From the IMG/VR virus record IMGVR_UViG_3300033144_003633, positions 1 to 32,752 of that record: a DNA stretch of 32,752 nucleotides, one strand, 5' to 3'. How positions within the stretch are numbered: the stretch's first letter is position 1; each line of letters begins with the position of its first letter. A model generated the notes under the pieces. It was not told the origin of the DNA. It did no database searches and worked only from the letters and a program-made list of their open reading frames with translations. This DNA comes from a virus. Of the stretch, positions 1 through 32,752 are shown one piece after another. A program made the translations under genes and the position numbers.

Positions 1-101
1 ATGGGTTGGCTCCCAAAAGAAACATACTTACAATAGAGAGAGATTTGAGGTCCCTCCCTAACTGGCAATCCAGTGTAGGCACTTTTCATCATAACCGTCA
101 T
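1..101 (-). CDS. Partial small leftward ORF, unknown
   Basis: An open frame without stops runs leftward from ATG at 99-101 (in-frame ATGs also at 90-92 and 87-89) and leaves the window at position 1 after 33 codons. It starts MTVMMKSAYTGLPVREG and resembles nothing I recognise. It would continue the series of small leftward genes. With only 33 codons visible the open frame could be chance. Confidence 0.3.
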   Translation of the reverse strand, partial: MTVMMKSAYTGLPVREGPQISLYCKYVSFGSQP

Positions 102-603
102 TAGTCTTGCTCTTGTTTTTACATTTGTTGTAGTAATGTAAATTACTAGTTTTAAATGAGACTCTTACTCCAGGTAGTGCTAATGAGAAGGTTCCGTTCC
201 TTTTGAGAACAAAATACCTCACTACCCAGTATAGATTACTAGTCTATGTTGTTTTCAGATACTGTTACCGCACCTGTCACAATGATTAAAACATTATAGG
301 GTTAGTGACCCTAATTGCATTTTAACCTGTAGATTTTCCTGTTGTGGTTTCCCACTCAATACCAGAGTCTACCTGGCATTATCTCTCAAGGATTACCCCA
401 TTGAAATAGTATTCTACTCGCTTACATAGATTGGTATAAATACCAACGCTCTCCCCAAAGGATTACTTTTCTCTGTTACCAGAGTTATCTTAATGACCAT
501 AAGCAGCCATTTACACAAAATTTGGTGACCAGTCAAGCTGGTTTTATCCCTATTACCGTGAGTATTTCAACTCTAAAGGTAATTGTGTATTAATAGGGTT
601 AGG

Positions 604-630
604 TAAAGGAGGACATAATATCCTCCTTTA
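604..630 (-). promoter_or_regulatory. Hairpin pairing an SD-like sequence with its complement
   Basis: A perfect 10-bp stem (604-613 with 621-630) has a 7-nt loop. Read leftward it carries AAAGGAGGA, a textbook Shine-Dalgarno, on one arm, an ATG in the loop and TCCTCCTTT on the other arm. The ATG opens only a 5-codon frame. No U-run follows on either strand, so it is not a classical terminator. The function is unknown. Confidence 0.35.
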
Positions 631-750
631 AAATCGTGCATCTGCAAGCGTCTGACCGTATGTTTACTACAACATCTCTTACACTCTTACATCACAGTAT
701 ACTATGAAGCAAGAGATGAGGTTTTCGCTAGTTCCGCTGAATTTCCTCTC

Positions 751-789
751 TTACAATAGTCCTATGTAGTAAAAATAGGACTATTGTAA
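751..789 (-). terminator. Long 3' hairpin of the 234-aa gene
   Basis: A perfect 15-bp inverted repeat (751-765 and 775-789, 9-nt loop) starts 18 nt past the stop of the leftward gene at 807-1511. No U-tract follows on the minus strand, so it may be a processing or stabilising hairpin, or a terminator of a non-canonical kind. Confidence 0.5.
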
Positions 790-806
790 TATGAAAGGCA
801 GTACTA

Positions 807-1511
807 CTATTCTTGCAACTCTGGAGTTTTTTCTGGTAATAACTCCCAACAAAATCCACAAATAGAAGTGGTATCGTCTATATATTCAGAATTTTTAGAT
901 TGTCTTACCCACACTCCTGTACCTGTGTCTGATAACTCCATATCAAACTCAGTAAGTATATTCCTTTGTTGCTCATACAGGTCTTTCATTGTTACTGGCC
1001 CTTGAATTTCCTCGGGACTTGCCTCTGTTGCACTCAACCACGATTCTACAGAACATCTACCCTCTTTTACAAAAAATTTCCTAAGAGCTATCCCTAGATA
1101 AGCATCTTTTTGCTGTTCCACTGGTAAAGTCGTTCTTCTGTATTCTCCTCCCTTGCCATCATAATTAACATCTGTTGGCAGTACATCATTTGGATACCAA
1201 TACATACCAGAACTTTCATACATATACTCAAATACAACTGGCTCTGTGTTCATAGCCTCATAAGATTTGAATTTACAAATCATCTTTCCAACAACATATT
1301 GAGCATTTCTAACTATATGATTACTAGTATGTGGATTAGATATTGCATATTCTGGAAGCTCTGGTATCTCTAATATTCCTAATAAAGCTTGAGTAGCAAG
1401 TTCCGGATTTGAATGAGATTTCACAATCATCATTAAATTTTCTACATTTTCTTTGCCGTATTTACTTTCAAGAGCCACGGCAATAATGGGCTCTACATTT
1501 TCTGGATTCAT
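807..1511 (-). CDS. Hypothetical 234-aa acidic protein with C-terminal CxxC
   Basis: I do not recognise this protein. It is soluble-looking, with no signal peptide or membrane segment, and its first ~60 residues are helical and leucine-rich. The middle is Tyr/Trp-rich (YESSGMYWYPND around residue 98-109), and the C-terminus carries a single CGFCWE motif that could bind a metal only with a partner. The ATG at 1509-1511 follows an AT-only leader, as for other leftward genes here. It is separated from the upstream lipoprotein gene by a hairpin at 1552-1577 and ends before a 15-bp hairpin, so it may be a single-gene transcript. The function is not inferred. Confidence 0.7.
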   Translation of the reverse strand: MNPENVEPIIAVALESKYGKENVENLMMIVKSHSNPELATQALLGILEIPELPEYAISNPHTSNHIVRNAQYVVGKMICKFKSYEAMNTEPVVFEYMYESSGMYWYPNDVLPTDVNYDGKGGEYRRTTLPVEQQKDAYLGIALRKFFVKEGRCSVESWLSATEASPEEIQGPVTMKDLYEQQRNILTEFDMELSDTGTGVWVRQSKNSEYIDDTTSICGFCWELLPEKTPELQE

Positions 1512-1551
1512 AATTATCAGTTTAATTAATTTAATTTAATTGATTAAAAGA

Positions 1552-1577
1552 ACATAGAACTCATAAGAGTCCTATGT
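1552..1577 (-). terminator. Intrinsic terminator, leftward operon
   Basis: An 11-bp stem with one mismatch (1552-1562 and 1567-1577) has a 4-nt loop. Read leftward it is followed by TTCTTTTAATC. It lies in the gap between the lipoprotein gene (1619-1867) and the 234-aa gene (807-1511), where the transcript starting near 3,300 would be expected to end. Confidence 0.55.
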
Positions 1578-1618
1578 CCTGGGTGCGTTTTCTGTTACGA
1601 GGTCTTTGTGCACCAACC

Positions 1619-1867
1619 CTATCTAACCAAATGGTCAGAAATATTGTAAATATAGGTACTACCTAATGTACTATCTATCCTACCCTCTTGAATATCCCAC
1701 TCTATCCATTCTACCATATCCTCCATTGTATTCTTTGTTTCTCTACAATTAGAGAAATAACAAGAAGTTTCAGATGTAGAAATACAGGAAGTTAGGAATA
1801 CTACCATAGCAACTAGTACAAGAAAATAACACACTACTATCTGGATTACAGAAGCTCTTGTTCTCAT
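1619..1867 (-). CDS. Small lipoprotein, 82 aa
   Basis: The N-terminus is a type II signal peptide: basic start (MRTR), a hydrophobic core at about residues 7-25 and a lipobox LTSC with the lipidated cysteine at residue 28. The mature part is short and acidic, with Cys at about 36 and 41. The start ATG overlaps the stop of the upstream 52-aa gene by 4 nt (ATGA), which suggests translational coupling. A phage-encoded lipoprotein expressed with small host-takeover genes could modify the cell envelope, for example in superinfection exclusion. That role is a guess from location and lipidation only. Confidence 0.65.
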   Translation of the reverse strand: MRTRASVIQIVVCYFLVLVAMVVFLTSCISTSETSCYFSNCRETKNTMEDMVEWIEWDIQEGRIDSTLGSTYIYNISDHLVR

Positions 1868-2022
1868 AGTGTCATCTCTTTTAGCTCCTCTAACCTATCA
1901 GTAGCTTGTTTATCATTCTTGAACATTAGGGTTTTAGTAGAATGACTTTTACGATTTAAATGTTTCTCAATCTTTCTAATCTTTCTACCCAGACCTATTT
2001 TTGTAAACTTTGTTTGTCTCAT
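1864..2022 (-). CDS. Basic 52-aa protein
   Basis: This short gene was read from the minus strand: ATG at 2020-2022, stop at 1864-1866. The product begins MRQTKFTKIGLGRKIRKIEK, is rich in Lys/Arg and predicted helical. It sits 15 nt after the two-CxxC gene and overlaps the next start by 4 nt, the packing expected of a real operon gene. A nucleic-acid-binding role would fit its charge, but no family is recognised. Confidence 0.6.
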   Translation of the reverse strand: MRQTKFTKIGLGRKIRKIEKHLNRKSHSTKTLMFKNDKQATDRLEELKEMTL

Positions 2023-2037
2023 ATTTTAAAAGTTTAA

Positions 2038-2211
2038 TTAGTTAAGGTTAATGTTAAATTTAGGATTTTCAGAATCCTTTTTAATTTTCTTGAGAGAACA
2101 GTCAAGACACATAAGCTCTTTTATACTACGCTGTTCTTGTACCATTTTATTGGCTCTATATTCAATAGCATTAAGTTGTTCTCCACAAGTATCACATACA
2201 GGATGTTCCAT
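2038..2211 (-). CDS. 57-aa protein with two CxxC pairs (zinc-ribbon-like)
   Basis: The ATG is at 2209-2211 and the stop at 2038-2040. Cysteines at residues 6, 9, 35 and 38 form two CxxC pairs 25 residues apart, the spacing of a treble-clef or zinc-ribbon knuckle. The sequence begins MEHPVCDTCGEQLNAIEYRA. Small phage zinc-ribbon proteins often bind nucleic acid or host enzymes, but which applies here cannot be said. It lies between the 85-aa gene (32-nt gap) and the 52-aa gene (15-nt gap) in the leftward operon. Confidence 0.65.
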   Translation of the reverse strand: MEHPVCDTCGEQLNAIEYRANKMVQEQRSIKELMCLDCSLKKIKKDSENPKFNINLN

Positions 2212-2243
2212 AATAAGTTATCAGTTAAGGCGGAGAGAGAGGA

Positions 2244-2501
2244 TTATTTACCTCTCTTTCCTTTGTTAATGTTTGACAGTCCTAATTCTCTATTAAGCCG
2301 TCGGTTTTCTTTAGAAGCTAACCTCTTTGGTGATACAAACAGTTTAGATATTACCATATGTACATTAGTATCCCAAAATCCATAACTATGATAGAGATGA
2401 AATTTACGATTCTTATGTAATTTGATAATATGACCTGCTCGTTCATAAAGATGTTGAGAGATATCTCTCATAGCCATATGTTCTGCTGAAATTGTTCCCA
2501 T
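2244..2501 (-). CDS. Hypothetical basic 85-aa protein
   Basis: A leftward ORF with ATG at 2499-2501 and TAA at 2244-2246. The product is basic and His/Lys/Arg-rich, with a central aromatic stretch (HLYHSYGFWDTNVHMV at about residues 35-50) and a strongly basic C-terminus ending in KGKRGK. No membrane segment is seen. It lies 30 nt after the 42-aa gene in the same direction. The composition suggests nucleic-acid binding, but I recognise no family. Confidence 0.6.
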   Translation of the reverse strand: MGTISAEHMAMRDISQHLYERAGHIIKLHKNRKFHLYHSYGFWDTNVHMVISKLFVSPKRLASKENRRLNRELGLSNINKGKRGK

Positions 2502-2531
2502 CGTATTTGTTTTTGATGTTAAAGATTCAGG

Positions 2532-2660
2532 TTAATAAAGAGGTATGACTAAATGGGTAGGTGTTCGGGTTTTATCCCTATTATTCCTAATTACGTGAAG
2601 TACCGCACTAAGACCGCAGTCTTGATGAACAGTAGATTCACAACCATTTGTCCGTACCAT
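2532..2660 (-). CDS. 42-aa protein, unknown
   Basis: This short gene was read directly from the minus strand: ATG at 2658-2660, stop at 2532-2534. The product begins MVRTNGCESTVHQDCGLSAV and is soluble-looking with two cysteines. Its start lies 9 nt past the stop of the 191-aa gene, so the two are probably co-transcribed. A small inverted repeat (2610-2614 with 2619-2623) lies inside it. Operon position is the main support. Confidence 0.5.
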   Translation of the reverse strand: MVRTNGCESTVHQDCGLSAVLHVIRNNRDKTRTPTHLVIPLY

Positions 2661-2669
2661 AAGTTAAAA

Positions 2670-3245
2670 TTAAAATGGAAAATCCATTTCCTCAAGTGGT
2701 TTAGCACTTAAGACATCATAAATAGTTTCCTTGGTGCTTTTTGTCAAGGGTTCACTATTTTTAGCAGGAGGCTTACACTCTTGAATTACTTTGTAAGCTT
2801 GTTGTCTTGCCTCCGTTGCTAATTTAATAACAAGTCCCTCGGGAAGAGGTTCCTCACTATTACGCAGTTCATACCCAAATTTAGATTCATATCTATCTCT
2901 TGGGTATTTTGCCTCTCTTACAAAACCCTTGAAAGAATACTGTACAAAATGTGCAGTATCATAGTGGAAATCTTTCGCTGTAGATTTTGCCTTGTTAACA
3001 ATTTGCTCCTTGTAATAGTACTTATTCCACTCTATGTACAAGTAGTTATCATCCCCTCTTGCTGGTAATTCCTCTGTTTTATAAATGAAATCAGTATGTA
3101 AACTGATAGTAGGAAGTGCCTTTTCTGCAATTAGTTTGCAAGCAGGGTTATTTGAAAAGTATTTAGGTAATTTGATTTTGAAACTGGTCTGATTTAATTG
3201 GAAAGTAGGCTGACCAAGACCTACTCCTTTAACATAATGTCTCAT
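2670..3245 (-). CDS. 191-aa protein with SSB-like acidic C-terminal tip
   Basis: First gene of the leftward operon, with ATG at 3243-3245 about 60 nt from the promoter at 3308-3339. The protein is a basic/aromatic mixture with no signal peptide. Its last residues, LEEMDFPF, closely resemble the acidic-aromatic tip of bacterial single-stranded-DNA-binding proteins (known consensus ending DDDIPF) that recruits repair and replication enzymes. The body does not show an obvious SSB sequence, so this is either a divergent phage ssDNA-binding protein or one that copies the tip to contact host SSB partners. The tip is seen directly; the role is inference. Confidence 0.65.
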   Translation of the reverse strand: MRHYVKGVGLGQPTFQLNQTSFKIKLPKYFSNNPACKLIAEKALPTISLHTDFIYKTEELPARGDDNYLYIEWNKYYYKEQIVNKAKSTAKDFHYDTAHFVQYSFKGFVREAKYPRDRYESKFGYELRNSEEPLPEGLVIKLATEARQQAYKVIQECKPPAKNSEPLTKSTKETIYDVLSAKPLEEMDFPF

Positions 3246-3307
3246 AATATGTAGTTTTAGGTGTTAATTACTATCAGTTGGTTACTACCTCTTTTAGCTA
3301 TATATTA

Positions 3308-3339
3308 CAAATATAGGATAAAAAGGTAATGTTGGAAAA
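3308..3339 (-). promoter_or_regulatory. Bacteroidota-type promoter for the leftward operon
   Basis: Read leftward, TATATTTG (3315 to 3308) is an exact match to the known Bacteroidota -7 box TAnnTTTG. Twenty nt upstream lies TTTT (3339 to 3336), close to the -33 box TTTG. It lies 63 nt upstream of the 191-aa gene start. The sequence between the boxes (AACATTACCTT) resembles part of the repeated leftward motif found further right. Confidence 0.6.
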
Positions 3340-3453
3340 TAATGGTGTAAGTAGGGTGGGTTTGTTAGGACACAAGGAAGTTCCCAAAGGTGATTTAGAA
3401 AAGGGATTTAAATACCTATCTACGGAAACTACTCTAACTACCTCAACTACTTG

Positions 3454-3500
3454 TACTACCCATAGCCCCCCTCCAGAGAGGAGAGGAAGCTGTGGTAGTA
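3454..3500 (-). terminator. TACTACC/GGTAGTA hairpin after the 138-aa gene
   Basis: A 7-bp inverted repeat (3454-3460 with 3494-3500) encloses a smaller CTCC/GGAG pair. It lies 14 nt past the stop of the leftward gene at 3515. It shares the CTACC/GGTAG stem with the hairpins at 4393-4429 and 4867-4897. No U-run follows, so the terminator role is inferred from position. Confidence 0.4.
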
Positions 3501-3514
3501 AATTGGAGTTCTAA

Positions 3515-3931
3515 CTACTCTGCTGGTTTATCAGAGTAGAAGAGTGCCACTTTGGACTGTGCTATGAGGTCAAGCTGTGCTTTGCTCAAGCCTTTTGCAG
3601 TATGGAACTCCAGTTTTTTAACATCAAAACTTTGCACCTGATTGCCGTTAGCATCCGTGTAGTTATTGGGTGCTATGGTCAAGGTAGCATCTGCAACGCC
3701 ACTAATAAATTCAGGGGCATTTTTGATGTTATCTGCAAAGGTGTAATAAGTTTCCCCAGTACCCTGCAGGATAAAAGCTCTACGAACAGTCTTTTTTCCC
3801 GCTTTGGAAGTATATTCCTTCGGTTCTCCCAAATGGGAAACTTTTACACTTGCAGTCGTGTATTCATTTTTTTCGTCGTGGGCACGTCCAGTACCCTCCA
3901 ACATTGACAATATGTTCTTTGTTTCAGTCAT
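3515..3931 (-). CDS. Hypothetical 138-aa protein, possibly OB-fold-like
   Basis: A leftward ORF with ATG at 3929-3931. After ~25 polar residues comes a run of alternating beta-type segments (SVKVSHLGEP, KKTVRRAFILQGTG, ATLTIAPNNYTD, QSFDVKKLEFHTAKG), then a C-terminal helix. The pattern of five or so strands in about 90 residues would suit an OB-fold or similar small barrel, as in phage ssDNA-binding proteins, but no signature is decisive. A copy of the repeated promoter-like motif lies 56 nt upstream (3987-4009) with a 10-bp hairpin between, and a hairpin follows the stop. Function unknown. Confidence 0.65.
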   Translation of the reverse strand: MTETKNILSMLEGTGRAHDEKNEYTTASVKVSHLGEPKEYTSKAGKKTVRRAFILQGTGETYYTFADNIKNAPEFISGVADATLTIAPNNYTDANGNQVQSFDVKKLEFHTAKGLSKAQLDLIAQSKVALFYSDKPAE

Positions 3932-3965
3932 ATCAGTTGTTTTAAATTAGAAAAAAATTAATTAA

Positions 3966-3987
3966 GCGATAGTATTTATACTATCGC
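3966..3987 (-). terminator. 10-bp hairpin between motif and the 138-aa gene
   Basis: A perfect inverted repeat (3966-3975 with 3978-3987, effectively a 9-bp stem with a 4-nt loop) is followed leftward by TTAATTAATTTTTTTC. It has the form of an intrinsic terminator but lies between the motif copy and the next gene, so it could end a transcript from further right or act as a leader attenuator. Confidence 0.45.
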
Positions 3988-4009
3988 AAGATTTAATGAA
4001 GGTCCGTTA
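3987..4009 (-). promoter_or_regulatory. Leftward repeat motif, copy 1 (of 7)
   Basis: Minus-strand sequence TAACGGACCTTCATTAAAT followed by CTTG. It matches the family core ACCTTCATTA and lies upstream of the 138-aa gene. It is probably a phage-specific promoter or operator; see findings. Confidence 0.55.
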
Positions 4010-4091
4010 TGGGGGCAATCCCTTTTCTTTTCTCCTTCCTTCTTTCTTTTCCCAAACCCTTCTTTTTCTTTTTCCTTTTATCATTTTTCAT
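3993..4091 (-). CDS. Possible 32-aa Lys/Arg-rich peptide in a polypurine tract
   Basis: Read leftward, ATG at 4089-4091 opens a 32-codon frame that ends at a TAA inside motif copy 1. About half the residues are Lys or Arg (MKNDKRKKKKKGLGKERRKE for the first 20). The coding strand is almost pure purine over 4019-4078. A low-complexity tract can give such a frame by chance, so this is a weak call. If real, it would be a nucleic-acid-binding peptide. Confidence 0.25.
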   Translation of the reverse strand: MKNDKRKKKKKGLGKERRKEKRKGIAPITDLH

Positions 4092-4166
4092 TTACTCAAT
4101 GTGAATGAAAAATGAATAGGAAACCCCCGTTTTCCTTTTTGCGTTTATAGGGATGCTCCCCCATAA
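4007..4166. repeat. Inverted repeat flanking a polypyrimidine tract
   Basis: The left arm 4007-4022 (TTATGGGGGCAATCCC) and right arm 4150-4166 (GGGATGCTCCCCCATAA) are complementary apart from a small bulge. They enclose ~127 nt that is almost all pyrimidine on the plus strand over 4019-4078. The same TTATGGGGG string recurs at 4363-4371 right after motif copy 2. This may be a structured leftward RNA. Confidence 0.45.
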
Positions 4167-4195
4167 AAAAACGTCAGAAAGGATTTTGCCAAATC

Positions 4196-4327
4196 CTAGG
4201 GCATTAACGTTCTTTTTACACAAAAAAGAATACGGCTGGTAGATAAAAGACCTGAAACCTTTAACATTTGTGTTAATGGCAGAGCGTAAAATCTCCCGTA
4301 GGAAATCAATACTCTTTCAGGTGCCAT
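4196..4327 (-). CDS. Possible 43-aa protein
   Basis: ATG at 4325-4327 opens a 43-codon leftward frame ending at 4196-4198, 14 nt downstream of motif copy 2, a layout like neighbouring units. The product begins MAPERVLISYGRFYALPLTQ and is not recognisable. The stretch also contains four small hairpins (4180-4197, 4210-4230, 4261-4276, 4328-4343), so it may equally be a structured non-coding RNA. Confidence 0.3.
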   Translation of the reverse strand: MAPERVLISYGRFYALPLTQMLKVSGLLSTSRILFCVKRTLMP

Positions 4328-4340
4328 TGGACCTATTGGT

Positions 4341-4365
4341 CCATAATTTAATGAAGGTTATGTTA
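4341..4365 (-). promoter_or_regulatory. Leftward repeat motif, copy 2
   Basis: Minus-strand TAACATAACCTTCATTAAAT followed by TATGG, sharing the family core. No strong ORF follows within 250 nt (only the weak 4196-4327 frame), so it may drive an RNA. Confidence 0.55.
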
Positions 4366-4392
4366 TGGGGGAGGAAATTCTTAAATCAATCT

Positions 4393-4429
4393 TAGTATGT
4401 CCCATACTACCCCCTTAATTAGGAGGTAG
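4393..4429 (-). terminator. Tandem hairpin after the 121-aa gene
   Basis: Two overlapping stems lie just past the stop at 4446: TAGTATG/CATACTA (4393-4399 with 4403-4409) and CTACCCCCT/AGGAGGTAG (4407-4415 with 4421-4429, one mismatch). The same arrangement recurs at 4867-4897. It is probably a 3'-end element of leftward transcripts. Confidence 0.5.
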
Positions 4430-4445
4430 CAGGGCATTACTTATA

Positions 4446-4811
4446 TCACGTCTTACCATCTTTATGCATAGCTTCACATAACTCATCTAACTCATTTCCA
4501 TCCCTATCACATTGTGTATTTACATTCCCATACTCAATAATAGCATCAACGGTTTTGTGAAAAGCACTTTCATCGTCAAGAAGCTTTATATACTTTTCCA
4601 TATTATTTCCTACTTGGGTTCTATCCGCAATATAAAAAGCAGTCAATTTGTTAACAAAATTCTTGACGATGTCTTCTATACCTGCCCCTGCAAGATTATG
4701 TGCTAATCGTTGTAAGGTAACAAGGTCAATGATAGCTGTTTCCCTATCTTCAGGAATATCTTTTACAAGATTGATGGGTTCCTGTACTCCATTTTCATTT
4801 ATATTGTCCAT
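4446..4811 (-). CDS. Hypothetical 121-aa acidic helical protein
   Basis: A leftward ORF with ATG at 4809-4811, 26 nt from motif copy 3. The product is acidic and mostly helical, without membrane segments. Residues ~25-65 look like a pair of amphipathic helices (TAIIDLVTLQRLAHNLAGAG then DIVKNFVNKLTAFYI). The C-terminal third contains two cysteines in polar sequence. The leader (AACCCTTTAAATTAATAATT before the ATG) resembles those of the 60-aa and 84-aa genes. No family is recognised. Confidence 0.65.
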   Translation of the reverse strand: MDNINENGVQEPINLVKDIPEDRETAIIDLVTLQRLAHNLAGAGIEDIVKNFVNKLTAFYIADRTQVGNNMEKYIKLLDDESAFHKTVDAIIEYGNVNTQCDRDGNELDELCEAMHKDGKT

Positions 4812-4837
4812 AATTATTAATTTAAAGGGTTAATATT

Positions 4838-4862
4838 CCAAACCTAATGAAGGTTAATGTTA
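4838..4862 (-). promoter_or_regulatory. Leftward repeat motif, copy 3
   Basis: Minus-strand TAACATTAACCTTCATTAGG followed by TTTGG. Here the right end, TAGGTTTG, is an exact Bacteroidota -7 box (TAnnTTTG). It lies directly upstream of the 121-aa gene. Confidence 0.6.
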
Positions 4863-4866
4863 TTAG

Positions 4867-4897
4867 AGTATGTACCATACTACCCCTGCAGAGGTAG
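4867..4897 (-). terminator. Tandem hairpin, second copy
   Basis: AGTATG/CATACT (4867-4872 with 4876-4881) overlaps CTACC/GGTAG (4880-4884 with 4893-4897). It is similar in sequence and order to 4393-4429 and lies between the leftward 60-aa gene and motif copy 3, where a transcript end is expected. Confidence 0.5.
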
Positions 4898-4976
4898 CAA
4901 GGTACAAACCCTTACTTTTAAAACCCAACCGCTGTCAACTGGAAGGGAGTCAATTAGTTTAAAAGTTTTGAATGCT

Positions 4977-5159
4977 TTATGGTTTAGAGTAACGGATTAC
5001 TATAAACCAGAAGACTATTGCCATAATAGTAACTATGCCTATTACTGGAAATACTGGATTAGTTCCAAAGATGGTTAAGTACAGTTCTACTGTAATAGAG
5101 ACCGTTATACATAATCCAATTACACTAAGAATTAGTTTAAAAACAAATGAATCTCTCAT
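4977..5159 (-). CDS. 60-aa membrane protein, two TM segments
   Basis: The frame is open back to an ATG at 5214-5216 (79 aa). I prefer the ATG at 5157-5159, because the sequence before it (AACCCTTTAATATTACTAATT) matches the leaders of the 121-aa and 84-aa genes. From that start the protein begins MRDSFVFKLILSVIG. It has two hydrophobic segments at about residues 7-30 and 35-56, joined by a short TNP-containing turn, and ends in basic RYSKP. This suits a small inner-membrane protein. Motif copy 4 lies upstream. The role may be in host-envelope takeover or superinfection immunity, by analogy only. Confidence 0.6.
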   Translation of the reverse strand: MRDSFVFKLILSVIGLCITVSITVELYLTIFGTNPVFPVIGIVTIMAIVFWFIVIRYSKP

Positions 5160-5282
5160 AATTAGTAATATTAAAGGGTTATATTCATAATGGTAAAAAA
5201 TAACAAAAGGATGCATATTTCAGCAGAGTTTCCCATCACGGCAGGCTCCTCCCCAGAATTAACTGTTAATGTTATTTAATTA

Positions 5283-5306
5283 CCAATTATTAATGATGGT
5301 CTGTTA
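5283..5306 (-). promoter_or_regulatory. Leftward repeat motif, copy 4
   Basis: Minus-strand TAACAGACCATCATTAATAA followed by TTGG. It lies upstream of the 60-aa membrane-protein gene. A small CTGTT/AACAG stem sits at its upstream edge (5301-5313). Confidence 0.6.
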
Positions 5307-5326
5307 AAAACAGATTGAGGTTAGGT

Positions 5327-5363
5327 ACCTAACTCCCTTAATAGTTCATTAAGGGAGATAGGT
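5327..5363 (-). terminator. 16-bp hairpin ending the 52-aa gene
   Basis: The stem 5327-5342 with 5348-5363 has one mismatch and a 5-nt loop. It overlaps the stop codon (5338-5340) of the leftward 52-aa gene and lies just before motif copy 4. It is a strong structure, but no U-run follows. Confidence 0.55.
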
Positions 5364-5496
5364 AGAAGTTAAGATATATTGCATAGCTCATTACTGCTAT
5401 GTAATATATTATAACTAGGGTTATAAAAATGTTATTTGTGAATAATGCCCAAAAGGCTTTAAAACTATGATAGGATATTTTTTCTAGTATATTCAT
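5338..5496 (-). CDS. 52-aa single-TM protein
   Basis: Read from the minus strand: ATG at 5494-5496, TAA at 5338-5340. The product begins MNILEKISYHSFKAFWALFT. It continues with a hydrophobic, aromatic segment at about residues 22-46 that would span the membrane, and ends in LSPLMNY. Motif copy 5 lies 29 nt upstream and a 16-bp hairpin covers the stop, so promoter, gene and terminator form a complete single-gene unit. A second stem with one G-T pair (5374-5387 with 5396-5409) lies inside the coding sequence. No family is recognised. Confidence 0.6.
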   Translation of the reverse strand: MNILEKISYHSFKAFWALFTNNIFITLVIIYYIAVMSYAIYLNFYLSPLMNY

Positions 5497-5524
5497 AATT
5501 GATAAAAATAAGTTTGGTTTATAT

Positions 5525-5547
5525 CCAATATTAGTGAAGGTCTGTTA
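5525..5547 (-). promoter_or_regulatory. Leftward repeat motif, copy 5
   Basis: Minus-strand TAACAGACCTTCACTAATA followed by TTGG. One core base differs (CACTA for CATTA). It lies 29 nt upstream of the 52-aa membrane-protein gene. Confidence 0.6.
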
Positions 5548-5568
5548 AAAACAGAAAGAAGAAGAAGA

Positions 5569-5823
5569 TTATTCATCTTCTTCTTCTGGAAAGACTAATT
5601 CCCATTCAGCATTGGTAAAGCCTGTTTTAAGGATTTCCCGCTGTTCCTGAGTAAGGTAAGGAAATGCATCTTGGATTAGTTGTTTCCCGCCTGCCCAGTT
5701 AAGATAGTCCTGGATTTGTACCTCAAAAGCATGTAGCTTACTGGTAACTTGGCATGTTCTTCTTACCATAACAGTAAGCTTAGCATGTATTAGTTGGATA
5801 TCTTCTCTTTTAATTGATTCCAT
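5569..5823 (-). CDS. Hypothetical 84-aa protein
   Basis: A leftward ORF with ATG at 5821-5823 behind an AT-rich leader containing AACCCTTAAA. The product is helical, with a basic N-terminal half and a very acidic tail (FPEEEDE). The segment YLTQEQREILKTGFTNAEWE (about residues 57-76) recalls a short motif of many small phage proteins of unknown function, in which an acidic C-terminus follows a helix-turn pair. Motif copy 6 lies 140 nt upstream with a terminator-like hairpin (5856-5884) in between, so expression may be attenuated. No biochemical role can be given. Confidence 0.65.
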   Translation of the reverse strand: MESIKREDIQLIHAKLTVMVRRTCQVTSKLHAFEVQIQDYLNWAGGKQLIQDAFPYLTQEQREILKTGFTNAEWELVFPEEEDE

Positions 5824-5855
5824 GATTTAATTGTTTAAGGGTTATAATAAAGAAA

Positions 5856-5884
5856 AGAGAACATAGCTACTAGCTATGCTCTCT
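5856..5884 (-). terminator. Hairpin with U-rich tail, possible attenuator
   Basis: A 13-bp stem with one mismatch (5856-5868 with 5872-5884) and a 3-nt loop is followed leftward by TTTCTTTATT, the form of an intrinsic terminator. It lies in the leader between motif copy 6 and the 84-aa gene. A 16-codon frame (5870-5920) ends within the hairpin. Confidence 0.55.
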
Positions 5885-6143
5885 TTGCCCATAGTGACGG
5901 GACTTACATAATAAATGCATTGCGTTACAATATAGTTCAGTTACTATACTGATGCTAGCATTCCAATTATTAATGAAGGTTTGTTTCATATAATCCTTTA
6001 ATTCCCGTAGGCTAATGGGACACTCAAAGAGTGGATTACGAAGCCTGCAGTAGCTATAGCAATGCCTTAGCATTCAGCGTGGTTAGTGCCTACTTAAGTA
6101 TGCCCTGCAAATCTTTGTTGTTAATGTTAATACCAATGAGTAC
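5885..6143. other. Non-coding stretch around motif copy 6
   Basis: Apart from motif copy 6 (5963-5986) and a 16-codon leader-like frame (5870-5920), I see no credible gene. A 67-codon minus frame (5870-6073) runs straight through the motif. A small perfect hairpin CACTC/GAGTG lies at 6021-6033 inside a weaker AGGCT/AGCCT stem, perhaps the end of the 45-aa gene's transcript. Confidence 0.4.
5963..5986 (-). promoter_or_regulatory. Leftward repeat motif, copy 6
   Basis: Minus-strand AAACAAACCTTCATTAATAA followed by TTGG. It is followed leftward by a short leader, the hairpin at 5856-5884 and the 84-aa gene. Confidence 0.6.
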
Positions 6144-6281
6144 TTAGTTGTAGAGGATTGTATCCTTCCCCATAGTGGGACATATCACAGCTACTAGTAC
6201 ACCATCATAGTGCAGTAGCTGGGGCTCCCTGTCGCCTATCTCATTGACACTAACATTAATAATAACAACAGCATTGGACAT
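6144..6281 (-). CDS. 45-aa protein, unknown
   Basis: Read from the minus strand: ATG at 6279-6281, TAA at 6144-6146. The product begins MSNAVVIINVSVNEIGDREP and ends GKDTILYN. It looks like a small globular beta-type protein rather than a membrane protein. Motif copy 7 lies 55 nt upstream. The start codon lies at the inner edge of a long stem-loop (6263-6320), so translation could depend on its opening. The similar unit layout in neighbours supports it. Confidence 0.5.
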   Translation of the reverse strand: MSNAVVIINVSVNEIGDREPQLLHYDGVLVAVICPTMGKDTILYN

Positions 6282-6320
6282 TTGCAGTCATTTTGCCACA
6301 GGCTCCAATCGCTGTTGTTA
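6263..6320 (-). promoter_or_regulatory. Long stem-loop over the start of the 45-aa gene
   Basis: The arms 6263-6278 and 6304-6320 pair as 10 bp (TAACAACAGC/GCTGTTGTTA) plus 6 bp (ATTGGA/TCCAAT), with a single bulged base at 6310 and a 25-nt loop. The ATG of the 45-aa gene (6279-6281) lies next to the stem. No U-run follows, so it is more likely a translational or RNA-stability element than a terminator. Confidence 0.5.
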
Positions 6321-6335
6321 AAGCAATTCACATTG

Positions 6336-6359
6336 CCAAACATTAATGATGGTTTGTTA
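6336..6359 (-). promoter_or_regulatory. Leftward repeat motif, copy 7
   Basis: Minus-strand TAACAAACCATCATTAATGT followed by TTGG, the rightmost copy. It lies upstream of the 45-aa gene and its stem-loop. Confidence 0.6.
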
Positions 6360-6466
6360 TATTAGCGTTAGATTTACCGGGGGGATGTTCCCCATTCACA
6401 CTGCAGGGGTGGGTATTGCATTGGGCCTCCTCCCTCACGACATCTCAAAAAAATTTTATAAAAAAT

Positions 6467-6574
6467 TTAAAGGACAGATAGGACCAGGAAAAGAATAATG
6501 ATTATGGAAGCTATAAGAGAGTAGTGATCATTGTTGTTGTTATTTCCGCCTCCTATGTATATTTTATCTTCCAT
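6467..6574 (-). CDS. 35-aa single-TM protein
   Basis: Read from the minus strand: ATG at 6572-6574, TAA at 6467-6469. The product begins MEDKIYIGGGNNNNNDHYSL, a polar head with a run of five Asn, followed by a clean hydrophobic tail (IASIIIILFLVLSVL) that ends the protein. This is a tail-anchored topology. The contrast between head and tail is unlikely by chance. AT-only sequence with two T-runs follows the stop and may terminate transcription. It is the rightmost leftward gene and has no copy of the repeated motif, so its promoter should lie within 6575-6780. Confidence 0.6.
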   Translation of the reverse strand: MEDKIYIGGGNNNNNDHYSLIASIIIILFLVLSVL

Positions 6575-6612
6575 TAAATGCTAAAGAAAAGGTTTGCCTC
6601 TTTTTAAAACAC

Positions 6613-6649
6613 CATTCCCTAAGAAAAGGCTAGTACCTATTAGGGAGTG
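6613..6649. other. 10-bp hairpin in the divergent gap
   Basis: CATTCCCTAA (6613-6622) pairs with TTAGGGAGTG (6640-6649) with one G-T pair and an 18-nt loop. It lies in the 207-nt gap between the leftward 35-aa gene and the rightward late genes. It may be an operator or an RNA leader structure. No U-run follows on the plus strand. Confidence 0.35.
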
Positions 6650-6730
6650 AGTTAGTGATAAAAGCTATAGGTTTTACGCAAAGTTACTAAAAAAAACTGA
6701 GATTGTCAAGTGTTTTTAGAAAAAAAATGA

Positions 6731-6738
6731 TACTTTTG
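6731..6738 (+). promoter_or_regulatory. Candidate late promoter (-7 box TACTTTTG)
   Basis: TACTTTTG is an exact match to the Bacteroidota -7 box TAnnTTTG, 43 nt before the first rightward gene. No well-placed -33 TTTG is seen (GATTG at 6701-6705 is too far and TTTTT at 6713-6717 too close), so a phage factor may help. Confidence 0.5.
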
Positions 6739-6781
6739 AATAATTCACCTATTTAAAAGATAATTTAAAAATACAAAAATC

Positions 6782-7108
6782 ATGCCCATAGTCGGAACAA
6801 ATAAAGAGTTACTAAGAGAAATTGGTAATAATGTAAATAATCCTTCTACTGTAGTTAATGGGAAGACAACTATTGCTACTGCCGGAAATGAAGCTATTAT
6901 AGGAGAAGGGAGTTTAAAAATAGGAGTAACTGTGAAGGCCCTTTCTACTAATACTAATGTGGTTTTTATAGGTACCAGCGGAGTTAGTTCTACTGATGGA
7001 TTTCAATTAGCAGCTGGGGAACAGATATTTATTCCAGCAGGGAATTTAAATAGAGTATACCTGGATGTTACAACTAACGGAGAAGGTGTTACTTATATAG
7101 GAAACTAA
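6782..7108 (+). CDS. Small virion-type beta protein, 108 aa
   Basis: First gene of the rightward late region. After a short polar N-terminus the sequence is Gly/Thr/Val-rich with alternating strands (GSLKIGVTVKALSTNTNVVF, then GFQLAAGEQIFIPAGNLNRV). This is the look of small phage decoration or adaptor domains with a jelly-roll or beta-sandwich fold. It resembles in style the 129-aa protein at 27093-27482. It lies 14 nt before the LamG-like gene, so they may function together on the virion surface. The identity of the fold is inferred. Confidence 0.6.
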   Translation: MPIVGTNKELLREIGNNVNNPSTVVNGKTTIATAGNEAIIGEGSLKIGVTVKALSTNTNVVFIGTSGVSSTDGFQLAAGEQIFIPAGNLNRVYLDVTTNGEGVTYIGN

Positions 7109-7122
7109 TACACTTAACAAGT

Positions 7123-8622
7123 ATGGGCCATATTAGAACAAATAGAGCACTAGAAGCCTATATAAAAAGTTATGCTACAGGTATTCCAGGTCCTGTACCT
7201 GGGGGAGATGCCTTTCCTAATACCTACTCACTTGATTTTGACGGAGTGAATGAAAGTTTGAACTGTGGGAATAATTTTTCATTCACAGATGAGATTACTG
7301 TATCTGCTTGGATTAAGGTGAATACTTGGGTAAATTATGAAACTTTTGTCAGTCAGATTAATACTGCTGGTAGCTTTTTATTGAATCAGGATGTGGCAAC
7401 TACTCCCGGTTCTTTATATTTTGCTATTTATCAGAGTGATGGATCTTGGAAACAGATTATAAATTTGGGTGCTGCCCCTGTATCTGATTGGTTTCATTTT
7501 GTTGGAGTGGCAGATGGTAGTTTTATAAGGATGTATGTGAATGGTGTATCTGTTGGAACACCCGTAGCTTATGATGGTACTATCAGGACAAGTACAGACG
7601 AGGTGTGGATAGGGGGTAGGGCAAATGGTACTTTTATGGCTGACTGCCTAATTGATGAGGTAGCTATATGGAACGGAACAGGGTTATCAGCAGCACAAGT
7701 TACTGACCTGTATCATTCTGGTTCGCCCACAGATTTGAGCAGTTTTGAAGTGGCTCCTGAAGTATGGTACAGAATGGGAGATAGCACCAAAGCATTATAT
7801 TTCAATAGTATCTGGCAGATTCCTAATGAGATGAAAGTAGGGAATTTTAGTAATTACAGTTTTTCATTTGATGGAGTAGATGAAAGGGTACAGGTTGGAG
7901 CAGCGAATACATCATTAGGCATAAGTGGAGCTATTACTATTTCCTTCTGGTGCAAGATGCCATCAGGCAGCACCACCATTGGACCAGTACCAATCTGTGA
8001 GGATGAGGGAACGGAGCCTAAGAGAAATTGGAACTTTATTTGTGTTTATAATTCGTTGATATTTCAGATATGGAATGCTGATGGAACCTCAAAAAATTGC
8101 ACCTCACCATCAGATTCACAGATTCAAGACGGGGAATGGCATCACGTTATGGGCACCTATGATGGTACATCAGATACTGATGGCATAAAACTATACATTG
8201 ATGGTGGCACTCCTGTAGCAACTGCTACAGCAGATAGCACAGGACTAAGGACATCAGCAATGAATCCGTTCATTGGAGCATCAGGAGGTGGCACCCCTGC
8301 CGGAACAGTTTATAATTGGGAAGGCGAGATTGATGATGTGGCTATATTTGATGCAGATAAGTCAGGAAGTATAGCAACTATTTATAATTCAGGAGTACCC
8401 ACAGATTTAAGTGCCGATTCAGACCTTGTTGCATATTTTTTAATGGGAGAAGGTGCAACCTTTTCAACTAATTGGACTATTCCAGATGATAGTTCAAACT
8501 CCAATAATGGCACAAGTGCAAATATGGCTATTGACGATAGGACAACAGATGCCCCAAGTAATGAAAATCAAGGTGATTCAATTAATATGGGGGAGGATTC
8601 GAGGGTGGAGGACACCCCATAA
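7123..8622 (+). CDS. Double LamG/concanavalin-like lectin protein
   Basis: A 499-aa protein with two repeats of a LamG/ConA-like jelly-roll. Repeat 1 spans about residues 35-225 (SLDFDGVNESLNCG, WFHFVGVADGSFIRMYVNG, LIDEVAIWNGTGLSAAQVTD). Repeat 2 spans about 245-460 (FSFDGVDERVQVG, EWHHVMGTYDG, IKLYIDGGTPVAT, EIDDVAIFDADKS). Each ends with the same 'YhSGxPTDLS' unit and a YxMG motif. Such domains bind carbohydrate or protein ligands, and in phages they occur in surface fibres and decoration proteins. There is no signal peptide. The last ~40 residues are acidic and polar. It probably recognises or loosely binds host surface glycans. Confidence 0.75.
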   Translation: MGHIRTNRALEAYIKSYATGIPGPVPGGDAFPNTYSLDFDGVNESLNCGNNFSFTDEITVSAWIKVNTWVNYETFVSQINTAGSFLLNQDVATTPGSLYFAIYQSDGSWKQIINLGAAPVSDWFHFVGVADGSFIRMYVNGVSVGTPVAYDGTIRTSTDEVWIGGRANGTFMADCLIDEVAIWNGTGLSAAQVTDLYHSGSPTDLSSFEVAPEVWYRMGDSTKALYFNSIWQIPNEMKVGNFSNYSFSFDGVDERVQVGAANTSLGISGAITISFWCKMPSGSTTIGPVPICEDEGTEPKRNWNFICVYNSLIFQIWNADGTSKNCTSPSDSQIQDGEWHHVMGTYDGTSDTDGIKLYIDGGTPVATATADSTGLRTSAMNPFIGASGGGTPAGTVYNWEGEIDDVAIFDADKSGSIATIYNSGVPTDLSADSDLVAYFLMGEGATFSTNWTIPDDSSNSNNGTSANMAIDDRTTDAPSNENQGDSINMGEDSRVEDTP

Positions 8623-8633
8623 AACCAAATACA

Positions 8634-8891
8634 ATGAGCAATCATAAGACATACGTAGTTATAGACACAGATCAGAAGGACAATATCAGCTGGGGAGCAG
8701 AAAATATCATTGAAGGAAAAGACACTTTGCGTTATTCCTTAGATAATTCAGAGTTTATCATCAAGTGGTCAGAAGGAGTGAATACCCCTCCATCAGTATT
8801 GGCAATACCTTCAGAATCTAAAAGCGAATTATTAAGCCACAGCGAAGCCCTTACTTTAATGGCAACACCAGAATGGAATCCTCCTGAATAA
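8634..8891 (+). CDS. Hypothetical 85-aa protein
   Basis: A small soluble protein beginning MSNHKTYVVIDTDQKDNISW, with no membrane segment. It lies between the lectin gene (11-nt gap) and the first lysis-type gene, whose start overlaps its stop by 1 nt (TAATG). The frame contains YSLDNSEFIIKWSEG, typical of small virion or chaperone-like proteins encoded next to fibre genes, but no family is recognised. Confidence 0.6.
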   Translation: MSNHKTYVVIDTDQKDNISWGAENIIEGKDTLRYSLDNSEFIIKWSEGVNTPPSVLAIPSESKSELLSHSEALTLMATPEWNPPE

Positions 8892-9109
8892 TGACATTGC
8901 CCGTAGCCATAAAAGAGTTTACAAAGAACCCCATTAGTACGGTGGCTGTACTGGCTATGGCAGGGATGATATATCTTTATATTGACCTTCGGGAGATGAT
9001 GGTAAAACAAGAAAAGTATTTTCTCAATGAGATTGAAATGTTAAGGGCAGAGAACAAAGAACTACAAAACAAATACATAGATTTGGCTAAATCCATAGGT
9101 AAAGAATGA
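8891..9109 (+). CDS. Single-TM coiled-coil protein (inner-spanin-like)
   Basis: 72 aa: one hydrophobic segment at about residues 15-33 (ISTVAVLAMAGMIYLYI), then a heptad-type region at about 40-66 (LNEIEMLRAENKELQNKYID). An N-in membrane anchor with a periplasmic coiled coil is the topology of phage i-spanins. It starts at a TAATG overlap with the preceding stop and overlaps the next lipoprotein gene start (ATGA). With two lipoproteins and a peptidase following, a lysis cassette is likely. It could alternatively be a small holin. Confidence 0.55.
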   Translation: MTLPVAIKEFTKNPISTVAVLAMAGMIYLYIDLREMMVKQEKYFLNEIEMLRAENKELQNKYIDLAKSIGKE

Positions 9110-9531
9110 AAAAGTTACTTATATCTTTATTTATCGTGGGGAAAGTTATTTTAGTTATATTCTTACTTACCGGATGTCCCCAAGAGTCAGGAGATATAGG
9201 ATATACCCCGGTAAATTACGATTCTTTATTCAGTCTGGGTGATAGTGCCATTAAGCACCATTACATAGAACAAGCTCACTATAAATTAACTCAAGACTCA
9301 TTGAGTAGAGAAATGATTGCTTATAAGGACCAGCTTATCAATAGGGAACAAGTGGAAGCACAAATTAGAGAGAGAGTGATATTTAAAGACACAGTTATTT
9401 ATCAGAAGAAACGTGTAGTACAAGAAGAAACTATTTATAGTCATACATATATACATGATACTATAATTGTCTTTATAACAGATACTGTTAGATTAAGTAA
9501 AAGGGAAGCCAGAAGGAGGAATAAAAAATGA
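9106..9531 (+). CDS. Lipoprotein with coiled coil, lysis-cassette type
   Basis: 141 aa with a type II signal peptide: hydrophobic core to residue 21 and lipobox LTGC with Cys at 24. The mature part is polar, helical at about residues 55-95 and basic at the end (SKREARRRNKK). It overlaps both neighbours by 4 nt (ATGA at each junction), so the three genes are translated together. An outer-membrane lipoprotein beside a TM coiled-coil protein and an endolysin suggests an o-spanin or related envelope-disrupting factor. The Thr/Asp-Thr repeats (DTVIY, DTIIVF, DTVRL) recall a type of Bacteroidota-phage membrane protein also seen at 29951-30577. Confidence 0.6.
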   Translation: MKKLLISLFIVGKVILVIFLLTGCPQESGDIGYTPVNYDSLFSLGDSAIKHHYIEQAHYKLTQDSLSREMIAYKDQLINREQVEAQIRERVIFKDTVIYQKKRVVQEETIYSHTYIHDTIIVFITDTVRLSKREARRRNKK

Positions 9532-9773
9532 AGTATTTATTGGTACTAATATTAATAGTAGGGTGTAGTCCTAAATATGAGGTAATACAAGAGCTCTATC
9601 AAGATGATTTTGATGAAACAGGAGAGCCTGTAAAGTATCATCTAGAACATACAAAAAATCGTAGTATTGTTATTGTTCCAGAAGATGAAATACTAACTGA
9701 TATTGAAATAAAAGAAGGAGATATTGTAAAACTTAAACCTAAGAAAAAACATAAGAAAGATGCTAACAACTAA
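9528..9773 (+). CDS. Short lipoprotein, 81 aa (outer-spanin candidate)
   Basis: The signal peptide has lipobox IVGC with Cys at residue 13, an unusually short leader. The mature part is acidic in the middle and ends in a Lys-rich tail (KLKPKKKHKKDANN). It overlaps the preceding gene by 4 nt and the peptidase gene by 14 nt. Small outer-membrane lipoproteins in this position are typical o-spanins in Gram-negative phages, but spanins of Bacteroidota phages are poorly characterised, so the assignment rests on signal, size and context. Confidence 0.55.
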   Translation: MKYLLVLILIVGCSPKYEVIQELYQDDFDETGEPVKYHLEHTKNRSIVIVPEDEILTDIEIKEGDIVKLKPKKKHKKDANN

Positions 9774-10185
9774 TTTCAGGCTAGAAGAATTTATTGACCC
9801 AAGTACTTTTAAAAGATTTGGGGAACAAAGTATATGGTTTATTGATCCTAGAATGGTTACTCTTGCTCAATTCATACGAGATAGATTAGGTAAGTCATGT
9901 ACTATAAACAACTGGCATGCCGGAGGACAATTTCAATACAGTGGATTCAGACCACCTCCATGCACCGTAGGGGCATCATTATCGCAACACCGTTTTGGGA
10001 GAGCGATTGACCTAAAAGTAAAAGGAATGTTAGCAGATGAGGTAAGAGAAGATATAATTAATAATTATGATATTTACAGTAAGGCAGGACTGACCACAAT
10101 TGAGGATGGAAATTATGCACCAAGCTGGTGTCATATAGATATAAGAGATACCAAGTTAGATACTTTAAAAATTGTTAAACCTTAA
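9760..10185 (+). CDS. Endolysin, peptidase M15-like (zinc D,D-peptidase)
   Basis: 141 aa. The zinc-site motifs of the M15 family are visible: SQHRFGRAIDL gives His77 and Asp84, and WCHID gives His125 and Asp127, with the conserved Arg of SGFRPP near residue 64. M15 enzymes cut D-Ala-containing peptide bonds in peptidoglycan. This single-domain form, with no cell-wall-binding domain or signal peptide, is a normal length for a Gram-negative phage endolysin and would need a holin to reach the wall. Its start overlaps the small lipoprotein gene, completing a lysis cassette. A holin candidate lies 20 kb away at 29712. Confidence 0.85.
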   Translation: MLTTNFRLEEFIDPSTFKRFGEQSIWFIDPRMVTLAQFIRDRLGKSCTINNWHAGGQFQYSGFRPPPCTVGASLSQHRFGRAIDLKVKGMLADEVREDIINNYDIYSKAGLTTIEDGNYAPSWCHIDIRDTKLDTLKIVKP

Positions 10186-10190
10186 AGTAA

Positions 10191-10445
10191 GTGAGGAAGA
10201 AAAATAATATAGTAGGCATAATACTTACCATAAATAAAAATTTAGTGGGAGATTATCCCTATGATCAATTTCTGAAAAAAGCTACTTGTGAACTGTCCAG
10301 TATAGACATGCCTCCTAATAATCATCTTACTTGCAAGTATTATGATGACAATACCGGTAAAATTTATTTTCATTTTGACAGACCTGTTCATAGGGAAGTA
10401 CTTGAAGTTGCTTTTGAGGAAGAAGAGCTGATCCAGGAATTATAA
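10191..10445 (+). CDS. Hypothetical 84-aa protein, GTG start
   Basis: Begins at a GTG 5 nt after the endolysin stop. The product is a small alpha/beta-type protein, with a basic start (MRKKNNIVGIILTINKNLVG) and an acidic end (VAFEEEELIQEL). There is no membrane segment long enough for a holin. The gap of ~60 nt after it holds no clear element. Function unknown. Confidence 0.5.
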   Translation: MRKKNNIVGIILTINKNLVGDYPYDQFLKKATCELSSIDMPPNNHLTCKYYDDNTGKIYFHFDRPVHREVLEVAFEEEELIQEL

Positions 10446-10504
10446 CTAAATAATATTTGGTGTTATAACATGTAATGTATACATTTGCTAACAAATAACA
10501 TTAC

Positions 10505-10879
10505 ATGGAGAAGAAAGTTACTATTGCCACTAGTGAAAATAAATTCTATAGACAATACCTGGAAATACTAAACCCTATTATAAAGCTAAGAGGGAAAGAG
10601 CTAGATGTACTAGCAGAGTTACTGTACCATAATAACAGATTAAAAGAGATTCCCTATAAGCATAGGTGGAAACTAATATTTGATTACGACACTAAATCAG
10701 ATATTAGAACTAAACTTAAGTTATCTGAGGCTAGTCTAAATAATAATCTTTCAGCACTAAGAAAAAAAAGAATAATAGTTGAGAACGAAGTTTTAAAAAA
10801 CTTCTTAGTTAGTCCCCAGGAAAGTTTCTCTTTAAAATTCAACTTTAAAATGAATAATAGTGGGTCCAACGGAATTTAA
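10505..10879 (+). CDS. HTH-like 124-aa protein
   Basis: The product is helical and basic. Residues ~70-95 (IRTKLKLSEASLNNNLSALR) have the pattern of a helix-turn-helix of the winged type, followed by KKRII, which would start a wing. Similar small basic proteins lie upstream of the terminase in crAss-like phages, as far as I recall, but their role is not established. It may bind phage DNA, as a regulator of late genes or in packaging. The next gene starts 20 nt before its stop. Confidence 0.5.
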   Translation: MEKKVTIATSENKFYRQYLEILNPIIKLRGKELDVLAELLYHNNRLKEIPYKHRWKLIFDYDTKSDIRTKLKLSEASLNNNLSALRKKRIIVENEVLKNFLVSPQESFSLKFNFKMNNSGSNGI

Positions 10880-11099
10880 AATAATTAAAGAAATTGCTTT
10901 AAAAGAAAATCTTCCTGTAGAAACTGTAAAAAAAATAGTGGAATCCCAATTCTATTTTGTTAGAGCAATAATGGCGGAAGGAAAAAAAGGATATCCTAAA
11001 ACTTTTAAAACAATACAATTAACTCATTTAGGTAAATTTGCACTAAGAGAAAAAATGTTAAGGAATTATGCCAGAAAATACAAAAGAGGAAAGAAGTGA
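10860..11099 (+). CDS. IHF/HU-like DNA-binding protein, 79 aa
   Basis: Starts at a GTG within the end of the previous gene; the next in-frame ATG would remove the conserved N-terminal helices. The layout is two short helices (EFKIIKEIALKENLPVETVK, then VKKIVESQFYFVRAIM), a loop, and the strand motif KTIQLTHLGKFALRE, followed by a basic tail. This matches the truncated HU/IHF-like proteins that crAss-like and other Bacteroidota phages encode near their virion genes, which lack most of the DNA-bending arm. It probably helps compact or remodel DNA at packaging. Confidence 0.6.
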   Translation: MGPTEFKIIKEIALKENLPVETVKKIVESQFYFVRAIMAEGKKGYPKTFKTIQLTHLGKFALREKMLRNYARKYKRGKK

Positions 11100-11379
11100 A
11101 ATAGAATTACAAACCCATGAAAGTGGGATAAAGTTCTATATTATTCCTTTATACGATAAGGAAACACAGGAGAAAAAGATTTTAAGAGTATTTCAAACTT
11201 ATAATGCTGCCAGACTAGAGTTCGAGACTAGGGATGAATACTATGTTAGAAGGAAGCTTAACAAAGAACAAGAAAAAAAGAAAAAGAAAGGAGTTATGGT
11301 ATGGAATTCCTCTGCTTGGGGAACATTAACTCCACAAAAAGCAATGCAATTAATGGAAGAATTAAATCAAAACAAATAA
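11068..11379 (+). CDS. Hypothetical 103-aa charged protein
   Basis: Starts 32 nt before the stop of the IHF-like gene. It is highly charged, with a beta-type N-terminal half (SGIKFYIIPLYDKETQEKKI) and a Lys-run at residues ~72-76 (EQEKKKKKG). It ends in a short helix (PQKAMQLMEELNQNK). The A-run coding the Lys stretch (11274-11290) is a place where indels would be easy. No family is recognised. Confidence 0.55.
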   Translation: MPENTKEERSEIELQTHESGIKFYIIPLYDKETQEKKILRVFQTYNAARLEFETRDEYYVRRKLNKEQEKKKKKGVMVWNSSAWGTLTPQKAMQLMEELNQNK

Positions 11380-11388
11380 CTAAAGCAA

Positions 11389-11775
11389 ATGGATATAAAG
11401 AACTTTAAACTTACAATTTCAAATGTACTATTTGAATGGAAAACACTGCCTAAATCTGAGATATCTTTTAGTCAGGAATTACAAAGAGACAAAGAAACTC
11501 GTATTAATCAATTTCCTCAGGTGGTAGCAGTAGGGCCAGACTGTAAAACAGTAAGAGCTGGGAATTTTATAGCAATAAATGTCAATAATTTTAGTATACT
11601 TACAATAGATGAGGTTCCTTATGGGTTAGTAAAAGAACATCAGATTGATGTAGCATTTGACAAAAAACCAGATACTGCACATAAATTAGAAGGAGACCCT
11701 ATTTCAGTAGAAAAGACTGGGAGAAAAGTAGAAGAATTTCAAACCAAGGCTAAAAAAAATAACTTAAAATTATAA
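11389..11775 (+). CDS. GroES-like co-chaperonin candidate (cpn10), 128 aa
   Basis: The centre reads like a GroES barrel: FPQVVAVGPDCKTVRAGNFI (about residues 42-61) corresponds to the 'GxVVAVGPG...VKvGDxV' signature. IDEVPYGLVKEHQIDVAF corresponds to the final 'YLILRExDILAVI' strand. The N-terminal strand (NVLFEWKTL) fits the start of the fold, and the segment 25-42 could be the mobile loop that docks to GroEL. Some phages encode such a co-chaperonin (T4 gp31) to fold the capsid protein. The assignment is by sequence pattern only. The neighbourhood (packaging and head genes) agrees. Confidence 0.5.
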   Translation: MDIKNFKLTISNVLFEWKTLPKSEISFSQELQRDKETRINQFPQVVAVGPDCKTVRAGNFIAINVNNFSILTIDEVPYGLVKEHQIDVAFDKKPDTAHKLEGDPISVEKTGRKVEEFQTKAKKNNLKL

Positions 11776-11777
11776 TT

Positions 11778-12056
11778 ATGGCACTTACATTAGAAATTGA
11801 TGTGTATAAAAACTTAGAGACTCTTGAGAGAGATATCTCTGAAACTGCTAGAACAAACTCCCAGCATACTTTTGATAGGGGAACTCCTATGAAAGTAGAG
11901 CTTTCAAATCCTGATTACAAACAATTAGAACAAGACTTAAGGGCAGAAGGTTCTTATGCTGGAATACGAAATAATCAAGAATTCATGCATAATCAGTGGT
12001 CTATATCAGGAGTTCAAGTTTCCTTTGCGATAAAAAAAGAAGATGGAAGTATTTGA
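11778..12056 (+). CDS. Hypothetical 92-aa protein
   Basis: Starts 2 nt after the GroES-like gene and overlaps the next gene by 14 nt. It is soluble and slightly acidic, with a helical first half (LEIDVYKNLETLERDISETA) and a beta-rich second half (HNQWSISGVQVSFAIKKE). No motif recognised. Conservation of order in the terminase-proximal block would be the best guide to its role. Confidence 0.55.
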   Translation: MALTLEIDVYKNLETLERDISETARTNSQHTFDRGTPMKVELSNPDYKQLEQDLRAEGSYAGIRNNQEFMHNQWSISGVQVSFAIKKEDGSI

Positions 12057-12594
12057 AATAAAAAATGATCAGGTAGCATTTTCTCCTCAAGCTCTGGTGT
12101 TAAAACCATTCAGAGTATTATGGGACAGAGATAAAACAAAGGGAAAATTAAAAGCAATTGCTGAACTGGCAGCTTTATATTTTTATGTGGATTATAAATC
12201 AGATTTCTCTGAAATGTTAGATAAAGAAGAGAAACTATCCCTGATAAAATCTGTAATAGTAGGAATGGACCCTAAATGGGAACCTGATAAAATTTTTGAA
12301 GATGCCTGTGATTTTTATAAAAGCAGGCAAGAAACTCATGCTACCCTTCTTTTAGAAGATGCTCGATGTGCAATACAAAGTGTAAGAACTTTTTTAAGGG
12401 AAATAGATATGAGTGAAGAGGTAGGAGGAAGACCTAAACATGATGTAAAAAAAGTAATTGATTCTTTAGGTCAGCTACATAAGGTAACAGAATCTTTATT
12501 TGAACTAGAGACTCAGGTTAAAAAGCAAATTCAACAAAAAGAAGACACCATGCGGGGAGGAAAAGAAAAGGCACTATTTGAAGATGGAATTTAA
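12043..12594 (+). CDS. 183-aa protein preceding TerL (small-terminase position)
   Basis: A helical protein: residues ~25-60 (LWDRDKTKGKLKAIAELAAL then YFYVDYKSDF), a middle 'GMDPKWEPDKIFEDACDFY' and a C-terminal coiled-coil segment (LHKVTESLFELETQVKKQIQ). Proteins of this look stand directly before TerL in crAss-like phages, as I remember them. No HTH of classical TerS is obvious, so calling it the small terminase is only a positional hypothesis. Its stop abuts the TerL start with no gap (TAA then ATG), implying coupled translation. Confidence 0.6.
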   Translation: MEVFEIKNDQVAFSPQALVLKPFRVLWDRDKTKGKLKAIAELAALYFYVDYKSDFSEMLDKEEKLSLIKSVIVGMDPKWEPDKIFEDACDFYKSRQETHATLLLEDARCAIQSVRTFLREIDMSEEVGGRPKHDVKKVIDSLGQLHKVTESLFELETQVKKQIQQKEDTMRGGKEKALFEDGI

Positions 12595-14874
12595 ATGTTA
12601 GAATTCAACAAAATACAGACTCCTCTCACAGAAGAACAGTGGGAAAAGATGGACCGAGAATTGAGAAATGAATTATTGGACTGTCTGGAGACTGTTGAAT
12701 TTATAAAAATATTAACACACAAAGATAGAATATATGCCAAAGACAAGGAAAGAAACAAAGAAGGAAAAATCATCCCAGAGCTCCACAGGCCTCACATTCT
12801 GGAAAACATGGATTTCTTCAGAAGTGCCGCAATACATTTCCAGCAACATGAATGCTACACTAAGTTATATCCCAACAAACACCCCCAATCCCAATACTAC
12901 AAGTTCTGGAAAGAAGAAGTAAGAAAATGCAGAGAGGGCTGTGTAAGGGAAACAGATGGAGAATGGATTCCAGGGGATTATTATTTCTACCTGAATTACT
13001 CTCCAATTTACAAAACAGAAATAACAGAAGGACAAAAAAGAGCAGAAAGAGTATTTGATTTTCCAGACTTTTATGATGGAGATTACTATTACTATCACTA
13101 TATAGAAAATGCCAAGAATAATGGAAAACACGGATCTGTTTTAAAATCTAGGGGTAAAGGATTTTCCTTTAAAGGAGGTAGCGGAATGGGAAAACATTTT
13201 GTAGTAGGAGCTACAGCTAGGTCTAATACTGGGGTAAAATCATTTGCCATTGCTGATGAAAAAGAATATCTAACAAAAGACGGAGTACTTAATAAATATA
13301 TTGACATAGTAGACCATTGTGGAAAGTATACACCGTGGCCTAAAACAAGAGATCTTAAAGATTCTTGGAATGAAATGCACTGGAAGATGGGATACAAAGA
13401 CCCGGAATCTAATGCAGAACTTGGTACGAAGAATGAGGTAATGGGAGTTACACTCAAGAATGACGCTGATAAGGCGAGGGGTAAAAGGGGAGCTTATATC
13501 ATTTGGGAAGAAATGGGAAAGTTCCCCTGTATCCTAAAAGCCTGGAATATTGCAAGGCCTTCAGTAGAAGATGGAAGATTTGCTTTTGGGACCATGATTG
13601 CTTATGGTACTGGTGGTACTGAAGGAGCTAACTTTGCAGGAGCTGAAGAATTATTCTATGCTCCCCGGGGATACAATATAAAAGCATTACCCAATATATT
13701 TGATAGAAATACTTTTGGAAAAACTAATTGTGGATTTTTCTTTCCAGAGTATTTAAATAGAAAAGCATGCTATGATAAAGACGGCAATTCAGATGTAATA
13801 AAAGCTTTAATTGAGATTCTTGAGGAAAGAGTAATAATTAAAAGAGAAGCAATTGATCCCAATACTTTAATCCAGGAAAAAGCAGAAAGACCTATTACCC
13901 CCCAAGAAGCAATTATGCGAAGAGAAGGATCTGTATTTCCGGTGGCAGACCTTAAGGATTTTCTTTCAGATATAATGCCTAAGAAAAATCAATTTGTTTC
14001 TCCTCATTGGGTAGGAAGATTAGGATTAAAAGACGGAATAGTAAAATGGGAAGTAGATAGTTCTATAACTCCGGTAAGAGATTATCCCTTTAAAGATAAC
14101 AAAGGAAAACAAGGAGCTATAGAAATAATTGAAATGCCCTACGTGGATGGTTCTGGAAATACTCCTTCAGGACTTTATATTGCAGGTATTGACCCCATAG
14201 ATGATGATGATTCTAGTACAAACTCTTTATTTTCTATTTTCATACTTAATACTTTAACAGATAGGATAGTAGCAGAATACACAGGTAGGACTTTTAATGT
14301 AGAAGACTGCTATGAAAAAGCACGAAGAATGCTTCTCTTTTATAATGCCAGGGCTAATTATGAAAATGATAAAAAGGGATTATATGCTTATTTTAAAAAT
14401 AAGAACTGCTTACATCTCCTATGTGATACCCCAGAAATAATTAGGGATATGGACATGGGCACTATCTCTAGAATAGGCAATAAGTCTAAAGGATGTAATT
14501 CAAGTAAAAAACTTAATCAATGGGGAAGACGCTTACAAGCTACTTGGATGGTACAAAAAGCATATGCTCAATCAGAAGAAGAAGAAGAAAAAGAATACTT
14601 AAATCTTCATAAGATAAGATCCATAGGTTATATTAAAGAAGCAATTGCTTGGAATGAAGATGTGAATGCTGACCGGGTATCTGCAATGGGTATGTTAATG
14701 ATATTAAGAGCTGATAGAGAACAACAATCCGTAGTATTTGAAGAAACAGAAAGGGGATTAGAATCAGATTCTTTTTGGAATAGAGGATTCAAAAGAGATG
14801 TCCAAGTTACTATTCATAATAGCTATGGAAAAGAAACTATTGAAACAGATAACAAAGATATGTCACTTTTTTAA
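12595..14874 (+). CDS. terL: Terminase large subunit (TerL), crAss-like
   Basis: 759 aa: the DNA-packaging motor and head-filling nuclease. The ATPase half has a modified Walker A at about 185-193 (SRGKGFSFK) and a Walker B at 300-306 (AYIIWEE, acidic Glu305/306). It also has the coupling stretch YGTGGTEG at about 337-344. The nuclease half has the RNase H-type motif GIDPIDDDD at 531-539 (Asp533 catalytic) and a late acidic residue in NADRVSAM at about 691-698. This architecture and the 'GIDPIDDD..STNS' signature are those of crAss-like TerL proteins. It is intact and of normal length, and lies directly upstream of the portal gene. It acts at the portal vertex. Confidence 0.9.
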   Translation: MLEFNKIQTPLTEEQWEKMDRELRNELLDCLETVEFIKILTHKDRIYAKDKERNKEGKIIPELHRPHILENMDFFRSAAIHFQQHECYTKLYPNKHPQSQYYKFWKEEVRKCREGCVRETDGEWIPGDYYFYLNYSPIYKTEITEGQKRAERVFDFPDFYDGDYYYYHYIENAKNNGKHGSVLKSRGKGFSFKGGSGMGKHFVVGATARSNTGVKSFAIADEKEYLTKDGVLNKYIDIVDHCGKYTPWPKTRDLKDSWNEMHWKMGYKDPESNAELGTKNEVMGVTLKNDADKARGKRGAYIIWEEMGKFPCILKAWNIARPSVEDGRFAFGTMIAYGTGGTEGANFAGAEELFYAPRGYNIKALPNIFDRNTFGKTNCGFFFPEYLNRKACYDKDGNSDVIKALIEILEERVIIKREAIDPNTLIQEKAERPITPQEAIMRREGSVFPVADLKDFLSDIMPKKNQFVSPHWVGRLGLKDGIVKWEVDSSITPVRDYPFKDNKGKQGAIEIIEMPYVDGSGNTPSGLYIAGIDPIDDDDSSTNSLFSIFILNTLTDRIVAEYTGRTFNVEDCYEKARRMLLFYNARANYENDKKGLYAYFKNKNCLHLLCDTPEIIRDMDMGTISRIGNKSKGCNSSKKLNQWGRRLQATWMVQKAYAQSEEEEEKEYLNLHKIRSIGYIKEAIAWNEDVNADRVSAMGMLMILRADREQQSVVFEETERGLESDSFWNRGFKRDVQVTIHNSYGKETIETDNKDMSLF

Positions 14875-14902
14875 ATTATTATTGTAAATTAAACTAAAAA
14901 CT

Positions 14903-16948
14903 ATGGGAGAAACCAGCACCCTTCATTTCCCCACTCAAAAATTATCAGATTCTAAGAAAACTAAGCAGTGGGCTAAAGATTGCATAGAAGCCGCAGAAGA
15001 TTTAGCTATTTTTAGACATGACGGTATCCGGGAAAGTTACAAGAATAAACTTATAAATTACAATTTGGCTAATGATATTCTAGATACTTCAGATCTGGAA
15101 ACCGTTTGTAATCCAATGGGAATAAAAGAAGCTAATTTTCCCGCAAAAATGCAAAACTACCCTATTGCTAATCCAAAAGTAGATTTATTAGTAGGAGAAG
15201 AGAGAAAAAGAAAGTTTGATTGGCATGTAAGAGTAGTAAATGATGATGCGGTATCTCAGAAAGAACAGGAAAAGGCAGAAAAGATTCTTGAATTTTTAAA
15301 AGCTAAGATATTTCAAGATAATCCTGAAGGAGCCCAGCTCCAACAACAGATGCAGCAAATGCAGCAAATGCAAGAACAACAAATGCAAATGCAACAGCAA
15401 CAAGGCCAGGAGCAGGGACAACAACAACCACCACAACAACCACAGCCCCCCAATTTAGATCCTAATCAACAACAGAAATTACAAAAACTAGAAGAAGAAC
15501 TTGCTAATCTACAAAACTATCTAAATTATGAATTTCAGGATATAAGAGAAAGAGCAGCTTCTCATATTCTTAATTATTTATTCAAGTACCTGAATCTAAA
15601 AGATCTTTTTTCCAGGGGATTTGAAGATGCTTTAATAGCAGGAGAAGAAATCTATTGTACGGATATTATAGGGGGAGAGCCTGAGTTAAGAAGGTGTAAT
15701 CCTTTAAATGTTCATACTGTGAGATCAGGAGAAAGTCCTTTTATTGATGATGCTGATATTATAATAGAAGATGGATACCATTCTCCTGGAAATGTAATGG
15801 ATAGGTATTATGACTGGCTAAAAGAATCTGAGGTAAAAGAAATTGATCGAGGATTATCAAGTACAGAATCTGATGGTATGATAAATATCGGAAAAAGAGA
15901 AAATTCAATAACCATTGATGGAATAATAGATACAGATAATTTCCATAGTAAGCCTTATGGAGAATACTGGGATAATGCTGGAAATATAAGGGTTATGAGA
16001 GTAGTATGGAAATCCTTTAAGAAAGTAGGCAAACGCACTTATTATGATGAGGCTGGGTTAGAACAAGAAGACTTGGTCATGGAAGATTATAAAGTAAAAA
16101 AAGAAGAAGGAGAAACTGTCAAGTGGATGTGGATTAATCAATGGTGGGAAGGGACCAGGATTGGTAAAAGCATATATGTTAAAATAAGACCCCGTCCTGT
16201 TCAATTTAGATCTATGACCAATTTATCTAAATGCAGTAGTGGATACACGGGAATGGCTTACAATATAAACTCTTCAAAAGCCAAGTCTCTGATGGACAGA
16301 ATGAAGCCCTATCAGTATCTGTACAATGTATTTATGTATAGAACAGAACTGGCTTTTGCAAAAGATAAGGGAAGAATAGCATCTTTAGACTTAGCTCAAG
16401 TACCAGATCACTGGGACGTAGATAAGTGGATGTATTATGCAGAAGTTATGGGTTGGGCAGTTAAAGACTCTTTTAAAGAAGCAAAGAAAGGGGTAGCTCA
16501 AGGAAAACTTGCTGGTCAAATGCAACAGAATAATCCTGTTCTAGATATGAGCATGGGTAATCAGATACAGCAAAATATAATGATGTTGCAGTTTATTGAA
16601 CAGCAATTAGGAGAAATTGCAGGAGTAACTAAACAAAGACAAGGTCAGATTGAAAACAGAGAGCTTGTAGGGAATGTAGAAAGGTCAGTAACACAATCTA
16701 GTCATATTACAGAAAAATGGTTTGCTCTTCATAATAACGTCAAGAAAAAAGCATTGGAGCTTCTTTTGGAAACTGCAAAATTTGCTTTCAGAGATAAAAA
16801 AGATAAAAGAGTTCAATATGTATTAGATGACATGTCTACTTCTATTCTAACAATGGACGGAGAACAATTTAATGAAGCAGATTACGGACTGGTTATTTCT
16901 GATAGTTCTACAGATACAGAACTACTTAATACAATGAAAATACAATGA
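14903..16948 (+). CDS. Portal protein (main part), crAss-like
   Basis: 681 aa. The dodecameric portal forms the DNA channel and docks TerL. The N-terminal region NYPIANPKVDLLVGEERKRK (about 84-103) is characteristic of crAss-like portals. An unusual Gln/Met-rich insertion lies at about 146-183 (DNA 15338-15451) with CAA/CAG/ATG repeats. The ORF ends TDTELLNTMKIQ, immediately before a gene that begins MKQLAQAGLQND, which continues the usual portal sequence. An 11-bp tandem duplication at 16929-16950 causes this break. The portal tail is therefore spread over this ORF and the next two, 681+76+107 residues together. Start ATG follows the leader ATTGTAAATTAAACTA. Confidence 0.85.
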   Translation: MGETSTLHFPTQKLSDSKKTKQWAKDCIEAAEDLAIFRHDGIRESYKNKLINYNLANDILDTSDLETVCNPMGIKEANFPAKMQNYPIANPKVDLLVGEERKRKFDWHVRVVNDDAVSQKEQEKAEKILEFLKAKIFQDNPEGAQLQQQMQQMQQMQEQQMQMQQQQGQEQGQQQPPQQPQPPNLDPNQQQKLQKLEEELANLQNYLNYEFQDIRERAASHILNYLFKYLNLKDLFSRGFEDALIAGEEIYCTDIIGGEPELRRCNPLNVHTVRSGESPFIDDADIIIEDGYHSPGNVMDRYYDWLKESEVKEIDRGLSSTESDGMINIGKRENSITIDGIIDTDNFHSKPYGEYWDNAGNIRVMRVVWKSFKKVGKRTYYDEAGLEQEDLVMEDYKVKKEEGETVKWMWINQWWEGTRIGKSIYVKIRPRPVQFRSMTNLSKCSSGYTGMAYNINSSKAKSLMDRMKPYQYLYNVFMYRTELAFAKDKGRIASLDLAQVPDHWDVDKWMYYAEVMGWAVKDSFKEAKKGVAQGKLAGQMQQNNPVLDMSMGNQIQQNIMMLQFIEQQLGEIAGVTKQRQGQIENRELVGNVERSVTQSSHITEKWFALHNNVKKKALELLLETAKFAFRDKKDKRVQYVLDDMSTSILTMDGEQFNEADYGLVISDSSTDTELLNTMKIQ

Positions 16949-16950
16949 AA
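16929..16950 (+). repeat. 11-bp perfect tandem duplication in the portal gene
   Basis: ATACAATGAAA occurs twice in direct succession (16929-16939, 16940-16950). Eleven bases shift the frame. Deleting one copy would join the portal frame to the 76-aa frame as ...LLNTMKQLAQAG.... Confidence 0.9.
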
Positions 16951-17175
16951 CAACTTGCTCAAGCAGGGCTACAAAATGATAAAATTAACTTCTCTCAATT
17001 AATGGATATCCATTTAACTCCATCAATGTCTGATATAAGAAGGAAACTTGAGAGATTTGAAAAAGAGAAGGCCCAAAGAGACCAGTATGCACAGGAACAA
17101 ATGCAACAAATGGAACAACAGAAGATGCAAATAGAAATGCAGCTTAAGGGACAAGAACAACAATGGCAAAATTAG
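16945..17175 (+). CDS. Portal C-terminal fragment 1 (split portal), 76 aa
   Basis: Overlaps the portal stop (ATGA at 16945-16948). The product continues the known portal C-terminal sequence: helix MKQLAQAGLQNDKINFSQLM, then a Gln/Met-rich coiled coil (YAQEQMQQMEQQKMQIEMQL at about residues 48-67). In relatives, as I know them, this is part of one portal chain. It could be made as a separate polypeptide by reinitiation at the ATGA overlap or joined by frameshifting, but no slippery heptamer is visible. Its own stop (17173-17175) lies 13 nt past the start of the next fragment. Confidence 0.65.
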   Translation: MKQLAQAGLQNDKINFSQLMDIHLTPSMSDIRRKLERFEKEKAQRDQYAQEQMQQMEQQKMQIEMQLKGQEQQWQN

Positions 17176-17486
17176 ATAGAGAGTATGAGCATAAGATGGA
17201 AATAGAAAGACTTAGAGCAGTAGCTGCATTAGAAAAACAATCTAAAGACTTAGACAATGATGGTATACCTGATGTAGTAGAGGTAGATAAGATAGCATCT
17301 ACAGAACGAATTAAAAATAAGGAGTTAGAACTAAAAGCAGCAATAGAAGAAGAAAAGTTAGAAATAGAAAGGAAGAAAGTAGGACTAGAAGATAAGAAGA
17401 TAGATTTAACTGCTTCTGAGGGGGAGAAAGATAGGGATAGTAATGAAAGGATTGCAAAGATGAGACCTAAACCTGTTTCTAAATAG
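17163..17486 (+). CDS. Portal C-terminal fragment 2 (split portal), 107 aa
   Basis: A highly charged helical/coiled-coil product (YEHKMEIERLRAVAALEKQS), then DLDNDGIPDVVEVDK at about residues 32-46. The 'DxDNDGIPDVVEV' string is a feature of the C-terminal tail of crAss-like portals and also looks like a calcium-binding Asp-rich loop. The frame is one base further back from the 76-aa ORF. One extra A in the CAAAATT run at 17167-17173 would fuse the two. Whether it is translated from its own ATG is uncertain. Confidence 0.6.
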   Translation: MAKLDREYEHKMEIERLRAVAALEKQSKDLDNDGIPDVVEVDKIASTERIKNKELELKAAIEEEKLEIERKKVGLEDKKIDLTASEGEKDRDSNERIAKMRPKPVSK

Positions 17487-17583
17487 GTTTTAGCTATAGA
17501 AAACTAATTTTTAATATTAGAAAGCATAACAAAAATTTGGGAGAAAATTATTAAATAACTATAATTGTAAAATAAACTAGCAA

Positions 17584-18795
17584 ATGGAAGATCAAAATAA
17601 CGAATTATTTACACAAAGTTACGATAGCATTTCAGATGATGAGATAGCTATGGAGGAGATTAATGCTCCTGAAACTGATTCTAATACCACTTCTGAGGGA
17701 GAGACAGAGGGTACAGGGGAAACAGTTACAGAAACTCCTACATCAGAAACTACACCTCCTACTGAGGATAACACCATAGAAGTAGGAGAACTTAGTACTA
17801 ATCCTCAGGGAGAACCAGAAGATCGAGGCACTCCTACAGATACAGGATCAGATACTGATATTGACACAAGCCCTAGCAATGAGGGAGATTCTTCTCCTGT
17901 AACTCCATTTGCCTCTCTTCTTCATGAAAAGGGCGTTCTTCCGAATTTCAATTCAGAAGAATTTGGAAAAGCTGACAATAAGATAGAAGCTTTGATGGAA
18001 GCAATAGGCAGAGAAATAGGATATGCCAATAATAGGTTTATTCAATCTTTTCCTCCAGAATTAATAGAAGCTGCCAAAGCTGTATCAGAAGGAATACCTT
18101 ACCAGGATATACAAAAATCAGTTATTAAAGAGATTGAGTATAATAATGTTACTGAGGAACAACTGGAAGAAGATGAATCTCTTCAAAAAAGACTTGTATC
18201 TGATTTTTTAACTTCTAAAGGATTTTCTGAAAAAAAGATAACTGGACTACTAGATACTTACGAAGACTCTGGAAAATTAAAATCAGAAGCTACTGATTCT
18301 CTTCAAGAATTAAAAGTTCTAGCTAAGGAGTATCAAAAACAAGTTAAAGAACATTACGCAAAACAACAACAAGTTTTTGAAGCTCAACATAAAGAGAAAA
18401 TGGGCCATATCCAGGCAACAATAGATTCTACTGAAGAAATTATTCCTGGAAAGTCATTAACACAAATAGAAAGAGACAAGTTGTATCAAAATATGACACA
18501 AATTGCCGGAAAAGATACAGAAGGTAATCCTATACCTTTTACAATGGTTTTACGGCAAAAAGATCCATTAAAATTTGATATGGCAGTTACTTATCTAGCT
18601 GATATTACCAAAGCATTTACAGATTTTTCAGCTATCAGTAAAAGTGCAAAAAGTACTGCATTGAAAGATTTAGAAAATACTTTAGATTCTAATACTACCC
18701 ACCTTGGTGGAACTCCTAAAACGGCTCCGGGGAGTGCTTCTGAGAGTGAATTAATTAGTAGTCTCCAGACTATGTTTAAGTCTGGTAAATTATAG
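17584..18795 (+). CDS. Scaffold-like capsid assembly protein, 403 aa
   Basis: Residues 1-110 are a low-complexity, very acidic Thr/Ser/Glu tract (ETEGTGETVTETPTSETTPP). The rest is mainly helical with long coiled-coil stretches (LAKEYQKQVKEHYAKQQQVF at about 253-272). Acidic disordered N-terminus, helical body and a location directly before the major capsid gene are typical of phage scaffolding proteins, which direct procapsid assembly and leave before DNA entry. There is no protease motif. The leader ATTGTAAAATAAACTA before its start resembles that of the portal. Confidence 0.65.
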   Translation: MEDQNNELFTQSYDSISDDEIAMEEINAPETDSNTTSEGETEGTGETVTETPTSETTPPTEDNTIEVGELSTNPQGEPEDRGTPTDTGSDTDIDTSPSNEGDSSPVTPFASLLHEKGVLPNFNSEEFGKADNKIEALMEAIGREIGYANNRFIQSFPPELIEAAKAVSEGIPYQDIQKSVIKEIEYNNVTEEQLEEDESLQKRLVSDFLTSKGFSEKKITGLLDTYEDSGKLKSEATDSLQELKVLAKEYQKQVKEHYAKQQQVFEAQHKEKMGHIQATIDSTEEIIPGKSLTQIERDKLYQNMTQIAGKDTEGNPIPFTMVLRQKDPLKFDMAVTYLADITKAFTDFSAISKSAKSTALKDLENTLDSNTTHLGGTPKTAPGSASESELISSLQTMFKSGKL

Positions 18796-18828
18796 GGGCC
18801 ATAATTAAATAATCCAAAATCAACAACA

Positions 18829-20310
18829 ATGCCAAAAATTTCACCGTTTCAAATGACAGAAGCTCAAGCTTGGTCTGGTTTAACAACCAAGAACCACCTG
18901 GGGCAAATCTATCAGACAAATCCACAAATGGCATCTAAGTTAATGACTAGGATACACCAGACTAATTTTGGGCTAGATTTAGACACTTATCTTGACCAGT
19001 TTAGCCCGCTGTACCTGGAGACTGATGATGACTTTGAATGGGATTTGATAGGTAGTGCAAAAAAGAATGTTCCTCTTGTGGAAGCAAGAATAGCAGGTTC
19101 TTTAACTCCAGTAGCCGCAACTGATACTGCAGGTCTTAACTTTACAGAGTTTGATCTTGTTTTCGGAGAACAATGGTTCTCAGATGAGAATGTAATTGTA
19201 GGAGAGAAGAACGAAGTTTACTCCATGCAAGTACAAGCAGATCCAACTCCAGAAGGAAACTCCTGGGTTTACCGTGTAAAACTTATTACAGGTGATCCAG
19301 ATTTATTTGTTCCTTTTGAGGATCTAGCAGCTGGAAAACGATTTTCTAAAGACTGGTCTTTGGTAGAACAAACTCTATCAAAGAAAGGCGGTCTTGTGAA
19401 CTTTGTATCTCCATTTAAAATGCGAAATGCTTTCTCAATGATCAGAATGCAGCATACTGTTCCTGGTAATATGATTAACCGTCCTTTTGCAACTGCTTGG
19501 AAAGATGAAAACGGAACTCTTCATAAAACTTGGACTCAATATGAAGATTACCAGTTTGATCATCAGTTCCGAATGGAAAAAAACAGGATTACAATGTATG
19601 CTCAAGCCAACAAGAAAGCTGATGGTACTTATGCAAACATGGGTAAATCTGGACATATCAAGAAGCAAGGTGCTGGTATTCGTCAGCAAATGGAAGCTTC
19701 TAATACTAGCTTTTATAACACTTTCTCAATTGATTACTTGATTGATATCCTTTTAGACTTGTCTGAAGGAAAACTTCCAGGTGACCGAAGAGAGTTTGTT
19801 CTTAGAACTGGAGAACGTGGAGCTGTACAGTTTCATAAAGCAATTGAAAGCAATGTTCAATTGTTTACTCCTCTCAGAAATGAGTCTAGGATGTATAAAG
19901 CAAGTGGTGCTGGAGGTGCGAAAATGCCTTATGGATATGGAGGACAATTCATAGAATACATGGGACCACAGGGAATTAAGGTCAATCTTTCTATTGATTC
20001 ATTATATGATGACAGAGAAAGGAATAAGATCTATCATCCTGATGGTGGTGTAGCAGAATCTTATCGTTATGACATCTTGGATGTTGGTACTTCTGACGGA
20101 GAACCTAATATCCGAAGAGTATACGCTAAGGGACAAGAAGATGGAATGGCTTATGAATTAGGCTTAAGAAACCCATTTTCAGCTAGTGGAGATCGTAACT
20201 TAGTAGCTCATAGCACTGACGGGTACACAGTACACCGATGGGCAATGTGTGCAACTATGGTTAAAGATCCATCTAGAACTGCTCAAATTATCCCGAGTAT
20301 TTTAGCTTAA
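18829..20310 (+). CDS. Major capsid protein, crAss-like
   Basis: 493 aa, the usual length for crAss-like major capsid proteins (HK97-fold). It begins MPKISPFQMTEAQAWSGLTT and contains QTNFGLDLDTYLDQFSPLYL (about 46-65), FVSPFKMRNAFSMIRMQHTV (about 197-216) and the Gly-rich KASGAGGAKMPYGYGGQ near 345-361, all in keeping with that family as I know it. No N-terminal delta domain or separate protease is visible, so the preceding acidic protein probably serves as scaffold. Codon use looks slightly less AT-extreme than its neighbours, as expected for a highly expressed gene. It forms the icosahedral shell. Confidence 0.85.
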   Translation: MPKISPFQMTEAQAWSGLTTKNHLGQIYQTNPQMASKLMTRIHQTNFGLDLDTYLDQFSPLYLETDDDFEWDLIGSAKKNVPLVEARIAGSLTPVAATDTAGLNFTEFDLVFGEQWFSDENVIVGEKNEVYSMQVQADPTPEGNSWVYRVKLITGDPDLFVPFEDLAAGKRFSKDWSLVEQTLSKKGGLVNFVSPFKMRNAFSMIRMQHTVPGNMINRPFATAWKDENGTLHKTWTQYEDYQFDHQFRMEKNRITMYAQANKKADGTYANMGKSGHIKKQGAGIRQQMEASNTSFYNTFSIDYLIDILLDLSEGKLPGDRREFVLRTGERGAVQFHKAIESNVQLFTPLRNESRMYKASGAGGAKMPYGYGGQFIEYMGPQGIKVNLSIDSLYDDRERNKIYHPDGGVAESYRYDILDVGTSDGEPNIRRVYAKGQEDGMAYELGLRNPFSASGDRNLVAHSTDGYTVHRWAMCATMVKDPSRTAQIIPSILA

Positions 20311-20339
20311 TAATTAATAATTAATAAATAAACTGTAAA

Positions 20340-21347
20340 ATGGAGAATACAGCAACAAAAAATACTTTTACTCTTCCTAGTAATAAGAAGGTATTAGTAG
20401 TCCCTGTAAGGAGAAAAGGGAAGTGGTTATCAACAGACCACGAGGCAAACTTTTTATTTAAGCATTCTTATTTTTCTGTAGTAGTTCCTAGGAATCAAAC
20501 TACAGGTGCTTTTACTGACCCACTAACTCCGGAGGAAAGAGCTTACTTTGAAAGCCCTGCCTCTGGATTAGCTTTGGGTGCAAATGATTTGTCTATTTAT
20601 AATAAAGAAAAGAATTACTGGGCAGATTTTAGAGTAAAACTTGATAAGAATGTATTAATATTGGATTTATCAGAACCTTTAGATTATATCCGCTGGAGAG
20701 TATTACTTGTTAATAAAGATATAATTGCACCTTCAGCAGAGGAAAAGTTTGGAAAAGGTACTTATAAGTTTGCTATTGTCGAAGAAGGATACCAAAATGA
20801 CGAGAAAGTCAAAGCTGCAAGTAGTAAAACAGAAGCTTACAAAGCTTTTGGAGCTATGATGAATTCTGCAGATAAAATGCAAAATTTCTTAAATGTATAT
20901 TTAACTCAGAAACCAAGAGGAAAGTCTATTCCTCCTAATGCTAGTTTAGATTTTCTTACAGCAGAAATTGAAAAAATAATTCAAGGAGATTTAACTGGGT
21001 TTTTAGAATTATGCAGAGATACTCAGTATGATGATAAAGTTTTAGTGTACAATGCTTTAAAAGCAAAAGCTTTAACCAGGTCAGGACTAACATTCCAGAC
21101 TCCGGAAGGAAAATCCATAGGAGAAAGTATGGATGCTGTAATTGCCTTTATTAAAGACCCTTTACATAATGAAGAGGTCATAAAAATAAAAGCCAGGATA
21201 GAGAATTCTTACGGAACTAAGAAGCCTTCTACTGTAAAAGCTAAACCTCCTGTTGCTACAAAAGAAGTAGAAACAAAAACAACAGAGGTTAAGAAAGGTA
21301 GAAAACCTAAATCTAAAGGAGATTCTAATTCTAAAAAAGTTGAATAA
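20340..21347 (+). CDS. Head-associated protein after MCP, 335 aa
   Basis: An alpha/beta N-terminal domain of about 140 residues (KKVLVVPVRRKGKWLSTDHE; YWADFRVKLDKNVLILDLSE) is followed by a helical part and a Lys-rich unstructured tail (about residues 290-335). The basic tail would bind DNA or the acidic capsid interior. The place directly after the capsid gene is typical of crAss-like virion proteins of unknown role. I do not assign a named family. Confidence 0.6.
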   Translation: MENTATKNTFTLPSNKKVLVVPVRRKGKWLSTDHEANFLFKHSYFSVVVPRNQTTGAFTDPLTPEERAYFESPASGLALGANDLSIYNKEKNYWADFRVKLDKNVLILDLSEPLDYIRWRVLLVNKDIIAPSAEEKFGKGTYKFAIVEEGYQNDEKVKAASSKTEAYKAFGAMMNSADKMQNFLNVYLTQKPRGKSIPPNASLDFLTAEIEKIIQGDLTGFLELCRDTQYDDKVLVYNALKAKALTRSGLTFQTPEGKSIGESMDAVIAFIKDPLHNEEVIKIKARIENSYGTKKPSTVKAKPPVATKEVETKTTEVKKGRKPKSKGDSNSKKVE

Positions 21348-21349
21348 AG

Positions 21350-22069
21350 ATGACGGCAGCAGAAATGAAAACTCGGTTTTTAATACTTTATGATAAAGTA
21401 ACAAATCTTGCTGCCCCTGGATATGAGGACACTGAAATAACGGAATTTTTAAATAAAGCTCAGTTACAATTTGTAAAACACAGGTATCAAGAAAAAGCTA
21501 ATCAGTATTATGAAGGATTTGAGGAAACAGAGAAAAGGAGAAAAGATTTGTCAGAACTAGTAAGAAATTCAGAACTTACAAGTGCAAATTGGTCTTCTGA
21601 CCAAACAGGAGTGACTCCTAACGGAGTATTCTTTGATTTGGAAGAAGATTTTCTCTATACCCTCAGAGAAGAAGCTACTATAGCATCTTCTGATTCTTGT
21701 GTAGATGGAAATAGAATAACAGTAAAGCCTATAACGCATGATGAATACTCTATAAATCTTATGAACCCATTTAAAACTCCAGACACTACACATATTTGGA
21801 GATTAGATTACAGTAGAGATTTAACGCAGGGACTTACAAACACTAAACAGAGACATGAACTAATAACTGATGGAACTTATACTATTAATACCTATCATGT
21901 AAGGTATCTTAAAGTACCTTCTAGTATAGATATAGTAGCAGGACTTACATCAGAATTGAATGACAGTGTTCATGGGGAAATAGTGGATAATGCAGTTAGG
22001 ATAGCTTCAGGGATAACAGATCCTGGAACTTATAAATTGAAAGTACTAGAGCAACAAGCATCAGAATAA
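21350..22069 (+). CDS. Connector/ring-type structural protein, 239 aa
   Basis: The N-terminal helices TAAEMKTRFLILYDKVTNLA, then PGYEDTEITEFLNKAQLQFV (about 22-41), resemble head-completion or tail-adaptor proteins of crAss-like phages. The rest is beta-rich. Such proteins form a ring beneath the portal that seals the head and joins it to the tail. It overlaps the next gene by 1 nt (TAATG). The assignment as a ring protein is from pattern and location and needs a profile search. Confidence 0.6.
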   Translation: MTAAEMKTRFLILYDKVTNLAAPGYEDTEITEFLNKAQLQFVKHRYQEKANQYYEGFEETEKRRKDLSELVRNSELTSANWSSDQTGVTPNGVFFDLEEDFLYTLREEATIASSDSCVDGNRITVKPITHDEYSINLMNPFKTPDTTHIWRLDYSRDLTQGLTNTKQRHELITDGTYTINTYHVRYLKVPSSIDIVAGLTSELNDSVHGEIVDNAVRIASGITDPGTYKLKVLEQQASE

Positions 22070-22314
22070 TGACTATTGAAGATATAGAAAACAGACAAAA
22101 AGACTTACAAGCTCAGTTGGATAAATATCTGAGTTTAAAAGACCAATTTGAGGCTGCAATACAAAAAAATACTGCCTCCATACAAGCAACCCATGGTGCT
22201 ATTCAAGACTGTGAGTATTGGAAAGAAAAAGTAAGAGAAAGGGAAGAAAAAAAGAATGAAAAAAAAACTAATTCATCTAAAAAAGCAAAAGTAGAAACCG
22301 TAACTAATGGCTAA
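22069..22314 (+). CDS. 81-aa coiled-coil protein
   Basis: A single long amphipathic helix (DIENRQKDLQAQLDKYLSLK, continuing to about residue 45), then GAIQDCEYWKEK and a Lys/Glu tail. It overlaps neighbours on both sides (TAATG at the start, 8 nt at the end). Short coiled-coil proteins of this kind stand beside head-fibre genes and may be fibre anchors or chaperones. No named family. Confidence 0.55.
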   Translation: MTIEDIENRQKDLQAQLDKYLSLKDQFEAAIQKNTASIQATHGAIQDCEYWKEKVREREEKKNEKKTNSSKKAKVETVTNG

Positions 22315-22930
22315 AAAAGTAACAGCTTTTAATCACTTACCTGGATATGATGATGACAGGTTTGTAGTTTTTTCTAAACAATTCAATGAATTGATAGATG
22401 TCTACAACTTATTACAACCTACTCCCGGTACCCTTGCTGCAGATATAGTTCAAGAATATACTGCGGGAAGTGGGGTGACTATAGACGGGTTTCTAATACA
22501 AGATGGATTACTGTTAGGAACAGTAACAGTACCTGCAGTAACTGGTACTGTAGGTATCTTAGAAGAAGATCAAACTTGGACAGGTATAAATACTTTTTCA
22601 AACGCTACTCCAATAAAAACAGATGTAGTAGGAGAACGTACTCTAAATAATGGAGTAAATGTAGATGGAGTACTTTTAAAAGATGGTACTGTAAGAATTT
22701 CAGGTATTCAGGTATTAAAAGCCCAACAACTTGCAGAAGTAGATCCTGGGGCAATTACAAATTATACAGCACATGCTTCAGGAGGAGTAGCAGTAACATC
22801 AAATGCAGCTACTGATTTAGATACCACTGCAGCTGCTCTTGCATTATTAGAAAATGAAGTAACCGCTTTAAGAGCTAGTTATATAAGTCTTTTAGCTAAA
22901 CTTAGAACTCATGGCATGATTGCCACATAA
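22307..22930 (+). CDS. Head-fibre-like protein with GVxxDG repeats, 207 aa
   Basis: The N-terminus (FNHLPGYDDDRFVVFSKQFN) would be the anchor. The middle has two copies of a beta-solenoid-type repeat, GVTIDGFLIQDG (about residues 56-67) and GVNVDGVLLKDG (about 117-128). The C-terminus is a trimeric-looking helix (LALLENEVTALRASYISLLA). This layout is seen in small head or tail fibres of Bacteroidota phages. It is the last gene before a 110-nt gap. Confidence 0.6.
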   Translation: MAKKVTAFNHLPGYDDDRFVVFSKQFNELIDVYNLLQPTPGTLAADIVQEYTAGSGVTIDGFLIQDGLLLGTVTVPAVTGTVGILEEDQTWTGINTFSNATPIKTDVVGERTLNNGVNVDGVLLKDGTVRISGIQVLKAQQLAEVDPGAITNYTAHASGGVAVTSNAATDLDTTAAALALLENEVTALRASYISLLAKLRTHGMIAT

Positions 22931-23039
22931 TATTTAAAATTAAACCGGACTAGAGGTTTTGGAAAAGACAGAAAAACAAGAATCTCAATATTAGTCCACA
23001 ACTAAACTAAACTAATTGTCAAAATAAAAACCAAATAAA

Positions 23040-24323
23040 ATGAGTACAGAACAAGTAAGAAACGTAAATTACCTAATTGTAGGTCAAGATTTAGCAGATC
23101 AGACCCCTGCAAATGATGAACCCATTTCTGGCCTTACAGAGGGAGAAGTAGGAGTATTTTCATTGGCGGGGTTACGAAGAGATGCCTCTGATACAGACAC
23201 CCAATTTAGAATTGTTATTGGAGGTGCTAGTAGTAAGCCTTTCTTTGTATCAGATATAATTACAAAGGCTAATGTGAAAGCAATTTCTACAAAGGCAGGT
23301 GCTGCAGCAACTGAACAAGAGGACTCTATTGGATTTAATGGAACTACAGGTTCTATTGATGATGTAGTAAGCACTTTGTATATGGTAGCTATTTATGTTC
23401 AGGAATACCTGACATCAAATACTGATGGTCGTAAAATCAAGCATTTCCAATACAATTCTGCAGCTAGTACTAATGAAGCAGCTATTGCAACAGGATTAAC
23501 AAAATCTGCGGTTAATAACTTCTCTAAGGAAGCAGAAGAATATGTTGGATTTAAATGCCTAGCTAATCATGCAGGAGTAGTATGGACAGGTACTCATACT
23601 CACCTTACTTTTACTAAGGGAAGTAAAACAGTATTGTCTACAGATGCTGCAGGAGTTGCGAATGCGGGTACCATTACAACAATGGCCGCAGGAGACTATA
23701 TTAAAGTAGGAGTAGGACTAACAGAGCATGCTTATAAAGTAGCTTCAATTAGTGGAACAGGAACTGCCAGTTTAGTACTGGAATACCCCTTTCAAGAAGC
23801 TACAACTACAATTGCCAAAGCTTCCGGAAGATATATAACTGCTGCTGCAATTGCTGGTGTGGCCTGTGGGGTTTATATGACTGGAAAACCTCTTTCAAAT
23901 GTAATTGGGAAAGAGTTTTACAAGAAAGCTCGTTGGGAATTATCTCTGACTAACTTTGGAACTACTACCCAAGTAAGAGAAGCTAACGCTGATCCTGGAA
24001 GTGGTACTTATGAAGAAATCTCACAACAAGAGTTCTTCATGGAAGGTTTCAAAGGTGAATATCACCGAATGGGAGAACCTGGGATTTATCCTCTTGCTAG
24101 CAAAGCTGAATCTGCAGATGCACCATATGATTTGACTACCATTCAGTGGGAAGATAGTCATGTTGTAGGATTTACTGGAAATGTATCTCCAAAACAACTA
24201 ACTATTGCATCTCCTGCTACAGGAACTGGTGATATGGTGGTTGGTAGTTACATGGCAAATGGTACTGAAGGTGTTTGGCCAGTATTAGCACAGCTAACTG
24301 GTCTTACTGTAACAACAGTATAG
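23040..24323 (+). CDS. Abundant-type structural protein, 427 aa, unknown
   Basis: Ala/Gly/Thr-rich, beta-dominated, without signal or membrane segment. Residues ~100-185 carry 'VVSTLYMVAIYVQEYL' and 'KHFQYNSAAST'. The C-terminal ~130 residues contain 'YDLTTIQWEDSHVVGFTGNV'. It has its own long leader and is followed by the strongest intrinsic terminator in the window, so it is likely made in large amounts. Candidates are an auxiliary capsid protein, a tail-tube-like protein or a cargo protein. It is not a sheath, as no matching tube/sheath pair is seen. I do not recognise the family with certainty. Confidence 0.6.
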   Translation: MSTEQVRNVNYLIVGQDLADQTPANDEPISGLTEGEVGVFSLAGLRRDASDTDTQFRIVIGGASSKPFFVSDIITKANVKAISTKAGAAATEQEDSIGFNGTTGSIDDVVSTLYMVAIYVQEYLTSNTDGRKIKHFQYNSAASTNEAAIATGLTKSAVNNFSKEAEEYVGFKCLANHAGVVWTGTHTHLTFTKGSKTVLSTDAAGVANAGTITTMAAGDYIKVGVGLTEHAYKVASISGTGTASLVLEYPFQEATTTIAKASGRYITAAAIAGVACGVYMTGKPLSNVIGKEFYKKARWELSLTNFGTTTQVREANADPGSGTYEEISQQEFFMEGFKGEYHRMGEPGIYPLASKAESADAPYDLTTIQWEDSHVVGFTGNVSPKQLTIASPATGTGDMVVGSYMANGTEGVWPVLAQLTGLTVTTV

Positions 24324-24334
24324 TGATAGTGTAC

Positions 24335-24377
24335 TAATCAAGGGGAGAGGAAACTCTCCCCCTGATTACTTTTTATT
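24335..24377 (+). terminator. Strong intrinsic terminator
   Basis: A 15-bp stem with one A-C mismatch (24335-24349 with 24354-24368) is capped by a GAAA tetraloop and followed by CTTTTTATT. It lies 11 nt after the stop of the 427-aa structural gene and is the best terminator in the window. Confidence 0.9.
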
Positions 24378-24398
24378 AATCCCTAATAACCTCAGAAG

Positions 24399-24974
24399 AT
24401 GCCTTCTAATCTTTTCGTGGATTTTAATATCCTACAAAGTGATAATGCCCGGGAGTTTAAGTTCTATGAGACTACTGGTGCATATGATGCAAATGATAAT
24501 CCAGGGGGCTATGGTACTCCTAATGATACTACTGGAGATGTCACTTCTGCGTTACTAAAAGTAACTCCTCCAGGAGGAACAGAAGTAACATTAGATTTAT
24601 TAGTACTTTCCTCCTTTTTTCCTACAACGGATAAAACTAAAGAGTTTAGCATAAAATCTCAAGATTTAAGCTTGGGACAAGATATTCAATTTGCTGATGG
24701 TGCCTGGACTTTCAAATATGAAATAGAAGCTCCTAACGAAGCCACTACAGTAATTAACAATCAAACTATACTAATATCTGGTAAAGCCAGATGCTGTGTA
24801 TATGGATTACTAGCAGATGTAGATTTATGTGATTGTGATGGAACAGATTTAGCCCGGGCTTTAGAAGCTTATACCTATTACAGGGCTGCCGTAGCTTGTG
24901 CTGCTTGTGGAGATGCTTCTAAATTTGCAGACATATTAAAGATCATAGATAAATACTGTAATTGTAAATGTTAA
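24399..24974 (+). CDS. 191-aa virion-type protein with Cys-rich C-terminus
   Basis: A beta-sandwich-like N-terminal domain of about 130 residues is followed by a helical C-terminal part rich in cysteine: RCCVYG, DLCDCDG, ACAACGD and a final YCNCKC. Ten Cys in the last 65 residues is odd for a cytoplasmically assembled protein. It suggests metal clusters or disulphides formed outside the cell. It is the first gene after the strong terminator, so a promoter should lie between 24378 and 24398 or readthrough occurs. Function unknown; it opens the fibre block. Confidence 0.6.
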   Translation: MPSNLFVDFNILQSDNAREFKFYETTGAYDANDNPGGYGTPNDTTGDVTSALLKVTPPGGTEVTLDLLVLSSFFPTTDKTKEFSIKSQDLSLGQDIQFADGAWTFKYEIEAPNEATTVINNQTILISGKARCCVYGLLADVDLCDCDGTDLARALEAYTYYRAAVACAACGDASKFADILKIIDKYCNCKC

Positions 24975-24980
24975 TATAAA

Positions 24981-25511
24981 ATGGCAAATAAAGAACTACT
25001 CTGTACAGATAACTATACTCTGCCTAAGGGAGATAAAGGTCCTAAAGGCCTAATAGGAAATACTGGAGCACAAGGTCCTGCAGGCCCAGGTATTCAAGGT
25101 CCAACAGGTCCTGCTGGAGGTAATAAAATTGATATTAACTTGCAAAGTTCTTCTTTTCCCTATATAGAAATTTCTAATACTAGTCATGAAGACCTTGCTT
25201 ATTTTATTTTCCCAGGTACTGCAACATTTACTCCAAAGACTTGGAGAATAGGATTTAGTATGCTATCTAAATCTCAAGTAAATACTGTAGAGGTAGAACT
25301 TGGTTATATAAAGAAAAATGGTACCAAAGAGATTGTAGCTAGTTTTAGTAAAGATTTACAATCCGTATCTTCTACATATATAGTAGAAGAAATAACTACC
25401 TTTTCAAATCTACCTGCAGATGCTAAAATATTTTATATTAGTGCTTCTACAGCATTAGCCCCAGTAACTAATGCTTCAACTAGATTTTACGCTACAGAAA
25501 TAAGAGAATAA
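24981..25511 (+). CDS. Collagen-like fibre protein, 176 aa
   Basis: The N-terminal anchor (ELLCTDNYTLPKGDKGPKG) runs into a short Gly-X-Y collagen-like stretch (about residues 16-47). It then has a beta-sandwich of ~125 residues (AYFIFPGTATFTPKTWRIGF). The N-terminal CTDN anchor and the C-terminal domain both resemble the next protein, so these are tandem paralogues. Such proteins form thin trimeric virion fibres. It overlaps the next gene by 1 nt. Confidence 0.7.
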   Translation: MANKELLCTDNYTLPKGDKGPKGLIGNTGAQGPAGPGIQGPTGPAGGNKIDINLQSSSFPYIEISNTSHEDLAYFIFPGTATFTPKTWRIGFSMLSKSQVNTVEVELGYIKKNGTKEIVASFSKDLQSVSSTYIVEEITTFSNLPADAKIFYISASTALAPVTNASTRFYATEIRE

Positions 25512-26635
25512 TGGGAGAAGTTTATACCTGTACAGATAACGCAAAAAGCATTTCTAATGATACTATTGGAATGGCGGGAGATCAGGGATTTACAGGTCCT
25601 AATGGACCTACTGGTAATCCTTGGGCTGTAGGAATTGTTCATCCTAGTACCCTTACCTCTTTTGTAGGTAAGAATTATGTATTAAATTCTGCAGATGTAC
25701 CTTTTCCAAGTACAGGTAATGTACTACAGACCGGAGATAGATACTTAAATTCTCTTACAGGGGAATGGTTTATATATTCCTCCACTCTAGGCAATTGGGT
25801 AGCTCAATCTACAAATTTAAAAGGAAACCAAGGCCCTCCTAATTATGCAGTTACTGAAGTTTCTTTTACTAAAAATATAGCTACCGGATGGACTGTATCC
25901 ACTGTTTATGATAAACAATTGGTAGGACACGTGATTTGGCCAGGTTCTAATGTAGCCGGGGCTATAAGCTCTGTGAAAGTGGCACTGAGTACTAATACGC
26001 AAACTGCTAGTACTGATGTAATACTACATCTAGTAAATTTAGGACCTGCCATTGGGGATATAGATGATATAGTAGTAGCTGCAAAAACAGAAACAGTTTC
26101 TGGAGATGGTAGCCTTGGCTCTATGCAGATAGTAGATTTAAATATAATACCTGCCAATGTACCTGCAAATCCTGAAATGTTTGGATTATTTGTTACTCTT
26201 AGTATGACAGGACCTCATGAAAGGCAGATATTAGAACAATTAACTAGTCAGTATAGCGGGGAAATAGCTGTTAATTATAAGCAGAATATTCTAAAATCAA
26301 AAGAAGACACTAGAAACTCATTTTACAATGTACTTTCTAAACACGGTTTAATAAGTAGAAATGAATTTCCAGAAGAAAGAAATAAAAGAATTCAAGAAGA
26401 AAGAGAAGCACAATCTAAAACTGATAGTAAGACTCAAGCAGATGTAGATAAATTTTCTGAAGATTCTTCTACAGTAAGTGGGGCTAAAAATTATAACTCT
26501 TTTGACCCTTCTCCTAAAGGAGGAAGAGGAAGTCAAGGGGATGGCAAAGGGGACGGACCTCCAGGATATGATCCTACAGACCCTGGAACAGGATTTAATC
26601 CTGCCGTAAATATTCATCATTTAAGTATAAGATAA
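25511..26635 (+). CDS. Collagen-like fibre protein, 374 aa, paralogue of previous
   Basis: It starts MGEVYTCTDNAKSISNDTIG with a short Gly-X-Y patch (GDQGFTGPNGPTG). An inserted region of about 70 residues (residues 38-110; GDRYLNSLTGEWFIYSSTLG) resembles a short fibre motif common in phages. Then comes a beta-sandwich homologous in pattern to the 176-aa protein (VIWPGSNVAGAISSVKVALS). It ends in a charged coiled coil and a Gly/Asp/Pro-rich tail. It probably forms a virion fibre together with its neighbour. The tail ends NIHHLSIR. Confidence 0.65.
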   Translation: MGEVYTCTDNAKSISNDTIGMAGDQGFTGPNGPTGNPWAVGIVHPSTLTSFVGKNYVLNSADVPFPSTGNVLQTGDRYLNSLTGEWFIYSSTLGNWVAQSTNLKGNQGPPNYAVTEVSFTKNIATGWTVSTVYDKQLVGHVIWPGSNVAGAISSVKVALSTNTQTASTDVILHLVNLGPAIGDIDDIVVAAKTETVSGDGSLGSMQIVDLNIIPANVPANPEMFGLFVTLSMTGPHERQILEQLTSQYSGEIAVNYKQNILKSKEDTRNSFYNVLSKHGLISRNEFPEERNKRIQEEREAQSKTDSKTQADVDKFSEDSSTVSGAKNYNSFDPSPKGGRGSQGDGKGDGPPGYDPTDPGTGFNPAVNIHHLSIR

Positions 26636-27081
26636 TGGCAGTAACCTACTATACATCAAATGATTTACTTGTAAGACGTACTTACATGGCAAAGTGGATA
26701 TGTCACCAAATGCAGAAATTTGCTAATCAAATCTGTTATGGAGAACTAATACCACAACAAACTACTATGAATTTTCAATACATAGTAGCAGCTTTAGAGG
26801 CTATGCAATGTTACAGTCCTATTACAACAGAAACAGAAGATGGAGTGGATAATTGTCTTACTGAACTAAATTTAGATAACTTTTTTAATAATGTGACTGA
26901 TATAACTGGATTATGTTTTCTACCTAAAGGTTCTACATATAGACCGGCTGCTTTACCAGATCCTGAAATAGTAGCTCCCTTAGAATTAGGAGGAGGAGAC
27001 TGGACTACTAATGACGGAGAACTTTTAGGAGATATACATCCTAATCCCTATGATTCAGAAGATTATAGTACAAACCCTTAA
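26635..27081 (+). CDS. 148-aa virion-type protein, Bacteroidota-phage family
   Basis: A helical first half (LVRRTYMAKWICHQMQKFAN) is followed by LTELNLDNFFNNVTDITGLC and an acidic, proline-rich tail. Four or five cysteines are spread over the N-terminal part. It sits between collagen-like and adaptor-type genes with TAATG overlap, so it may assemble with the fibres. No functional family can be named. Confidence 0.55.
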   Translation: MAVTYYTSNDLLVRRTYMAKWICHQMQKFANQICYGELIPQQTTMNFQYIVAALEAMQCYSPITTETEDGVDNCLTELNLDNFFNNVTDITGLCFLPKGSTYRPAALPDPEIVAPLELGGGDWTTNDGELLGDIHPNPYDSEDYSTNP

Positions 27082-27092
27082 AATAAATAAAA

Positions 27093-27482
27093 ATGGCATC
27101 AATAATATCAAAATTCACACTTACAAGTGCAGATTTATTAACTGATAAGATAGATTTATCAGTAAGTAATACTATAACTCTCACTCATGGGGGAATAAAT
27201 AGGGCAAAAGTAATAGCAACTTCAGCAGGAGGTACAGCTACAACTATTTACACAGCAGATGACTTTGCAGCAATTTGCTACATATATGTAAAAAATGTAG
27301 ATGAAACTGCTACTGATTATTTGTACGTGTATGATGATACTACTGCAGGGGACCCTATAATTTTAAAACTTGCAGGAGGAGAATGGGCTTGGATGCCCAC
27401 AATAGCAGATAAAACTCTTAGAGTTTATGCTACCACAACAGGAACAATTGTAGAATACGGCTTCTTTGGTGAAGACCAATAA
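27093..27482 (+). CDS. Small beta-sandwich virion protein, 129 aa
   Basis: Thr/Ala-rich with regular strands (SNTITLTHGGINRAKVIATS; ETATDYLYVYDDTTAGDPII; KTLRVYATTTGTIVEYGFFG). It resembles decoration or small fibre-knob domains. It is of the same type as the 108-aa protein that opens the late region. Separated from the large fibre gene by 11 nt, it may cap or chaperone that fibre. Confidence 0.55.
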   Translation: MASIISKFTLTSADLLTDKIDLSVSNTITLTHGGINRAKVIATSAGGTATTIYTADDFAAICYIYVKNVDETATDYLYVYDDTTAGDPIILKLAGGEWAWMPTIADKTLRVYATTTGTIVEYGFFGEDQ

Positions 27483-27493
27483 AATAAAATAAC

Positions 27494-29434
27494 ATGGCAA
27501 CAATTAATACTCTACCCTTATTAACAGCTACAGGATCTTTAGATGGAACTGAAGAATATCCTTTACATAAAGGGGGTACTGATTATAAAGCAACAGGTAC
27601 TGAAATTTTAGCCACTTTAACAGCGGCATTAAATACAGAAATAGCTAGTACAAATACTGAAATACTAGCATTGCAATCAGGTAAATTAGAAAAATCTGGA
27701 GGCACTATGACCGGAGATATAGTTTTAAACGGTAATGCCACAAATGTTTTACACCCAATCACTAAACAACAATTTGATGCTGCCCTTGCTTTAAAAGCTA
27801 ATACTACCGGAGCAACTTTAGATGCTGCAGCTACAGGAGTAACTGCAGCGGATACAGCAGAAACTACCGCAGTAGCTACTACAGCCTATGTAGCAAGTAA
27901 GATAGAATACGAAGTAAATAAACAAACCATAGTAGCAGCAGCCTCTAAAACATTAGTAGAAGCTGAAAAAGGTATTATAGCTGTAAATTATACTACTACT
28001 GGTACTGTTAATATAACTTTACCTCTTATTTCAGGATTAACAGAAGCTACAAGATGTCAGTACACTGTAGTAGATACTGGACTAAATGCAGGTACAAATC
28101 CTATCTCTATAGCCCGTAGTGGAACAGATGTAATAGACGGAATTGCAGAACCTGTAAGTATTACTTCTGATGGAGAGAGTGTAGTCTTATTTACAAATGG
28201 GTCAGGTTCTTGGTTTATCAAAGATAAGGTAAGTATAGCATCCAATACTAAAAAAGGAATTGTAGAATTATCAAGTACTGCAGAAGCGGAAGCTCTTACA
28301 AACGCTACTACTGCTATTACTCCTTCTACGCTAGGAGATGTTCTAGATGAGGAGCTTTATTCTGTAAATATATCTGCATCAACTTCTAAAACTTTTGTGG
28401 AAGCTGATGGAGGTAGTAAATGGTTCTTTACTGCTACTGCAAGTTCTCCAGTAGCAATTGCTTTGCCTAATCCTACTTCTTTAGCAAGTGCTGGAAGATT
28501 TGTACTTACTATCTCAGATGCAGGAAATGCAACTGCCAATGATATAGTAATAACTCCTGCCGGAGGAACAATTGATGGAGCAACTAGCTTTACAATAGAT
28601 TCTTCTTATTCATCTTTAACTATTTATACAAATGGAACTAATTACTATACTACAGGAAATACTGCACGAGCTACAGTACCAGTAACTCCTGGAGGGGTAA
28701 ATAGCCAATTCCAGTACAATAATTCAGGAGCATTTGGGGCAAGTAGTGTCCTTACTACAGACGGAACTACCTTGGGAATAGGTAATACTGCACAATCTTC
28801 TCATTTAATAAGACTGGACGGAGATTCAAGTGCCGCTAGTAGGATGCTTCATATAGAACACACTGAAACTGGAGGAGCCTCTTATGGGGTAGAAATGAAT
28901 TTAGATGGGGTTGCTGGATCATATCATAAATTTGGCTATCGTACTAGAATAGATGGGGGAGGAATAGGAAATGATGGAATCTGTATAGCTATTGAGAAGG
29001 GAGCTTATACTACAGATGTTCCCAGTGCTGATATTATATTCCACGGAGAATTAGGACATACATCAAGAAAAAACTATGGAGCCTATCTAATAGCTACTTC
29101 TTCAAATTCTCAAGATAATACAGGAGCTTACTTAAATGTTGCTAATGCGGGAGCAGGAAATGCATATGCTTTAGACATTATCGCAGGAGATATTAAAGTT
29201 GGTACCGGAACAGGAACAAAAATAGGAACAGCAGTTACTCAAAAACTAGGATTCTGGAATGTAACTCCTGTAGTACAACCTAGTTCTATAGGGGAAACTA
29301 CCGGATATGCCGCTGTAGGAGGCACTAATGTAAATTCAAATGATACTTTCACAGGTAACTCTGGGACTAAGGCTTATACACTTAATGATGTTGTAAAACA
29401 TTTAAAAGCAGTAGGAATATTAGTAGTATCATAG
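27494..29434 (+). CDS. Tail/side fibre protein, 646 aa
   Basis: Repetitive, Thr/Ala/Gly-rich. The N-terminus has INTLPLLTATGSLDGTEEYP, a start seen in many fibre proteins. Then come GGTMTGDIVLNGN (about residue 70-82, a common phage-fibre repeat) and TTAVATTAYVASKI (about 123-136, another). Two homologous beta domains follow, about 143-245 and 293-385 (KTLVEAEKGIIAVNY... and KTFVEADGGSKWFFT...). The C-terminal ~200 residues should carry the receptor-binding or trimerisation part. It is probably a host-recognition fibre. No intramolecular chaperone is obvious. Confidence 0.75.
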   Translation: MATINTLPLLTATGSLDGTEEYPLHKGGTDYKATGTEILATLTAALNTEIASTNTEILALQSGKLEKSGGTMTGDIVLNGNATNVLHPITKQQFDAALALKANTTGATLDAAATGVTAADTAETTAVATTAYVASKIEYEVNKQTIVAAASKTLVEAEKGIIAVNYTTTGTVNITLPLISGLTEATRCQYTVVDTGLNAGTNPISIARSGTDVIDGIAEPVSITSDGESVVLFTNGSGSWFIKDKVSIASNTKKGIVELSSTAEAEALTNATTAITPSTLGDVLDEELYSVNISASTSKTFVEADGGSKWFFTATASSPVAIALPNPTSLASAGRFVLTISDAGNATANDIVITPAGGTIDGATSFTIDSSYSSLTIYTNGTNYYTTGNTARATVPVTPGGVNSQFQYNNSGAFGASSVLTTDGTTLGIGNTAQSSHLIRLDGDSSAASRMLHIEHTETGGASYGVEMNLDGVAGSYHKFGYRTRIDGGGIGNDGICIAIEKGAYTTDVPSADIIFHGELGHTSRKNYGAYLIATSSNSQDNTGAYLNVANAGAGNAYALDIIAGDIKVGTGTGTKIGTAVTQKLGFWNVTPVVQPSSIGETTGYAAVGGTNVNSNDTFTGNSGTKAYTLNDVVKHLKAVGILVVS

Positions 29435-29460
29435 TAAAATAATTATTCTAATTTTTAGAA

Positions 29461-29712
29461 ATGAATACCGAAGATAAAATAGATGAGATCCTTAAGGGAC
29501 AAGAAGAATGTAAGCAATTTCTAAAAAGATTAGAAACTGCTGTTCTTGGAGATAAGCCTGCAGGAGTAACCGGATTAGCTAAGAGAGTTCATGAAGCTGA
29601 AAGATATATAGAAGCAGATAAAAAATTCAAAGCCCGAGCTGCAGGAGGACTAGGAGTAGTAGGAGTCTTGTGGGGGCTAATTATTAAATTTTGGGATAAA
29701 ATCTTTAACTAA
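29461..29712 (+). CDS. Holin-like/XhlA-type protein, 83 aa
   Basis: An N-terminal coiled coil (DEILKGQEECKQFLKRLETA) and an amphipathic middle precede one C-terminal membrane segment (about residues 62-78, GGLGVVGVLWGLIIKFW). This is the order of XhlA-type phage lysis proteins, which act with a holin at the inner membrane. Its stop overlaps the start of a two-TM 57-aa protein, and the pair resembles an XhlA/XhlB arrangement. It lies far from the endolysin at 9760. Confidence 0.6.
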   Translation: MNTEDKIDEILKGQEECKQFLKRLETAVLGDKPAGVTGLAKRVHEAERYIEADKKFKARAAGGLGVVGVLWGLIIKFWDKIFN

Positions 29713-29885
29713 TGAAAAAGAAGAGATTAAAAATAGCAATAGGAACCCTTTCATTTTTAGGATTTCTAGCATTATATTGTGTTCATATAGGAGTAATGGA
29801 AAGTGTAGCAACAACCTCAGTAGCAGGCATTTTAACAGTGGCCACTATGTTTATTGGAGGAGATAGTTACAGAAGATCAGAATAA
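29712..29885 (+). CDS. 57-aa two-TM protein, holin candidate
   Basis: A short gene read directly: ATG 29712-29714 (TAATG overlap with the previous stop), TAA 29883-29885. It begins MKKKRLKIAIGTLSFLGFLA and ends GGDSYRRSE. Two hydrophobic segments lie at about residues 7-26 and 33-49, with a short GVMESVATT turn and a polar tail. The small size and basic start fit a class II-type holin. It is translated with the preceding XhlA-like protein. As no other multi-TM gene is near the endolysin, this is the best holin candidate in the window. Confidence 0.6.
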   Translation: MKKKRLKIAIGTLSFLGFLALYCVHIGVMESVATTSVAGILTVATMFIGGDSYRRSE

Positions 29886-29950
29886 GATGGGAAAACTAGG
29901 AGAGTTATTAAAAAAGATCTATAATAGATTGAAAAAGAGAATTAAAGGAT

Positions 29951-30577
29951 ATGGGAAGTGTTTCCAAAACAAGCCTATGGTGGGTTATAATAGGGGGCCT
30001 TCTCCTTTATATTTTATACCTACAACAGTGTAATGATCTTGGAGAAAATAATAAAACTCAGGAAGGTCTAGATACACTTAGCTTTAAAACAGATACTGTA
30101 AGAATTACTAGAGTAGATACAATAAGGTTTTCAGATACAGTAATAAGATACATATCCTTAAAAATTCCAAAAGCAACTCCAGTACCCCGTCCCATAGAAA
30201 GCTCTAAAGATTCTATCAAAAGGGATAACGTTAATCAGTACACAACTGAGGTTAATGATAGTTTACTTGAAGGGACCATAGTTTCTACAGTGGACGGGGA
30301 TTTACTGGACCAAAGCTTTAGCTACACTCCTAAATTCCCCCAATATATCATAAAAAGAGATTCTATATTCGTAAAAAACGAGTTAATAGGAGAAAAGAAA
30401 AAGAGTTTTTTATTCGTTGGTGGGGAATTAGGAGGAAATTTAGAAAAAGCTAATATTTCTCCAATAGTAGGGATGTATACTAAGAAAGGATATTCTTATT
30501 CCTACCGTTACGGATTATTAGATAAAACACACAATGTTACAATTTCTAAAAGAATAACCTTTAAGTTTAAAAAATAG
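29951..30577 (+). CDS. TM-anchored 208-aa protein with DTV repeats
   Basis: One N-terminal membrane segment (about 8-25, SLWWVIIGGLLLYILYLQQ) precedes a large extra-cytoplasmic part. This contains the Thr/Asp pattern DTVRITRVDTIRFSDTVIRY, a linker, and beta segments toward the C-terminus (KKSFLFVGGELGG...ISPIVGMYTKKGYSYSYRYG). Bacteroidota phages often encode such proteins near lysis or fibre genes, and I do not know a proven function. Given the holin-like pair just upstream, an inner-membrane spanin or envelope protein is possible. The final strands end in KRITFKFKK, like an outer-membrane or beta-barrel edge. Confidence 0.6.
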   Translation: MGSVSKTSLWWVIIGGLLLYILYLQQCNDLGENNKTQEGLDTLSFKTDTVRITRVDTIRFSDTVIRYISLKIPKATPVPRPIESSKDSIKRDNVNQYTTEVNDSLLEGTIVSTVDGDLLDQSFSYTPKFPQYIIKRDSIFVKNELIGEKKKSFLFVGGELGGNLEKANISPIVGMYTKKGYSYSYRYGLLDKTHNVTISKRITFKFKK

Positions 30578-30593
30578 TTTAGTATTATTGAAT

Positions 30594-31307
30594 ATGGCAA
30601 CTTTAAATGAAATAGCATTTGACCTTCTAACTATAGTCAAACCACAATTATCAGATGATAATGATATAGAACTCAAACAAATAAAGTTTTGGATAAATAA
30701 TCAAAGAGCTTTATGGATAAGAAATGAGTTAAATAAACAGAGGACTATTGATCCCTCTTTAATTCAGACTTTATGTGCTGAACTAGAAACAGTAGATGCT
30801 TCTGATTGTTGTGGGATAGATTTAGACTGTGATATATTAAGGACAAAAAAGAAAATACCTAAAACTATAGAATTGCATTCAAAAGAAGGGATTACTCGGG
30901 TAGGACCTGTAAACAAGAAGGGAAAGCCCTTTTCTTATATAGACTATGCAAGAGTTCCCTGGGTAAGCAATGGTCGTTTTAATCTTAAATCCATAGTTTC
31001 TTTTTTACATGATGATTATATTTTTGTCTATACTAAGGATACCAGATACAATAAGATGTGTAATATAAGTATCAGAGGAATTTTTGAAGACCCTACCACT
31101 ATTGGAGAGTTTAATGATTGTGATTCTAATACTCCCTGTTATACTGATAATGATCCTTATCCAATTAAAACTTGGATGTTACCAGCATTAAAAGAAGCAA
31201 TTTTAAAATCCAACCTCCTGATTGCTACTAGAGCAGAACAACAGGGAGATAATACTAATAACGCTAAATCAGATGGCTTGGAACAACCAGCTCCTAGACA
31301 ACAATAA
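30594..31307 (+). CDS. crAss-like conserved virion-assembly protein, 237 aa
   Basis: The ATG at 30594 is preferred to the TTG at 30588. Diagnostic stretches are TLNEIAFDLLTIVKPQLSDD (about 3-22), IKFWINNQRALWIRNELNKQ and the sequence DCDILRTKKKIPKTIELHSK, which is very like a protein conserved across crAss-like genomes (usually called a structural or ring protein of the head-tail junction). The C-terminal ~40 residues are unstructured and Gln/Asn-rich. It precedes the next conserved gene with a 1-nt gap. Confidence 0.75.
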   Translation: MATLNEIAFDLLTIVKPQLSDDNDIELKQIKFWINNQRALWIRNELNKQRTIDPSLIQTLCAELETVDASDCCGIDLDCDILRTKKKIPKTIELHSKEGITRVGPVNKKGKPFSYIDYARVPWVSNGRFNLKSIVSFLHDDYIFVYTKDTRYNKMCNISIRGIFEDPTTIGEFNDCDSNTPCYTDNDPYPIKTWMLPALKEAILKSNLLIATRAEQQGDNTNNAKSDGLEQPAPRQQ

Positions 31308-31308
31308 G

Positions 31309-31818
31309 ATGACTAAAAGAGGCCCAAGAGCAATAAAAGTAGATTACAAAAGGAAAGATATCTACAGATACTTTGTAAAAAACAATAGTTCTTTAAAAAT
31401 AACTAGTTCCCAGCATGGGAAAATTTTAAATATGTTTAATAAGGAAGTATCAAATCTTATTTTAACTAAAGCATTTGAATTTTTAATTCCTGCCCGATTA
31501 GGAGGATTAAGGATTCTTAAGTATAAACCTTCTATCAAAATACGAGAAGATGGGAGCTTAGATACTTCTAATTTAAGTGTAGACTGGAAAAAGACTAATG
31601 AACTATGGGAATCAGACTCTAGTTCTAAAGAGCAAAAGAAACTTATATACTTTACTAATGAGCATAGTGAGGGATATCAATATAAATGGTATTTCACTAA
31701 TTATAGGTCTAATTGTATAAATAAAAGTGCTTATTGTTTCAGACCTAGTAGGAGTAATAAAAGAAAATTAGCAGAATTAATTAAAAATAAAGATTTTACC
31801 GGAGATTATTATATGTGA
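31309..31818 (+). CDS. crAss-like conserved 169-aa protein
   Basis: The ATG at 31309 is chosen because the upstream in-frame ATG (31222) lies inside the previous gene and would add 29 residues without matching the family. The sequence LIPARLGGLRILKYKPSIKI, SVDWKKTNELWE, then YQYKWYFTNYRS and KRKLAELIKNK match a protein conserved in crAss-like phages next to the preceding gene. In known members it is a small basic protein of unconfirmed role, possibly a capsid or tail-assembly component. Its stop overlaps the next start (TGATG). Confidence 0.75.
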   Translation: MTKRGPRAIKVDYKRKDIYRYFVKNNSSLKITSSQHGKILNMFNKEVSNLILTKAFEFLIPARLGGLRILKYKPSIKIREDGSLDTSNLSVDWKKTNELWESDSSSKEQKKLIYFTNEHSEGYQYKWYFTNYRSNCINKSAYCFRPSRSNKRKLAELIKNKDFTGDYYM

Positions 31819-32291
31819 TGGCATACACTACATCTGAAATAAAAACCATACATCAAAAAGCTTCTGCTATTCCAAATAGAGAGTATACTACTTTGGATGG
31901 AGCTTTATATATAGGATTACCTAATGGTAGATTATCCCGCAGGGATATTGCGGTAACAAGCCTACAAAGGGATGTAGAAACTTTATCTTCAACTAAAGGA
32001 GCAACAGGTGCTACTGGTGCTACAGGAGAAAAGGGAGATACAGGAGCAACTGGTCCACAGGGGGAACCTGGAGTTGAAACTTTAAGTACCGGAAATAAGT
32101 ATAAAATAAGTTCTACAGATAGTATTACAATAGAAGATTCTAAAGAATACTATGTCCACAGAAATTTTGAATTGCTTAATGATTCAACATTTACTATAAA
32201 TTTGGAAGGACAATTGTGTATAGGAGATGGTATTTTAAGACTAGGATCTAATTCAACTTTAGTAAATAACGGAGAAATAATATTAACATGA
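31818..32291 (+). CDS. Collagen-like fibre protein, 157 aa
   Basis: A GTG three bases earlier is in frame. I choose the ATG at 31818, which overlaps the previous stop by 1 nt. The N-terminal ~55 residues are an anchor of helix and turn. Residues ~62-86 are Gly-X-Y repeats (GATGATGATGEKGDTGATG), followed by a small beta domain to the end. It probably forms a trimeric virion fibre or spike. It overlaps the next fibre gene by 4 nt (ATGA). Confidence 0.7.
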   Translation: MAYTTSEIKTIHQKASAIPNREYTTLDGALYIGLPNGRLSRRDIAVTSLQRDVETLSSTKGATGATGATGEKGDTGATGPQGEPGVETLSTGNKYKISSTDSITIEDSKEYYVHRNFELLNDSTFTINLEGQLCIGDGILRLGSNSTLVNNGEIILT

Positions 32292-32752
32292 GTTTATTCC
32301 AAGTAGTAGAAATACCAGCAGGAAATGTCCCTAATCCCCCTACAGGGACTTATACTCTCTTTCTAGATAGTGCAGATGGTGTCTGGAAAAAGAAAGATAG
32401 TGCTGGCAATGTAACTCAGGCTAGTGCCGGAGTATCTTCTGTAGGGACAACAGGAACAGTAAATGGACTTACTTTAACAGGAGGACCTATTACAGGATCT
32501 GGAACTGCAACATTAGGAGGAACATTAGCAATAAACAATGGAGACTGGTCAGGAACAGACTTAACAATAGCAAATGGAGGAACAGGAGCCAGTAGTGCAC
32601 AAGCAGCTATTGATGCATTAACTGCTGTAAGTGGTGCCAGTACTAATGAAGTACTTACTAAAGATGGAAGTGGAAATGCTTCATGGGTAGCTGCTTCATC
32701 CTTATATTCAGCTAATGGTACTTTAGCAGGTGCTAGAACTGTAAATATGAAC
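32288..32752 (+). CDS. Tail-fibre protein, partial (runs off the window)
   Basis: 155 codons are visible before the window ends. It starts MSLFQVVEIPAGNVPNPPTG, a common anchor of phage fibres (GTYTLFLDSADGVWKKKDSAG). Then come fibre repeats VSSVGTTGTVNGLTLTGGPI, LTIANGGTGASSAQAAIDAL and EVLTKDGSGNASWVAASS. These GGTGA..A repeats are characteristic of long tail-fibre shafts. The C-terminal receptor-binding end is outside the window. Confidence 0.75.
   Translation, partial: MSLFQVVEIPAGNVPNPPTGTYTLFLDSADGVWKKKDSAGNVTQASAGVSSVGTTGTVNGLTLTGGPITGSGTATLGGTLAINNGDWSGTDLTIANGGTGASSAQAAIDALTAVSGASTNEVLTKDGSGNASWVAASSLYSANGTLAGARTVNMN

Follow-up and report, generated by a model that had tools for sequence, protein, structure and literature searches.

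A crAss-like phage fragment whose leftward, probably early arm contains small genes, a repeated box and a match to GOLLD RNA

Main finding

The beginning of the window (the whole stretch of 32,752 nucleotides that was analysed) is, in our opinion, rather likely to represent a crAss-like phage region that is read leftward, probably early in infection, and in which a host-type promoter, units headed by a repeated box, a set of small genes and a GOLLD RNA are brought together. The first-pass annotation described positions 1-6580 as a block of very small proteins of a kind that often has host-takeover or anti-defence functions. Its position indeed corresponds to where cultured crAss-like phages have their early genes, but the GOLLD RNA and the non-coding share had been overlooked; much of the block is non-coding.

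Identity and layout of the fragment

Judged by its marker proteins, the window is a phage fragment of the crAss-like type (Crassvirales) that comes nearest to the Steigviridae. In a PHROG search the Crassvirales markers MCP, portal and TerL were identified within a single neighbourhood (phrog_11589, 6547 and 6681; E <= 1e-115), and the best named matches of the marker proteins are Crassvirales: TerL reaches about 45% with Steigviridae and the MCP 42% with the aquatic relative phi14:2, the TerL of which gives a match of only 33% that covers 60% of its length.

The genome of a phage of this order would be near 100 kb and encode a giant virion RNA polymerase; the fragment of 32.7 kb contains two opposed arms, both incomplete, one leftward (1-6574) and one rightward (from 6782). 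This divergent layout is common to the window, crAss001, cr85_1 and phi14:2, and in each of them small genes head the non-structural arm. Positions 1-6580 are the beginning of that arm, and its probably early timing is suggested by analogy. More specifically, the crAss001 genes at the equivalent place are expressed within 10 min of infection (PMC8375218), and the virion polymerase is reported to transcribe a similar operon of phi14:2 (PMC10136315). Since the early genes of crAss001 occupy the equivalent place, small hypothetical genes are normal for the order at this position.

Table 1. Features of the leftward arm and the divergent junction
Feature	Position	Strand	Evidence
GOLLD RNA 3' domain, cut by contig end	1..229	-	Rfam RF02032, 79.8 bits
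Predicted variable 5' region of GOLLD, ORF-poor	230..745	-	strand-specific strong fold
Terminator-like hairpin after gene 807-1511	751..789	-	15-nt perfect inverted repeat; fold
234-aa protein gene, no assigned family	807..1511	-	length; codon score +38.8
82-aa lipoprotein-like small gene	1619..1867	-	codon p 0.026; hydropathy 2.99, 0/1212 null ORFs
52-aa basic protein	1864..2022	-	codon p 0.044; ORF this long in 0/2000 gap shuffles (p <0.0005)
57-aa two-CxxC protein, zinc-ribbon-like	2038..2211	-	codon p 0.023; gap shuffle p 0.0025
85-aa gene, homologue in L009	2244..2501	-	tblastn E 1.6e-5; alignment
42-aa ORF, moderate support	2532..2660	-	gap shuffle p 0.0105; codon p 0.35
191-aa gene, no assigned family	2670..3245	-	length; codon score +25.1
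138-aa gene, predicted beta-rich	3515..3931	-	length; model pLDDT 57, low confidence
Strongly folded interval, candidate structured RNA unit (about 4010-4340)	3945..4440	-	z -6.9 minus, -5.3 plus
Box, unit 7	3986..4008	-	sequence match
Box core ACCTTCATTA, unit 6	4349..4358	-	core match
121-aa gene, homologue in L009	4446..4811	-	tblastn E 3.2e-10; 32% identity
Box core, unit 5	4845..4854	-	core match
60-aa protein, two predicted membrane segments	4977..5159	-	hydropathy 2.75, 0/1212 null ORFs; gap shuffle p 0.023, with hydropathy added 0/2000
Box, unit 4	5283..5305	-	sequence match
Terminator-like hairpin of gene 5338-5496	5326..5364	-	inverted repeat; fold
52-aa membrane protein	5338..5496	-	gap shuffle p 0.006; hydropathy null 0.006
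Box, unit 3, 3 mismatches	5524..5546	-	sequence match
Terminator-like hairpin across stop of 5569-5823	5557..5593	-	fold
84-aa gene, phrog_20898 family, present in unrelated phages	5569..5823	-	E 1.4e-11; tblastn matches
Folded interval including ORF 6144-6281; candidate structured RNA unit (about 5990-6330)	5860..6440	-	z -4.4
Box, unit 2	5963..5985	-	sequence match
45-aa ORF, not supported	6144..6281	-	gap shuffle p 0.19; codon p 0.47
Box, unit 1	6336..6358	-	sequence match
35-aa ORF, hydrophobic C-terminus, moderate support	6467..6574	-	hydropathy 2.51
Conserved leader of leftward transcript	6577..6678	-	71-75% DNA identity in L009, L011, L012
Leftward promoter, TTGACA, 17 nt, TAACTTTG	6679..6709	-	GTAACTTTGCG invariant in four genomes
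Rightward -7-like TACTTTTG ahead of gene 6782-7108	6731..6738	+	sequence reading

Small leftward reading frames

The seven leftward ORFs of 35-60 codons proposed in the first-pass annotation (1864-2022, 2038-2211, 2532-2660, 4977-5159, 5338-5496, 6144-6281 and 6467-6574) are all present. Their count is no higher than chance: in the dinucleotide null of the arm 6.3 leftward ATG ORFs of at least 35 aa and 1.9 of at least 50 aa are expected. That shuffles yield as many ORFs of at least 35 aa as were listed is in line with the reading, unlikely in our view, that the small ORFs are for the most part frames that arose by chance and that the arm mainly consists of a few ordinary genes and structured non-coding RNAs. 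Codon usage also leaves five of the seven indistinguishable from chance and favours only 1864-2022 and 2038-2211; the test has low power, because 2244-2501, which has a homologue, likewise scores near zero. In addition, three intervals fold far better than both shuffles and coding controls, and 6144-6281 lies in a hairpin.

For the individual frames the gap-by-gap shuffle (2000 shuffles), which shows how probable an ORF of that length is in each gap, argues the other way: chance is rejected for 1864-2022, 2038-2211 and 5338-5496, and moderately for 2532-2660 and 4977-5159. For 6467-6574 the p-value of 0.18 falls to 0.001 when hydrophobicity is also required. The products of 4977-5159, 5338-5496 and 6467-6574, annotated earlier as small membrane proteins, are strongly hydrophobic to a degree that is absent or nearly so in null ORFs. 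Moreover, the start regions of 4977-5159 and the conserved gene 4446-4811 have the wording AACCCTTTAA...TAATTATG in common. The claim that the small genes are real is thereby well supported for 1864-2022, 2038-2211, 4977-5159 and 5338-5496, and moderately for 2532-2660 and 6467-6574. It is not supported for 6144-6281, given the gap shuffles and the long inverted repeat within which it sits (stem 6115-6140 / 6240-6265); this ORF, the start context of which is GC-rich and unlike that of its neighbours, is better read as structured RNA.

Two finer details of that annotation are correct as well: 2038-2211 encodes two CxxC pairs (CDTC and CLDC; two such pairs occur in 0/2000 gap shuffles), and 1864-2022 overlaps the next gene, 1619-1867, by ATGA. 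The latter gene encodes a hydrophobic N-terminus followed by LTSC. The seven products had been called unlike any known family; indeed, none had a Pfam match reaching the cut-off and the PHROG matches were weak. We found no homologue for any of them, and the named-phage and viral-contig searches returned no related genome that carries the seven frames. The match of 2038-2211 to Pfam DZR stays below the cut-off (E 0.052). ORF 6467-6574 is the first after the leader, and neither L009 nor L011 has a matching ORF behind the leader.

Three genes absent from the earlier list, 1619-1867, 2244-2501 and 5569-5823, have support at least equal to that of the seven. For 5569-5823, phrog_20898 matches the C-terminal 63 residues, and similar proteins are found in Xanthomonas, Acinetobacter, Roseobacter and Gordonia phages, with no Crassvirales record among the matches listed. 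Viral-contig scans gave no relatives of 3515-3931, 2670-3245, 807-1511 or 4977-5159, nor did a genome scan with its alignment for 4446-4811; the 2670, 2038, 4977 and 4446 proteins had no match in tblastn against the named phages. The model of the 138-aa protein was too poor for a structure search. ORF 5870-6073 was rejected as a gene, as it contains a box and has a codon score p of 0.95.

Promoter, leader and repeated box

Leftward transcription would start at the divergent junction, from the promoter at 6709-6679, presumably of the Bacteroidetes type (host-type), which is followed by the conserved leader. The scan with the leader pattern returned L012 and L009 as the only true relatives, and covariation in the leader hairpin is weak (two pairs).

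Seven units are each headed by one copy of the box AACANACCWTCATTAATNNTTGG, which is absent elsewhere in the window (5 matches versus 0.02 expected). All six exact matches of its core in the window are leftward and within 3994-6353, with 0.26 expected window-wide. Positions 6358 to 3515 would be divided into three units with ordinary genes (5569-5823, 4446-4811 and 3515-3931, the last downstream of the box at 3986-4008), two with small membrane proteins (5338-5496 and 4977-5159) and two that most likely carry structured RNAs, several of the units ending in a hairpin. Strong hairpins are predicted after the stop codons of 807-1511, 4446-4811, 5338-5496 and 5569-5823; together with the box they bear out an organisation in units.

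The most likely role of the box is that of a phage-specific promoter or activator site, which would let short transcripts start independently, and the virion RNA polymerase is one candidate reader. A model in which that polymerase alone reads the arm fits poorly with the host-type promoter at its start. We know of no defined promoter that is read by the virion RNA polymerase of crAss-like phages. The more specific proposal that the box is this promoter, heading independent single-gene or single-RNA units in an arm that makes GOLLD and two unclassified structured RNAs, seems improbable to us.

Alternatively, the box may be an RNA element or the operator of a regulator, and the single conserved promoter at 6679-6709 may read the whole arm. 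We hold this to be doubtful, yet it is in line with the conservation of that promoter across four genomes and with the varying distance from box to next start codon (about 33 to 147 nt). Moreover, the box is private to this phage: no comparable repeat stood out in phi14:2, crAss001, cr85_1 or L009, and L009, L011 and L012 all lack its core, so that it may instead serve as binding site or RNA signal. However, the hairpins after 5338-5496 and 5569-5823 would stop a long transcript before the next unit unless there is antitermination, and the box recurs just past those hairpins, one per unit. A box scan also returned 14 contigs, nearly all with one match and unrelated to the window, which were taken as chance.

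GOLLD RNA and other folded intervals

Beyond the units reading leftward, the arm continues with a run of small genes (two-CxxC, basic and lipoprotein-like) and the GOLLD RNA. The cmscan match runs from 229 to 1 (E 5.5e-20 and 6.4e-21) and covers positions 1-246 of the 416 of the model; it is truncated at the 3' side by the contig end, so that the last 170 model positions are unseen. Its score lies below the gathering score of 150, which was set for the whole model, whereas the match is truncated. Positions 230-745 fold strongly on the minus strand (z -5.6 versus -1.6 on the plus strand; -6.3 for 1-745 minus), and from the anatomy of GOLLD (PMC12286853) they are predicted to be its 5' region. 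The likeness to RF02032 thus consists of a 3' domain with the UCAAAAG loop, the phage-borne location and a long folded 5' region (PMC12286853), the differences being the incomplete copy and the lack of a tRNA nearby.

Close kin of the segment were found neither by a scan nor by blastn among named phages. A genome search did not find GOLLD in the crAss relatives, phi14:2, crAss001 or cr85_1; its negatives say little, since it had no positive control and missed the window's own copy, probably because the RNA is truncated. The ORF-poor 760 nt that open L012 match no known Rfam family, and a non-exhaustive text search found no literature linking GOLLD with crAss-like phages.

Of the other two folded intervals, 3945-4440 has no Rfam match, and 5860-6440 compares with coding controls at z -1.8 and -2.2.

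Comparison with cultured phages and possible function

The early region of crAss001 (Steigviridae, about gp96-gp104) lies on the same side of the junction as the block, opposite the structural arm, and consists of short hypothetical genes in a row, among them one for a 33-aa CcmD-family protein, that are expressed first in infection (PMC8375218). It has no sequence similarity to the window's 2038 and 3515 proteins, the two queries used. Furthermore, the junction of crAss001 carries a tRNA array, whereas the window has no tRNA genes, and no TROVE-domain protein was seen in the window. The early arm of phi14:2 (Akihdevirus) has the same layout, and with the same two queries no small proteins in common were found.

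From the position of the block, host-takeover or anti-defence roles are plausible, and the membrane and zinc-ribbon-like products may target the envelope or the machinery of the host. That the block is an island of such proteins blocking host defences is compatible with the arrangement favoured here, and we regard it as a tentative possibility. It agrees with the early position by analogy with crAss001, with the small membrane and CxxC proteins and with the differing gene content at the equivalent place in relatives, although none of the seven has a family match above cut-off. The sub-threshold match of 2038-2211 to the Lar restriction-alleviation family (PF14354; 13.7 bits against a cut-off of 28.6, E 0.074) points the same way, but is one among several weak zinc-finger matches.

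Most early genes of crAss-like phages have no assigned function. For the small proteins the main gain is a list that is shorter and better ranked. The box, repeated once per unit, provides a concrete sequence for in vitro testing, and GOLLD in a crAss-like phage, if true, would add a further phage group in which to ask what the RNA cage does.

Relation to the crAss-like phages

The window is a linear virus record of 32,752 bases, and its rightward arm encodes a large terminase, a portal and a major head protein, all crAss-like. Identity to the Cellulophaga phage phi14:2 is 42% in the head protein; the terminase has about 45% identity to those of the Steigviridae (e.g. cr85_1 and cr111_1). Metagenomic relatives were recovered with terminase identities of 52-84%; only three of these (L009, L011 and L012) span the divergent junction between the arms. 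Beside the junction, a large rightward protein (7123-8622) has two similar halves that match phrog_347 and phrog_3545 and look like two LamG-type domains. Gly-X-Y collagen-like stretches occur in three rightward proteins (24981-25511, 25511-26635 and 31815-32291).

In crAss001, cr85_1 and phi14:2, too, short hypothetical genes in a row open the arm opposite the structural genes. The crAss001 genes at the corresponding place are early ones, expressed within 10 min, and a similar operon of phi14:2 was reported to be transcribed by the virion RNA polymerase (PMC8375218; PMC10136315). A small-gene block at this place (1-6580, leftward) is thus what one expects in the order. Conservation does not extend to its content: L009 has only 2244-2501 and 4446-4811 in common with the window. 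The same arm of L009 encodes, on the minus strand (94-1416), a protein of 440 aa whose PcfJ-like domain matches PF14284 (E 3.6e-8).

Small leftward frames

The seven small leftward ORFs that the first-pass annotation considered real genes are all present, but their number is at chance level, as a dinucleotide null of the arm yields 6.3 leftward ORFs with a length of 35 aa or more. Individual tests, unlike the number, separate the frames from one another and support part of them. The hydrophobicity of 4977-5159 and 6467-6574 was reached by none of 1212 null ORFs and that of 5338-5496 by 0.6%, while two CxxC pairs, as in 2038-2211, are absent from this null. Codon usage, a test of low power here, favours only 1864-2022, 2038-2211 and 1619-1867. 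No homologues of the seven were found in the loci of the relatives, nor of 2038-2211 and 4977-5159 in the named phages, nor of the latter across all viral contigs. The two arms of a 26-nt inverted repeat enclose frame 6144-6281, and the interval that contains it has a fold better than that of shuffles by 4.4 standard deviations; the frame was therefore set aside as a gene and taken as structured RNA. The small genes are new and in part supported.

Small frames and the GOLLD RNA. Gap shuffle: share of 2000 shuffles of each gap with an ORF as long as observed, somewhat optimistic because the gaps were picked after the ORFs were seen.
Feature	Position	Strand	Result
Small frame	1864-2022	leftward	gap shuffle 0/2000
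Small frame	2038-2211	leftward	gap shuffle 0.25%
Small frame	5338-5496	leftward	gap shuffle 0.6%
Small frame	2532-2660	leftward	gap shuffle 1.05%
Small frame	4977-5159	leftward	gap shuffle 2.3%
Small frame	6467-6574	leftward	gap shuffle 18%
Small frame	6144-6281	leftward	gap shuffle 19%
GOLLD RNA (RF02032)	229-1	minus	Rfam match 79.8 bits, E 6.4e-21; 3' end cut by contig end

Repeated box and promoter

The box AACANACCWTCATTAATNNTTGG occurs on the leftward strand in five copies at no more than three mismatches (0.02 expected). Its core, ACCWTCATTA, has six exact copies in the window against 0.26 expected, all on the leftward strand within 3994-6353; a variant at 5524-5546 forms the seventh copy. 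Downstream of boxes lie 3515-3931, 4446-4811, 4977-5159, 5338-5496 and 5569-5823, and two boxes head intervals without a good gene (about 4010-4340 and 5990-6330). L009, L011 and L012 lack the core, and none of phi14:2, crAss001 and cr85_1 showed a conspicuous repeat of this kind. Hairpins are located 3' of the stops of 4446-4811, 5338-5496 and 5569-5823. Two 20-nt hairpin sequences 3' of the stops of adjoining units (4394-4413 and 4867-4886) are 95% identical, which suggests copied terminators.

The divergent intergenic DNA (6577-6722) shows 71-75% identity in L009, L011 and L012 and contains a leftward promoter that we take to be of the Bacteroidetes type. Within it, GTAACTTTGCG is invariant across the window and these three relatives, and TTGACA is intact in all of them except L009, where it is changed. 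A leader hairpin is predicted, with little covariation.

Structured RNAs

A strong fold confined to the leftward strand (z -5.6 versus -1.6 on the other) marks the ORF-poor stretch 745-230, as expected for the GOLLD 5' region. Intervals 3945-4440 (z -6.9, with a good fold on both strands) and 5860-6440 (z -4.4) exceed two CDS controls (-1.8 and -2.2), these z-scores owing part to terminator-like hairpins; neither interval matched an Rfam family. One copy of an exact 16-nt repeat, GGTTTTATCCCTATTA, is at 540-555, where the 5' part of the GOLLD RNA is presumed to be; the other is at 2568-2583, within ORF 2532-2660. In L012, the ORF-poor 1-760 has a strong leftward-strand fold (z -3.9) and no Rfam family, and is possibly another large RNA.

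Implications

In the best reading, a host-type promoter would start the early leftward arm, and the phage-specific box may act as an extra promoter for single units. Judged by position and composition, the two-CxxC protein, the lipoprotein-like 1619-1867 and the products that have membrane segments would be in keeping with early proteins that act on the membranes or machinery of the host. The block is ordinary in kind and interesting in its details, the most promising to follow being the GOLLD RNA and the box.
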